A stretch of DNA of 64,000 nt from Sideroxydans sp. (GCA_024636935.1 JAGXGC010000012.1:1-64000); one strand, 5' to 3'. Positions 1-64,000 are shown, counted from the first letter of the stretch. A program made the numbers and translations. Notes: generated from the sequence alone by a model not told the origin.

Positions 1-61
1 GATTCATTCTGCCGTAGCAAAAATCATCTGCCTCCACACACGTACCCACACTAATCGGTTG

Positions 62-155
62 TTTTTTCTATCTTTTAAAGAACTTTCTTACTGCTTGCTC
101 CGCTACCGTGGCAGCGAAGAGGTGCGCATTATAGAGACTTAATTTCTTTCGTCAA
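62..155 (-). promoter_or_regulatory. rRNA-operon-type promoter and boxA-like leader, reading off the left edge
   Basis: Minus strand: TTGACG (150-155), 16-nt spacer, TATAAT (128-133), GC-rich GCGC discriminator; then boxA-like GTTCTTTAAAAG (72-82) and a leader ..ACCGATTAGTGTGGG.. resembling the region upstream of 16S. The 16S gene itself is outside the window. Confidence 0.7.
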
Positions 156-185
156 CTTAATTTCACACCAGCATTCTCAATCTGT

Positions 186-262
<77 letters not shown>

Positions 263-311
263 TCAGGTGAGGGACAGCATTCTATAGAAGCTGCGATATC
301 AGGTCAAGGAA

Positions 312-1361
312 TTAATCCGTCTCATGTTTGGCTACAAGCTGCAAAGCCCATTCGACATGCTCTCTAACAACATGCGATGCATGCTGCGACCTTGTACTTA
401 GCGCCTTTTTTGACTCAGGAGTTGCTGGCGCATTGCCTAGCGCCACTGCGATATTCCTCAACCACTGTTCATAGCCTATACGATGGATCGCACTCCCTGC
501 CATCCGCATATGAAATTCTTCTTCACTCCATGCAAACAGCTCGATAAGTGACACATCATCCAGCTTGTTCCGCACGAAAAAATCCGGCTCAATGCTTTTG
601 CCTGCGAATCGATTCCAAGGGCAGAACAATTGACAATCGTCGCATCCATAGATGCGATTACCTATTAACGGCCTCAATTCAATCGGGATGCTGCCTTTAT
701 GTTCGATAGTCAGATATGAAATGCAGCGCCGCGCATCAACAATATATGGAGCTGTGATGGCCCGCGTTGGGCATACATCCATACAAGCGACACATGTCCC
801 GCAATGACCTTGCTGCGTTGCATCCACAGCAAGCGGAAGATCAATGAATATTTCACCTAGAAAAAACCATGAGCCCTGCTCTCGCGAAAGCAACAACGTG
901 TGCTTTCCACGCCATCCCAGATTCGCTTTCTGAGCCAACTCCACTTCCAACACTGGTGCACTATCTGTGAAAACTCGGCATTGACACTCACCCACCTCGC
1001 GAATTCTTTTTGCCAGCTTCTCCAATCTATTGCGCAACACCTTGTGATAGTCCCTTCCAAGCGCATAACGTGATATGTAGGCACGCGACAGATCGAGCAA
1101 CACTGCCTCAGCTTCACCACTTGAATCAGGAAAGTAATTCATACGCACCGAGATAACCCTCAAGGTACCCGGCACCAGTTCTGCTGGGCGCGCCCGTTTC
1201 ACTCCATGTTTTGCCATATAATCCATAGCACCATGATGGCCAGCCGCTAACCACTGGAGCAGATTCTCTTCCGCCGCTCCTAGATTGATGTCTGCGATGC
1301 CGACCGACTGAAAGCCAAGCTCTTTGCCCCATGCTTTGATGCGCAGGGCGAATTCATTCAT
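312..1361 (-). CDS. queG: Epoxyqueuosine reductase QueG
   Basis: Two 4Fe-4S motifs (CGTCVACMDVCPTRAI, CDDCQLFCPWN) in a QueG-type protein; start could be 1361, 1388 or 1400. Confidence 0.93.
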   Translation of the reverse strand: MNEFALRIKAWGKELGFQSVGIADINLGAAEENLLQWLAAGHHGAMDYMAKHGVKRARPAELVPGTLRVISVRMNYFPDSSGEAEAVLLDLSRAYISRYALGRDYHKVLRNRLEKLAKRIREVGECQCRVFTDSAPVLEVELAQKANLGWRGKHTLLLSREQGSWFFLGEIFIDLPLAVDATQQGHCGTCVACMDVCPTRAITAPYIVDARRCISYLTIEHKGSIPIELRPLIGNRIYGCDDCQLFCPWNRFAGKSIEPDFFVRNKLDDVSLIELFAWSEEEFHMRMAGSAIHRIGYEQWLRNIAVALGNAPATPESKKALSTRSQHASHVVREHVEWALQLVAKHETD

Positions 1362-1382
1362 TTCTAGGCGGGGATTACTTTT

Positions 1383-1847
1383 TTGCATGAATCGAATCAT
1401 AGCCCAATAGCTCTTCCCGATGAGTTGGCCACGATCACCTTTGCCAAAAGGCTTGCTAACGTGCTTAGCCCTGGGCTGGTGATCTATCTGCGCGGCAACC
1501 TAGGTGCCGGCAAGACCACCTTAGTTCGCGCCTTGCTATTAGCACTGGGCTATAAGGGACGCGTCAAAAGTCCAACCTATACTTTGGTTGAACGCTATGA
1601 AGCAGGGGGTTTACACTTACGGCATTTCGACCTCTACCGTTTTCGCGATGCAGATGAATGGGAAGAAGCTGGATTCCGTGATGAATTCGATACACACAAT
1701 ATATGCTTGGTTGAGTGGCCTGAACAAGCAACAGGGCTGTTACCCGATGCAGATATCAGCCTCACTTTCGAAATACTTCAGGATGGCCGCGAGATTTTTC
1801 TGCACGCCTATACTGAAGCTGGAAAGCAATGTTTGAACGCACTTTGA
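1383..1847 (+). CDS. tsaE: tRNA threonylcarbamoyladenosine biosynthesis ATPase TsaE
   Basis: Walker A GNLGAGKTTLVRALL, SPTYTLVERY, HFDLYR motifs. Confidence 0.95.
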   Translation: MHESNHSPIALPDELATITFAKRLANVLSPGLVIYLRGNLGAGKTTLVRALLLALGYKGRVKSPTYTLVERYEAGGLHLRHFDLYRFRDADEWEEAGFRDEFDTHNICLVEWPEQATGLLPDADISLTFEILQDGREIFLHAYTEAGKQCLNAL

Positions 1848-3106
1848 AAACCATCCTGCTCCTGCTATTGGTATGGATACATTCCGCCAACGCGGAGATA
1901 GCCGTCACCTCCGCTCGCCTCTGGCCCGCTCAGGATTACACGCGCCTGACGGTGGAATCTAAATCCTCAATCCGCTACAAGCAATTCACCCTATCGAATC
2001 CGGAAAGATTGGTCATCGATCTTGAAGAGACCGAACTCAGTGAAGCATTGAATGATCTTTCAAACAAGGTTAGCAAAGACGATCCGTACATAAGCAGCTT
2101 GCGTATTGGGCGCTTCAAACCAGGCGTTGTGCGCTTGGTGCTGGATCTGAAATCGCAAGTAAAACCACAACTATTCAGCCTCAAACCGGTTGGGGAATAT
2201 GGCCATAGACTGGTTCTAGATATCTACCCTGCCATGCCGGTCGATCCCCTGATGGCATTGCTGGAGCAGCGACTTGCTGCTAGCGGCCCCTCGGACAGCA
2301 GCCCTGAAGTAGCAACTTTCTCTCCGGAGGCCGTTACGCCTCCACCGCCTGAAACCACATCACCCCAGCCTTACCCTGAACTTCGCAATCGCGTACTTGT
2401 GATTGCACTGGATGCTGGACATGGCGGCGAAGACCCTGGCGCTCTTGGTCGCCGAGGCACGCGCGAGAAGGATGTGACCCTATCTATTGCGCGCCAGCTC
2501 AAGACTCAGATTGATGCCACTCCCGGCATGCGAGCAGTACTCATACGTGATGGTGATTACTTCATTCCTTTAAGCGGTCGTGTAGAAAAAGCACGCCGAG
2601 CACATGCGGATTTGTTCGTATCCATCCATGCTGATGCTTTCGTTAAACCCCATGCCCGCGGCTCCTCGGTATTCGCCTTGTCCGAAGGTGGCGCAACCAG
2701 TGCCAGCGCACGCTGGCTAGCAAAGAAGGAAAACGAGGCCGACCTCATCGGTGGCGTGAACCTTGCTGTAAAAGATCCATACCTCGCACGCACCCTGCTC
2801 GACTTGTCGCAAACAGCCACCATTAATGACAGCATGAAACTGGCCAAGCATGTCCTGAATGAACTGGGAGGTATCAATACCCTACATCGCGGCCGAGTGG
2901 AACAAGCGGGATTTGCAGTTCTTAAATCGCCTGACGTACCCTCCATACTTATTGAGACTGCATTTATCAGCAATCCAACTGAAGAACGCAGGCTAAAAGA
3001 CGTGTCGTACCAGAAGAAAATGGCTAACGCGATACTCAGCGGCATCAAGCACTATTTCGCGCAAAGCCCAGCGCTCTCTAGGCACAAGGTGGCGTTCGGC
3101 GACTAA
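1829..3106 (+). CDS. amiC: N-acetylmuramoyl-L-alanine amidase (AmiC-like, AMIN + Amidase_3)
   Basis: Signal peptide, AMIN domain, catalytic DAGHGGEDPGA and VSIHADAF motifs, IETAFISNP. Confidence 0.92.
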   Translation: MFERTLKTILLLLLVWIHSANAEIAVTSARLWPAQDYTRLTVESKSSIRYKQFTLSNPERLVIDLEETELSEALNDLSNKVSKDDPYISSLRIGRFKPGVVRLVLDLKSQVKPQLFSLKPVGEYGHRLVLDIYPAMPVDPLMALLEQRLAASGPSDSSPEVATFSPEAVTPPPPETTSPQPYPELRNRVLVIALDAGHGGEDPGALGRRGTREKDVTLSIARQLKTQIDATPGMRAVLIRDGDYFIPLSGRVEKARRAHADLFVSIHADAFVKPHARGSSVFALSEGGATSASARWLAKKENEADLIGGVNLAVKDPYLARTLLDLSQTATINDSMKLAKHVLNELGGINTLHRGRVEQAGFAVLKSPDVPSILIETAFISNPTEERRLKDVSYQKKMANAILSGIKHYFAQSPALSRHKVAFGD

Positions 3107-3109
3107 GCC

Positions 3110-3997
3110 TCAGGCTGGGAAAACGCCTGTCGACAGGTAGCGATCACCTCGGTCGCAGACGATGAAAACGATGGTGGCGTTCTGCACCTGCTGTGAAATA
3201 CGCAGCGCAATACTCAGCGCACCGCCGGAAGAAATTCCGCAGAATATCCCCTCCTCACATGCCAAGCGGCGCGTCATATCTTCAGCATCCTTCTGGCCGA
3301 CATATTCGATGCGATCGACATTCTGCGGGTTGTATATCTTGGGCAAGTAAGCTTCCGGCCATTTACGGATACCAGGGATCTGCGCACCATCTTCAGGTTG
3401 GGCGCCAATGATCTGGATAGCAGGATTCTTTTCCTTGAGGAATTTCGAATTACCCATAATGGTGCCGGTCGTCCCCATGCTGCTGACGAAATGAGTGATC
3501 TGTCCGTGAGTCTCTCGCCAAATTTCAGGCCCGGTACCTTCGTAGTGTGCCAACGGATTATCAGCATTTCCGAACTGGTCGAGGATGATGCCCCGACCTT
3601 CATCTCGCAACTTATCAGCAGTATCACGCGCCAACTCCATACTGCCTGCTTTAGGTGTCAGCACCAGCTCTGCACCGAACGCACGCATGGTCTGGCGGCG
3701 TTCCACACTCTGATTCTCCGGCATCACTAGGATCATTTTGTATCCGCGCATCGCAGCCGCCATCGCCAGCGCGATACCTGTATTACCACTAGTTGCTTCG
3801 ATCAGTGTATCGCCGGGTTTGATATGCCCCCGCTCTTCGGCATGCCGGATCATTGAGAGTGCCGGCCTATCTTTTACCGAACCGGCGGGATTGTTCCCCT
3901 CCAGCTTGGCAAGGATGACATTGGATGTATCACCGGGGATGCGTTTGAGTCTGACCAGCGGCGTATTGCCAACGTAGTCGTCCAGAGTCTTGTACAT
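3110..3997 (-). CDS. cysM: Cysteine synthase B
   Basis: PLP enzyme; [25 protein letters not shown]; CysM-type N-terminus. Confidence 0.93.
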   Translation of the reverse strand: MYKTLDDYVGNTPLVRLKRIPGDTSNVILAKLEGNNPAGSVKDRPALSMIRHAEERGHIKPGDTLIEATSGNTGIALAMAAAMRGYKMILVMPENQSVERRQTMRAFGAELVLTPKAGSMELARDTADKLRDEGRGIILDQFGNADNPLAHYEGTGPEIWRETHGQITHFVSSMGTTGTIMGNSKFLKEKNPAIQIIGAQPEDGAQIPGIRKWPEAYLPKIYNPQNVDRIEYVGQKDAEDMTRRLACEEGIFCGISSGGALSIALRISQQVQNATIVFIVCDRGDRYLSTGVFPA

Positions 3998-4063
3998 GGC
4001 TTGTTCCGTAGTAGAGATAACGCTTGCATGATAAATGCAGGCGCTATCCTTTGCACTGCCGCA

Positions 4064-5038
4064 TTAGACGGCGATGCCTGAAGCGTCGAACATCCCCTCA
4101 AACAGAATAGAACTGAGGTAGCGCTCCCCCGAGTCCGGCAGAATCACAACGATAGTCTTGCCTGCATTCTCGAGCTTCTGAGCCTGACGCACCGCAGCCG
4201 CTACCGCCGCACCACTAGAGATGCCGGAAAGAATGCCCTCCTCCTGCGCCAGACGACGCGCAAACAACACGGCATCCTCATTCGTCACCAGCTCGACCTC
4301 GTCCACCAAAGACATATCCAGCGCGCCCGGCACAAAACCTGCGCCTATGCCTTGTATCTTATGTGGTGCTGGCTTGAGCTCCTGCCCTGCACGCTTTTGG
4401 GTCAGGATAGGGCTGGCAGTCGGCTCGACAGCCACTGACTTGATTGCCTTGCCTTGGGTGTTCTTGATATAGCGAGATACACCTGTGATCGTGCCGCCGG
4501 TGCCAACACCTGCCACGAAGATATCGACCTTGCCATCTGTGTCAGCCCAAATCTCAGGCCCCGTGGTCGCTTCATGAATGGCTGGATTAGCTGGATTTTC
4601 GAACTGCTGCAACAGAACATACTTTGAATCGGATTCGGCGATCTCTTTCGCCTTGGCGATCGCCCCGCCCATACCTTTTGCACCTTCGGTCAGCACCAGT
4701 TTCGCGCCATAGGCGACCAGCAACTTGCGACGCTCGATACTCATCGTCTCGGGCATGGTCAACGTCAGCGGAATCCCACGTGCCGCGGCCACATAGGCAA
4801 GCGCAATGCCGGTATTTCCACTGGTCGGTTCAACAAGCTCTTTCCCCGGACCGAGCAGCCCCTTATTAGTTGCGTCATCGATCAGCGCCACACCGATCCG
4901 GTCTTTCACCGAATAAGCCGGATTTCGGCCTTCTATCTTGGCAAGGATAGTGGCTGATGCGCCATCGCTGATCCGGTTCAGTTTGATCAGTGGCGTACCG
5001 CCAACAGAAAGCGAATTATCTGCAAACAGCTTGGACAT
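4064..5038 (-). CDS. cysK: Cysteine synthase A
   Basis: [38 protein letters not shown]; likely start MSKLFADN. Confidence 0.93.
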
Positions 5039-5138
5039 CACATACTCCTTGAATTGAATAGATAAGACAGCTGCATTATAGGCAGCACCCGTCATTACCT
5101 ATAATCACATTTACCTATTTTGTTATTCCATTTGAGCA

Positions 5139-5172
5139 TAAAAAAACCGCCTGGCTGAAAGCCGGGCGGTTC
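5139..5172 (-). terminator. Rho-independent terminator downstream of comEA-like gene
   Basis: AACCGCC-(c)GGC-tttca-GCC-(a)GGCGGTT followed by T-run on the minus strand. Confidence 0.8.
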
Positions 5173-5192
5173 GAATGAAGCACTGTGAAAGA

Positions 5193-5459
5193 CTACTTCT
5201 TGTCTGGCTTGCTCACTGTGAATTCGCTTCGCAAGCGCTCGACCGTTTTCTTGCCGAATCCTTTGACTTCATCAAGATCTTCCACGCTCTTAAATAGTCC
5301 GTGTTGTTTTCGATGCTGAACAATAGCTTCAGCTTTCGAAGCTCCGATACCTTTTACAGCCTGCAACTCCTCCACGCTAGCCGTGTTCAAATCGACAGCC
5401 GCATAGAGTGAACCGGAAAACAAAAGCACCAACAGGGTTAGCAACAGCTTCTTCATCAC
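5193..5459 (-). CDS. ComEA-family helix-hairpin-helix protein (small, signal peptide)
   Basis: VDLNTASVEELQAVKGIGASKAEAIVQHRKQHG...FKSVEDLDEVKGFGKKTVERL HhH motifs. Confidence 0.9.
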   Translation of the reverse strand: MMKKLLLTLLVLLFSGSLYAAVDLNTASVEELQAVKGIGASKAEAIVQHRKQHGLFKSVEDLDEVKGFGKKTVERLRSEFTVSKPDKK

Positions 5460-5514
5460 TTTCTCCTTGCGAAGTTAGCGACCTAGGTCGCGGGTTGCAT
5501 ACCCTCCTCCCGTT

Positions 5515-6519
5515 TTACTTCGACTTCTCCAGCATGTAATTCACGTAATTCGCCGTACCTTGCTCCACGGTCAAGAATGGCTCTGCATAGCCAGCTTCAC
5601 GCAGGTTTGAAATATCTGCCTGAGTAAAGCTCTGATACTTGCCGCGCAATGCATCCGGGAACGGAATATAGCGAATGATCTGTTGCTGCAGCAATTGCTC
5701 CAGCGTCAACACCGGCTCACCCTTCTCGGCACGCAAGGTATTGATTGTCGCCACTGCCACGTCATTGAAGCTCTGCGCAGTGCCAGTACCAAGGTTAAAG
5801 ATACCCGATTTTTCAGGATGATCCAAGAAGTGCATATTCACCTTGACCACATCTTCGACCGACACGAAATCGCGCAGCTGTCCACCGTTGGCATAGCCAT
5901 CACAGCCTTCGAACAGCTTTACATGCCCTTCTGCGCGATATTGGTTGAAGAAGTGATATGCCACTGACGCCATGCGCCCCTTATGTTGCTCGCGTTGACC
6001 ATACACATTGAAATAGCGGAAGCCAACGATCTGCGAAGTACGTTCTGTCCAGCGACGACGCACCACTTGATCGAACAGGAACTTTGAATAGGCATAAACG
6101 TTCAGCGGCGATTCATACTCTCGGCTTTCCTTGAACACACCGCCGCCACCATATACAGAAGCGGATGAGGCATAGAGGAAAGGCACTTCTTCGTTCTGGC
6201 AGTGATTCAGCAACTCCAGAGAATAACGGTAGTTGTTCTCCATCATGTAACGGCCATCCGTTTCCATGGTGTCGGAGCATGCACCTTCATGCAGGACTGC
6301 CGCCATCTCACCATCGAAGTCTCCGCCGACCACGCGTTCGATGAAGTCTTCTTTATCCATGAAGTCTGCGATTTCACAATCTGTGAGGTTCAGGAACTTG
6401 TCCGCTTTCTTAAGGTTGTCGACCGCGATGATGTCTGTCACACCGCGTTCATTCAACGCTTTGACAAGATTGGAACCAATGAATCCGGCCGCGCCGGTAA
6501 CGATGTAGTACATGATCAA
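5515..6519 (-). CDS. hldD: ADP-L-glycero-D-manno-heptose-6-epimerase
   Basis: [21 protein letters not shown] Rossmann motif; HldD/RfaD-type sequence with [10 protein letters not shown]. Confidence 0.94.
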
Positions 6520-7454
6520 CCTTTCATATCTTCAAGTATCTCTTCGCGCGAAACCACAGCTGTACCCAGCTTGGCCACTACCACGCCTGCTGCGCGATTG
6601 GCGATGCGTACTGCTTCCACCATATCCGCTCCGCTCGCCAACATCACAGCCAGCGTGGCGATGACCGTATCGCCTGCGCCACTCACGTCGAACACTTCAC
6701 GGGCCAGCGTTGGCTCGTGCAATATGCCCTGCTCACGGAACAGCGACATACCTTCCTCGCTGCGCGTCACCAATAAGGCATCCAAGCCCAACTCGGTGCG
6801 CAGCTTCTGCGCTTTTTCATTCAACTCCGCTTCACTCTTCCAGTTACCCGCCACATCGCGAAACTCGCTACGGTTAGGAGTAAGCAGCGTGGCGCCGCGA
6901 TAGCGATCGTATTCATCCCCTTTGGGATCGACCAACACCGGCTTGCCAGCCGCACGGGCCAGTTGGATCATCTCGGCAATATGAGTCAAACCGCCCTTGC
7001 CGTAATCAGACAGCAATACCACATCGCAATCCGGCAGCTTGCTACGAAAGTCAGCCAACTTGGCCTGCAACACTTCATGACTGGGGGGCGTCTCAAAATC
7101 GATGCGCAGCAACTGCTGCTGACGCGCGACAGCGCGCAGCTTAACGATGGTGGAGAAACTCTCATCGCGATGCAACAAAGCATCGACCCTGCCCTGCGCA
7201 GTCAGCAGTCGCTGCAGGCAGTCACCTGCCTCATCTGCGCCGACCACCGACAACAGTGTGCAATGGGCACCCAGTTCTGCGATGTTGCGCGCCACATTGG
7301 CTGCGCCACCGGGACGCTCTTCGACCCTGCTCACTTTCAGCACCGGCACCGGTGCCTCCGGCGAGATACGGCTGACATCACCGAACCAGTAACGGTCCAG
7401 CATCACATCACCGACGACCAACACCCGTGCTTTATCGAACGATGGCAGCTTCAT
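6516..7454 (-). CDS. rfaE1: D-glycero-beta-D-manno-heptose-7-phosphate kinase (HldE kinase domain / RfaE1)
   Basis: PfkB family: [42 protein letters not shown]; 313 aa from MKLPSFDK, no adenylyltransferase domain. Confidence 0.92.
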
Positions 7455-8167
7455 GCCACATCTCCTGTTTCTTTCAGAATATCTTGCAGCGCCTGCAATG
7501 GATCTGGCGCTTGTGTGATTGGACGGCCAATAACCAGATAGCTGGAACCAGCTTGCAGTGCTGCTTGTGGCGTCATGATGCGTGATTGATCGTTCGCTGC
7601 AGCATTCGCCGGACGTATACCAGGCGTCACCAGACAAAAGTCTGCGCCGCACTGCTCGCGTAAGGTTGCAGCTTCCTGTGCTGAACACACGACTCCATCC
7701 AAGCCGCTGTCGCGAGTCAGTTGCGCCAAACGGGATACCATCTGTGCCGGACTATCTTGAATACCGATCCCACTCAAATCTTCCTGCGTCATGCTGGTGA
7801 GGATAGTCACCGCAATCAGCTTCGGTCGTTGCGCATGATTCTCAAGCGCTTCGCGCGCAGTCTCCATCATCTTGCGACCACCCAAAGCATGCACGTTCAC
7901 CATCCACACGCCCAAAGCTGCGGCAGCCTTGCAGGCTTGCGCGGTGGTATTGGGGATGTCGTGGAATTTGAGATCGAGGAACACATCGAACCCGCGCTGT
8001 TGCAACTTCTCAAGTAGTTGCGGTCCGGCCGAGGTAAACAGCTCTTTGCCGACTTTCAGTCGACACAATGTCGGCTCCAGCCTCTCAGCCAATGCCAAGG
8101 CGGGTGTTGCTTGCGGATAATCCAGCGCGACGATGATCTTGGTGTCTTGTTGTTTGGTGGAACTCAT
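7451..8167 (-). CDS. pyrF: Orotidine 5'-phosphate decarboxylase
   Basis: [29 protein letters not shown] motifs. Confidence 0.95.
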
Positions 8168-9339
8168 GCGATCAATCCATTCTCTTCACTACGTTTCGGC
8201 GAATAACTTTCCCAGCTGTGACAAGCCGGACAATGCCAATAGAACTGTTTTGCCTTGAAACCACAATGTCCACAACGATACATCGCAAGACTGCGAGTAC
8301 GGTTGTGTATGAGCGACTTCACCAGCTCGACATCACCCCGGCGCTCGCTACTCATCTTCATCAACTGCGCTTCGAGCAGCTTATCTAGGCCCAGCAGCGT
8401 GGGATTGCGCTTCAATTCATTGAGCACCATCTGATAGGCAGCCTCTGGGCCATCCGTTGCGATCAATGCTTCGAACAAGACGTTCATCAGATCCAATGAA
8501 GGATGCTTCTGTAAATAAGCTTGCAGTAACGTGACGCCCACTGACTCGCTGCCGTTCTGTGCGTAAGCATTCAGCAGACGCTCAGCAACCAGAGGTAGAT
8601 ACTGGGCATCCTGAATCTCTACTGACTTCCATATCTCGATGGCACGAGCTGTATTTCCAGAAGCTAGTGCGATATCACCCAGCTTGATGCTGGCACGTAC
8701 TCCTTGAGGATCGATTGCAAGTGCCTGCTCTAGATGCACGACTGCCGCATCTACCTGCTGGTCAGCACATTCTCGATCAGCCAACTCACAATAGAAGAAC
8801 GATGCTTGTCTTGCATAGGACTTTCCGGTCAACGTAGCTAGGCGCTGACTAATATCGATCGCCTTCAGCCAATCCTTCTCCTTCTGGTAAATCTCCAACA
8901 AGAACTCCAGTGCAGCCTTCTCATACTCAGTTCCATTCAAACCATGAAAAGCCGTCTCAGCTCGGTCCAGTATGCCTGCCTTCAAATAGTCCTGTGCCAG
9001 CTCGAACAAGGCCTGCTGACGTTTATCTTCGTCCAAATCGGCTCGTTCATACAGGTTAAGATGCATACGAATCGCGCGATCCACCTCGCCACGACGTCGA
9101 AACAAACTGCCCAGCGCAAAATGTAGCTCGATAGTCTGCGGATCGACCTTCACCACTTCGATAAAAGCCTCGATAGCCTGATCCTGCTGCTCGTTGAGCA
9201 GAAAGTTCAAGCCTTGAAAATAGGAGCGCGGAAGTGAACTAGATTCTGACAGCAGCTCTTTGATATCAACGCGTGCAGCCAGCCAGCCCATGCCAAAGAA
9301 CAGCGGGAAGACCAGCAACATCCAGGGTTCAAAATCCAT
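8164..9339 (-). CDS. lapB: Lipopolysaccharide assembly protein LapB (YciM), TPR with C-terminal rubredoxin-like zinc ribbon
   Basis: N-terminal TM, TPRs, C-terminal [25 protein letters not shown]. Confidence 0.93.
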
Positions 9340-9348
9340 CTTGTATTT

Positions 9349-9645
9349 TCAGGAAGAATGTTCGGGCGAATCTGTTTGACTCTCAGTACTACGCCCGGAT
9401 TGATTGGATTGTGCTTCTGCACGTGCGTGCGCCAGATCACTGCGCAGACGCATCACCGTATTAAGCATCGCCATCATGCCCAACATGACCCCGATAATAA
9501 GAAAACCGAACAACGCAACAACCAGCGGCGCTTGCCATTCGAAACCGAACAGATAGCGTAGCGAAACGATCTCGTTGTTCTTCATCGCAAAGCCCAGCAA
9601 AGCGACAAACAACATGATCCGCAGCAACCAAGTTAAATAGCGCAT
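9349..9645 (-). CDS. lapA: LapA-family inner membrane protein (DUF1049)
   Basis: Two TM helices, position between ihfB and lapB as in other proteobacteria. Confidence 0.85.
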   Translation of the reverse strand: MRYLTWLLRIMLFVALLGFAMKNNEIVSLRYLFGFEWQAPLVVALFGFLIIGVMLGMMAMLNTVMRLRSDLAHARAEAQSNQSGRSTESQTDSPEHSS

Positions 9646-9712
9646 TCTTTAATTTTTATCATCGAATCGAAGTGCAAAGATAGCACGAACACGCAATTGT
9701 TTCTCGCAGGGA

Positions 9713-9731
9713 TATTGCCCTATGGGCAATA
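9713..9731. repeat. Perfect inverted repeat TATTGCCC-TAT-GGGCAATA
   Basis: 8-bp arms, 3-nt loop, in the ihfB-lapA intergenic region. Confidence 0.9.
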
Positions 9732-9737
9732 ACTCGC

Positions 9738-9775
9738 AAAAAAATTGGCGGCGCATCTTTCGATGTGCCGCCAAT
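9738..9775 (-). terminator. Rho-independent terminator downstream of ihfB
   Basis: ATTGGCGGCaCATCgaaaGATGcGCCGCCAAT then T-run on the minus strand. Confidence 0.85.
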
Positions 9776-9794
9776 CATTCAATCACTTGCCAGT

Positions 9795-10082
9795 TCAGGA
9801 TTGAGGGTAATCCACGCGTTCCCGCAGCTCTTTACCTGCCTTGAAGTGAGGCACGTACTTGGCAGGTACTTGAACCTTGTCACCGGATTTGGGATTGCGT
9901 CCCAAACGCGGCGGACGATAGTTCAAGGCAAAACTGCCGAATCCGCGAATCTCGATACGTCCACCGCTAGATAAAGTGGCGGACATACTGTCCAGTATCA
10001 CCTTGACCGACAGCTCGGCATCCTTCCCCAACAGCTGGGGATGGCGCTCTGCCAGTCTGGCGATCAGATCGGAACGTGTCAT
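9795..10082 (-). CDS. ihfB: Integration host factor subunit beta
   Basis: [31 protein letters not shown]; downstream of rpsA. Confidence 0.95.
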
Positions 10083-10093
10083 TCCCTGCCCCC

Positions 10094-11800
10094 TTACTGC
10101 GTGTCAGCCTTGTTGGAATCCATCTTGGCCTTGAGCAGAGCACCTAGGTTAGTGGTGCCGGAAGCGCTGGTGTTGTCAGCTGCGAACTTCTGCATCGCAG
10201 CAGCAGTGTCGGCCTTGTCCAGTGCCTTGATCGACAGGTTGATGCCACGGTTCTTGCGATCTACGTTGATGATCACTGCCTTGACGCTGTCGCCTTCCTT
10301 CAGGTGGTTGCGGATGTCTTCCACGCGATCCACCGATACTTCAGAAGCCTTCAGGTAGGCCTCAACATCGCCGTCCAGACCAACTACAGCACCCTTTGCA
10401 TCCAGAGACTTGACGATACCGGTAACGATAGCGCCCTTGTCATGGCCGGTTACGAAGCCGCCGAACGGATCACCTTCCAGTTGCTTGATACCCAGAGAGA
10501 TGCGCTCGCGCTCTACATCGATAGCCAGCACAACTGCTTCCAGTTCGTCGCCCTTCTTGTAGTTGCGTACGGCTTCTTCGCCAGCAACGCTCCAAGACAA
10601 GTCGGACAGGTGAACCAGACCGTCGATACCGCCATCCAAACCGATGAACACACCGAAGTCAGTGATCGACTTGATGGCGCCCTTAACTTTGTCACCCTTC
10701 TGGTGGTTAGCTGCGAAGTCATCCCAAGGATTGGACTTGCACTGCTTCATGCCCAGAGAGATACGGCGGCGTTGTTCGTCAATCTCGAGGATCATCACTT
10801 CTACTTCGTCGCCCAGAGCAACGACTTTGGAAGGATGAACGTTCTTGTTGGTCCAATCCATTTCGGAAACGTGTACCAGACCTTCGATACCTTGCTCGAT
10901 CTCAACGAAAGAACCGTAGTCAGTCAGGTTAGTCACCTTACCGAACAGGCGAGTGCCCTGTGGGTAGCGACGTGCCAGACCATTCCAAGGATCGTCACCC
11001 ATCTGCTTGATGCCGAGGGAAACGCGATTCTTCTCTTGGTCGAATTTCAGGATCTTGGCTTCGATCTCGTCACCCACTGTCAACACCTCGGATGGGTGCT
11101 TAACACGGCGCCATGCCAGATCGGTGATGTGCAACAGACCATCGATACCGCCCAAGTCAACGAATGCACCGTAGTCGGTGATGTTCTTAACGATACCCTT
11201 GACCACTGCGCCTTCCTTGAGGTTTTCCAGCAAGGATTCGCGATCAGCGCCCTGAGTCTCTTCCATCACAGCGCGGCGGGAAACCACCACGTTGTTACGC
11301 TTGCGATCCAGCTTGATGACCTTGAGCTCCATGGTCTTGTTTTCGTACGGTGTGGTGTCCTTAACAGGACGAATGTCCACCAGCGAACCGGGCAAGAATG
11401 CGCGGATGCCGTTAACCATCGCTGTCAGACCGCCCTTGACCTTGCCGCTGACATAACCTTCAACGATACGGCCTTCTTCCATCGCCTGCTCCAGGTCGAT
11501 CCAGGCAGCCAAACGCTTGGCTTTTTCGCGCGACAAACGTGTCTCGCCGTAGCCGTTTTCCAGTGATTCGATAGCGACGGTGACGAAATCACCCGCAGCA
11601 ACTTCTATCGCGCCTGTTGCGTCTTTGAATTCTTCAACAGGAATAAAACTTTCGGACTTCAATCCGGCATTTACCACAACCACGTTCTGCTCAACGCGAA
11701 CGACTTGGGCGGTAATCAATTCACCTGCACGCATTTCTTTGCGGCTCAGGCTTTCTTCAAACATTGACTCAAAAGATTCCATTTCGGCTACAGCGGTCAT
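10094..11800 (-). CDS. rpsA: 30S ribosomal protein S1
   Basis: Six S1 repeats (e.g. [27 protein letters not shown]). Confidence 0.97.
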
Positions 11801-11881
11801 TTTCGATCTACTCTCAGGTTATCCCGCAAACTGCACGGGGGGTTCGTTTATCAACCCGGATGGCGGGGAGCCAAGCGGGGC

Positions 11882-13834
11882 CTAACTTAATACACGGTAT
11901 CTTGTCAGCACTTCTTCGACAGCCTGCTCGATGTTCAGCGGCGTCGTATCCAGCAGACTTGCACCTTGCGCCTGTTGCAGAGGAGCGACGCTTCGTTGCA
12001 TATCTCGCTCGTCGCGCGCCTGTATATCCTGCAAAAGGGCGGCGATATTAGCATCCATCCCTTTTTCTTTCAACTGCTTATAACGACGTTCCGCACGCGC
12101 TTCGGCCGAAGCGGTCAGAAACACCTTCAATACCGCATCTGTGAACACCACCGACGCCATGTCACGCCCATCCGCCACCAGACCTGGCGATTGGCGGAAT
12201 GCGCGTTGTTTATCGAGCAAAGCGGCCCTCACCTGCGGCAGTGACGCCACTTGGGAAGCTGCCGAGCCGGCTTCCTCGGTACGTAATTCGTCACCGACCA
12301 TCTCGCCATCCAGCCAGGTCTCGCCCTTCTCGAAGCGGATATCCACCTTGCCCGCCAACGCTGCCAACCCGGATTCATCATCCAGCGCCACACCATGACG
12401 CTGCGCCGCCAATCCCAACAAGCGGTACAGCGCACCGCTATCGAGATAATGCATACCCAAAGCATCGGCCACGCGTTGTGCCACAGTCCCCTTGCCGGAA
12501 GCAGAGGGACCATCGATAGCGATAACTGGAACGGCTTGTGTCACTTTTGCAAACTCCGTGAAATAGTCAGGAAAGGTCTTGGCGACGCATTTTGGATCAT
12601 TGATGCGCACTCCTGCAGCACCGAATGCAGCTAGCGAGAAGCACATCGCCATGCGATGGTCATCATAGGTATCGATGCCGGATTGAGGATTGAGGACTGA
12701 GGATTGAGGGGGAGTGATGCGAATAAAGTCCGCGCCCTCTTCCACTGTTGCCCCGACCTTGCGTAACTCAGTCGCCATGGCAGCGATGCGGTCAGTTTCC
12801 TTCACGCGCCAACTGGCGATATTGCGCAGTGTGGTCGTGTCTTCGGCGAACAAAGCCGCCACTGCCAGCGTCATCGCCGCATCGGGGATGTGGTTGCAAT
12901 CGAGGTCGATGGCTTTCAGTTTGCCATCTGCCGGACCGCTTGCTTCCATCCAGTTCGGCCCCATGGTGATGCGAGCGCCCATCTTTGCCAGTTCTTCGGC
13001 AAAACGAACATCACCCTGTACGCTATCGCTCCCCACACCTTCCACACGAACCGGCCCGGCACCAATCGCACCCGCCGCAAGAAAATATGAAGCGGAAGAT
13101 GCATCTCCTTCTACGAACATCTCTTTAGGCGATACATAACGACTGCCCGCTGCAACGGTAAAACTATTCCAACCGTCACGTTCAACCTGCACCCCGAAGC
13201 GCGCCATCATCGCCAACGTGATTTCGATATAGGGCTTGGAGATCAATTCGCCCACGACCTCGACCTTCGCTGTGCGCCCCAGCAAAGGCAAAGCCATCAG
13301 CAGACCGGTGAGGAACTGACTGGACACATCTCCGCGCACCTGCGCTGTATCGCCAGCCAGCTTGGCCGGTGATATTTGCAAAGGAGGGAAACCTTCATTA
13401 CCCAAATACTTGATATCCGCACCCAACTGGCGCAATGCCTCCACCAAGTCGCCGATAGGCCGCTCATGCATACGTGCCACACCGGACAATTCATAGCTGC
13501 CGCCCGACAAAGCCAGCGCAGCTGTCAACGGTCGGAAAGCAGTACCTGCATTACCCAAGAACAACTTGGTTTCTTTATTAGAAATATCACCTGCACAACC
13601 CTTGATGCGATAGGCATTGTCACCCAGTGACTCCACGCCGATACCCAAAGTAGCCAAAGCATCCAGCATGCGATCGGTATCGTCCGACTTAAGAAGATCG
13701 CGCACCACGGTCGTTCCTTCAGACAGGGCTGCCAGCAACAACACGCGATTAGAGATGCTCTTGGAACCTGGCAAACGCACCGTTCCGCGCGCAGACATCA
13801 AAGGAGAAAGGTCGATAGATTCGTGTTGAGTCAT
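11882..13834 (-). CDS. aroA-cmk: Bifunctional 3-phosphoshikimate 1-carboxyvinyltransferase / cytidylate kinase fusion
   Basis: N-terminal AroA ([44 protein letters not shown]) continuous with Cmk ([36 protein letters not shown]). Confidence 0.95.
12681..12708. repeat. Heptanucleotide tandem repeat (gattgag)x4 inside aroA
   Basis: gattgag gattgag gactgag gattgag; encodes [11 protein letters not shown] just before DTYDDHR. Confidence 0.9.
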
Positions 13835-13849
13835 GCGATGAGCTGAATT

Positions 13850-14719
13850 TTATTGTTGAGTCCAGGTGCTGCGTACTTCGCGCGCCAGACTGAATATCTC
13901 TTCCAGCTTGGCGGCGTCGTTATCGGCTAGCGCCTGCTGCAGAGAAGAAAGCTCGTTGATGTATTGCTGCAATTCGCGCAGCAATGCATCGCGATTAGCC
14001 AGACTGATGTCGCGCCACATCTCGGGAGAGCTAGCGGCGATACGAGTGAAGTCACGGAAGCCGCTGGCCGCGAAGGACAGCAACAAGTCTTTGTTATCGC
14101 GCTGCGCCAGATCGTGCACCAGCGCGAACGACAGCAGATGCGGCAGATGACTCACTGCGGCGAACACACCATCGTGCTCTTCCGGCGTCAGCTCACTCAC
14201 CACTGCGCCGCATGCTTCCCATGCCTGACGCACACGCGCCACGGATGCTTGGGGATTTTCAGGTAATGGGGCGAGCACAACTTTCTTGCCTTGATACAGA
14301 TCAGCCATCGACGCTGCCGCACCGCTCTTCTCGGCACCCGCGATCGGATGGCCGGGAATGAATTGTGCGACCTTGCCAGCCAGCTTGCTGCGCGCAGCAG
14401 CGACGACATCGCATTTGGTGCTGCCGCCATCCGTCACCAGCGTTTGGCTACCAAGATGCGGTGCAATACGTGCAAAGAGTTCATCCATCTGCGCCACCGG
14501 CGTCGCCAGCAATACCAGATCGGCATCGCGGACTTCTGCCGCCACATCGTTGCCGATGCGATCAAGGATACCTAGACGCTTGGCTTCATCCAGCGTGGAT
14601 TGGCTGCGACCGAAACCGACCACCTCGCCTACCGCCCCAGCCTTACGCAAAGCCAGTGCGAACGATCCGCCGATGAGGCCGACGCCGAAGATGACGACTT
14701 TGCGAAAGGTCGGTTGCAT
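13850..14719 (-). CDS. tyrA: Prephenate dehydrogenase
   Basis: VVIFGVGLIGGSFALALRKAG; IPGHPIAGAEKSG; position in aromatic operon. Confidence 0.94.
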   Translation of the reverse strand: MQPTFRKVVIFGVGLIGGSFALALRKAGAVGEVVGFGRSQSTLDEAKRLGILDRIGNDVAAEVRDADLVLLATPVAQMDELFARIAPHLGSQTLVTDGGSTKCDVVAAARSKLAGKVAQFIPGHPIAGAEKSGAAASMADLYQGKKVVLAPLPENPQASVARVRQAWEACGAVVSELTPEEHDGVFAAVSHLPHLLSFALVHDLAQRDNKDLLLSFAASGFRDFTRIAASSPEMWRDISLANRDALLRELQQYINELSSLQQALADNDAAKLEEIFSLAREVRSTWTQQ

Positions 14720-14722
14720 GGC

Positions 14723-15739
14723 TTACAGCGTGCGTCCGATCGCACCTGCGATCGCACCCAACGTTCCCATCAGTTTTTTCAGTTCATCAGGCGTCAGCGC
14801 CTGATCTGCATCGCACCATGCATCGCACGGACTGGGATGCATCTCGACCAGCAGACCGTCTGCTCCCGCCGCGATAGCAGCTTGCGACAATGCGGGCACC
14901 ATCCATGCCTTGCCGCCAGCATGCGAAGGATCGACGATCACCGGCAGGTGGGTCTCCTTCTTGAGCACGGCGATAGCTGTCACGTCCAGCACGTTGCGGT
15001 AGGCGGTCTCAAAGGTACGGATACCGCGCTCGCAGAAGATGATGTTGTGGTTGCCACCGGCAGCGATGTATTCCGCCGACATCAGCCATTCGCTGACGGT
15101 GGCCGACATGCCGCGCTTGAGGATGACCGGCTTGTTGATACGGCCGACTTCCTTCAGCAAGTCGAAGTTCTGCATGTTGCGCGTGCCGATCTGAATCACA
15201 TCCACGTCGTACTCAAGGAAGGCGTCGATCTGGCGCGCATCCATCAGCTCGGTGACGATGGGAAGCTTGTATTGGCTTGCCGCCTTGCGGAACATATCCA
15301 GCCCTTCCACACCGTGGCCCTGAAATGCATAAGGGCTGGTGCGCGGCTTGAATGCGCCGCCGCGCATCAAACGGCAACCTGCTTCGTGTGTGAACTTGGC
15401 GGCGAGGTCCATCTGTTCCTGCGTCTCCACCGAACAAGGCCCGGCGATGATCTGGATCTGTTTACCGCCCAGCGGCACACCGGCGATGTCGATGACGGTG
15501 TCTTGCTTGTGCGATTCGCGCGAAACTATCTTGTATTGCTTGGCGATGTGCATCGCCGATTCCACGCCCGGCAGTGAAGTGAACATGTCGGCATCCAGCT
15601 TGCGCTCGTCGCCGATGGCACCGATCACGATGCGTTCTATACCGCGTGAGATATTGGCCTTCAGCCCGGCGACTTCGAGTTTTTTTACAACGATATCGAT
15701 CTGCGCATCAGTCGTATCTCTGCCCATTACGATGATCAT
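14723..15739 (-). CDS. aroF: 3-deoxy-7-phosphoheptulonate synthase, type I-beta with N-terminal ferredoxin-like regulatory domain
   Basis: [39 protein letters not shown]-terminal [18 protein letters not shown]. Confidence 0.93.
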
Positions 15740-16857
15740 TTGCCTTCTCCGCTAGCAAGCTGGCTGATGCACTTTTCCAAAGCGCCCAAGAATTTCGCAT
15801 TCTCACTTTCCAGCCCGATGCTGACTCGCAACCAACCCGGCATATCGTAATTCTCGATCGGACGCACGATCACACCCAGCTCCAGCAAGCGACGATATGC
15901 ACCTTTTGCATCACCGATATGGAACGCCACGAAGTTGCCATAGGACGGAATGAACTCCAGCCCCAACTTGCCCAGCCCTTCGGTGATCTGCACCATGCCG
16001 CGCTGGTTCAACTCAAAAGTGCGCTTCACGAATGACACATCACGCAAGGCCGCCACAGCCGCCGCCTGTGCGACGCTGTTCACATTGAACGGTTGGCGCA
16101 CGCGATTCATCATGTCGCTGATCTGCTCATGCGACATCGCATAACCCACGCGCAAACCGGCCAAACCATAGGCTTTGGAGAAGGTGCGCGAGATGATGAG
16201 GTTAGGAAATTCTTTGAGCCAACTCACGCTGTCGTAGCGCTTCTCTTCCGGCAGGTATTCGTTGTAGGCCTCGTCCAGCATCACCAAGATGTCTTGCGGC
16301 AGGCCACGCATGAATTGCAACAGGTCTTCCGTTTCCAAGAAGGTGCCGGTCGGGTTGTTCGGGTTGGCGATGAATACGATCTTGGCCTTGTTCGCCTTGG
16401 CTGCATCCAGCATGGCAGGCAGATCGTGGCCATAGCCCTTGGTCGCTGGCACGCTGATGCCAGTTGCGCCGACTGCCTGTGTCGCCAATGCATAGACAGC
16501 GAAGGCATGGTCCGAATACACCACCTTATCGCCCGGCGTGAGGAATGCACGCGCGGCCAACTCAAGCAGATCGTTGGAACCGTTACCCAAGGTGATGTTC
16601 GCATGGGTCACGTCGTAACGTTTGACCAGCGCATCTTTCAGTTCGAAACCATTGCCGTCCGGATACAGCGCGATGTTTTTGATCGCTTCCTGCATCGCCG
16701 CCACGGCAGCACCGCTGGCCCCCAACGGATTCTCGTTAGAGGCCAGTTTGATGATGCCAGTGATACCCAGTTCGCGCTCCAACTCGGAGATCGGTTTTCC
16801 AGGCTGATAAGGCGCGATGGCGCGGATATAAGAAGGGGCTAGATCACAGTAGTTCAT
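15736..16857 (-). CDS. hisC: Histidinol-phosphate aminotransferase
   Basis: [38 protein letters not shown]. Confidence 0.94.
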
Positions 16858-16970
16858 ACACTCAATTCACCACAAAACATTAGAGAGACGCCGGAAGAAC
16901 AGGCGAAAAAAACAATCTTACTGACGTTTCCGCACTGCCCGCGTCTCTTAGATCAATGAATACTGATTAT

Positions 16971-18035
16971 TCAAACAGCGACCGGGTAGGAACCCAGCAC
17001 CTTGACGAAGGCCGCTATTTGGCGCAATTGAATCAGTGCAGCCGCCACTTTGGCATCGTTCTGATGGCCTTCGATATCGACGTAGAACACGTATTCCCAC
17101 ATTCCCGCACCCGATGGGCGCGATTCCATCTTGGTCATCGACACTCCATGCTGTGCGAATGGCGTCAGCAGATCATGCATTGCGCCCGGACGATTGGCAG
17201 CGGTCATCACCAGCGAAGTCTTATCACGCCCCGAAGGCGCGACATCCTGATTGCCGATCACAAGGAAGCGCGTGGTATTACGTGCGTCATCTTCAATGTT
17301 CTTAGCCAATACTTTGAGCTTAAAGTGCTCAGCCGCCTGCTCCCCCGCGATGGCGGCTGAGAACGACTCTTCTGTGGCCAGACGCGCGGCATCGGCATTG
17401 CTACTAGCCGTGATGCGCTCCGCATGTGGCAGATGCGCATGCAGCCAGTCTTGGCACTGCCCAAAGGACTGCGGATGCGAATACACCTTGCGGATGATCG
17501 ACAGCTCGTTCTCGTTCGAGAGCAGACATTGATGCACTTGCAGCATCACCTCGCCACAGATCTTCAGGTCGCTGTTCAGCAACAGATCCAGCGTACGCCC
17601 CACAGCACCTTCGGTGGAATTCTCCACCGGCACCATGCCATAGCTGGCTGCACCGCTTTCCACTGTAGAGAAAACGCCATCGATAGATTCCGCCGGCACG
17701 CCCACTGTCGCTTGGCCAAAGCGCTGGAAAACTGCGGCTTCGCTAAACGTGCCATGCGGCCCCAGATAAGCCACATGCAGCGGCGCTTCCAATGCGCGGC
17801 ACTGGGAGATCACTTCAGTGAATAATTGCTTGATGGCCTCCGCCGAGAGGGGACCTTTATTCTCTTGCACCAAACGCAGCAACACTTGCGCCTCGCGCTC
17901 CGGGCGCAGCACGGCGCTTTCTCCTTTGGCATGGCCAATCAGTTGCGCGAACTTCGCACGCTGATTGAACATCTCCAGCAACTGTCCATCCAGCTGGTCT
18001 ATCTGCTCACGGTATTTCTTTAACTCTTCGCTCAC
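16971..18035 (-). CDS. pheA: Bifunctional chorismate mutase / prephenate dehydratase
   Basis: N-terminal chorismate mutase, YLGPHGTFSEAAV, ACT-domain ESRPSG. Confidence 0.95.
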   Translation of the reverse strand: MSEELKKYREQIDQLDGQLLEMFNQRAKFAQLIGHAKGESAVLRPEREAQVLLRLVQENKGPLSAEAIKQLFTEVISQCRALEAPLHVAYLGPHGTFSEAAVFQRFGQATVGVPAESIDGVFSTVESGAASYGMVPVENSTEGAVGRTLDLLLNSDLKICGEVMLQVHQCLLSNENELSIIRKVYSHPQSFGQCQDWLHAHLPHAERITASSNADAARLATEESFSAAIAGEQAAEHFKLKVLAKNIEDDARNTTRFLVIGNQDVAPSGRDKTSLVMTAANRPGAMHDLLTPFAQHGVSMTKMESRPSGAGMWEYVFYVDIEGHQNDAKVAAALIQLRQIAAFVKVLGSYPVAV

Positions 18036-19222
18036 GCTTCTTTCTCCAGCGGCAGATTACGCACTACCAGCACGCCGGGAATAGCGGCCAGATGTGCGAT
18101 CAATTTTGGCGGCAGTGCGCTGTCGGTATCCACCAACGTATACGCCATATCGCCGCGCGATTTATTAGTCATATTATGGATGTTGATTCCGGCTTCCGCC
18201 AAAGCAGAGGATATCTGCCCCAGCATATTCGGTACATTGGCATTGGCAATGGCGACCCGGAATGCCGATTCGCGCGGCATCGCAACGTTGGGGAAATTCA
18301 CCGTGTTGCTGATGTTGCCATGCTCCAGATATTCACGCAGTTGCTCGGCCACCATCACTGCACAATTTTCTTCTGCCTCGGCAGTCGATGCCCCCAGATG
18401 TGGCAAAGCGATGATTCGCTCGTTGCCCAGTGTCTTGTTGCTGGGGAAGTCGCACACATAATTACGCAGATGCTTGCTATTCAAGCCCGCGATCACCGCA
18501 TCTTCATTGACGATGGCATCACGCGAAAAATTCAAAAGCACTGCACCAGACTTCATTCCAGTCACACGCTTCTCGTCGATCAAATTGCGCGTCGCATCCA
18601 GCAAGGGCACATGCAAAGTCACAAAATCGCTGTGCTTGAGCAGGTCTTCGATGCTGTGCGCTTTCTTCACTTGAGAAGACAAACCCCAAGCCGCATCAAC
18701 TGTGATCTCAGGGTCGAAACCGATCACCTGCATCCCTAAACCCAGTGCGGCATCCGCCACCAAACGTCCGATTGCACCGAGACCAACCACACCCAGTGTG
18801 CGTCCGCGCAATTCTGTACCTGCAAATTGTTTTTTGCCGTCTTCCACCAGCTTGTGCAGCACCTCATCACCACCACGCAGAGCGGATGTGAAGTTTAGTG
18901 CTGACATGATGTTGCGCGAAGCCAGCAACATGCCGGTGATGACCAACTCCTTCACCGCATTGGCATTCGCACCCGGCGCATTGAACACCGGCACGCCACG
19001 CTCACTCATCTGCTTGACCGGCACGTTGTTCGTTCCCGCCCCGGCACGCGCGATGGCCAGCACGCTAGCCGGAATTTCCATCTCATGCATATTGTGGGAA
19101 CGCACCAGAATCGCGTCCGGCTGTGCGATTTCGTTACCGGTGACATATCGCCCGACAGGCAAGCGCTTCAAGCCCGTTGCCGATATCTTGTTCAGCGTGA
19201 GAACCTGGAATGTGCGGCTCAT
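18032..19222 (-). CDS. serA: D-3-phosphoglycerate dehydrogenase
   Basis: GRTLGVVGLGAIGRLVADAALGLGM; catalytic HLGASTAEAEENCA; C-terminal ACT domain. Confidence 0.92.
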   Translation of the reverse strand: MSRTFQVLTLNKISATGLKRLPVGRYVTGNEIAQPDAILVRSHNMHEMEIPASVLAIARAGAGTNNVPVKQMSERGVPVFNAPGANANAVKELVITGMLLASRNIMSALNFTSALRGGDEVLHKLVEDGKKQFAGTELRGRTLGVVGLGAIGRLVADAALGLGMQVIGFDPEITVDAAWGLSSQVKKAHSIEDLLKHSDFVTLHVPLLDATRNLIDEKRVTGMKSGAVLLNFSRDAIVNEDAVIAGLNSKHLRNYVCDFPSNKTLGNERIIALPHLGASTAEAEENCAVMVAEQLREYLEHGNISNTVNFPNVAMPRESAFRVAIANANVPNMLGQISSALAEAGINIHNMTNKSRGDMAYTLVDTDSALPPKLIAHLAAIPGVLVVRNLPLEKEA

Positions 19223-19239
19223 GGCGGCGCGCTCGCGGT

Positions 19240-20322
19240 TCAGGACTTGCTGCTGGCGAATTCGTTCATAAACCCGACCAACGCCTGCACGCCTTCCAGC
19301 GGCATAGCGTTATAGATCGAGGCACGCATACCACCGACTGAACGGTGTCCTTTCAGCTGCAACAATCCACGTGCATCTGCCTGTTTAAGGAATTCACCAT
19401 CCAGCGCGGCATCCTTCAAAGTGAACGGCACGTTCATACGCGAACGGTCAGCCTTGTTCACCGGGCAGCTGTAGAAACCGTTGCTGCTGTCGATCGCGTC
19501 GTACAGCAGTTGCGACTTGGCGATATTTGTCTTTTCCATCGCAGCGATGCCGCCATTCTTCTTCAGCCACTGGAACACCAACCCCGCCATGTAGATGGCA
19601 AAAGTGGGCGGCGTGTTGTACATCGACTCGCCATCAGCATGGGTCTTGTAATCCAGCATGGTCGGTGTACCGGCAGCGACTTGTCCGATCAGGTCTTCAC
19701 GCACAATCACCAGCGTCAGACCGGCAGGGCCGATGTTCTTCTGCGCACCGGCATAGATCAGACCGAACTTAGAGACATCGATCTCACGCGACAGGATGTT
19801 GGACGACATATCAGCCACCAGCGGCACATCGCCCGTCTCGGGGATCCAGTTGAACTCTACGCCGCCGATGGTCTCGTTCGGCGTGTAGTGCAGATAAGCC
19901 GCATTCGGGTCGCACTTCCAAGTATCGAAAGCCGGCACATAGCTGCAGTTCTTGTCCTTGTTATCTGTAGCGACATTCACCGCACAGAACTTCTTGGCTT
20001 CGCCGATGGCCTTCTTGGACCATTCGCCGGTATAGATATAGTCAGCCGAGGCTTTGTCGCGCATCAGATTGAGCGGGATCATGGAGAACTGCAGGTGTGC
20101 TCCGCCTTGCAGAAACAGCACTTTGTAATTAGCAGGAATGCCCATCAACTCGCGCAGATCGGCTTCGGCTTGAGCATGGATACCCATGTATTCCTTGCCG
20201 CGGTGCGACATCTCCATCACGGACATGCCACTACCGTGCCAATCGGCCAGTTCCGCCTGGGCCTGCAACAACACGTCTTTTGGCAAAACCGCCGGCCCTG
20301 CACTGAAGTTGTAAATCGCCAT
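19240..20322 (-). CDS. serC: Phosphoserine aminotransferase
   Basis: [37 protein letters not shown]. Confidence 0.96.
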
Positions 20323-20341
20323 GCTGTGCTCTCCTCAGAAA

Positions 20342-22918
20342 TTATTCAGCGTCAGTCTCAGATTCCGTTCCTGCTTCAGACTCATCTTCAGTTTCGGCGA
20401 TACGGCTCAGGCCGGCCAGCTTCTCGCCCTTCTCCAGATTCATCAGCGTCACACCTTGCGTGGCGCGGCTCATCTCGCGGATCTCGTTGACACGTGTGCG
20501 AATCAGCACGCCATTGGTGCCAATCAACATGATCTCGTCTTCATTCTCGACCAAAGTAGCAGCGACGACCTTGCCGTTACGCTCGGAAGTCTGGATTGCG
20601 ATCATGCCTTTGGTACCACGACCATGGCGTGTGTATTCGGTGATCGAAGTACGCTTGCCGTAGCCGTTCTCGGTCGCAGTCAACACAGACTGTTCTCCGT
20701 CTTCGGCCACCAGCAGTGCGATCACTTTGCCGCCTGCCACCAGATTCATACCGCGTACGCCACGCGTCACACGCCCCATGGAGCGCACATCATTCTCGTC
20801 GAAGCGTACTGCTTTGCCTTCGTCGGAGAACAACATCACGTCATGCTTGCCGTCGGTCACCGCTACGCCGATGAGGAAGTCGCCCTCATCCAGATTGATA
20901 GCGATGATGCCGGCTTTGCGCGGATTGGCAAAGTCAGCCAATGGCGTCTTCTTCACCGTACCTTCGCTGGTGGCGAAGAAGATGAATTTATCTTCGGCGA
21001 ATTCCTTCACCGGCAACACTGCATTGATCTGCTCGCCCGCTTCCAGCGGCAACAGATTAACAATGGGGCGACCACGAGAGATACGAGTGCCCTGCGGTAC
21101 GGCATACACCTTGAGCCAGTACACGCGGCCACGATTGGAGAAGCACAGGATGTAATCGTGGGTATTGGCGATGAACAGGTTGTCGACGAAATCGTCTTCC
21201 TTGGTCGACGCCGCCTGCTTACCGCGACCACCGCGCTTCTGCGCACGGTATTCATCCAGCTTCTGCGCCTTCATGTAACCGCCATGCGAAATGGTGACCA
21301 CCACCTCTTCCGGTGCGATCAGATCTTCCATCGACATATCTTGTGTATGCGTGATGATCTCGCTACGGCGCTCGTCGCCGAACTGCGAACGAATGGTGAC
21401 CAACTCGTCGCTGATGATCTGCGTCACGCGCTCCGGCTTAGCTAGGATGTCCAACAGGTCGGCGACCTTATCCATCACTTCGCGGTATTCGCTGACGATC
21501 TTGTCTTGCTCCAGACCGGTCAAACGCTGCAGACGCAACTCCAAGATCGCTTGTGCTTGCGCATCGGACAGGAAGTAACCCGTGCCTTTGACCATACCAA
21601 ATTCCGGCGCCAATCCTTCAGGACGCGAAGCCTCGTTGACGCGACTCAGCAAATCCTCGACCAGCGCTGAACGCCAGCCGCGTGACATCAATGAACGCTT
21701 TGCTTCCGGTGGTGTGGGGGCCGCCTTGATCAAAGCGATGATCTCGTCCACATTGGACAACGCGACCGCCAAACCTTCTAGGATGTGGCCTCGCTCACGC
21801 GCCTTGCGCAATTCAAAGATGGTGCGACGTGTCACAACTTCGCGGCGATGACGCAGGAAGGCCTCGATGATATCTTTCAGATTACACAGCTTAGGCTGGC
21901 CATCAACGATGGCGACCATATTGATGCCGAAACTGTCCTGCATCGGCGTAGCTTTATACAACTTGTTCAAAATCACATCGGCGTTTTCGCCACGCTTCAG
22001 CTCGATCACGGCGCGCATGCCGGACTTGTCCGACTCGTCACGGATCTCTGAGATACCTTCCAGCGTCTTCTCGCGCACCATCTCACCGATTCTCATCAGC
22101 AAGGTGGCCTTATTCACCTGATACGGCAGTTCGTCGATGATGATCGCCTCGCGATCCTTTCCGATATCTTCGAAATGAGTACGGGCACGCATCACCACAC
22201 GGCCACGACCGGTGCGATAACCTTCCTTCACGCCAGCCAGACCATAGATATAAGCCGCAGTCGGGAAGTCCGGCGCGGGCACCAGTTCGATCAGTTTCTC
22301 GATATCCATCTCCGGCTCGCGCAACAAGGCCAGACAGGCATCCACCACTTCGCTCATGTTGTGCGGCGGGATATTGGTAGCCATACCCACCGCGATACCG
22401 GAGGAGCCGTTCACCAATAGGTTGGGGAAGCGTGCGGGGAACACCAGCGGCTCATGCTCGGAACCGTCATAGTTCGGCCCGAAATCGACCGTCTCTTTTT
22501 CCAGATCTTCCAGCAACTGATGGGCGATCTTGGCCATACGGATCTCGGTGTAACGCATCGCCGCCGCGTTGTCGCCGTCGACCGAACCGAAGTTACCCTG
22601 ACCATCCACCAGCGTGTAACGCAAAGAGAAAGGCTGCGCCATACGCACGATGGTGTCGTATACCGCGGTGTCGCCGTGCGGGTGGTATTTACCGATCACG
22701 TCACCGACGATACGCGCCGATTTCTTGTAAGCACGATTCCAGTCGTTGGACAGTTCGTGCATCGCGAACAATACGCGACGGTGCACGGGTTTCAAGCCGT
22801 CGCGCACATCGGGCAAGGCGCGGCCTACGATCACGCTCATCGCGTAATCGAGGTAAGACTTGCGCATCTCTTCTTCTAGGCTGACTGGGAGGGTTTCTTT
22901 AGCGAATTGTTGTTCCAT
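20342..22918 (-). CDS. gyrA: DNA gyrase subunit A
   Basis: [45 protein letters not shown]; start [17 protein letters not shown]. Confidence 0.97.
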
Positions 22919-23074
22919 GAGCGACCTGACGAATGAGCCGGTTAGGCAATGAAAACGAAGGCCGCATTCTAGCACAGCACCCCCGCTTACCGACCACCTC
23001 ACCAACTCCTCATAAGTTTGGCTATTAGCGGTAGTTTTGTTAAAGTCTGCCACCCTCCCTACGAGATTGACAGC

Positions 23075-23770
23075 ATGTCCAACGCAGACCCCATTGAACT
23101 TGAGAAATTCTCGCAACTCGCCCACAAGTGGTGGGATCCGAACAGCGAGTTCAAACCCCTGCACGAGATCAATCCATTACGACTGACTTATATCAATGAC
23201 ATCGCCCAACTGGCCGGCAAAACTGTGCTGGACGTTGGCTGCGGCGGCGGCATTCTGAGCGAAGCCTTGGCAGACGCCGGCGCGACAGTGACCGGCATAG
23301 ATCTGGCAGATAAATCCCTGAGCGTGGCCAAGCTGCACTTACTGGAAAGTGGCAAGCAAGTGGAATATCGCAAAGTGGCTGTTGAAGAACTGGCTGCCGA
23401 GCGCCCCGGCCACTACGACGTAGTGACCTGCATGGAGATGCTGGAGCACGTGCCCGATCCGTCCGCAGTGGTTGCTGCCTGCGCGCAATTGGTCAAGCCG
23501 GGCGGCCATGTGTTCTTCTCCACCCTGAACCGCAACCCCAAGTCTTACCTGTTCGCCATCATCGGTGCCGAGTACGTACTGAACATGCTGCCGCGCGGGA
23601 CGCATGACTATGCAAAATTCATCAAGCCGTCCGAGCTGGCACAATGGTGTCGGAATTCCGGCCTGCAAGTGCAGGAGCTGACCGGCATGAGCTACAACCC
23701 GCTGAATAAGACCTATACGCTGGGCAGTGACACCGGCGTCAACTATCTAGTCGCCTGCCAACGTGATTGA
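23075..23770 (+). CDS. ubiG: Ubiquinone biosynthesis O-methyltransferase
   Basis: [42 protein letters not shown]. Confidence 0.95.
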
Positions 23771-24416
23771 AGCTGTTCTCCTCGATCTGGACGGCACCTT
23801 TGCCGACACCGCCTCCGATCTAGGCGAAGCGTTGAACCATGTGCGCAACCTGCACAGCTTGCCGCCCTTGCCGCTTGCCATCCTGCGCCCACAGGCCTCG
23901 CATGGCTCACCGGGATTGCTCAAACTGGGCATGAATGTCACGCCTGATAGCGACGGCTACGATGAGATGCGCGCTGCCTTTCTGGAACACTACGAAGCAC
24001 ACATTTGCGACCGCACCAAGCTGTTTCCCGGTATGGGGGCGCTGATCAGCGAGTTGGAGGAACGAGATATCCCTTGGGGCATAGTCACCAACAAACCACA
24101 TCGCTACACCGTGCCGCTGATGGAAAAACTGGGCTATGCCACGCGCGCCGCCTGCCTCGTTAGCGGCGACACCTGCGAAGAAGCCAAGCCCCATCCCGCC
24201 CCTATGCTGCATGCTGCCAAACTGATCGGCGTCGATCCGGAACGCTGCCTGTATCTGGGCGACGACTTACGCGACATGCAGGCTGCCAAAGCCGCAAATA
24301 TGATCGGCATCATCGCCGGCTATGGCTACCTCGAAGCCAATGCCGATACCAGCAAATGGCAGGCTGCAGGCATCGTGCAAACACCTTTCGCACTATTGCG
24401 CTTCTTGTCACTCTGA
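23763..24416 (+). CDS. gph: HAD-family phosphatase, phosphoglycolate phosphatase-like (GTG start)
   Basis: [40 protein letters not shown]; overlaps ubiG end. Confidence 0.85.
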
Positions 24417-24456
24417 ACAACGGTATGATGTTCGCCTCAAGGCAAGGTTAGCCAAC

Positions 24457-25833
24457 ATGAGTGAACAGACCAGCAACGACATCCCATCGAACGCAGACCA
24501 AAGCGACGTGCAGGAGATTCTGCACAAGGTCATCATCGCCCATCAGCAGGCGCTGGCATTGCTTCATCAAACCGAGACGGCCTACAGTCGTCTAGTACCT
24601 CACCAACTACTCAGCTTATTGCAGGCAAAGAGCATCGTCGACGTCAAACTGGGAGATCAGGTCGAACGCAAGATGACCATCATGTTCTCTGACATCCGCG
24701 ACTTCACTCAGCTGTCTGAATCGATGACGCCGACCGAGAACTTTGAGTTCATCAACTCCTACCTCAGCCAGATGGAACCCGTGATCAGCCGCCACCACGG
24801 CATCATCGACAAATACATCGGTGACGCCATCATGGCGCTGTTCGAAAAGGGTGCGGATGAAGCCGTAAAAGGCGCTATCGACATGCTGGAGCGGCTTGGC
24901 TACTACAACACTGGTCGCGCCCGCGCCGGCTACAAACCCATCCACATCGGCATCGGCCTCAATACCGGCATGGTGATGATCGGCACCGTCGGCGGCATCA
25001 ACCGTATGGACAGCACCGTGATCGGCGACGCCGTCAATCTCGCGGCAAGACTGGAAGACGCGACCAAGACATACAACACCCCGATCCTCATCAGCCACAA
25101 CACACTGTATGACCTGAACGACCCGAGCGCATACCACATCCGCTTCCTCGACCGTATACGCGTCAAAGGAAAATCGCAGCCGCTATCGATTTACGAAGTG
25201 TTCGACAACGATCTGGAGGAACTGCGCACTCTCAAGAATGAGACGCGTAACGTTTTCGAACAGGCAGTCGCCTACTACCACTTAAAAGACATCGACAAAG
25301 CCATCCAATCGTTCAAGCGCTGCATCGAGATCTGCCCAGACGACCTGTGCGCCCACATCTACCTCAAGCGCTGCTACGAATTCGAAGCGACCAACTACCA
25401 CCACGGCACGGGCGAACTCGACATGCTGCAAACCTGGAAAGACGAGTTCAAGAGCGGCATCCCTGAGCTTGACTCCGCGCACCAGTCGCTACTGGAACGA
25501 ATCAACCAGCATGCAACACGCATCAGGCAAAACGAAAGTGACGACTTCCACGACGTCTATGCCTTCCTCAAACAATACTGCGACACCCTGTTCCCGCTGG
25601 AAGAAGCCCAGATGCGCGAACACGAATATCCTTTCGCGGACAGTCACACGCAGGAACACAAGCGCTTCATCGAAAACCATCTCGATCTCGAACGACGCAT
25701 GCAGTCCGGCAGCGAAGATCCACGCTATCTGGCCTACCGAACCGAATTACTCTTACTCGACTGGTTCGCCTCACACGCCACCAGAGCCGATCGCCACTTT
25801 GCCCGCCACCTGCACCAAAACAACGGCCAGTAA
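24457..25833 (+). CDS. Class III nucleotidyl cyclase with C-terminal hemerythrin domain
   Basis: MTIMFSDIRDFTQLSE, DKYIGDAIMALF, RMDSTVIGDAVNLAARLE (cyclase); TPR-like linker; C-terminal AHQSLLERIN..HTQEHKRF..HATRAD (hemerythrin-like). Confidence 0.9.
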   Translation: MSEQTSNDIPSNADQSDVQEILHKVIIAHQQALALLHQTETAYSRLVPHQLLSLLQAKSIVDVKLGDQVERKMTIMFSDIRDFTQLSESMTPTENFEFINSYLSQMEPVISRHHGIIDKYIGDAIMALFEKGADEAVKGAIDMLERLGYYNTGRARAGYKPIHIGIGLNTGMVMIGTVGGINRMDSTVIGDAVNLAARLEDATKTYNTPILISHNTLYDLNDPSAYHIRFLDRIRVKGKSQPLSIYEVFDNDLEELRTLKNETRNVFEQAVAYYHLKDIDKAIQSFKRCIEICPDDLCAHIYLKRCYEFEATNYHHGTGELDMLQTWKDEFKSGIPELDSAHQSLLERINQHATRIRQNESDDFHDVYAFLKQYCDTLFPLEEAQMREHEYPFADSHTQEHKRFIENHLDLERRMQSGSEDPRYLAYRTELLLLDWFASHATRADRHFARHLHQNNGQ

Positions 25834-25866
25834 TCCCTGTTACAATGCGGGCGCTTGAAAGCACCC

Positions 25867-26235
25867 GGGGGCGACTTGGCTTCGACGTGGGTTTCAAAGC
25901 AGCGCAGGGCATACCGAGGACCCGCTACCTCGTAAATAAGCTGGAAAACCAATAGTCGCAAACGACGAAAAGTACGCTCTAGCCGCTTAAGGTTAGACCT
26001 CACACCCTGCTGTCCGTGGAGGGGCTCGATACCGAAAGGTTGAGATGAGTTGAGGACATTTACACGGAATCGTGTCGTGCAGGGTCACTTTGTACGAAGC
26101 TAAAACTAAGGTGACTCGTCCATTAGCAGCCTGTCGGTTGGCGTCTAACGGATAAAATTAAATAACTAGACTAAGTATGTAGAACTGTCTGTAGAGGGCT
26201 TGCGGACGGGGGTTCAATTCCCCCCGCCTCCACCA
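25867..26235 (+). ncRNA. ssrA: tmRNA (ssrA)
   Basis: GGGGGCGACTTGGCTTCGACGTGGG...; tag ORF gca aac gac gaa aag tac gct cta gcc gct taa = ANDEKYALAA* (25958-25990); 3' GGTTCAATTCCCCCCGCCTCCACCA. Confidence 0.96.
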
Positions 26236-26561
26236 ACAAATAAAAATGGCTACCCGCAAGGGTGGCCATTTTTATTTGTTGCATAGATGCTGAGCGGGAA
26301 TTGAATCAGCGTCCGGTACGGACGGGGGGCGAAGGGCGTTAAACAAACAGCACCTGCGTGCTGTTTGTAGCCCGAAGCGGCCTTCGCATGCAGGCGAAGG
26401 CGCGGCCTGCAAGGCCAATTTCCGCTCAACCGTTTTCCAATGGAATGATGTTATCGAGGATGCAACTCGACAACCGACCAATTCCCACTCCACAAAAACC
26501 ACTCCCCATAAATTCACTTTATTGTTTTGTATCACGGGTTCAATTCCCCCCGCCTCTACCA
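26210..26561. repeat. Direct repeat of the tmRNA 3' end (26210-26235 and 26536-26561), att-like scar
   Basis: gggttcaattccccccgcctccacca vs gggttcaattccccccgcctctacca: 25/26 identical. Confidence 0.85.
26238..26279 (+). terminator. Terminator of ssrA
   Basis: aaataaaaatggc-tacccgcaaggg-tggccatttttattt hairpin with T-rich 3' arm. Confidence 0.85.
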
Positions 26562-26639
26562 AACTCAGCATTGCTGCAACTTTATTGAAGCCTCAGCCCG
26601 ATGTCGGTATAGTCGCCAGAACTTACTCAGGGCAAGCAC

Positions 26640-28427
26640 ATGGGCGCACAAGACGTTCCTAATCACAAACTCAAACTGACCGAACTGCTCGACATGCTCG
26701 TCACAGATGGCATGGTGGACAAGGCTGAAGCAGATGTACTCGTCGCTGAGCGCCGTGCCCAGCGCAATGATCACCATCCATTGGTAGTCATCGCGGAAAA
26801 AAGCTGGAAATCGTTACTGCCGCCAAATCGCACCCTGACTCTGGAAACCCTGACCGAATGGCTAGCAGCCAAGGCCGAGTTGGAGTATTTCCACATCGAC
26901 CCGCTTAAGATCGATTTCTCCAATCTAACCGAGTTGATGTCCATTGATTACGCAAATCGCTTCTCCATCATGCCTATACGCATCGATGGCGGCGATCTGG
27001 TGGTGGCCACGGCCGAGCCTTGGCTGCGCGACTGGGAAGTCGTATTGCGCCAAACTTCACGCAAGAACATTCGCCGCGTAGTCGCCTCACCACTGGATAT
27101 CAAACGCTATCTGGTCGAGTTCTACAATCTGGCGCGCTCTGTTAAAAGCGCGACACACACCAACACCTCGTCCGGCAATCTCGCCTCATTCGAACAACTG
27201 GTCGAACTGGGCAAGAGCAACAAACAGTTCGATGCCAACGACCAGCATATCGTGCACATCGTGGATTGGCTCTGGCAGTACGCCTTCGACCAGCGCGCCT
27301 CGGACATCCACATCGAACCCCGCCGCGAATCTGGCATCGTGCGTTTCCGTATCGATGGCGTGCTGCATCAGGTTCACCAATTACCGATGTCGGTCGTGGC
27401 GGCGATGACCAGTCGCATCAAACTGCTGGGCCGCATGGATCTGATGGAAAAGCGTCGCCCACAGGATGGTCGCATCAAGACACGCACCGAAGAAGGGCAA
27501 GAGATAGAGCTACGCTTGTCCACCCTGCCCACGGCCTTCGGCGAGAAACTGGTGATGCGTATCTTCGATCCCGAAGTGTTGGTACGTGATTTTGCCGAAC
27601 TTGGTTTCTCCGAAGATGACCGTACCCGCTGGGAAAATATGACCGGCAGACCGAACGGCATCATCCTGGTCACTGGTCCTACCGGATCCGGCAAGACCAC
27701 CACGTTGTATTCGACACTGAAGCATCTGGCCACACCGGAAGTTAACGTTTGTACACTGGAAGATCCAATCGAGATGGTGGAGCCCGCCTTCAACCAAATG
27801 CAGGTGCAGCCTGATATCGGACTGAATTTTGCCGATGGTGTGCGCGCCCTGATGCGACAGGATCCGGACATCATCATGGTGGGTGAGATACGCGATCTGG
27901 AAACGGCTGACATGGCGATCCAAGCGGCACTAACCGGTCACCTAGTGCTATCGACATTGCACACCAACGACGCCCCTTCCGCGATCACACGCCTGCTCGA
28001 CCTTGGTGTACCGCCATATCTGCTCAATGCCACACTGCTCGGCATCATGGCGCAACGTCTGGTGCGCACGCTGTGCCCGCATTGCAAGCAGCCTCATCCT
28101 GCCAGCGATGCCGACCATGCCCTATGGGACAGCCTCGTTGCCCCATGGAAAGCGGCACGCCCTGCACAATTGCAACGCCCGCAAGGTTGCCTAGAATGCC
28201 GTATGACCGGCTACTCAGGTCGCATCGGCATCTATGAGATATTGCTCATGTCGCCCGAATTGCGCAAACTCATCACCAGCGAGACTGATATTGCAGCTTT
28301 GCGCGATCAAGCCGGACGCGAAGGCATGAAACCGCTGCGTATCTCGGGAGCACAAAAGATCGCCAATGGCACGACGACAATGGAAGAAGTGCTCAAAAGT
28401 GCACCACCAGCCGAACAGAATAGATAA
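26640..28427 (+). CDS. GspE/PulE/PilB-family secretion or pilus assembly ATPase
   Basis: VTGPTGSGKTTTLYSTL, CTLEDPIEM, MRQDPDIIMVGEIRDLETADMAIQAALTGHLVLSTLHTND. Confidence 0.92.
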   Translation: MGAQDVPNHKLKLTELLDMLVTDGMVDKAEADVLVAERRAQRNDHHPLVVIAEKSWKSLLPPNRTLTLETLTEWLAAKAELEYFHIDPLKIDFSNLTELMSIDYANRFSIMPIRIDGGDLVVATAEPWLRDWEVVLRQTSRKNIRRVVASPLDIKRYLVEFYNLARSVKSATHTNTSSGNLASFEQLVELGKSNKQFDANDQHIVHIVDWLWQYAFDQRASDIHIEPRRESGIVRFRIDGVLHQVHQLPMSVVAAMTSRIKLLGRMDLMEKRRPQDGRIKTRTEEGQEIELRLSTLPTAFGEKLVMRIFDPEVLVRDFAELGFSEDDRTRWENMTGRPNGIILVTGPTGSGKTTTLYSTLKHLATPEVNVCTLEDPIEMVEPAFNQMQVQPDIGLNFADGVRALMRQDPDIIMVGEIRDLETADMAIQAALTGHLVLSTLHTNDAPSAITRLLDLGVPPYLLNATLLGIMAQRLVRTLCPHCKQPHPASDADHALWDSLVAPWKAARPAQLQRPQGCLECRMTGYSGRIGIYEILLMSPELRKLITSETDIAALRDQAGREGMKPLRISGAQKIANGTTTMEEVLKSAPPAEQNR

Positions 28428-28443
28428 CAAGGGGAGTAGAGAA

Positions 28444-29349
28444 ATGAGTATTTTGCAAAATCTTAACCAGCAACACGCCATCGAGAACCACGTACAACTG
28501 CGCGAGATCGCAGACGGTGTAATCATTGCCGAAGTCTCCAATCAATATGCGTTGGCCAACATCGCACTGCAAGGCGCGCATATCGCCACTTTCCAGCCAC
28601 GCGGCGAAGAACCGGTGCTATGGCTGTCGCCCAACGCCAAGTTCGCACCCGGGAAATCCATACGTGGCGGCGTGCCTATCTGCTGGCCATGGTTCGGCCC
28701 GCACCAGACCGACAGCAGCCTGCCCGGACATGGCTATGCCCGCACCGTACCCTGGGAATTACTGGAGACTAAAGCTAATCCGGAGGGTTCCACCAGCTTG
28801 CGTTTCGGTTTGATCGAAAACGACACGACCCGTGCCCAATGGCCGCACGCTTGCTCCGTCCAACTAGAAGTTACTGTCAGCAAATCGCTGCGCGTCGAAC
28901 TGGTCACCACCAACACCGGCGATGCCGCCTTCGAACTGGGTGAGGCACTGCACACCTACTTCCAGATCAGCGATGTCGATAACATGACTATCCGCGGATT
29001 GGAAGACTGCGAATATCTGGACAAGGTGCAAGATTTTTCACGCCTCACCCAACACGACGGCATCGTCATCGAAAGTGAAGTGGATCGTGTGTATGTGAAC
29101 ACCGAGGCTGATTGCGTGATCGAGGATAAAGGTCTGAAACGTGCCATTCGCATCGCCAAGCAGGGAAGCAAATCCACTGTGGTGTGGAATCCTTGGCAAG
29201 AGAAAGCAGAGAAGATGGGCGACTTCGGCCCCAAGCTGCACCGCGATATGGTGTGCGTGGAAAGCGGCAACGCGCTGGAGAACGTGGTCACCCTGCAACC
29301 GGGCGAGTCGCATCGTCTGGTCGCGGAGTACAGCGTCGAAAAACTGTAA
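28444..29349 (+). CDS. D-hexose-6-phosphate mutarotase (YeaD-like)
   Basis: GGVPICWPWFGPH, LHTYFQISDV, VVWNPWQEKAEKMGDFG, CVESGNA. Confidence 0.9.
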   Translation: MSILQNLNQQHAIENHVQLREIADGVIIAEVSNQYALANIALQGAHIATFQPRGEEPVLWLSPNAKFAPGKSIRGGVPICWPWFGPHQTDSSLPGHGYARTVPWELLETKANPEGSTSLRFGLIENDTTRAQWPHACSVQLEVTVSKSLRVELVTTNTGDAAFELGEALHTYFQISDVDNMTIRGLEDCEYLDKVQDFSRLTQHDGIVIESEVDRVYVNTEADCVIEDKGLKRAIRIAKQGSKSTVVWNPWQEKAEKMGDFGPKLHRDMVCVESGNALENVVTLQPGESHRLVAEYSVEKL

Positions 29350-29368
29350 CGCTCAGGCCGCACAAAAC

Positions 29369-29397
29369 AAAAGAGCCGCTTCTCAGCGGCTCTTTTT
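29369..29397. terminator. Bidirectional terminator between mutarotase and efp
   Basis: aaaagagccgct-tctc-agcggctcttttt. Confidence 0.85.
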
Positions 29398-29418
29398 CAT
29401 TGCATCAACGAAGCAGAC

Positions 29419-29985
29419 TTAGTTAGCGCGCTTCTTGAACTCGTTGCTGCGGGTATCGATCTCGATCTTGTCGCCGATCTCGATGAATGCTGCCACTGGC
29501 AGCTCGAAGCCGGAGCCAACCAACTTGGCAGGCTTCATCACCTTGCCGGAAGTGTCGCCGCGCACGGCTGGCTCTGTGTATTCAACTTCGCGCACGATGG
29601 TGTTTGGCAGTTCGACAGAGATAGCCTTGCCTTCGTAGAAGGTCACTTCGCACTTATCTTCCATGCCGTCAGTCAGATAGTTCACTGCGTCGCCGAGGTT
29701 CTCTTCTTCGACTTCGTACTGGTTGTACTCTTCATCCATGAACACATACATCGGATCGGCGTAGTAGGAATAAGTACAGTCTTTCTTGTCGAGGATGATC
29801 TGCTCGAACTTGTCGTCCGCAGCGTACACCGTCTCTTTTCCGGAACCGCTAAGCAATCCCTTCATCTTCATCTTCACCACAGAACCGTTACGACCCGAAC
29901 GGCTATATTCGGCCTTCAGAATGACCATCGGCTCGCCGCTGACATCGATCACGTTACCTGCGCGGAGTTCTTGTGCTGTTTTCAT
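29419..29985 (-). CDS. efp: Elongation factor P (arginine-type modification loop)
   Basis: [13 protein letters not shown]; loop [15 protein letters not shown] carries Arg at the modification position. Confidence 0.96.
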
Positions 29986-30017
29986 GTTTACTGCCCTCAA
30001 AATTTAAGGCGCGGATT

Positions 30018-31166
30018 CTATGCAACTTGATGGGAAAAATCCAGCAAATTCAATGCGAGATTATTCCCTGATAGCTGCTCAGCCCATGCCAGGCCGTGTT
30101 TATCGATCTGATCGCGCTGGTCGTCGAATCGGCCCCACGCACCTGCGATATCCGCCCCGCCGTTCCAAGCCAGCCATAGGTCACGCACCGCCGATGCAAC
30201 CTCTTCCGGCAAACCATCGGCATAACGCACCTGCAAAGCGGCCAGCTTTTCCTGATGCACACCGTCGTGTTGCGGATAAATCTGCCAGATAAAAGGCTTG
30301 CCCGCCCATTGCGCCCGTACGCAAGAATCCTCACCGCGCACGAAATTGACGTCACATGCCCAAAGTAGCTCGTCGTAGAGCGACTGCTCAACGAAGGGCA
30401 ACACATGCACGCGCAGATTTCCGCGCTGCCAGACATCGCCCGCTTTGCCAAACTGCTGCTCGAAGTATCGGACCACCTGTGGCAATGCGCGCCCTTCCGG
30501 CAACAGGCAAGTCACTGGCTGTGCGCCCTGCTCCCACGTGCGCAACAACTCATGCATGGCTTCGTTCTCATAGCTGAACAGCGAAACGCGCAGCTCGTTC
30601 GCTGCTCGCGGTGGCACATTCAGTGATTGCCAATAACTCGACTGCGCTTCCTCATCCTGCTGGAATACATCCCGACGTGCCAACAGATCGTGTTCGATCA
30701 ATAAGCCGCCCGTCTTTGGTGTGAATCCCGGAAAGAAGAAATACTTGGTCAAAGCTAGCTGCGGATGCGGCGAAGGAAGCTGGTGATGTGTCTCCACCCA
30801 ATCCTCCGCGCTGAGATATTCCAGATTAAGCCAGACAGGTTTGGCCTTACGTGCTGCCATCGCTGCGATATAGCTTTCCGGTAGTTTGCAGGCGAACGCC
30901 CCAATCACCAGATCAGCCGGCTCGACCAAAGGCATCGCGTCCTCCCACAAGCGAATCTCCACACTACGGCACATTTGTGCAGGCAAGTCCGCATCCAATT
31001 CCGGCAGCATATTGCCGAAGCTATGCAGATTATCCACCCATAGCCGAACTGTGAATCCATGCTCATGCGCCAACTGCCGTGCCAAGCGCCAGCAAACGCC
31101 GATGTCGCCGAAGTTATCGACTACAGTGCAGAAGATGTCGCAACCGCGAGGCAAGCTCACCCCCAT
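30018..31166 (-). CDS. earP: EF-P arginine rhamnosyltransferase EarP (DUF2331)
   Basis: DIFCTVVDNFGDIGVCWRLARQL; FSYEN; FVRGEDSCVRAQWAGKPFIWQIYPQ; adjacent to efp. Confidence 0.94.
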   Translation of the reverse strand: MGVSLPRGCDIFCTVVDNFGDIGVCWRLARQLAHEHGFTVRLWVDNLHSFGNMLPELDADLPAQMCRSVEIRLWEDAMPLVEPADLVIGAFACKLPESYIAAMAARKAKPVWLNLEYLSAEDWVETHHQLPSPHPQLALTKYFFFPGFTPKTGGLLIEHDLLARRDVFQQDEEAQSSYWQSLNVPPRAANELRVSLFSYENEAMHELLRTWEQGAQPVTCLLPEGRALPQVVRYFEQQFGKAGDVWQRGNLRVHVLPFVEQSLYDELLWACDVNFVRGEDSCVRAQWAGKPFIWQIYPQHDGVHQEKLAALQVRYADGLPEEVASAVRDLWLAWNGGADIAGAWGRFDDQRDQIDKHGLAWAEQLSGNNLALNLLDFSHQVA

Positions 31167-31168
31167 CG

Positions 31169-32014
31169 TTATGCCGCCTGCTGCTCCAACACGAACCTAG
31201 CGCCCGCATCCTGCCCCAGCAACGCCACCAGCTTAGGCATCACTTCCTGCAAAGTGGCGTGCAAGGTCCATGGCGGATTGAGTACGAACATGCCACTGCC
31301 GTGCATGCCGAAACCGTCTTCGGACGGCGTCTGCACATGCAATGCGACATGCAGCCAACTCTTTACCGGCAGACGCTTGAGCTTGTCCGGCAAGCGCTCG
31401 GCTTCTTCACGTTGCAAGCATGGATACCACACGGCATACGTACCGTTGGCAAAGCGCTTCAAGCCTTCCTGCAAAGCATCGACTACACGCTTGTAATCTT
31501 GCTTCTCTTCGTAAGGTGGATCGATCAACACCAACGCGCGGCGTGGTGGTGGTGGTAACAAGGCCTTAAGTGCGGCGAATCCATCACTCTTCTGCACCAT
31601 CACTTGTTTATCGTGAGCAATGAAGTTCTCCATCAATATCTCGTAATCGGACGGATGCAATTCAAACAAACGCAGCCTGTCTTGCTCGCGCAGCAACATC
31701 TGAGACACCAACGGCGAACCGGGATAGAGCTTCAGCTTATCTTCAGGGTTGATTTTCTTCACCAGTGCGACGTATTCAGCAAGTGATGGCGGCAAGCCCT
31801 TTGCATCCCACAGTCGGGCGATACCACTCTCGTATTCAGCGTTCTTCGCCGCATAACCCTTCTGCAACTCGTAGCAGCCTGCTCCAGCATGGGTATCGAT
31901 GACCCAGAAAGGTTTGTCCTTCTGTGCCAGATACTGCAGCAACTGCATTTGCACAAAATGTTTCAGCACGTCGGCATGATTGCCGGCATGGAAGGCGTGG
32001 CGATAACTCAGCAT
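31169..32014 (-). CDS. rlmJ: 23S rRNA (adenine(2030)-N(6))-methyltransferase RlmJ
   Basis: MLSYRHAFHAGNHADVLKH; LIDPPYEEKQDYKRV. Confidence 0.94.
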   Translation of the reverse strand: MLSYRHAFHAGNHADVLKHFVQMQLLQYLAQKDKPFWVIDTHAGAGCYELQKGYAAKNAEYESGIARLWDAKGLPPSLAEYVALVKKINPEDKLKLYPGSPLVSQMLLREQDRLRLFELHPSDYEILMENFIAHDKQVMVQKSDGFAALKALLPPPPRRALVLIDPPYEEKQDYKRVVDALQEGLKRFANGTYAVWYPCLQREEAERLPDKLKRLPVKSWLHVALHVQTPSEDGFGMHGSGMFVLNPPWTLHATLQEVMPKLVALLGQDAGARFVLEQQAA

Positions 32015-32027
32015 GGAAGCTCCTGCA

Positions 32028-33995
32028 TTAGAACAGCCTGTCTACCAAAGGTAGCAAATGAAATGCGCCTGCGGCGCTGATGTGATTATTATCACTGTAT
32101 AGATAATCGTTCCCAAACTTTGTCGCGCAAGAACCGGACTGGCAGAGTATCTCTCCCGGTGTAGCCAAACTCAGGTTCGGATTCTCTGCAGCCAGCCTGC
32201 CGACCATCTCTGTCATGAATCGTCCCTGAGCACGATATTCATCTAGCGGGACCTCATACCCGTCGGCCAACTGCTGGATGACGAGCGGCAAAGTAGGTAC
32301 ATCAAGCATGACTACGACCGCGATGCCACGTCGCTCAAAGAATTCCACTGTCCTGCCGAAAGCGCGCGCCATCACGTGCTGGCTCTGCTGCGCATCCAAC
32401 GATTCATCCCTGCTGTCCGAGAGCAGCATCGAAGGACGCTGCAAAACACCCTTGATACGGTTGCCTTCTGCATACATATTCCAATGGGCGACCAAATAAA
32501 CCTTTCTGATATCCCCGAAATTGTCGAGCAATCCGCCAAGTTTCCGTTCTAGGTCAGCTTCGCACATGTCCCGATTCACATCGATCGAATGCACACCAAG
32601 TATCGGAGGACATCCCGGCAGACTCGAATAGATACCGGCCTGATGATGCTTGCTCGCCACGACATCAAATACCGGCGCCCATGCGAAAGCATGTGAATCA
32701 CCGATGAGCAGGAACTTGGCTTCTACGCCCACCTCGCCGATCACCGCGCAACTGCTCAGACCGCCAGAAGTACCGGTAGGCAATCCGCAGGCGCGCCAGG
32801 GATTCTTATCTACGCCAGCCGCCTTATACAGATCGAAATCTTGCAAGTTCTGCCGCACCTTCACCCAAGTAGGGAAGCGCTCTTCCATACCACCCTTGCC
32901 ATAGATGTACCCACCTGCGGCGATGACGAAGACTGCGAACGCCAGTGTCGCCAGCCCCGCTTGCCTCGCGGAATAGCGATCCTTGTTTCGATGCAGTGGC
33001 GCTTCGATGAATCGCCAAGCCGGATATGCCACGGCAAATGTCCCCACAATCAACAACGGCAATTGCAGCAACTGGGGGATCTCCCATTGCAGGTTGCGCA
33101 GCAGCACCAGCAGCGGCCAGTGCCAGAGATAAAGTGAATACGAGAGCGCACCGGCGAATACCAGCTGCTTGCCGCTGAGCACCGCGCCAACACGGGTGCC
33201 GTGACTGGACAGGATCAGCGCGGCCGTGGCAAAACACGACACCGCGACCCAAACACCGGCATACGGGATGCGCTCGTCGAGGAAGAGGAAAGTCAGCAGG
33301 ATAGACAGGATGGCCACGACAGAGAACCATTCGTTACGAGCGAAGCGCTGCCTGATGTCATCCGATACCTGGGCGGCCATCGCGCCGATCATGAATTCCC
33401 ATATACGTCCCGGGAACGAAAAGAAACTGGAGATATGATCTTGCTGGATGACCCAGACCTTCCATGCCACCGAGAAGACAAACAGCATGCCGAAAACCAT
33501 CCATCGCCGGTACCTGAAACGCCACAACATGACCAATAGCAGCGGGAAGAACAGATAGAACTGCTCTTCGATGGATAGTGACCAAGTGTGCAGCAGCGGC
33601 TTGACCTCACGCGACAGATCGAAATATCCCTGCTGCCGGGCAAACACCAAATTGGTCAGATACACCGCGGTGAACTGCAGGCTCTTGCCAAACTGACTAA
33701 AGTCATAGGGCAGCAGCAGGAAGTAACCGATCACGATGGTCGCAACGATCATCGCAAACAGGTTAGGCAACAGGCGGATCACGCGATTCTTGTAGAACCC
33801 TGCGAGGGTGAACCTACCGGCGCGGTGTTCCCTGACGATAAGCTGGGTAATGACATAACCCGATATCACAAAGAACATATCGACACCGGCATATCCCCCC
33901 GGCAAGGGCACTCCACCGAAATGGAACAACATAACGGCAAGGATGGAAATCCCTCGTAAGCCCTGTATCTCGAAACTGTACTGCTGTTGCTTCAT
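32028..33995 (-). CDS. Acyltransferase 3 (OafA/YrhL-type) with C-terminal SGNH domain
   Basis: EIQGLRGISILAVMLFHF, multiple TMs, SLSIEEQFYLFFPLLL; C-terminal IGDSHAFAW and DNNHIS. Confidence 0.92.
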   Translation of the reverse strand: MKQQQYSFEIQGLRGISILAVMLFHFGGVPLPGGYAGVDMFFVISGYVITQLIVREHRAGRFTLAGFYKNRVIRLLPNLFAMIVATIVIGYFLLLPYDFSQFGKSLQFTAVYLTNLVFARQQGYFDLSREVKPLLHTWSLSIEEQFYLFFPLLLVMLWRFRYRRWMVFGMLFVFSVAWKVWVIQQDHISSFFSFPGRIWEFMIGAMAAQVSDDIRQRFARNEWFSVVAILSILLTFLFLDERIPYAGVWVAVSCFATAALILSSHGTRVGAVLSGKQLVFAGALSYSLYLWHWPLLVLLRNLQWEIPQLLQLPLLIVGTFAVAYPAWRFIEAPLHRNKDRYSARQAGLATLAFAVFVIAAGGYIYGKGGMEERFPTWVKVRQNLQDFDLYKAAGVDKNPWRACGLPTGTSGGLSSCAVIGEVGVEAKFLLIGDSHAFAWAPVFDVVASKHHQAGIYSSLPGCPPILGVHSIDVNRDMCEADLERKLGGLLDNFGDIRKVYLVAHWNMYAEGNRIKGVLQRPSMLLSDSRDESLDAQQSQHVMARAFGRTVEFFERRGIAVVVMLDVPTLPLVIQQLADGYEVPLDEYRAQGRFMTEMVGRLAAENPNLSLATPGEILCQSGSCATKFGNDYLYSDNNHISAAGAFHLLPLVDRLF

Positions 33996-34050
33996 TCACT
34001 CGCTCCAGTATTCAAACTATATTCTTCGATGCGCACGGATGACATACCCA

Positions 34051-35250
34051 TCACTCTGCACGCAAAGCTTCGACAGGGTCGAGCTTTGCCGCACGCATAG
34101 CTGGAATGACACCCGCAGCGAGGCCAATGGTAACGGCAGTCAGTTCTGCCAATGCGGCAAACAGCCACGGGGTGTGTACCGGCAGCGCAGGCACCAACAG
34201 ATGCAGACCTTGTGCGATGCCTATTCCCAGCAGCAAACCCAAGCCGCCGCCCAGTGCAGAGAGCATCATAGCTTCGCCCAAGAACAACACCAACACCTGC
34301 TGTTCAAGGGCGCCGAGTGCGCGCAGCAGGCCGATCTCAGCCGTGCGCTCGGTAACCGCCATGGTCATGATAGTGAGGATACCGACCGCGCCGACCAACA
34401 GTGAAATAGCCCCTAAGGCACCGACAGCAAAGGTGAGTATCCCCAACACGGAACTCAGCACTTCCAGTGCTTGCTCTTGCGAAATGATGGTGAAGTCCTC
34501 GCGCCCATGAACTTCGATCAATCGATTCTTGATCAGACGGATCAGGACATCCGCCTCGATATCAGCACGATAGCTGACGTTGACTTCCATCAACCCCGGA
34601 CGATTGAGCAGCTCCATCGCCCGCGCAGCAGGAATGAATACCGCATCATCCATATCCATGCCAAGCACCTGCCCCTTGGATTCCATCACGCCGACCACAC
34701 GATAGCGTTGACCACCGATGCGCAGATACTGGCCGAGTGGATTCGTTTCGCCGAACAATTCTTGTTGAATCTTCGAGCCGATCACCGTCTGTGCACGCGC
34801 CTGCTCGTCGTCTGCATCGGTCCAGAAACTGCCGCTCTGCACCTTCATGGTGAAGGCCTTGCCGAAGTCGCGCCCCTCACCCAGCACCATGGTGCGCCGT
34901 GTCCTACCTTCGAAGCGCACCTCGGCGTTACCCATCAATCCCGGAATGACATATTCCACGTATGGCAGACGGCGCAGCGCATCGGCATCTTGCAGTGTGA
35001 GCGGTCTGGCCGAACCAAAGATGCCGACATTGCCACCCTGCGTCTGGGTCTTACCGGGTTGCACGCTGATGATATTGGTGCCGAACTGCGAGAACTCTTT
35101 TAGCACGAACTGATGCAAGCCTTCACCGATGGAGGTGAGCAGGATCACGGCCGCGATACCGATGGCGATGCCCAGCCCGGTCAGGAAGCTACGCATCCTG
35201 TAGGTGAGGAAGCTGGAGGAAGTAAGCGTGATCAGATCGCGTAGATACAT
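34051..35250 (-). CDS. MacB-type ABC transporter permease (FtsX domain), paralogue 2
   Basis: MacB_PCD domain, four TMs, RTAEIGLLRALGA; no fused ATPase. Confidence 0.9.
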   Translation of the reverse strand: MYLRDLITLTSSSFLTYRMRSFLTGLGIAIGIAAVILLTSIGEGLHQFVLKEFSQFGTNIISVQPGKTQTQGGNVGIFGSARPLTLQDADALRRLPYVEYVIPGLMGNAEVRFEGRTRRTMVLGEGRDFGKAFTMKVQSGSFWTDADDEQARAQTVIGSKIQQELFGETNPLGQYLRIGGQRYRVVGVMESKGQVLGMDMDDAVFIPAARAMELLNRPGLMEVNVSYRADIEADVLIRLIKNRLIEVHGREDFTIISQEQALEVLSSVLGILTFAVGALGAISLLVGAVGILTIMTMAVTERTAEIGLLRALGALEQQVLVLFLGEAMMLSALGGGLGLLLGIGIAQGLHLLVPALPVHTPWLFAALAELTAVTIGLAAGVIPAMRAAKLDPVEALRAE

Positions 35251-35252
35251 GA

Positions 35253-36461
35253 CTATTTCCCGGCGAGTGCGGCGACCGGGTCCAACCTTGCTGCACGCCG
35301 CGCAGGCCACACGCTAAAAAGTATGCCGGTGCCCAATGCGGTGACGGTGGCTGCGATCACCGCCCACCAGGGCGGCGACACGGGCAAGCTGGGATATATC
35401 TGTCCGATGATGAAACTCCCGGCATAACCCAATGCCAATCCGGCGACACTGCCCATGCCTGACAGCAGTGCAGCCTCAGCGAAGAAAAGTTGCCTGATCT
35501 GCTTGGCCGGAGCGCCCAATGCTTTCAGCAAGCCGATCTCTTTGACGCGTTGCGCTACGGCGATGAGCATCACATTCATGATCAGCACACCGGCCACCGC
35601 CAGACTGATGGCGGCGATACCCCCTACAGCCATAGTCAGCGCACTGAGGATTCGATCGAATGTCTGCAACACTGCATCTTGCGTGATGACGGTCACGTCG
35701 CGCTCACCGTTATGCCGTTCGACCAAGATGGATTCTGCGTCTTTGGTAACCTGCTCGATGGCATCGCGATGCTTGGCTTCAATCAAAATTCGGTACAGGC
35801 CTGAGGTGTTGAATAGCTGGTGTGAAGAGGCGACTGGAATGATGACCAGATCATCGGTACGCAAGCCCATGGACTCACCCTGCGAAGCCATCACGCCGAT
35901 GACCCGAAAGCGGCGGTCACCCAAACGCACCCACTGTCCCACGGCTTGCTCATTCCCGAACAGTTCTCGTTTCATCTGGTTGCCCAACACGCAGATCGAA
36001 GCCGTATCGTGAATATCACCTTGAGGCAGAAAACTCCCGACCGCCATGCTCATATGACGCACCCCCAGCAATTCTGAAGTCGAGCCCAGCACCACCACCT
36101 CACGATTCAATGCGCCGCGTGACAGTGAAGCGGAGCCAATAGTGAGTGGTGCAAAGCGCTTGATGGCACGACTGCGCTGCAATGCCTGTGCGTCGTCCAG
36201 CGTGATCTCGCGCGGTGTCTGACCCGACATCAGACCGGGGCCGACACCGGAGGTCTCGGTACGCCCCGGTAGCACGATGACCAAGTTCGTCCCCAGCGAT
36301 GCGAATTGATTCACCACATAGCGCCTGGCGCCCTCGCCCAATGCCGTCAGCACCACAACGGCAGCCACGCCGATAGACATCGCCAACATCATCAGCAAAG
36401 TCCGCGTCGGGCTGCCGCGCAAGCTGCCTGTGGCGAATTTCAGGGTGTCGGCCGGTCTCAC
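35253..36461 (-). CDS. MacB-type ABC transporter permease (FtsX domain), paralogue 1
   Basis: SIGVAAVVVLTALGEGARRYV; VKEIGLLKALGAP. Confidence 0.9.
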   Translation of the reverse strand: MRPADTLKFATGSLRGSPTRTLLMMLAMSIGVAAVVVLTALGEGARRYVVNQFASLGTNLVIVLPGRTETSGVGPGLMSGQTPREITLDDAQALQRSRAIKRFAPLTIGSASLSRGALNREVVVLGSTSELLGVRHMSMAVGSFLPQGDIHDTASICVLGNQMKRELFGNEQAVGQWVRLGDRRFRVIGVMASQGESMGLRTDDLVIIPVASSHQLFNTSGLYRILIEAKHRDAIEQVTKDAESILVERHNGERDVTVITQDAVLQTFDRILSALTMAVGGIAAISLAVAGVLIMNVMLIAVAQRVKEIGLLKALGAPAKQIRQLFFAEAALLSGMGSVAGLALGYAGSFIIGQIYPSLPVSPPWWAVIAATVTALGTGILFSVWPARRAARLDPVAALAGK

Positions 36462-37138
36462 TTTGTCTGTTGCTCGTCGGAAAGGATGCGACCGTCCAAC
36501 ATGTGGATCTGCCTACTGGCACGGGCGCCGATCTCAGCATCGTGTGTCACTACCACCAGCGTGATGTCCTGCTCCAACAAGCCTTCCAGCAACTTAAGAA
36601 CTTCCCATCCGGTGGCTTGATCGAGGTTTCCGGTCGGTTCATCTGCCAACAAAACAGTCGGCTTCATCACTGTGGCACGGGCGATAGCCACGCGCTGACG
36701 CTGACCACCGGAAAGTTGATCTGGGCGGTGATCGGCGCGCTCAGACAAGCCATAGTTCCGCATCAACTCCTGCACACGCGACCTTCTTTCATCGACGGGA
36801 ATGCCCGCCAAGATCATTGGCAGTTCGACGTTTTGAGCGGCGGTCAGGCGCGGCACCAGATGGAAAGACTGGAATACGAAACCGATCTTCTCTCGTCGCA
36901 CACGCGCCAGCTGTTCGTCATTCAGGTCGGTGACATTGCCGCCATCCAACAGATAAGTGCCAGAACTCGGCCGATCTAGCAGGCCGAGCATATTGAGCAT
37001 GGTGGATTTTCCGGAGCCGGAGGGCCCCATGATGGAAATGTATTCGCCTGCACCAAAACTGAGATCGATGTCGCGTAAAGCCGCGACCTTCTGATCACCG
37101 ACCGTGAAAGTGCGACAGACTTTTTGCAGCTCGATCAT
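36458..37138 (-). CDS. ABC transporter ATP-binding protein (LolD/MacB-type)
   Basis: MGPSGSGKSTMLNMLG, LSGGQRQRVAIARA, LLADEPTGNLD. Confidence 0.94.
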   Translation of the reverse strand: MIELQKVCRTFTVGDQKVAALRDIDLSFGAGEYISIMGPSGSGKSTMLNMLGLLDRPSSGTYLLDGGNVTDLNDEQLARVRREKIGFVFQSFHLVPRLTAAQNVELPMILAGIPVDERRSRVQELMRNYGLSERADHRPDQLSGGQRQRVAIARATVMKPTVLLADEPTGNLDQATGWEVLKLLEGLLEQDITLVVVTHDAEIGARASRQIHMLDGRILSDEQQTK

Positions 37139-38319
37139 TTGGCTGCTGGCTGAGCAGTTTCCGGTTGGACGACCGCGCCAGCTTCCACGCCTTCACGATC
37201 CAGCGATGACACGACTAGGTCTCCCTCAGCCAAGCCGGAAAGGACTTCCTCCCTCTCCCAATTACTCAGACCGGTAGTGATGACGCGCTCTTCCAGCACA
37301 CCTTTATCTCCATAGCGCAGGACACGATTGCCCTCCAGCAAGGTCGAGGTTGGGATGCGCAACACATTCTGTCGCGTCTCATAGACGATCTCGACATCTG
37401 CGCTATAGCCGACCAAGAGATTGTCGCTTGCAGCAGGCTTATCGAATTCGACCTCTACCTCTACAGTACGCGCCTGCTTCTCCAGATCGAGCACATAAGG
37501 CGCAATGCGACGCACCTTGCCGTTGAAACTCTGCCCCTTGATCGCATCCAGGGTGATGCGGCTGAGCTGTCCGACCTTCAGCTTGGAAGCATCCACTTCG
37601 TCGATAGGCGCGCTGACATACATGCAACTATCGTCGATCAGATCGATGGCTGGGATGGTCAGGATTCCGGGCGGTGATGGCGTAGCGTATTCGCCCAACT
37701 CTCCGCTGATGTCTGCCACGATGCCATCGAACGGTGCGCGCAACACCATGCGCTCCAATGTGGCCTTGGCGACGCGAACACGCGAGCGACTCTGCTCGAC
37801 ATCGCCATTCGCCGAAGTACATGCAGACTGTTTCGCAGATGCTTCCGTCATCGCACGGTCAAGCTGCTGCACCGAGATGAAACCTTTAGCACGCAACTCC
37901 TGCGAACGCACCGCATCACGTTGTGCCGCATCGGCCAGCGTGCAAACTTCCTGCACACGCGATAGCGCGACCTTGAGTTGTTCCTGCGCCAGACTCTCTT
38001 GAGCGTGCAAATCGTTATCCCATAGCTCGAGTAAAATCTGCCCTTGTTTTACACGCTCGCCTTTCTTCACCAACAACTTGGCGATCTGTCCGCCCGCCGA
38101 GGGCGACATCTTGGCGCGGCGGCAGGCATTCACTGTCCCTGCACGCGTATTGCTGACCGAAGCCTCCACGATACCGCGCTCTACTTTCTGCAAGACGACG
38201 GGGATCGGTTTGGTTTTCGGAAACAGTATTGCTGCCACTGCAATAACAACAACTGCAATGACCGCGATAACGATTTTTTTGCGGCGGGAAGAATGCGAAC
38301 CGGAAGTCGGCAAGGTCAT
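37135..38319 (-). CDS. Periplasmic adaptor subunit (MacA/HlyD family)
   Basis: N-terminal TM, barrel-sandwich hybrid motif, coiled coil, LRAPFDGIVADI. Confidence 0.9.
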   Translation of the reverse strand: MTLPTSGSHSSRRKKIVIAVIAVVVIAVAAILFPKTKPIPVVLQKVERGIVEASVSNTRAGTVNACRRAKMSPSAGGQIAKLLVKKGERVKQGQILLELWDNDLHAQESLAQEQLKVALSRVQEVCTLADAAQRDAVRSQELRAKGFISVQQLDRAMTEASAKQSACTSANGDVEQSRSRVRVAKATLERMVLRAPFDGIVADISGELGEYATPSPPGILTIPAIDLIDDSCMYVSAPIDEVDASKLKVGQLSRITLDAIKGQSFNGKVRRIAPYVLDLEKQARTVEVEVEFDKPAASDNLLVGYSADVEIVYETRQNVLRIPTSTLLEGNRVLRYGDKGVLEERVITTGLSNWEREEVLSGLAEGDLVVSSLDREGVEAGAVVQPETAQPAAK

Positions 38320-38359
38320 TTATTACTCCTGACTGTTCGCTGCGGAATGGCGAAATAGA

Positions 38360-38435
38360 TGGTGCCGATGAGGGGAATCGAACCTCTGACCTACGCGTTA
38401 CGAGTGCGTTGCTCTACCAACTGAGCTACATCGGC
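38360..38435 (-). tRNA. tRNA-Thr (CGT)
   Basis: GCCGATGTAGCTCAGTTGGTAGAGCAACGCACTCGTAACGCGTAGGTCAGAGGTTCGATTCCCCTCATCGGCACCA. Confidence 0.95.
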
Positions 38436-38480
38436 GTTTCGAGTCTGAGTATAAGCGGATAGCGCGCCACCGGGCAACGA

Positions 38481-39506
38481 CTAACGCCAGCGATACGGTG
38501 AAATATCAAGTGTTTGCGGTTTATCGAAAATCTTATTGAGCAACACTTCAGCACTGGCTGGTGCCATGGTGACACCGTAGCGGAAATGACCGCCGTTGAT
38601 ATACAGATTCTCCAAAGCAGGATGGCGATCTATGGTCGGGATGTTGCCGCTTGAACCTGGACGCAGACCAGCCCAGTGACGCACGACAGGCATACCCTGC
38701 AAAGCGGGCAACAACACAATAGCGCGCAGCAACATAGAATCACGCGCCTCTTCCGTCGTGGACTTGTTGAAGCCGACATCCTCCAACGTACTGCCGATCA
38801 GCAGATGGCCGTCCTTGCGTGGAATGAAGTACAGATCACCCTGCAACAGAATATGCGGTAGCGGAGGCGTATCGAACTTGAACAGCAGCATCTGCCCGCG
38901 GATAGGTTTGATATCCAACTGCTGCGCATGCTCACCCAACAATGCCCTGCTCCAGGCCCCCGCCGTCAACACGTAGTCATCCGCTTTGAAATCACCCTGA
39001 CTGGTACGCACATGCCGCACCCTGTCACCCTGCGCTTCGATATCCAATACCTCGCACTGCTCCACGATACGTCCACCGAGCTGGATCACCCGTTCACGCA
39101 TGGCACGCAACAAACGCGGATTGCGGACTTGGGCGATCTCAGGCAAAAAGATGGAATCATTGGCAAGCTCGTAACGCATCCCGTGCGCCTCACACCAATC
39201 TACTGCCACCTTCGAATCGAATGGTTGTAATACACGCATACCGCACCGCAAGTACTCGGTATCCACCCCAGTCTCGGCAGTCAGGTCTGAGGTAAAGCGC
39301 TCGAAACGCGCCATACCCAGCAATGCCAAGCGCGTGACCTCCTCGGAATAATCCCAAGGACACAATGGCGACATGATGCCGCCCCCCGCCCACGAGGCTT
39401 CCTGCCCTAGTTCACCGCGCTCCAGCACGGTCACGGCAAGATCGCTCTTCAGAAAATGAATCGCGGACGCCAAACCGACAGCGCCCGCTCCAATGATGAT
39501 TTTCAA
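38481..39506 (-). CDS. thiO: Glycine oxidase ThiO / FAD-dependent oxidoreductase
   Basis: IIGAGAVGLASAIHFLKSD; WAGLRPGSSGNIPTIDRHP; NGGHFRYGVTMAPASA. Confidence 0.88.
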   Translation of the reverse strand: MKIIIGAGAVGLASAIHFLKSDLAVTVLERGELGQEASWAGGGIMSPLCPWDYSEEVTRLALLGMARFERFTSDLTAETGVDTEYLRCGMRVLQPFDSKVAVDWCEAHGMRYELANDSIFLPEIAQVRNPRLLRAMRERVIQLGGRIVEQCEVLDIEAQGDRVRHVRTSQGDFKADDYVLTAGAWSRALLGEHAQQLDIKPIRGQMLLFKFDTPPLPHILLQGDLYFIPRKDGHLLIGSTLEDVGFNKSTTEEARDSMLLRAIVLLPALQGMPVVRHWAGLRPGSSGNIPTIDRHPALENLYINGGHFRYGVTMAPASAEVLLNKIFDKPQTLDISPYRWR

Positions 39507-39518
39507 ACGCTTAACTAC

Positions 39519-39935
39519 CTACCATGTCGTGCCATTCCAAAGGCGTGCACCATTCGAACTGATCGAGATATCTCCATCCCCCTCCTGGGCCCCTCCCGCC
39601 ACCGGGGTCGCGGATAAAGTGAAAGACTGCCCGTCCGATACCAGTTGGATCGTGTATTTATCATCCGTAGTCTGGTTATGAGTCAAACCCAACCCCCCAG
39701 TTGAGTTTCCGTCATATCCCGTCGTTAAGTTGGCGGTATAAGCATTTGAATTAAGGTATATCTTTTCCTGCACGGAGGCCAGATTCAATAACTCCGTCTT
39801 GGCTGCTTCTCGTGAACTTTTTACCAAATAAGTCTGGTAACTGGGCACGGCAATCCCAGCCAGAATCCCCACAATCACAACCGCGATCATCACCTCGATC
39901 AAACTGAATCCGCGCTGAATCTTTTTCATTGTCAT
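39519..39935 (-). CDS. pilE: Type IV minor pilin PilE-like
   Basis: Prepilin motif QRGFSLIEVMIAVVIVGILAGIAVPSYQTY. Confidence 0.9.
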   Translation of the reverse strand: MTMKKIQRGFSLIEVMIAVVIVGILAGIAVPSYQTYLVKSSREAAKTELLNLASVQEKIYLNSNAYTANLTTGYDGNSTGGLGLTHNQTTDDKYTIQLVSDGQSFTLSATPVAGGAQEGDGDISISSNGARLWNGTTW

Positions 39936-39941
39936 TTTCCT

Positions 39942-42900
39942 TTAGTCTCGCACTATTTCATGCCACGACACGCGACCGGTACGTGCCCGGTCGCCACGCT
40001 GGTTACCACCGGCACAACCAGCCCCCACACAACTGCCAGTTGGTGCCACAACCTCGGTTGTCGTGTTACCCAATGCATCGGTCGTTACTATAGTTGTAGT
40101 GCCGTCTGAATTGTGCGTACGCACAATAGTAGCGGTAGATGAATTGGCATACGTAATAACAGTCGTGATAATTTCGTTGCCCCCGACATCATAGGATATC
40201 GTGGTCGCAGTACTGGTCACATCACCACCACCACCAGATAAGTCACCAATCTTGGGATCGGAAGATCCCGCTGCCGGATTGACAGATGAAGAAGTCCCAT
40301 TATCCTGAGCAGGCGCCTTAGTCCAGCCAGTACTGTCATAACAAAGGTTGTTAGGATGGTGCCAATAGATCGACCATTCAACCAACAGGTAATCATCGTA
40401 ATACGCTTTCTTCAACCGCCAGCCATATTCCAGACGACCATTGGGATCATTCAGCTCGATTGCCTCATTAGGGGTCGAAGCTTTGATCACCTGCAAGGTC
40501 AAAGCACCGTTATGCCGCACACCTGCATAACTATTGCCTGAAGTGCCACTAACCCCGGGCCCATCATTGCCATTGGTGGGCGGCGTCACCGGCTGGTACA
40601 GGTTGCTATCGCCCGTACCATCACTCTGCCACACACAAGCATACTTGTTCGGTATCAAACCAGCGCGCACATCGCCGTTACCCCACCAGTTCTTGGCGGT
40701 CAAGGCATCCTTGGGCATATTGACAGCCAAGCTGCCAACCGTATTGCGGGTATAAGTAGGAAGCGTAGCCAAGTCAAGGCTGGCAGTATTTGCCAAATAA
40801 TCCTTGACTGAGATGTAGCCTGCATCCACGTTGTACAGGTAAGTTGAATCACCGATATGCAATTTCACCGCCGGACTCAGGTACTGATTGTGCAGCAGCA
40901 CTTTGAACGACGTCGCAGTGCTAGTGATGGCTTTGCTGATATTGAATCCGGTATCACTAGGTGCCAGTGTGTTCACACCCGTCACATTGAACACATCATC
41001 CCACTGGTGAACGTGCTTTACCTTGGAGCAGCTCTTGTAACCTGTGATCGTAGGGGCTGTACCGCCGCTAAAAGTCCCGCCCACCAAATGAGGGGCCAGG
41101 TTCTCCCATCCCGTAGCCGCGACCGGCGTGACGCCGCCCGCTGTAGCTGTCTTGCTGATGGTGATATCGCCAAAATCGCTCAAACTCCCCACCGCGACAG
41201 AGGCACCATTTCCGTAAGTCGTAGTATCCACCAGACATACTGTATTACTGGATTGCGCGGCGCAGGTGGGGGTCACAGAGTTCCCGCCGACATATGCTTG
41301 GATACTGCCGCCTGTACCAATATCGCTCACCACCGTGCTCACCACTTCTGCGGGAGTCTTGCTTCTACCCGGAGTGATGGCATCTTGATCTGCCGAGACG
41401 CCGCCAACCTTGATCGATTTGCTAGAAAGATCGTCATCGATCATTGGCGTGCCGCTGTTGCGTGTCTTGGTGCCGCTGAAGGTGATCAGGCCCGTGGGAC
41501 GGACACCTGCCGTGCCGGGCAAGCCGGCTTGTGAGGTGCCGTTAACGAATGTGAACGTCTTGCCGTTCCAGCTCGTTCCGGCCGGAGCGGTCACCGTCAC
41601 CGTACTGCTGGATACGGTAGCGGTAAAACCGTTGGTCACATTATTCTTGATGGTGGTGGCATTGGTCGTGGTGGCAGTGCCATTTGGAAGGTCATAAATG
41701 GTCAGCGCTGGCACGATCTCCGTACCATCCACCAAAATGCCGCCCAGTGTCGCGGGCAAGCTGCTTCCCGTGCTTCCTACAGAGATAGTGGCTGTAGCGC
41801 CAGTGCCGCCCGAAGTCGTATACCCGCAAGGCGGATTACCATAAAAGATATCCACGTCGAAGTGACCGCCTGTCACACCATAGTCAACGGGAATCTGCGG
41901 AAATACCACATCCGGGTTCTGATTGAAGAGCGTGAAATTCAGGGTGGCCAATTGCACCAACACAGGCTGCGACATCACACCATGATCCTGAAACTTGCCG
42001 ACGATGATGCCATCCGTTGTCAGGATCGGGTCATCGACGTTCGTCCCCATAGGCAGCGCATCTGTTGCGGTGTAGGTGATGCGATCCGCATCTGTCAACA
42101 ATAGATCGCCATTCATATCGAAGATCGGGCGGTTCTCGCTGCCCGATCCTCCGGACAGGTAATCCAGCTCCATCAACCAGTTCTCACCATAGACCGTCGT
42201 TGTGGTGCCAGTGGGAATATAGGATTTTGTGGGATCGTAACTGGTAAAGAAGAAAGTACCGTTCTCAATGAACATACCCTGCCCGACAACGCGTTCTCCA
42301 GCAGGCAATGCCACTTTCCAACCTTTATAACCAGTCATTGAGTTATTGCTTGCACGCCTCACGCGCACCGAACTCCCAGTCTGCGTATAACTACGTTCTT
42401 CGAGAATCTGTGACTGCACAGCGGTGTTGGCTACCGGTGCACCATCCCACACGCCATAGACGTAATAAACCGAGCTATCCGCCATGTCGGTATCCGTGAA
42501 CAACCCTCCAGTCCCGAATGTCACCATGTAACCACCATCCGGATGACGGGCAGTCGCCGGATTGCCTACTATGGGTTGAGCGGGGGAAGTGACCAGCAAA
42601 GCACTTGCCGTCCAGCTCGCCGCCGTAGTGCTAGTAAGGTCGAACTTCCATAGCGTACCGTTCAGGTCGCCCGCATAGACACGATCCGCCTTACCGTCAA
42701 AATTCACGTCGATCGCCTTGGGTGCTGAAAGACCGTTCGGGCTGGCAGCTGTTCCGCTGGTGCCGGCCTGGATGGCACGTATCAACGTGCCATCCGCAGC
42801 ATTGATCACATACAGATAAGCCTGATAGTCACCTGCATCGTTGTAGCCGTTTCCAACGATGACCGCATCCTGCCCGGTAGGAACTTTCGCGATCAATGGC

Positions 42901-43889
42901 GTGCTATCGGTATAGCCCAAGTTGTTGTAGTCGCTGTCTGCATTGTGATTCCGCTTACCCCCCGCCGCATCGCGCATCACCTCCCACAGCAGCTTGCTTG
43001 CCACGCCCGTTTCGGTTGTTGCCGTCAATCCCGAACTACCATCAATCTTCAGGGCGTAAACACCCTTGCCACCCGCCCCGAGATCACCAGCGATGATGCG
43101 AGTAGCGGCTCCAGAGATTGTGACGGAGCCAACATTGATCTGGCCATCTGCAAAATAGTCATGCGTATAGGGATTATTGGCATATGTCTTCAGCTTGGAT
43201 AACAACACGGAAGGTACATATGCCCAGCGTTCTACACCGCTGTCTGCATTGAATGCATGCAACATCCCGTCATTGGCAGATACAAAGATCGTAGGATTAG
43301 TGGCGTCATCCACGTAATACGGCCGAGAATGAACGATATCCGCCAACACATGTTTGCGATAACGCATCTGTGGAAGATTCAACCCCTCGTTTGTGCGATC
43401 ACCGCGCAGATAATTCACGACTTGCGTCGCAGTCCAGGTTGTAGTCGACAATGTCAGCGAAAGCGCCGTTTGCTGTGCAGCAGATAAACTTGTTGCACGG
43501 AAAGGAACGCCTGTTTTGGTGCTGTCATTCATGGTTGCGATTAAACGATCAGCGTCCCAATCCATTTGATCCAGCTGGTTGGCAGCCCCGCCAGTCCAAC
43601 GTTCGGCAGCGATATCTACCGTACCCGTCGCGCTAACTGGATAAGCGTACAGATTGCCGCTCCAGAACTCGCGTTCGTATTCAGTGCGATATTCCGTCTC
43701 ATTGCCGCTGGTCAAGTTGTAGTTCGACAGATCCACTTGAGCCACGTGCCCCGTCGGCTGAACTGCAGGTGAATAGGTCGCGATAGCGATCGCCATGCGC
43801 ATGATGGCGAACGAGATACCAAGGATGACAAACATACTCAGCCAGGATAGGTCTCGACGAGATTCAAAAGGGATGGATTTAACGCTCAT
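39942..43889 (-). CDS. pilY1: PilY1-like pilus tip protein without an N-terminal vWA domain and with a long C-terminal region
   Basis: Beta-propeller with VFVSANDGMLHAFNADSGVERWAYVPS and Ca2+-site-like DVNFDGKADRVYAGD; placed between pilX and pilE. Confidence 0.88.
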   Translation of the reverse strand: MSVKSIPFESRRDLSWLSMFVILGISFAIMRMAIAIATYSPAVQPTGHVAQVDLSNYNLTSGNETEYRTEYEREFWSGNLYAYPVSATGTVDIAAERWTGGAANQLDQMDWDADRLIATMNDSTKTGVPFRATSLSAAQQTALSLTLSTTTWTATQVVNYLRGDRTNEGLNLPQMRYRKHVLADIVHSRPYYVDDATNPTIFVSANDGMLHAFNADSGVERWAYVPSVLLSKLKTYANNPYTHDYFADGQINVGSVTISGAATRIIAGDLGAGGKGVYALKIDGSSGLTATTETGVASKLLWEVMRDAAGGKRNHNADSDYNNLGYTDSTPLIAKVPTGQDAVIVGNGYNDAGDYQAYLYVINAADGTLIRAIQAGTSGTAASPNGLSAPKAIDVNFDGKADRVYAGDLNGTLWKFDLTSTTAASWTASALLVTSPAQPIVGNPATARHPDGGYMVTFGTGGLFTDTDMADSSVYYVYGVWDGAPVANTAVQSQILEERSYTQTGSSVRVRRASNNSMTGYKGWKVALPAGERVVGQGMFIENGTFFFTSYDPTKSYIPTGTTTTVYGENWLMELDYLSGGSGSENRPIFDMNGDLLLTDADRITYTATDALPMGTNVDDPILTTDGIIVGKFQDHGVMSQPVLVQLATLNFTLFNQNPDVVFPQIPVDYGVTGGHFDVDIFYGNPPCGYTTSGGTGATATISVGSTGSSLPATLGGILVDGTEIVPALTIYDLPNGTATTTNATTIKNNVTNGFTATVSSSTVTVTAPAGTSWNGKTFTFVNGTSQAGLPGTAGVRPTGLITFSGTKTRNSGTPMIDDDLSSKSIKVGGVSADQDAITPGRSKTPAEVVSTVVSDIGTGGSIQAYVGGNSVTPTCAAQSSNTVCLVDTTTYGNGASVAVGSLSDFGDITISKTATAGGVTPVAATGWENLAPHLVGGTFSGGTAPTITGYKSCSKVKHVHQWDDVFNVTGVNTLAPSDTGFNISKAITSTATSFKVLLHNQYLSPAVKLHIGDSTYLYNVDAGYISVKDYLANTASLDLATLPTYTRNTVGSLAVNMPKDALTAKNWWGNGDVRAGLIPNKYACVWQSDGTGDSNLYQPVTPPTNGNDGPGVSGTSGNSYAGVRHNGALTLQVIKASTPNEAIELNDPNGRLEYGWRLKKAYYDDYLLVEWSIYWHHPNNLCYDSTGWTKAPAQDNGTSSSVNPAAGSSDPKIGDLSGGGGDVTSTATTISYDVGGNEIITTVITYANSSTATIVRTHNSDGTTTIVTTDALGNTTTEVVAPTGSCVGAGCAGGNQRGDRARTGRVSWHEIVRD

Positions 43890-43903
43890 GACATTTCTCC
43901 TTG

Positions 43904-44428
43904 TCAGCAACTCAGGACGCTGTAATAGGATTCGACGAATTTCACCGCTCCGCGCGCACTGGTGCCGCGCCCGACGATACGATAGGTATTGGCCATGTTG
44001 CAGGCGGCGCTCGTCCGTCCGCCAATATCAGAACCGGATGTGAGCAATTGATTGTTCTCGGACATCAGGTCTATGAAATAGCGTTGTGCTGAATTTCCCC
44101 CGACGGCGACGGAGTTATCATCAGTCCACGTCATGCTTAGCGAATCGGGTTCAGCTGCCAATGTATAGAGTCCGCCGACAGTAGTAGCCGAGAATGCCGC
44201 ATTACGGAAATTTTCCACACCACCGGTGCTACCACCGATCCATTCCTCACCTGCTGCTATTGCGGCTTCTGCATTATTCAATGCGGAATCCTGGAATTGC
44301 AGGTTTCCCGCCAACTTGAAAGCCGTATCCGAAGTAACCATCGCACCGACCCCGAGCAGCATCAGAATAACCAATATAATCATACTGATGATCAAGGATG
44401 ATCCACGCTGTAGTAAAGAGTCCATCAC
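43904..44428 (-). CDS. pilX: Type IV pilus assembly protein PilX
   Basis: QRGSSLIISMIILVILMLLGVGAM, PilX N-terminal type. Confidence 0.88.
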   Translation of the reverse strand: MMDSLLQRGSSLIISMIILVILMLLGVGAMVTSDTAFKLAGNLQFQDSALNNAEAAIAAGEEWIGGSTGGVENFRNAAFSATTVGGLYTLAAEPDSLSMTWTDDNSVAVGGNSAQRYFIDLMSENNQLLTSGSDIGGRTSAACNMANTYRIVGRGTSARGAVKFVESYYSVLSC

Positions 44429-44435
44429 TCGCTCC

Positions 44436-45404
44436 TTAATCTGTGTTTCTCAGCTGAACGACGGATGTAAACAATTGCCGCCGGAAATTGTCGTTGACCG
44501 TATATGTCACATCTCCCATCTGATAGCTGTTTGTATTGGCATAGCCAGATTCCACCTGACGGTTTCGGGACAGGAGCCAGAGACGCACAGCCACGACCTC
44601 TTCCCAGTCAGTGAAACCACCCGCCGTAGCCGTACCGACTATCCCATCAGGGTCGAAATATTGAGAATTAAGATCTGTCGAAAGTCGGGAAAATTGCACC
44701 TGAAAATGCTCGATCCCAGGCACCACCTCCTCATCCACCATCGAACCAGCCAACAAGCTCAAGCGGCGCAATGCAGGCATCGTAGAATCCGCATCGGCCA
44801 CCCCGATGTAATAGACATATTCCTGCACCAGATAATCCGCTAGCGGTGAACCCACAACCGAAGGTGAGCCGCTGATTGCCAACTGCCCCCCTGTAGCGGC
44901 AAACATCACTGCCTCGGTATAAGTTGAACGCAAATAATGGTTGCCCCCAACCAGCGCACCTGACTTTAACGGCGCACCTGCCACACGACGGATCACCAGC
45001 AGATCTCCACGCAAAGGGGCAGTCGAAAGACAATTGGCAGAGAAAGGGTTGCTGTCATTGGCGCCCCATACGCTCTGGCGCAGGTTGCCTATGAAGCTGC
45101 CCGATGCACCGCATTCATTTGTTGCACCACCGGTACTTGCATCCACCCTCAACTGCTCAGCCTTAACGCCCCAGGTGTAACCGCGAAAGCCGGCATGTCG
45201 CAACTGTGTGCGCAAATGATCAAGTGCATAACGACCGTTCTCCTGCAATTCCGAAGTCCGCTCATTGCTCTTGCTGCTTTTCGTATTGCTTACCAATACA
45301 CCAACCAAGGCAGCAATGATGATAAGGCCAACAGTAATGGAGATCATCATCTCCACGATACTGAAACCTGCATTCGATAGAATTTTCCTGCGCTGGGTAT
45401 TCAT
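44436..45404 (-). CDS. pilW: Type IV pilus assembly protein PilW
   Basis: NAGFSIVEMMISITVGLIIIAALVGVL; gene order. Confidence 0.9.
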   Translation of the reverse strand: MNTQRRKILSNAGFSIVEMMISITVGLIIIAALVGVLVSNTKSSKSNERTSELQENGRYALDHLRTQLRHAGFRGYTWGVKAEQLRVDASTGGATNECGASGSFIGNLRQSVWGANDSNPFSANCLSTAPLRGDLLVIRRVAGAPLKSGALVGGNHYLRSTYTEAVMFAATGGQLAISGSPSVVGSPLADYLVQEYVYYIGVADADSTMPALRRLSLLAGSMVDEEVVPGIEHFQVQFSRLSTDLNSQYFDPDGIVGTATAGGFTDWEEVVAVRLWLLSRNRQVESGYANTNSYQMGDVTYTVNDNFRRQLFTSVVQLRNTD

Positions 45405-45892
45405 CAGCTGTCACTCCTTATCGAGCGCGTTGCCGTATATGAGAAAGACTCGCCAGTACTACCCGCATTTCCACTGCGATCCACCCAATTGATACGTATG
45501 CGATATGAACTTGGATTCCCAATAGACAACGACTCAACCAGCCAAGTCGCTTGCGGCAACCCGGAGGTAATGATCGCACTCTCCCATTGCGCGACATCCC
45601 AAACCGCCAAGGTAGAGTTGTCGCAAGCACTTGCACTGCAATCCGTAGATGCAACACTAGGGGAACTAGCCGTAGCCACTGCATAGTTACCCGCAACAGC
45701 GGCGATCTCGTTGCCCTCCATGCGCTCCGCCAAGTCATTGGCCAAGAACACAGCTTGCGTACGAAAATCACCACTCTTTGCCAGTTTCATGGCCTGCAAT
45801 TGCATACCGGCAGTTCCCAGCAAAGCGGTAGCGATGATCACCAGCGTGATCAAGATTTCAATCATTGAAAATCCGCGTTGAATGCACTTCAT
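45404..45892 (-). CDS. pilV: Type IV pilus modification protein PilV
   Basis: QRGFSMIEILITLVIIATALLGTAGMQLQAMK. Confidence 0.9.
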   Translation of the reverse strand: MKCIQRGFSMIEILITLVIIATALLGTAGMQLQAMKLAKSGDFRTQAVFLANDLAERMEGNEIAAVAGNYAVATASSPSVASTDCSASACDNSTLAVWDVAQWESAIITSGLPQATWLVESLSIGNPSSYRIRINWVDRSGNAGSTGESFSYTATRSIRSDS

Positions 45893-45896
45893 ATTC

Positions 45897-46418
45897 TCAC
45901 CTCGAAATATTCCCCGTGGCCGACACAGCTAGCGTCTTGGTTTGAGCGCCATCCCAACTACCGGCCAACGACAATGTCACCCCGCCTCCGCCCCCTTGGG
46001 TCCCATTCGGGTTATATCGAACGGGTGTCGCCGAAGCTGTCAAGGTAAGAGATGAGTGCAAAGCACCTCGCAGCACGACAGGATTTGGATCTGTTGCGCT
46101 GGTTGAATCACAATTATTATCCCCATCAACATCGAAACACACCAACCAGCCTGTAGACCAATTGGTCAATGCAGAGCACGCAGCACCATCAGTGGTGTTG
46201 CAGACCAGCACGCGCGCATTACGTTTGATCGCTTCGCTACGCGCGCGGTTAAGATCAGCAAGGAGTTGAGATTGCGCACTTCCTTGGCGAGTGTCATTCA
46301 TCAGGGAAGTGAACGAAGGAGCCGCCAATGATGCGAGAATTGCGGCTATCGCAATAACAATCAACAACTCCACCAGAGTGAAGCCGGCTTGCCCCTTAAG
46401 TTGGAAAGATCGCCACAT
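45897..46418 (-). CDS. fimT: GspH/FimT-family pseudopilin
   Basis: QAGFTLVELLIVIAIAAILASLAAPSF; C-terminal GspH domain. Confidence 0.9.
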   Translation of the reverse strand: MWRSFQLKGQAGFTLVELLIVIAIAAILASLAAPSFTSLMNDTRQGSAQSQLLADLNRARSEAIKRNARVLVCNTTDGAACSALTNWSTGWLVCFDVDGDNNCDSTSATDPNPVVLRGALHSSLTLTASATPVRYNPNGTQGGGGGVTLSLAGSWDGAQTKTLAVSATGNISR

Positions 46419-46535
46419 GCAACCACCCTTTAATGCCGTTAAGATGATCGCAGTATCAAACTGTCTCAAATGGAAAGCAAAACCAACCCTGATGAACGGT
46501 TAATCGGACGGATAAACGGCAAGCGGCCAGATGTA

Positions 46536-47462
46536 TCATTCAGACAACAAAGCCTTGGGGATCGGAAACACCACGTTCTCCTCTATCCCATCCAACTCAT
46601 TCACCTCACCCGCACCCAGCTCCTGTAGACGGGCGATCACCTCAGTCACTAACACTTCTGGCGCAGATGCACCAGCGCTGATACCGATGTTCTGTTTTCC
46701 TTGCAACCATTCGGCTTGCACTTCACTGGCGTTATCCACCAGATACGCAGTTACGCCGATATTCTTGGCGACTTCGCGCAGGCGGTTGGAATTAGAACTA
46801 TTCGGTGAGCCGACCACGATGACCAGATCACATTGCTGAGCCAGCAGCTTCACAGCATCCTGCCGGTTCTGAGTGGCGTAGCAGATATCGTCTTTCTTGG
46901 GGCCTGTGATGGATGGAAAGCGCGCTTTGAGGGCTGCGATGATGGTGCTGGCATCGTCAACCGACAGCGTGGTCTGCGTCACATAGGACAGGTTCTGTTC
47001 GTCCTGCACTTGCAATGTATGTACGTCAGCGGGCGATTCGACCAGATACATACCACCTTCACTCTGCCCCATGGTGCCTTCCACTTCGGGATGCCCCTTG
47101 TGGCCGATCATCACGATCTCTTTGCCCTGATCATGCATGCGCGACACTTGCAGGTGAACCTTGGTTACCAACGGACAGGTCGCGTCGAATACAGTGAGGT
47201 TGCGCGCTTCCGCTTCACGTCGCACAGCTTGCGACACGCCATGGGCGCTGTAAATGAGGATGCTGCCGGATGGCACATCCTGAAGATCTTCGATAAAGAC
47301 CGCACCTTTAGCCTTCAGTCCTTCAACCACGAACTTGTTGTGCACGACTTCATGACGCACATAGATCGGTGCACCATGTAGTTCGATGGCACGTTCAACG
47401 ATCTCGATGGCACGATCGACACCGGCGCAGAAGCCGCGCGGATTGGCGAGCATGATTTGCAT
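46536..47462 (-). CDS. ispH: 4-hydroxy-3-methylbut-2-enyl diphosphate reductase
   Basis: [39 protein letters not shown]. Confidence 0.96.
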
Positions 47463-47519
47463 GGATGGTCCTTGAATAGTGTTACAGGAAGGTACGAATG
47501 TTACCGCAATCGGGGACTG

Positions 47520-47861
47520 TCAGCGCCAGTCGTCGATGTCGAGTGCGGTTTCGAACTGAGGCATCTCCTGCAAAAAGCGGGAAAGTGCAAAGGCTGCGGT
47601 CGGCTGCATCTGGATGCAGATCATCCTGACATTGATCGCCTGCATGGCACGGGCCAGCATATCCAGCCATGCGTAATAGACGGGATCGATCAGCGACTGG
47701 TCGGAGAGGTCGTAATACAGACGCACGGCACGCGCCTGCAACAGACGCGCCGAGATGGCTTCGATCAGTTGGCCGCTGTTGCGCGTATTCAAACTCTTCG
47801 ACGGATCGAGCAGAAAATCACCGCGCCCGATCTGCGTCAGGTGTAATCCGGGAATCGACAT
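47520..47861 (-). CDS. RsbS-like stand-alone STAS-domain protein
   Basis: 113 aa; LYYDLSDQSLIDPVYYAWLDML aligns with the STAS phosphosite region; adjacent to RsbR- and RsbT-like genes. Confidence 0.75.
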   Translation of the reverse strand: MSIPGLHLTQIGRGDFLLDPSKSLNTRNSGQLIEAISARLLQARAVRLYYDLSDQSLIDPVYYAWLDMLARAMQAINVRMICIQMQPTAAFALSRFLQEMPQFETALDIDDWR

Positions 47862-47863
47862 CT

Positions 47864-48724
47864 TCAGTGCGAGACGGTGATGCCCATGCGCGAGAATGCT
47901 TCCTTGAGTCCGTCGGACATACTTGCGCGTGTAGTGATGTTGTTGAAATCGATGTTCAGACTGACCAGTGCACGGGCGATCTCGGGATGGATACCGGTGA
48001 TGATCGCATCAGAGCCCATCAATTGCACAGCGCGTACCATCTGGATCAAGTGGTGGGAAACCTGCGAGTCGATGCTCTTCACGCCGGTCAGATCCATCAC
48101 CACCGCCTTGGCATGATCTTTCGCGATGCGGTTGAGCAGCGCTTCCATCACCAGCATGGTGCGGCTCGAATCAAGCGTGCCGATGATAGGCAGTGTCAGC
48201 ACACCGTCCCATATCTCGGTGATGGGGGTCGCGGTCTCGCGAATCTCTGCCTGCAGGGCCTGCATGGTGCTCTCGCGCTCTTCAAGGTAGGCGCGGAACA
48301 CGGCCATGATGAGTTCGTTGAAGATGCCGGTGAAATAGAGCAGAACCGTGCGCGATTCGCTGAACGCGATGCCGCTCGATTTGGACAGTGCATCAATCAA
48401 CCCAAGATGCAATGTCTGGGTGTAACGCACAACATCCTCCACATGGCCGCCACGCATCAGCACCTGCTGCGATAGGCTGCCAAAAAAAGATTCAAGCGCG
48501 TGAAATTCTGGTGACTGTACATCGTACGGATCTACTGACCCCAGCAGTGAGACGATCAGACTCTCGAATTCAAGACTGATATCAGTGACTTCCTCGGAAT
48601 CCATCAGGCGCTGGTCGCCGCAGAAGTACTTTATCCCAGACGCTTCCAGTTCGGGCGCTATGCCGCTGATTTTCAGTCCGAACAAAGACTTGATTTTCTC
48701 GCTGCTGCTTTTCTTGGTCACCAT
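47864..48724 (-). CDS. RsbR-like STAS-domain stressosome protein
   Basis: C-terminal LPIIGTLDSSRTMLVMEALLNRIAKDHAKAVVMDLTGVKSIDSQVSHHLIQMVRAVQLMGSDAIITGIHPEIARALVSLNIDFNNITTRASMSDGLKEA is RsbR-type STAS. Confidence 0.9.
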   Translation of the reverse strand: MVTKKSSSEKIKSLFGLKISGIAPELEASGIKYFCGDQRLMDSEEVTDISLEFESLIVSLLGSVDPYDVQSPEFHALESFFGSLSQQVLMRGGHVEDVVRYTQTLHLGLIDALSKSSGIAFSESRTVLLYFTGIFNELIMAVFRAYLEERESTMQALQAEIRETATPITEIWDGVLTLPIIGTLDSSRTMLVMEALLNRIAKDHAKAVVMDLTGVKSIDSQVSHHLIQMVRAVQLMGSDAIITGIHPEIARALVSLNIDFNNITTRASMSDGLKEAFSRMGITVSH

Positions 48725-48748
48725 TTCTTCTCCCTCAGTATTTGCTGA

Positions 48749-49801
48749 TTATTTTCCAACAACCGAAACGCAGATCGACTGGTCGTCGGAAATGCGTCCC
48801 ATGATATTCCCCAGCGTATAGGCGATCAATTGCGGATGCTGGTTGAACAGCCCGACAAAGTTACCGGTATCCCAGTTGCGCCGAATTCCGTCGCTCGCCG
48901 TTACAACCACCGCCCGTTTACCGAGTTTTCCGCGAACTGGGCTGGTCGCCCGGTGTTCCCTGCCCAGTATTCCGGGGGCGAACCCGAAGTGCTGCATCTC
49001 ATCCTGCTCGTAAATTCTAGCGTGCATGTCACCCACCCCGTGCAGCTGAAAACCGTGACGCACGGTATCGATTTCGCAGATCGCCGCCACCGCACCGCGC
49101 GTCGAAACCAATTGTCGATCCACTTCATCCAATATCGCGCCGATGTCCGTGTGATATTCGACATGCTTCCCCAGATTGGCCGTCGCATTCTGCGCTTCCG
49201 CACCATGCCCTAGACCATCCAGATGCAGCCAACACAAGCGTCCGTCCTTTTGTTGCAGATAGATTCGATCACCGTTATGCCGGGTATCGGAAAGCGAACG
49301 GGAAAAGATTCCGATATCGTTACCCAACATTCTTGTCCTGCCCTGCCCGATATGGAAGCGGGCCAGAAAGACCGTACCGCTCCACTTGGGCATCTGACTG
49401 GGAGACCTGTGCTGAGTGTAAAAATAGGATTCGTCGCTCAGGCGACGGATGGCACCCAAACCTTTGCCGAAAGTGTTTGCGGTCGAATAACCGTCCTGCT
49501 CGGCCCGCCCCATGTCGTTGATGCCAGGACCGTAATCCAGAGAAAGAATATCCAACACTGGGCCGGGTTGCTGCCAAAGCTGGATCAGACCTCGGCCACC
49601 TGCATGCTTGATATTGTTGGTTCCCAACTCAGCAGCGACCAGCATGATGTTCTCACGCTTGAGGTCCGGTATGCCGAGCCGGTTGGTGATCGCAAAAAGT
49701 TTGGAGCGCAGCAGCACCAGAGAACTTTCATCCTGCGTGGTACTGCTGTGCAACAGTTTGCAGTCCACCGCGCTATCGAACACCTTATGCGCCCTCAACA
49801 C
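48749..49801 (-). CDS. RsbT-like anti-sigma/switch kinase fused to RsbX-like PP2C phosphatase
   Basis: N-terminal HATPase ENIMLVAAELGTNNIKHAGG and LDYGPGINDMGRAEQDGYSTANTFGKGLGAIRRLSDE; C-terminal GDRIY..LHLDGLGHGAEAQ..TASDGI..DDQSICV. Likely GTG start overlapping the upstream stop; ORF track extends to 49852. Confidence 0.88.
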   Translation of the reverse strand: MLRAHKVFDSAVDCKLLHSSTTQDESSLVLLRSKLFAITNRLGIPDLKRENIMLVAAELGTNNIKHAGGRGLIQLWQQPGPVLDILSLDYGPGINDMGRAEQDGYSTANTFGKGLGAIRRLSDESYFYTQHRSPSQMPKWSGTVFLARFHIGQGRTRMLGNDIGIFSRSLSDTRHNGDRIYLQQKDGRLCWLHLDGLGHGAEAQNATANLGKHVEYHTDIGAILDEVDRQLVSTRGAVAAICEIDTVRHGFQLHGVGDMHARIYEQDEMQHFGFAPGILGREHRATSPVRGKLGKRAVVVTASDGIRRNWDTGNFVGLFNQHPQLIAYTLGNIMGRISDDQSICVSVVGK

Positions 49802-50784
49802 ACCATTCCCGGACAATCCACAGCACACGCACCTGTACGTTGGGTTGGGCACTGGTTGATCTGTGCTTGACCGCGCCCCAATCGTTTTGCCTCGTACAGC
49901 GAACTGTCAGCACTGCGAACAAACTCTTCGAGCAGCAGTTCATCAGCAGTATCCTTGTTGATAGTGGAAACGCCGATACTGACCCTGTGTGACATCATTT
50001 CCAGCACCTGCTTCGCCTTGTCGCACGCCTGCGGATAATCGGCATAGATCACCACGGCGAACTCATCGCCTCCAAAACGGAATGCGAAATCCACATCCTC
50101 CCGGATCACCTTGCGTAAAACATCGGCCATCTTGACCAGGTGCTGATCGCCGACCTGATGACCGAACTCATCATTGACCTGCTTGAAGTGATCAAGATCG
50201 ATAAAAAGCAACGAGACTGGAGAACTTTTCTGGCGCATGGTGTGCAGAAAGATCTGCCTTAACCGCACATCGAAGGCACGCCGATTGTAAAGACCGGTCA
50301 GCGCATCCGTCTCGGCGAGGTACTGTGTTTCCTGCAGTTCATTTTGTCGACGCTTGAGGGACTGTTGCAGCAACTCAAGCTCCATTTCAGCATTCGCACG
50401 CATCTCGTCGAAATGGCGCTTCATGTCGATATTGCGCTGCAACAAAATTTCGGGATCGACCAACGCGACGGAATTTCCCATAAAGGTGCGCAACTCGGCG
50501 ATCCGGTCCGGAGCAGGCATTTTGGTCAATGTCACAATCTTGGCCTGCTCGCCCTGTCCCCAATGCACGATCAGCTGTCGATCCCGCAGGGCCAGACTGA
50601 CCGGGATCGGATTACCCAGCGCCGCACCGGCATAACGCAAACGTTCCAGCAGCCCTAAGACGGCGATAGTGGCGGCGAAAACATTCCCTCCGAGATCGCT
50701 CACGCTTTTCAGCACGAACTCGGTGAAATTCTGCAGATCAGGTTCGATCGCAAGATTTTGCTTGAGAATCTCCACCAACCCCAT
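49795..50784 (-). CDS. Diguanylate cyclase (GGDEF) with unclassified N-terminal region
   Basis: DALTGLYNRRAFD, FIDLDHFKQVNDEFGHQVGDQ, FRFGGDEFAVV. Confidence 0.94.
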   Translation of the reverse strand: MGLVEILKQNLAIEPDLQNFTEFVLKSVSDLGGNVFAATIAVLGLLERLRYAGAALGNPIPVSLALRDRQLIVHWGQGEQAKIVTLTKMPAPDRIAELRTFMGNSVALVDPEILLQRNIDMKRHFDEMRANAEMELELLQQSLKRRQNELQETQYLAETDALTGLYNRRAFDVRLRQIFLHTMRQKSSPVSLLFIDLDHFKQVNDEFGHQVGDQHLVKMADVLRKVIREDVDFAFRFGGDEFAVVIYADYPQACDKAKQVLEMMSHRVSIGVSTINKDTADELLLEEFVRSADSSLYEAKRLGRGQAQINQCPTQRTGACAVDCPGMVC

Positions 50785-50852
50785 TCCCTCTCAGGTCCTG
50801 TGAATCAATCGCACAATTGGAACACAAAAGGGAATGCATGCCTATCACGCAG

Positions 50853-50866
50853 AATGCATATGCATT
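50853..50866. repeat. 14-bp perfect palindrome AATGCATATGCATT upstream of the GGDEF operon
   Basis: Direct reading; in the 127-bp lspA-GGDEF gap. Confidence 0.85.
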
Positions 50867-50911
50867 ATTTGCCGCGGGCAGCAGGAATCGTTACAGAACA
50901 GATAGGTAACG

Positions 50912-51382
50912 CTATTCTTTGATATGACGGGCGGAACGAAAACCATCCAGAATCAACAGCACCGCCCCCAGGGTGATCGCCGAGTCAGCCACGTTGAAGG
51001 CGGCGAAGTGATAGCCCGCCGCGTAAAAATCCAGAAAGTCGACCACGTAGCCGTAGGCGATTCGGTCGATCAGATTACCTAATGCGCCACCAAGGATGAG
51101 CGCCAACGCCAAAGCAAACAGTTTCTCAGCCTGATGTTTGCGCAGCAGCCACACGATCCACACCGATGCCACGATGGCGATGAGAGAGAACAGCCAGCGT
51201 TGCATACCCCCCGCGTCGCTCAGGAAGCTGAATGCAGCGCCGGTGTTATGTGCCAGCACCAGATTGAAGAATGAGGTGATGGGTAACGATTCACCATAGA
51301 TGAAGTGGCTAGTGATCGCTGCCTTGCTCGTCTGGTCGAGCACGATGACGATGATTGCCAGCAGCAGCCAGCGCTTAAGCAT
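50912..51382 (-). CDS. lspA: Lipoprotein signal peptidase
   Basis: [46 protein letters not shown]. Confidence 0.96.
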
Positions 51383-54167
51383 GCTTGCGCGCCTCGCCGT
51401 CGCCGAACAAGTTGCTTACGCAACGTCCGCACAGCGTCGGATGATTGGCATCGCTGCCCACGTCCTCGCGGTAGTGCCAGCAGCGTTCACATTTCTCGTG
51501 TGTGCTCGGTGTGACTTTGATTTCCAACTCACCTTCGCGCTGATGCACATTGGCACGCGAGGTGATCAGCACGAAGCGCAAGTCGTCATCCAAACGCGAC
51601 AACAACTCGAAGGTCTCTTTAGCAGCGTACACATCCACTTCGGCTTGCAAGTCAGAGCCTATAGCCCCCACAGAACGCTGATCTTCCAGCTTCTTGTTGA
51701 CCAGTTCACGAACAGCGCGGATGTCTGCCCAGGCACTCACCTGCTCGCCGCTCAAACCGGAATCTGGCAACTCATACCACAGCTGTTCGAACACACTTAC
51801 CTCGTCGCCACCGTTCAGCGTCGCCCACACTTCCTCACCCGTGAAGCTGAGGATAGGTGCGATCAAGCGGCCCAGTGCCTGCGTGATGTGATACAGCGCG
51901 TTCTGTGCAGAACGGCGTGCTTTCGATGTCTCACCTGCCGTGTACAGGCGATCTTTTAGGATATTGAGATAGAAACTACCCAACTCTTCCGAACAGAAAC
52001 CTTGCAGCTTCTGCACAGCTAAGTGGAACTCGTAACGGTCGTAATCGGCACGCACATCTTCTTGCAGCTTCTGTATCAGCGACAGTGCGTAGCGGTCGAT
52101 CTCCAACCATTCAGTGACCGGCATCGCATCACGTTGCGCGTCAAAATCACTCACGTTGGCCAGCAGGAATCGCAAAGTATTGCGAATGCGGCGATAGCTG
52201 TCGGTCACTCGCTTAAGTATCTCGTCGGAGATGGTCAGCTCACCGGAGTAGTCGGTCGAAGCCGTCCACAGGCGCAGCATGTCCGCGCCCATAGTGTCGA
52301 TCACCTTCTGCGGTGCGATAACGTTGCCCTTGGATTTCGACATCTTGTGGCCCTTACCGTCCACCACGAAACCATGCGTCAGCAAGGCATCATAAGGTGC
52401 GCGACCATTGATGGCGCAACCGGTCAGCAAGGAAGACTGGAACCAACCACGATGCTGGTCTGAACCCTCCAGATACAGATCGGCCGGTGCGCGCAGACCT
52501 TCGCGTTTCGCCAGCACGGAATAATGCGTCGCACCGGAATCGAACCACACGTCCAGCGTGTCGGTCAGCTTGCGGTAGTCCACGGCATCGTCACCCAACA
52601 GCTCGGCGCTGTTCAGCGAGAACCATGCCTCGATGCCAGTCTTCTCCACGCGCTTCGCCACTTCTTCCAGCAGCTCCGGCGTACGCGGATGCAGTTGCAA
52701 TGTCTCTTTGTGCACAAAGAACGGCATCGGCACGCCCCAGTTTCGCTGACGCGATACACACCAGTCGGGACGGTTCTTGATCATCGCTTCGATGCGCGCA
52801 CGGCCCCATGCGGGGTAGAACTTGGTGTCCGCCACCGCATCGTTCGCCAGCTGGCGCAAAGTCACCCCCTCCTCGCCCTGCTCCATGCCGATGAACCACT
52901 GCGGCGTGGCGCGGAAGATGATGGGCGTCTTGTGACGCCAGCAATGCGGATAACTGTGCTTCATCTTTTCCTGATGCAGCAGATGACCGCTGGCTGCCAA
53001 CGCTTCCAGCACGATGTCGTTACCCTTCCACACGAACACACCTGCCAACGGCGTCTCGCCCACCGGCAAAGTAGTCGAGATGAACTTGCCGTCGTCACCT
53101 ACCGGATTCTCCACCGGCAAGCTATATCTCTGACCGACCACATAGTCGTCCACACCGTGCGCCGGTGCGGTATGCACTAGACCAGTACCCGCTTCCAGCG
53201 TGACGTGTTCACCGCAGATGATGGGCACGATGCGGTCATAGAACGGATGTTGCAGCGGCAGGTTCTCCAGTGCACTACCCTTGCCTGCGCCGACCACTTC
53301 CGCTTGCAGTTGATAGCGCTGCACGCAAGATTCGAGCAGATCGCCCACCAGCAGCAGATAGCCCTTGTCGGTCTTAGCCAGACGATATTCATATTCGGGA
53401 TGCACGCTCACCGCTTGGTTGGCAGGTAACGTCCAAGGCGTAGTTGTCCAGATCACCGCATACACTTTCGCGCTGCCGGGGAGCGACACACCGAGCGCGC
53501 GACCTAATGCTTCGACGTCTTTCACCTCGAAGCCAACGTCGATTGCGGGCGATACTTTGTCTTCATATTCAACTTCTGCCTCGGCCAATGCAGAGCCGCA
53601 ATCAAGACACCAGTTCACCGGCTTGCGGCCCTGATACAGATAACCGTTCTGTTGGATCTGACCTAGCGCGCGGATGATGTCCGCTTCGGTCTGGAAGTCC
53701 ATGGTCAGGTAAGGATTGTCCCAATCACCCAAAACACCGAGACGGATAAAGTCTTTCTTCTGGCGCTCGACTTGTTCCTTCGCGTATTCGCGGCACAGTT
53801 CGCGGAACTGCGATGCAGGAATCGCCTTACCGTGTTTCTTCTCCACCTGCAATTCGATGGGCAGACCGTGGCAGTCCCAGCCCGGCACATAAGGCGCATC
53901 GAAGCCGCTCAGCGTCTTGCCCTTGATGATGATGTCCTTCAACACTTTGTTTACTGCGTGGCCGATGTGGATGTCACCGTTCGCATACGGAGGGCCATCG
54001 TGCAGGATGAATTGCGGACGCCCCTTGGCGGCAGCACGGATGCGCTGATAGCGCTGCTGCGCTTGCCATTGCTCCAACATCTTCGGCTCACGCTTGGCGA
54101 GGTCGCCGCGCATGGGGAATGCCGTGTCGGGCAGGTTCAGTGGGTATTTCTTTTTGTCTTCGGCCAT
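51375..54167 (-). CDS. ileS: Isoleucyl-tRNA synthetase
   Basis: [34 protein letters not shown]-terminal zinc [10 protein letters not shown]. Confidence 0.97.
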
Positions 54168-54204
54168 ATTCTTCTCAAGAACAATTCATTAATAATTTCC
54201 CGCC

Positions 54205-54373
54205 TCGTCATTCCGGCGGAGGCCGGAATCCAGCGCATTTATCAATAATGCAGTCGGGTTTTGTCCCGCTTCGCGGGATTGTTTAATCATCTGGATTCCG
54301 GCCTACGCCGGATAACCAGCCACTTGCCAGCTTGCTGGCTTAGTGGATTGGCTAGTAGTTCCATCAATGACGA
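54205..54373. repeat. Palindrome-rich MITE/REP-like element with 8-bp terminal inverted repeats
   Basis: TCGTCATT (54205-54212) / AATGACGA (54366-54373); inner ccggcggaggccggaatccag (54213-54233) vs ctggattccggcctacgccgg (54291-54311); hairpins TCCCGC-ttc-GCGGGA (54264-54278) and GCCAGC-tt-GCTGGC (54326-54339). Confidence 0.8.
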
Positions 54374-54378
54374 AATAC

Positions 54379-55305
54379 TCACTCATGATCGATAAACCAT
54401 TGCTTTGCATTATTCACATCTGACGCGATCTGACGCGTCAGCGCTTCCAAACCGTCGAACTTCATCTCGTCGCGCAACTTGTGCAGGAATTCCACCCGCA
54501 AGTGCCTGCCGTATATCTGCTGTTCGAACTCGAACAGATGCACTTCCAGCACATACTTAGCATCGTGCTTCAGCGTCGGGCGCAGCCCTAGGCTGGCCAC
54601 GCCCTGCAACACGCCGAGTCCATCCGAATGCACATTCACCACAAACACGCCTTTGAGCGGCGGCAGGTTGTGCTTCATCTGGATGTTCGCCGTGGGATAA
54701 CCCAGCTTGCGACCCACCGCATCACCGTGCACCACACGCCCGCTGATGCTGTAGGGGCGACCCAGATAATCGCGGGCGATATCCAGCTTTCCTTCCGCCA
54801 GCGCGTTGCGTATCGCCGTGCTGGAGACACGCACGCCGTCGAACAAAACACTGTGCATCGCTGCCACTTCGAAACCTTGCTGCGCACCGGCCTGCTGCAT
54901 CAATGCAAAATCACCACCGCGCCCGCTGCCGAAGCGGAAGTCGTCTCCGATCAGCACATGCTGCGCACGCAGCGACTCCACCAAGGTCAGGATAAAATCG
55001 TCCGCCGACTTCTGCGCGAACACCTTATCGAATGGACACACATACACGCGATCTATGCCCATCTCGCGAAACAGCTCCAACTTCTCGCGCAGACTGGTGA
55101 GTCGCGCCGGGGCTTTAAGCGGAGTGAAGAATTCGCGCGGATGCGGCTCGAAAGTCACCACCGCTGTCTGCAAACCACGCGCCTGCGCCGTCTCACGCAA
55201 TTCCTTGAGCATCGCCTGATGCCCCAGATGCACCCCGTCAAAATTGCCGATGGTGACCGCCAGAGGTCGAAAATCCGTAGAATGGAGGCCGCGTAGAATC
55301 TGCAT
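54379..55305 (-). CDS. ribF: Bifunctional riboflavin kinase / FAD synthetase
   Basis: VTIGNFDGVHLGHQAML; GRPYSISGRVVHGDAVGRKLGYPTANI. Confidence 0.96.
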   Translation of the reverse strand: MQILRGLHSTDFRPLAVTIGNFDGVHLGHQAMLKELRETAQARGLQTAVVTFEPHPREFFTPLKAPARLTSLREKLELFREMGIDRVYVCPFDKVFAQKSADDFILTLVESLRAQHVLIGDDFRFGSGRGGDFALMQQAGAQQGFEVAAMHSVLFDGVRVSSTAIRNALAEGKLDIARDYLGRPYSISGRVVHGDAVGRKLGYPTANIQMKHNLPPLKGVFVVNVHSDGLGVLQGVASLGLRPTLKHDAKYVLEVHLFEFEQQIYGRHLRVEFLHKLRDEMKFDGLEALTRQIASDVNNAKQWFIDHE

Positions 55306-55362
55306 AGGGCGCGGATTATACAGCCTTACACCCCGTAATCACCCCCGCCAAAAAGGGAATAC

Positions 55363-55761
55363 ATGCTGAACTACCCCCGGGTTGCGATCGACTTCATGAA
55401 CAATGACCACGCCGAATTCGTCGCCCTGCGCAAACATCTGCTCAACCTGCTGCATATGGGCGCGGATCACACGCAGGTAGACGCCATGCTGGAAAACCTG
55501 TTGGAGCACACACGCCGCCACTTCGCCGAGGAAGAGCAACTGATGCTGTCGGTCAAATTCCCACCCTATCCCATGCACAAGGGGGAGCACGACAAAGTGC
55601 TGACCGACATGAATAGCCGCATCGAAAAATGGAAAGCTTCACGCAATACAAAAGATATCAGCAGCTGGCTGGAACATGCGGTACGCGACTGGTTCGTCAA
55701 TCACGTAAGCAGCATGGATTTCGTCACAGCGGCCTATATCCAAGCGCGGAGCGAAGGATGA
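55363..55761 (+). CDS. Bacteriohemerythrin-like protein, complete ligand set
   Basis: DHAEF / HFAEEE / HKGEH / HVSSMD supply the 5 His + Glu + Asp pattern. Confidence 0.9.
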   Translation: MLNYPRVAIDFMNNDHAEFVALRKHLLNLLHMGADHTQVDAMLENLLEHTRRHFAEEEQLMLSVKFPPYPMHKGEHDKVLTDMNSRIEKWKASRNTKDISSWLEHAVRDWFVNHVSSMDFVTAAYIQARSEG

Positions 55762-56126
55762 GCGAAGACATATTCGACCATAGTCATTTCGTAAAAGCCC
55801 ATGCGGCCATGCTGGAACTGCTGGACGCAGATGCGACGGAAGATGCTTTGAACGAAACGCTAGCTGCCATGCAGGGAAGTCTGCAGCAGCAGTTCTCCAA
55901 AGAAGAGCAAGCCATGCAAGCCGCACAGTTCGGCCCGCTGGATGCGCACAAGAAAGACCACGACCAAGCCTTGGAACGCCTATCTGCCCGCATCGTGCAA
56001 TGGCAGGAGTCGCACGACCGGAAAGCTTTGCTGGAATATCTGGAAGGGCCGTTCTCGGACTGGTTCGTACGCCACGTCAATACACGCGACTTCATCACTG
56101 CACAGCGACTCTCGCTGGGTGTCTAG
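55758..56126 (+). CDS. Bacteriohemerythrin-like protein, one His ligand substituted
   Basis: AHAAM / QFSKEE / HKKDH / HVNTRD; overlaps the previous gene by 4 nt (ATGA). Confidence 0.85.
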   Translation: MSEDIFDHSHFVKAHAAMLELLDADATEDALNETLAAMQGSLQQQFSKEEQAMQAAQFGPLDAHKKDHDQALERLSARIVQWQESHDRKALLEYLEGPFSDWFVRHVNTRDFITAQRLSLGV

Positions 56127-56458
56127 TTTCCGACCATCGGCGGCACGATGCCGCGCAGCTTGAAACAACTTGGGTTCGGCGATCCGTCCAACTCATATTC
56201 GTTGAACTCGCGGCACACCTGCGGACGGTCTGCGTAGATGGCGCACCGCACCGCCTGCCCCACTTCTCCCTCCAGCGCGATGCAGCGCGGCGGATAGCTA
56301 TCCGTGCCCTTCATGCAGAAGGATTGTTCATTAAGGTGATGGGTGAGTTTGAGCGGCACATAGCCGCCTAGAGAACTATCTGCTTCTTCGCGGTGCAGCA
56401 CGATGCGAAAGTGTGCGCAGCATGCGCCACAAGTCAGGCAGGGATTTCCCGCATTCAT
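56123..56458 (-). CDS. YkgJ-family cysteine cluster protein
   Basis: [28 protein letters not shown]. Confidence 0.88.
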
Positions 56459-57774
56459 TCCTTGACGACTTCAGCGTGCAAGTCGTGCTCGTCGGAACCG
56501 GTGATCTTCACCGTGACAAACTCGCCCACTTCCAAGTCTTCGCCGTCGATGTAGACCAAGCCATCGATCTCCGGCGCATCGGCGCTGCTGCGGGCGATGG
56601 AGCCCTGCTCGTCCACATCGTCCACCAGCACGGTCATGGTCTGGCCGACCTTCTTCGCCAGTTTCTCGGCGCTGATCTCTTCCTGCAGATACATCAAACG
56701 TGCCAGACGCTCTTCCTGTTCTTCGGGATCGATATGGTCAGGCAAGGCATTCGCGGCAGCCCCTTCCACCGGTGAATATTTGAATGCGCCGACGCGATCC
56801 AGTTGCGCTTCTTCGATGAAGTCGAGCAGTTCTTCGAACTCTTCTTCCGTCTCGCCGGGGAAGCCGACGATGAAGGTGCTGCGCAAGGTGATGTCAGGAC
56901 AGATCTCTCGCCATCTCTTGATGCGGGTCAGTACGTTCTCGCTGCTGGCCGGTCGCTTCATCAGCTTGAGGATGCGCTCGTTTGCATGCTGGAACGGGAT
57001 GTCGAGGTAAGGCAGGATCTTGCCTTCCGCCATCAAGGGGATGACATCGTCCACGCTCGGATACGGATAGACGTAATGCAGTCGCGTCCACACACCCAGA
57101 TCACCTAACGCGCCAGCTAGATCGGTCATGCGTGTCTTCAGTGGCTTGCCTTGCCAGAAGCCGGTGCGGTATTTCACATCCACACCGTATGCGGAAGTGT
57201 CCTGCGAGATGACCAGCAATTCCTTCACGCCGGACTCGACCAGCTTCTCCGCTTCGGCCATCACATCATGCACAGGACGACTGACCAGATCACCGCGCAA
57301 GCTCGGGATGATGCAGAAGGTGCAGCTATGGTTACAGCCTTCGGATATCTTCAGGTAGGCGAAATGTTGCGGCGTGAGGCGCACGCCTTGTGGCGGCACC
57401 AGATCGACATAGGGATCATGCAAGCGCGGCAGATACTGGTGCACCGCATTCATCACCGCATCGGTCTCATGCGGGCCGGTGACGGCGAGCACCTTGGGAT
57501 GCGTCTTCTGCACGATGTCCCCCTTGGCGCCGAGGCAACCGGTGACGATGACCTTGCCGTTCTCCTGCAAGGCTTCGCCGATGGCTTCCAACGATTCGGC
57601 TACCGCACTGTCGATGAAGCCGCAGGTGTTGACCACCACTAGGTCGGCCTCCTGATAACTGGGCGTCAGCTCATACCCTTCTGCCTGCATGCGCGTGAGG
57701 ATGAGCTCGGAATCGGATGCAGCTTTAGGGCAACCGAGTGAGACGAAACCGATCTTGGGTGCAGCTTTACTCAT
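56455..57774 (-). CDS. rimO: Ribosomal protein S12 methylthiotransferase
   Basis: [40 protein letters not shown] radical SAM CxxxCxxC. Confidence 0.95.
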
Positions 57775-57777
57775 AGT

Positions 57778-58695
57778 TCATTCCTGATTTGGGTTCTCGC
57801 CACGCTCCAGATCGGCATCGACTTGCGACAGCGGATCTTCGATTGGCTCAAGGTGGGTGGTAATGTGGCTGAACGGCACGGCGGCACGTATCTCGGCCTC
57901 GATCTGTTCAACCAGATCGTGTCCGCGCTGCACCGTCCACTTGCCCGGCACCAATACATGCATGGATATGAAGGCCTGGCGTCCGGCTTCACGTGTGCGC
58001 AAGGCATGGAAGTCCAGCCCCTGCTCGCGGTACTTCACCAGTATGTTTTCAATGGCATCGATATGCTCTTGCGGAATCGCGACATCCATCAGGCCCTCAG
58101 CGGAACGATGCAGCAGCTGCCAGCCGGTCCACACGATGTTCGCTGCCACCAACAGCGCGATCACTGGATCCAGCCACAGCCAGCCACTCACCCACACCAA
58201 CGCCACGCCGATGATGACGCCAACCGAAGTCCACACATCTGTCATCAGATGCTTCGCATCCGCTTCCAGGGTGATCGAGTTATAGGCACGTCCGGCCTTG
58301 AGCAGTTCACGCGCAGCTAGCAGGTTGATGACTGATGCGACCACCGACACCAGCAAACCGACGCCCACTTCAGCAAGTGCCTGTGGATGCAGCAAACGGT
58401 CGATGGCGGCATAGGCGATGCTTATCGCCGCCAACAGAATGAGGAAACCTTCGAAAGCGCTGGAGAAGTATTCAGCCTTGCCATGACCGTAGGCATGCTT
58501 CTCATCTGCTGGAGCCGCAGCCAGCGTCAGCACATACAAGGCCATCAGCGCGCCCGCCAGATTGACGAAGGATTCCAGCGCGTCCGACAACAGACCGACC
58601 GAACCGGTCAGCCACCAAGCCGCGCCCTTGAGCAGGATGGTAGCGACCGCAGCAGCGATAGAAAGCCAGGCGAAGCGTGTCAGATCCTTATGCAT
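57778..58695 (-). CDS. Cation diffusion facilitator (CDF) metal efflux transporter
   Basis: [36 protein letters not shown]-terminal cytoplasmic domain. Confidence 0.92.
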
Positions 58696-58696
58696 A

Positions 58697-59470
58697 TCAG
58701 GCTCCAGCGAAATAACCGGTCAGACCGACCGTCGCCACACCCAACATGATCAACGCCACCTGCTGCACGGTATCGCGCATCTGAGTGCGTTTGTGCAGAC
58801 CGGGAATGAGATCGGCCACAGCGACATAGATCATGCTGGCTGCCGACAATGCGAGGATATAAGGCGTCCATGATTGCATGCCCTGCAATGCGTAATATGC
58901 CAGCACACCACCCGCCAAGGTGGCGAAGCTGGAGATCAGATTGAGCTGGAACGCCCGCAGCTTGCTGTAACCGGAATGCAGCAGAATCAGAAAGTCGCCG
59001 ACTTCCTGCGGAATCTCGTGCGCGATGATGGCCAGCGCGGTGACGATACCCAAATTGATATCCACCATGAAGGCCGCAGCGATGATGATGCCGTCTACAA
59101 AGTTATGGAAGGTGTCGCCGATGATGAGCATGGTGCCGCTACGTCCATGATCGTGACCAGGCTGTTCGTGCGGCTCATGCGCTTCACAATGGTCATGGTG
59201 ACAATGACGCCAGATCAACACCTTCTCCAGCGTGAAGAACAACAGAATGCCGGCCAGCACCGTACCGCTCACCGCGGCGGTGTTACCAGCCAGATCGATC
59301 GCTTCCGGCAGGATGTCGAGGAACACTGCGCCCAGCAAAGCACCGATGGCATAGCTGACCAGCATGCCGATCCAGTGCGTGCGCGCATTCAGTGCGAACA
59401 ACGCCGCGCACAATACGCTTAGCGCGCCGCCGAATAGGCTGGCAACGATGATCCAAGACAGAACAGACAT
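58697..59470 (-). CDS. ZIP-family metal (zinc/iron) transporter
   Basis: [21 protein letters not shown] His loop; [29 protein letters not shown]. Confidence 0.92.
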
Positions 59471-59515
59471 ATCAAACCAAGGGGATACGGGGCGCGCATT
59501 GTACCCGACCGGACA

Positions 59516-61078
59516 CTAATCCCCCAGCACCACATCCTTGGTCTCGGGCAGGAAAAACAGTCCGATGATGGATGCCATGATGAGTATGCCGACCGGATAC
59601 CACAGCCCAGCCATCACATCGCCCGCGTTCACAGACAGCAAGGTCACCATGAACGGCGACAAGCCACCGATCCAGCCTGCACTCAGGTTATGCGGCAAGG
59701 CGGCGGCGGTGTAGCGGTTGCGTGCTTTGAACAGTTCCGGCAGCACTGCCGTCTGCGGCCCGGTGATGAGGCCGACTGCAACCACTAGCACCACCAGCAG
59801 CAGGAATAGCATGACCGGGTTGGTCTGCTCACTGTCCGCTTTTTCTGTCCAGCCTTTCGATTTCAGTCCAGCGCTCAAGGCAGCGGGATCGAAGCCACTG
59901 ACTTCCACATCCTTGCCGATGCGCACCAGAGTGCCCTCACCTGGCTCGGTGTTATGCACGATGCCGTTCTTGATGAAGAACTCCTGATTGCGCGCGCACT
60001 CGCTCTGCGCCTTGTGGAACGGGCTGTAGTCACAGCCTGTGCCGGACAGAGTCACCGATACTTCTTTATTGAAACGTTCCAGCGCGGGGTTGCCAAAATG
60101 CTGCAAGCCGTTGAACACCGGAATGATGGTGATCGCCCCCAGCAGCAAGCCCGCCAGCAATACGGGACGACGTCCGATGCGGTCAGACAGCCAGCCACAC
60201 CAGATGGTGAGCGGAAACAGCAACAGTGTTGAGAGCATCACCAGCGTGCTGGCGAACTGCGCGTCCAGTCGCACCACGTTCTTGAGGAACACGTTGGCAT
60301 ACACCTGCGAAGTGAAGAACAGCAAGGAACCGCCCGCCGAGATGCAAAAGAACAGCAAGGCCATGCCTTTCAAGGTCTGGCGGTCACGGAAACATTCACG
60401 TAGCGGCGCTTTGGACACGCGGCCCTGCGCTTGCAGTTCTTTGAACACCGGCGATTCTTCCAGACTCATACGCGTCTTGATCGAGATGAACAACAACACC
60501 ACCGAGAAAAGGAACGGCACGCGCCAGCCCCAGCTGCTGAACGATGCATCATCGAGAAACTGGAGCAACAACACGATCTGAAAGGTAGAAACGAGGATAC
60601 CCAGCGGCCCCATCAGTTGCAGCACACTGGTGTAGAGACCGCGTCGACCTTCGGGCGCATGTTCGGTGAGATACACCGCCACACCGCCGATCTCACCACC
60701 GACTGCGAAACCTTGCAACAAACGCAGCAGCAACAGCAGCGCAGGCGCCAGCATGCCGACCTGCGCATAGGTCGGCAGCATACCAACCAGAAAAGTGGAA
60801 GCACCCATCAGACTGATGGTGACGAGGAAGATCGGACGTCGCCCATAACGATCCGCCAGCGTCCCGAACAAGGCGGAACCCAACGGTCGAACGATCATGC
60901 CCACGCCGAACGCAGCCAGACTCGCCAGCAAAGCGGCGGTCGCATCCTCCGGCGGAAAGAACAACACACTGAAGTAAGTCGCCAGTGTGGCGAAGGTGAG
61001 GAAGTCATACCACTCAAGGAAGGTGCCGAAACAGGCGGCGAGCACCACCTTGCGCTGGGTTTTAGTTATTGTATTCAT
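59516..61078 (-). CDS. MFS transporter, metabolite:H+ symporter (MHS/ProP-like) family
   Basis: 12-TM type; FLEWYDFLTFATLATYFSVLFFP, GTLADRYGRRPIFLVT; extra soluble insert of about 100 aa. Confidence 0.88.
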   Translation of the reverse strand: MNTITKTQRKVVLAACFGTFLEWYDFLTFATLATYFSVLFFPPEDATAALLASLAAFGVGMIVRPLGSALFGTLADRYGRRPIFLVTISLMGASTFLVGMLPTYAQVGMLAPALLLLLRLLQGFAVGGEIGGVAVYLTEHAPEGRRGLYTSVLQLMGPLGILVSTFQIVLLLQFLDDASFSSWGWRVPFLFSVVLLFISIKTRMSLEESPVFKELQAQGRVSKAPLRECFRDRQTLKGMALLFFCISAGGSLLFFTSQVYANVFLKNVVRLDAQFASTLVMLSTLLLFPLTIWCGWLSDRIGRRPVLLAGLLLGAITIIPVFNGLQHFGNPALERFNKEVSVTLSGTGCDYSPFHKAQSECARNQEFFIKNGIVHNTEPGEGTLVRIGKDVEVSGFDPAALSAGLKSKGWTEKADSEQTNPVMLFLLLVVLVVAVGLITGPQTAVLPELFKARNRYTAAALPHNLSAGWIGGLSPFMVTLLSVNAGDVMAGLWYPVGILIMASIIGLFFLPETKDVVLGD

Positions 61079-61240
61079 GGCAGAGGCATGGATTGTGAAC
61101 AGCGCAGGATATAAAGCATATGCTGGCGCTTGTCCACTCGAGCGCTTGATTTACAGTGTAGAGACACACACAATGGCGGCGTATTGAACCATTCGTCGCT
61201 GGCCATTGTCACAGCGCGGCCTTAACTTTCGGAGATCACG

Positions 61241-61861
61241 ATGAGAACAAATTCCCTGCTATCCCTTTCTGCCGCCGTACTGCTGCTGTCCGCCTGTGCC
61301 ACACCAGATGCCGGTAAGCCAGTCACCTATCAGGATGTGAATTCCACCGGCGTCGTTGCCGGTGTGGGTGTGGAAAGTCAGGATGTAACGGCTGTCACCG
61401 ACGTGATGGTGAAGGACATCCTTGCCACGCCGGAAGTCGTGAAGCGCAGCCAAGCGGCACGCGTGATCCTTGATTCAGCCTATTTCGAGAACGAGAGCAG
61501 CCAGCGCATCAACAAGAACCTCCTAGTGGATCGTCTGCGCATCAACCTGCAACGCGCAGCCCAAGGCAAACTGCAATTCGTGTCGCGTGAATCCGCCGAG
61601 ATGGTCGCGCAGGAGCGTGACATGAAGCGCCAAGGCGTGACCGATGCAGGCACACTCAAGCAAGCCAAGGCTACCGCCGGTGCGGACTATCGACTGGTCG
61701 GCCGTATCAACTCACTGGATGCGCGTAGCGCGCAGAGCGGCATGGTGGAACGCTACACCCAGATCACTTTCGAACTGATCGATCTGGAAACTTCGCTCAG
61801 CGTCTGGTCCAACCTGTACGAGTTCAAGAAGGGTGGCCAGGACGATGCGGTCTATCGCTGA
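61241..61861 (+). CDS. lpoB: Penicillin-binding protein activator LpoB-like lipoprotein
   Basis: Lipobox LLLSAC; RINKNLLVDRLRINLQRAAQGKLQFVSRE; ADYRLVGRINSLDARS. Confidence 0.88.
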   Translation: MRTNSLLSLSAAVLLLSACATPDAGKPVTYQDVNSTGVVAGVGVESQDVTAVTDVMVKDILATPEVVKRSQAARVILDSAYFENESSQRINKNLLVDRLRINLQRAAQGKLQFVSRESAEMVAQERDMKRQGVTDAGTLKQAKATAGADYRLVGRINSLDARSAQSGMVERYTQITFELIDLETSLSVWSNLYEFKKGGQDDAVYR

Positions 61862-63326
61862 TCTTTCAGCGACGCCCCGCTTCGTTCCCCGCGCTCTTGC
61901 TTGTGCCGTCTGGCTGACACTTTCCGGCTGCGCCTCGACGGGACTTGATACCAACCCTGTTGAACCGGGGCGCATCGAACAACTACTGGAACCCAAAGCG
62001 GAAGTGCCGTCTGCCTTGCGTCCCTTCGTGCTGCGCGATCAGGAACAAGGCCGCCGCGACCGCGTGCTGAACGAAGCCATGGCCGGGCTCGCCGCACTGG
62101 AACTGTCTCAACCGGAAACGGCACAACGTCTGCTATCCGACGCGCAAGCGCTGATCGAGACCATCTATGCGAATGACCCTGCCGCCAACCGCGCACGCAG
62201 TAATTTCGTACCGGAAGCCAACAAAGATTTCAAAGGCGATCCTTACGAGCGCGCCATGGTCGGCTACTACCTATCACTCGCCGATTTCTCTGATGACGAT
62301 CTCGACAACGCGCGCGCCGATCTGCGTTTCGCTGAGATACAAGACACCATGTCCGCCGCAGAGACTTTCCAGAGCGATATGGTCATCATGCCGTTCATCC
62401 GCGGCTGGCTGTACAACTGCTCGGGGCGCAATGCGCAGGCAAAGGACGAATTCGCCGCAGTGCAAAAATTCAAACCGGGCATCAAGACGCCCACCCCCAA
62501 AGACAACGTGCTGCTGATCGGCGAGGTCGGCCTCGCACCGGGCAAGATCGCCAGTGGTCGACATCAGGAAGAATTGCGCTACGGACGTCGCGACGACGGC
62601 AAGATGCGCGGCGTCACCTTCACGCAAGGCTCAGAACTACTGGTTGGCCAACAGATAGAGGATGTGTTCTGGCAAGCTTCGACACGCGGCGGTCGCGCGG
62701 TGGACAAGATACTCGCCGGCAAAGCCTCGTTCCGCAATACCGCGCAAGGCATCGCAACCGGTGCTGCCGTGTTCGCCCAGATCTCAGCCGACATCGCACA
62801 CAATGCCGCCCGCCGCAAAGACAGCGACGACGCCGGCCAATATGCGGGATTAGCACTGCTCGGCATGTTGGTCAGCATAGGTAGCGACATCGTCGCCGCC
62901 TCCACCCATCCCGAAGCCGATACCCGCACCTGGTCCAGCCTGCCTGATCGCATCTATGTGGCGACCAGCCAAGCGGATGTGAATGCAGAGCCTACGCCGT
63001 GGTCGTTGGGCTTCCATGATGCGCGGGGCGAGCTGCAAGGTGCGGTGGAGATGAAGACTTTCCGTTCCGGTGCCTGCATGCTGATCTGGGGCAGGCAGTA
63101 CCCCGGCAGCTATCCTTCCAGCTGGACAGACAGTTCACTGCGCCACGAAGAAGTGATACAAGAGAAATGCAAAGGTGCTTGCAGTGCTATCACCGAACAG
63201 GCGACACTTGATGCCAAGAATTTCAATACCTCGCTCGCACCACTCGCCGTGCCGACCGAGGTTCCCGACGATGTTGATTCGGGTGTGACTTTCAAGCGCA
63301 GAATATTCCTCACTTACCCAAACTAA
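61845..63326 (+). CDS. COG3014-like uncharacterised lipoprotein
   Basis: Lipobox-like TLSGC; overlaps lpoB by 17 nt; family call is from memory. Confidence 0.7.
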   Translation: MRSIADLSATPRFVPRALACAVWLTLSGCASTGLDTNPVEPGRIEQLLEPKAEVPSALRPFVLRDQEQGRRDRVLNEAMAGLAALELSQPETAQRLLSDAQALIETIYANDPAANRARSNFVPEANKDFKGDPYERAMVGYYLSLADFSDDDLDNARADLRFAEIQDTMSAAETFQSDMVIMPFIRGWLYNCSGRNAQAKDEFAAVQKFKPGIKTPTPKDNVLLIGEVGLAPGKIASGRHQEELRYGRRDDGKMRGVTFTQGSELLVGQQIEDVFWQASTRGGRAVDKILAGKASFRNTAQGIATGAAVFAQISADIAHNAARRKDSDDAGQYAGLALLGMLVSIGSDIVAASTHPEADTRTWSSLPDRIYVATSQADVNAEPTPWSLGFHDARGELQGAVEMKTFRSGACMLIWGRQYPGSYPSSWTDSSLRHEEVIQEKCKGACSAITEQATLDAKNFNTSLAPLAVPTEVPDDVDSGVTFKRRIFLTYPN

Positions 63327-63357
63327 TCCAGCAACCCCGTTTACTTAGGAGAACATC

Positions 63358-63726
63358 ATGTTAAAAAAGATACTTTCCATCCTGCTATTGAGCTTCATGG
63401 CTGCCTGTCAGTCATTGCCAGATGCCACCATCATCATGATCGACGAGGATCATCTGGAAGACGTGGTCGAAGTGAACAACGTGCAATCGGGACGCACAAC
63501 CACCGGCACATTGCGCGTGTGGGGCGAACTGAAGAACCTCACCGACAAGCGCGTGCTGATCGAAGTGCGTGCCGCGTTCCGTGGCGATGGCGGACGCGTC
63601 GTGGAAAAAGCTGGCGGTTGGACACGCGTGTTCATCGACCCGAATTCCACTCAGGATCTGGAACTGCTATCCACCGTCAATGATGCATCGGAGTTCTTGC
63701 TAGAAGTACGCGAGGGGAAACAGTAA
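63358..63726 (+). CDS. YcfL-like (DUF1425) lipoprotein
   Basis: Lipobox FMAAC; RTTTGTLRVWGELKNLTDKRVLIEVRAAF; genomic link to lpoB. Confidence 0.8.
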   Translation: MLKKILSILLLSFMAACQSLPDATIIMIDEDHLEDVVEVNNVQSGRTTTGTLRVWGELKNLTDKRVLIEVRAAFRGDGGRVVEKAGGWTRVFIDPNSTQDLELLSTVNDASEFLLEVREGKQ

Positions 63727-63733
63727 GCCTGGC

Positions 63734-64000
63734 TCAGGCGAGCCAGATGAAAGTGCCCATCCGACCGGTCACCCCATCGCGTCGGTAAGAGAAGAAGCAC
63801 TCGGGCTCGCCAAAGGTACAGCGTCCACCACCGTGGATGGACGTGATGCCCAACGCACTCAGACGCTGATGCGCCAGCAGATAAAGGTCTGCCCGATACT
63901 TGTCTGAATCAGACTGTGCAACGAAGGCTTCCTTCGCTTGCGCATGCTGCGCAATGAAAGCCTCGCGCACTTCCGCACCGACTTCAAAGTGAGTTTGACT
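63734..64000 (-). CDS. pgeF: Peptidoglycan editing factor PgeF (YfiH/laccase-domain), partial, runs off the window
   Basis: Frame is open to position 64000 (SQTHFEVGAEVREAF); C-terminus GGRCTFGEPECFFSYRRDGVTGRMGTFIWL. Confidence 0.88.
   Translation of the reverse strand, partial: SQTHFEVGAEVREAFIAQHAQAKEAFVAQSDSDKYRADLYLLAHQRLSALGITSIHGGGRCTFGEPECFFSYRRDGVTGRMGTFIWLA

Follow-up and report, generated by a model that had tools for sequence, protein, structure and literature searches.

A stressosome-derived four-gene cassette with a diguanylate cyclase as its likely output in Sideroxydans and related bacteria

Stressosome control of c-di-GMP is already known from Moorella and has been proposed for modules of Vibrio, Chromobacterium and Herbaspirillum (PMC9237108); more broadly, c-di-GMP is one of several outputs proposed for Gram-negative rsbRSTX modules (PMC9237108; PMC4976288). 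When RsbT binds the N-terminal domain of RsbU, a coiled-coil linker becomes ordered and RsbU is activated; the same architecture has been proposed for the Moorella cyclase MtG (PMC12143880). The phosphosites of RsbS are not universal in known systems and are not conserved in V. brasiliensis RsbS (PMC4976288). B. subtilis carrying S59A RsbS remains able to signal, reaching 60% of the wild-type level when the stress is strong; this reveals a phosphorylation-independent route, and the genetics raise the question of how the stressosome passes a signal when RsbS is not phosphorylated (PMC3944199). A search of the open-access literature, which leaves most subscription papers outside its scope and is therefore weak evidence of novelty, found no description of the gene cassette analysed here.

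Gene layout, conservation and context

The window is a 64,000-nucleotide stretch of DNA from Sideroxydans sp. (GCA_024636935.1 JAGXGC010000012.1:1-64000). Positions 47520-50784 are filled by four consecutive minus-strand ORFs that are transcribed in the order G, TX, R, S and flanked by lspA and ispH. G and TX overlap by ~10 nt, and gaps of 24 nt and 2 nt separate TX from R and R from S, respectively; the four tightly packed genes of the first-pass annotation thus reappear at the same coordinates. TX likely starts with a GTG at 49804 that overlaps the G stop codon; a start further upstream is also possible. The genes and the features of their products are:

49795..50784, minus strand: G, 329-aa diguanylate cyclase encoded by the leading gene (GGDEF E=3.8e-35, Pfam)
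50455..50784, minus strand: G residues 1-110, unnamed N-terminal domain (AF2 model, pLDDT 78, predicted b-a-a-b-b-b-a)
50320..50454, minus strand: G residues 111-155, predicted long helix/coiled-coil linker (AF2 model)
49870..50316, minus strand: GGDEF catalytic domain of G (Pfam; 91/91 keep the GGDEF motif and the catalytic residues)
48749..49804, minus strand: TX, GHKL Ser/Thr kinase fused to an RsbX-type PP2C phosphatase (Pfam and solved-structure matches)
49421..49729, minus strand: kinase domain of TX (HATPase_c_2, E=1e-5)
48767..49318, minus strand: RsbX-like PP2C phosphatase domain of TX (3zt9, E=1e-16; 3w40, B. subtilis RsbX, E=2e-9)
47864..48724, minus strand: R, RsbR-type protein with a helical globin-like N-terminal domain and a STAS domain (7o0i, E=1e-30; 7b0u, E=4e-27)
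48275..48724, minus strand: globin-like sensor domain of R, RsbRD_N-like (AF2 pLDDT 87; RsbRD_N in 13/24 relatives)
48167..48169, minus strand: R Ser186, equivalent to the phosphosite Listeria Thr175/B. subtilis Thr171 (Ser in 82/82 aligned)
48065..48067, minus strand: R Ser220, equivalent to the phosphosite Listeria Thr209/B. subtilis Thr205 (Ser/Thr in 82/82 aligned)
47520..47861, minus strand: S, RsbS-type single-STAS protein (profile match to RsbS of ordinary modules)
47682..47684, minus strand: S Pro60, at the RsbS phosphoserine position, B. subtilis S59 (0/82 Ser, 4/82 Thr)

A promoter scan found no promoter-like sites above chance, and terminator-like sites numbered 6 versus 3.5 (sd 1.9) in shuffles, an uninformative difference.

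A conserved-neighbourhood search with profiles for each gene recovered the order G-TX-R-S on one strand in 80 of 80 complete related loci. The remaining 12 loci are all incomplete, each ending at a contig end, and the apparent order exception (L095) is an ORF-boundary effect only. The set comprises 76 named loci from a one-genome-per-species scan plus more from whole-genome searches, and a few of those counted are one place entered twice. Such recurrence of four genes in the same order is far beyond chance. The betaproteobacterial, Gallionellaceae setting assigned earlier also fits: of the two named relatives at 96% identity, one is a MAG of Sideroxydans and the other carries no label beyond Gammaproteobacteria, and Gallionella comes next. 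Other carriers are Sulfuricella, Sulfurimicrobium, Thiobacillus, Hydrogenophilus, Halorhodospira and, at a much greater distance, Desulfobotulus; a cassette-bearing Anaerolineae MAG contig is, we infer, probably mis-binned. The distribution is patchy, with carriers making up 7/34 genomes of the window's own genus and 29/399 genomes of the order.

The four genes are inherited together. Correlations between the distance matrices of their proteins range from 0.82 to 0.89, and 24 well-supported splits are common to the trees of G and TX, which show no conflict. The R and S trees largely agree, with 6 conflicts between them, S being short. Of the 399 genomes sampled from the order, 29 have a cassette TX, and 28 of these also have the N-terminal domain of G, the 29th being cut by a contig end; outside these genomes the domain occurs as one fragment only, in G097. 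That remnant (G097:C33:9249-9511) lies in a genome without TX and is consistent with cassette loss. The flanking genes vary between genomes, and none recurs beside the cassette as a conserved fifth member; the unit therefore consists of exactly the four genes G, TX, R and S. In two genomes (G457, loci L126/L137; G513, loci L115/L138), the cyclase cassette coexists with an ordinary stressosome module that has a separate RsbT.

In the usual gene order, minor pilin/PilY1 genes stand next to ispH. The cassette of the window lies inside a block at 39942-54167 with the order ileS, lspA, cassette, ispH and minor pilin, and the minor pilin/PilY1 genes after ispH are probably the usual ispH neighbours rather than cassette partners. 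The neighbouring minor-pilin cluster, once taken as a distinctive setting, is not a fixed one, as contexts differ between genomes; because of the same variation, minor pilins were rejected as a functional partner.

Two further observations concern the surroundings. In seven Sulfuricella-type loci (L066:7358-8506, L058:7336-8505, and also L064, L067, L069, L070 and L099), the S stop is followed after 2-6 bp by the start of a gene for a type IV pilus ATPase of the PilT/PilU family, which in four more loci lies somewhat further downstream of S; the cassette may thus have a link to pili. On the plus strand of the window, at 55363-56126, two adjacent small ORFs resemble, by eye, tandem bacteriohemerythrin-type oxygen-binding proteins and are candidates for these.

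Domains and phosphosites of the four proteins

The GGDEF, HATPase, PP2C and STAS assignments made at first pass all hold in Pfam and profile searches, S being weak on its own. In G, the canonical RxxD I-site is missing, and the invariant R228 and D232 form RxxxD instead (window about 50087-50103). Given this replacement, c-di-GMP feedback inhibition of the cassette cyclases may be absent or altered. A predicted 45-residue helix (AF2 model, moderate confidence, pLDDT 78) links the GGDEF domain to the N-terminal domain, which by analogy is probably a docking or input domain. The N-terminal domain has no Pfam family match, and comparison of its AF2 model with solved structures gave no significant fold match. 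RsbU_N was not among the matches listed for it (25 of 26 families, 26 members); the prediction also contradicts this identity, the domain being alpha/beta and RsbU_N all-helical. The same Pfam library does detect RsbU_N in the outputs of ordinary modules (L130/L137). As far as the model goes, the new domain is possibly a degenerate half of the same GHKL fold as the kinase, an idea that came from the predicted b-a-a-b-b order and weak, non-significant fold matches to chains of 6m36 (an RsbV/RsbW entry). This homology is unsupported by profile comparison, and a degenerate GHKL/RsbT-like half-domain was set aside, as profiles of several GHKL sets matched the domain no better than column-shuffled controls did.

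TX contains an intact set of catalytic residues in both domains. In the cassette alignment, E59, N63, D90, G92, G94, G113, G115 and G117 of the kinase are invariant, as are G178-D179, D196, D305 and D340 of the phosphatase, metal ligands included. The best solved match of the phosphatase domain, 3zt9, is presumably the Moorella RsbX (MtX). The first reading of TX as an RsbT::RsbX fusion is borne out for a kinase joined to RsbX and fails for RsbT: in a kinase-domain tree, one B. subtilis RsbT row of which was entered by hand and not taken from a database, the TX kinase clusters with the RsbX-fused second kinase found in ordinary modules (support 96/91) and not with RsbT. In ordinary proteobacterial modules this second RsbT-like kinase accompanies RsbT, and it is often fused to RsbX. 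The kinase::phosphatase fusion is hence widespread rather than distinctive, and it was ruled out as a novelty because fusions near a separate RsbT are common.

No separate RsbT is present in the complete cassette loci. A genome-wide search of the window's genome found no other HATPase_c_2 match in an RsbT/RsbW-sized ORF; the other matches lie in longer ORFs (at least 220 aa) and, like those of histidine kinases, start part-way through the profile. Nor did Pfam detect another SpoIIE-type phosphatase or an RsbU there; Pfam is insensitive to divergent family members and misses TX's own phosphatase domain in this genome. The other two small STAS proteins of the genome are MlaB and a chemotaxis-linked STAS protein. 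The earlier statement that no sigma factor or RsbW/RsbV pair is visible thus extends genome-wide for kinases and SpoIIE phosphatases, and for sigma factors applies next to the cassette, where none adjoins it.

R is an RsbR-type STAS protein, as first annotated. Its STAS domain is detected by Pfam (E=4e-14), and its closest solved relatives are the RsbR proteins of Vibrio (7o0i) and Listeria (7b0u). Both phosphosites, placed in register by alignment to Listeria RsbR and PMC9237128, are kept. Globins and RsbR_N (2bnl, TMt 0.72) head the fold matches of the N-terminal model; no match reached E<0.001. Since the model is globin-like and no His is conserved in this domain among the cassette relatives, it is likely a non-heme globin; the absence of a conserved His is also why a heme-binding R as in Vibrio was rejected.

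S is divergent enough that, as judged by its sequence, the STAS assignment depends on profiles. Alone it gives a weak STAS match (E=0.065), with STAS found in 19/27 relatives. All solved-structure matches of the S profile are RsbS or RsbR proteins (best E=0.025), and the profile matches the RsbS of ordinary modules with a probability of 96% and E=1e-9. The register of these matches places Pro60 at the phosphoserine position. The proposed stand-alone RsbS-like protein is therefore of RsbS type and lacks the defining phosphoserine. The Asp/Glu directly before the lost position is kept in 82/82 cassette S proteins, and the RsbS of ordinary modules mostly retain the Ser.

Models for control of the cyclase

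With a probability of roughly 0.55, we favor a stressosome-derived partner-switching cassette with c-di-GMP as its output, in which TX modifies R, S serves as an anchor and the engagement of G by TX is set by R. This reading is supported by the domains, the intact catalytic residues, the phosphosite pattern, the fixed gene order, the co-inheritance and the lack of a separate RsbT. In such a system, R and S would form the STAS core and the globin-like domain of R would act as the sensor. The kinase domain of TX would phosphorylate R at Ser186 and Ser220 and its RsbX domain would remove the phosphate; with both activities on one protein, R phosphorylation could follow the sensor state of R, and its level would store the signal. 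S, not phosphorylatable at the canonical site, would anchor TX in a fixed way. The state of R would decide whether TX is held on the core or engages the N-terminal domain and coiled coil of G, changing the dimer geometry and activity of the cyclase in the manner of RsbT acting on RsbU and, as has been proposed, on MtG.

Because the usual switch kinase and the usual phosphoserine are both missing, switching probably differs from the textbook system. With the RsbS phosphoserine gone, the release step that is understood best is missing, and TX might therefore stay on the core permanently; docking on G is proposed by analogy, although the N-terminal domain of G is other than RsbU_N. A phosphorylation-independent route like that of B. 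subtilis S59A RsbS may serve the cassette. We infer which protein touches G, the direction of control and the assembly of a large particle. A wider proposal is put forward tentatively: the cassettes might represent a widespread class without an RsbS serine switch or free RsbT, in which TX would both read and write R alone, S would be a lasting scaffold, and conformational change in the core would go straight to a cyclase docked through the new domain.

The P. aeruginosa SiaABCD unit consists of a kinase, a PP2C phosphatase, a phospho-target and a cyclase, a part list that matches the cassette and suggests another arrangement, in which the STAS core rather than TX would gate the cyclase: R or S would bind and activate G, and TX would set the binding-competent state. 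SiaC is described as binding and activating SiaD (PMC8457831). S is strongly conserved despite the loss of its phosphosite and must have a role other than phosphorylation target; it could be a constitutive partner of G, with phosphorylated R competing for S. We nevertheless consider this arrangement doubtful, as there is no homology to SiaB or SiaC, R and S being STAS proteins of the RsbR and RsbS types and the kinase a HATPase_c_2 protein, and as in known stressosome systems the kinase, not a STAS protein, contacts the output. Direct phosphorylation of G by TX, reversed by the TX phosphatase domain while R and S merely localise or restrain TX, is still less probable. The Moorella cyclase has been described as phosphorylated by an RsbT homologue (PMC4976288), and RsbT-dependent phosphorylation has been proposed for downstream proteins without RsbU_N (PMC9237108). 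However, among the conserved positions tested in the N-terminal domain of G, no Ser/Thr is retained without exception in distant cassettes (61/92 have Ser at S105), whereas R keeps both canonical sites in every aligned protein.

It is very improbable that R, S and TX control another output elsewhere, with G a co-transcribed neighbour that shares their promoter. The tie between G and TX is one of gene order and co-inheritance, which leaves room for such an output; yet G is always present where no fifth gene is, its N-terminal domain is essentially restricted to cassettes, and no RsbU/RsbW branch was found in the window's genome. G is likely the output because neither an RsbT/RsbW-sized kinase nor an RsbU phosphatase was found in that genome. 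The conserved coupling of stressosome parts to a diguanylate cyclase, with no sigma-factor branch seen, likewise favors the view of the first-pass annotation that the cyclase is the obvious output. The cassette is a natural, conserved system that lacks the RsbS serine and has kinase and phosphatase on one chain. As a small set of four proteins with an easily assayed output, c-di-GMP, it suits the study of signalling without RsbS phosphorylation, and it is a candidate c-di-GMP input route in iron- and sulfur-oxidising bacteria.

Comparison with known systems

The Moorella thermoacetica system MtR-MtS-MtT-MtX with MtG, as summarized in citing papers (Quin et al. 2012, via PMC12143880 and PMC4976288), is alike in its STAS core, RsbX-type phosphatase and GGDEF output. 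In that account Moorella has a separate RsbT, whereas kinase and phosphatase are one protein in the cassette and the kinase is of another clade. Its cyclase carries RsbU_N and GAF domains in place of the different, unnamed N-terminal domain of G, and S, unlike its Moorella counterpart, has no phosphosite. Moorella thus remains a precedent for the idea of a stressosome-linked cyclase and not for the same arrangement, as G has no RsbU_N.

The Gram-negative rsbRSTX modules of Vibrio vulnificus and V. brasiliensis (PMC9237108; PMC4976288) are alike in having no sigB branch, and Vibrio RsbR is the closest solved structure to cassette R. These modules have the order R-S-T-X, a separate RsbT, a heme globin R and output genes downstream, whereas in the cassette G leads, R has no conserved His and there is no RsbT. 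Ordinary modules of Proteobacteria (e.g. L036, L129) contain a protein homologous to TX over its full length, at about 30% identity; they differ in having a separate RsbT and then, in the two modules examined, a histidine kinase that begins with a HATPase_c_2 domain. The downstream histidine kinase (L036:2217-3947; L129:2494-3978), with an RsbT-like HATPase_c_2 instead of RsbU_N, represents another output coupling.

P. aeruginosa SiaABCD likewise unites a kinase, a PP2C phosphatase, a switch protein and a cyclase in one unit, but its switch protein and kinase are not homologous to those of the cassette, and SiaA and SiaB are separate proteins. When SiaC- and SiaB-type proteins were looked for, the cassette gave Pfam matches to STAS and HATPase_c_2/SpoIIE only, and neither type is present in it. 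Of the SigB cascade, neither the RsbU phosphatase nor the RsbV/RsbW pair was found in the window's genome; of the Moorella-type cyclase features, a GGDEF protein in the same operon is present and the RsbU_N docking domain is not. Among the features of stressosomes proper, the cassette has an RsbR with two phosphosites, a single-STAS RsbS and an RsbX-type phosphatase. Because two defining features, the stand-alone RsbT and the RsbS phosphoserine, are missing, the cassette is best called a stressosome-derived variant that appears to work in the manner of a stressosome module and clearly derives from one.
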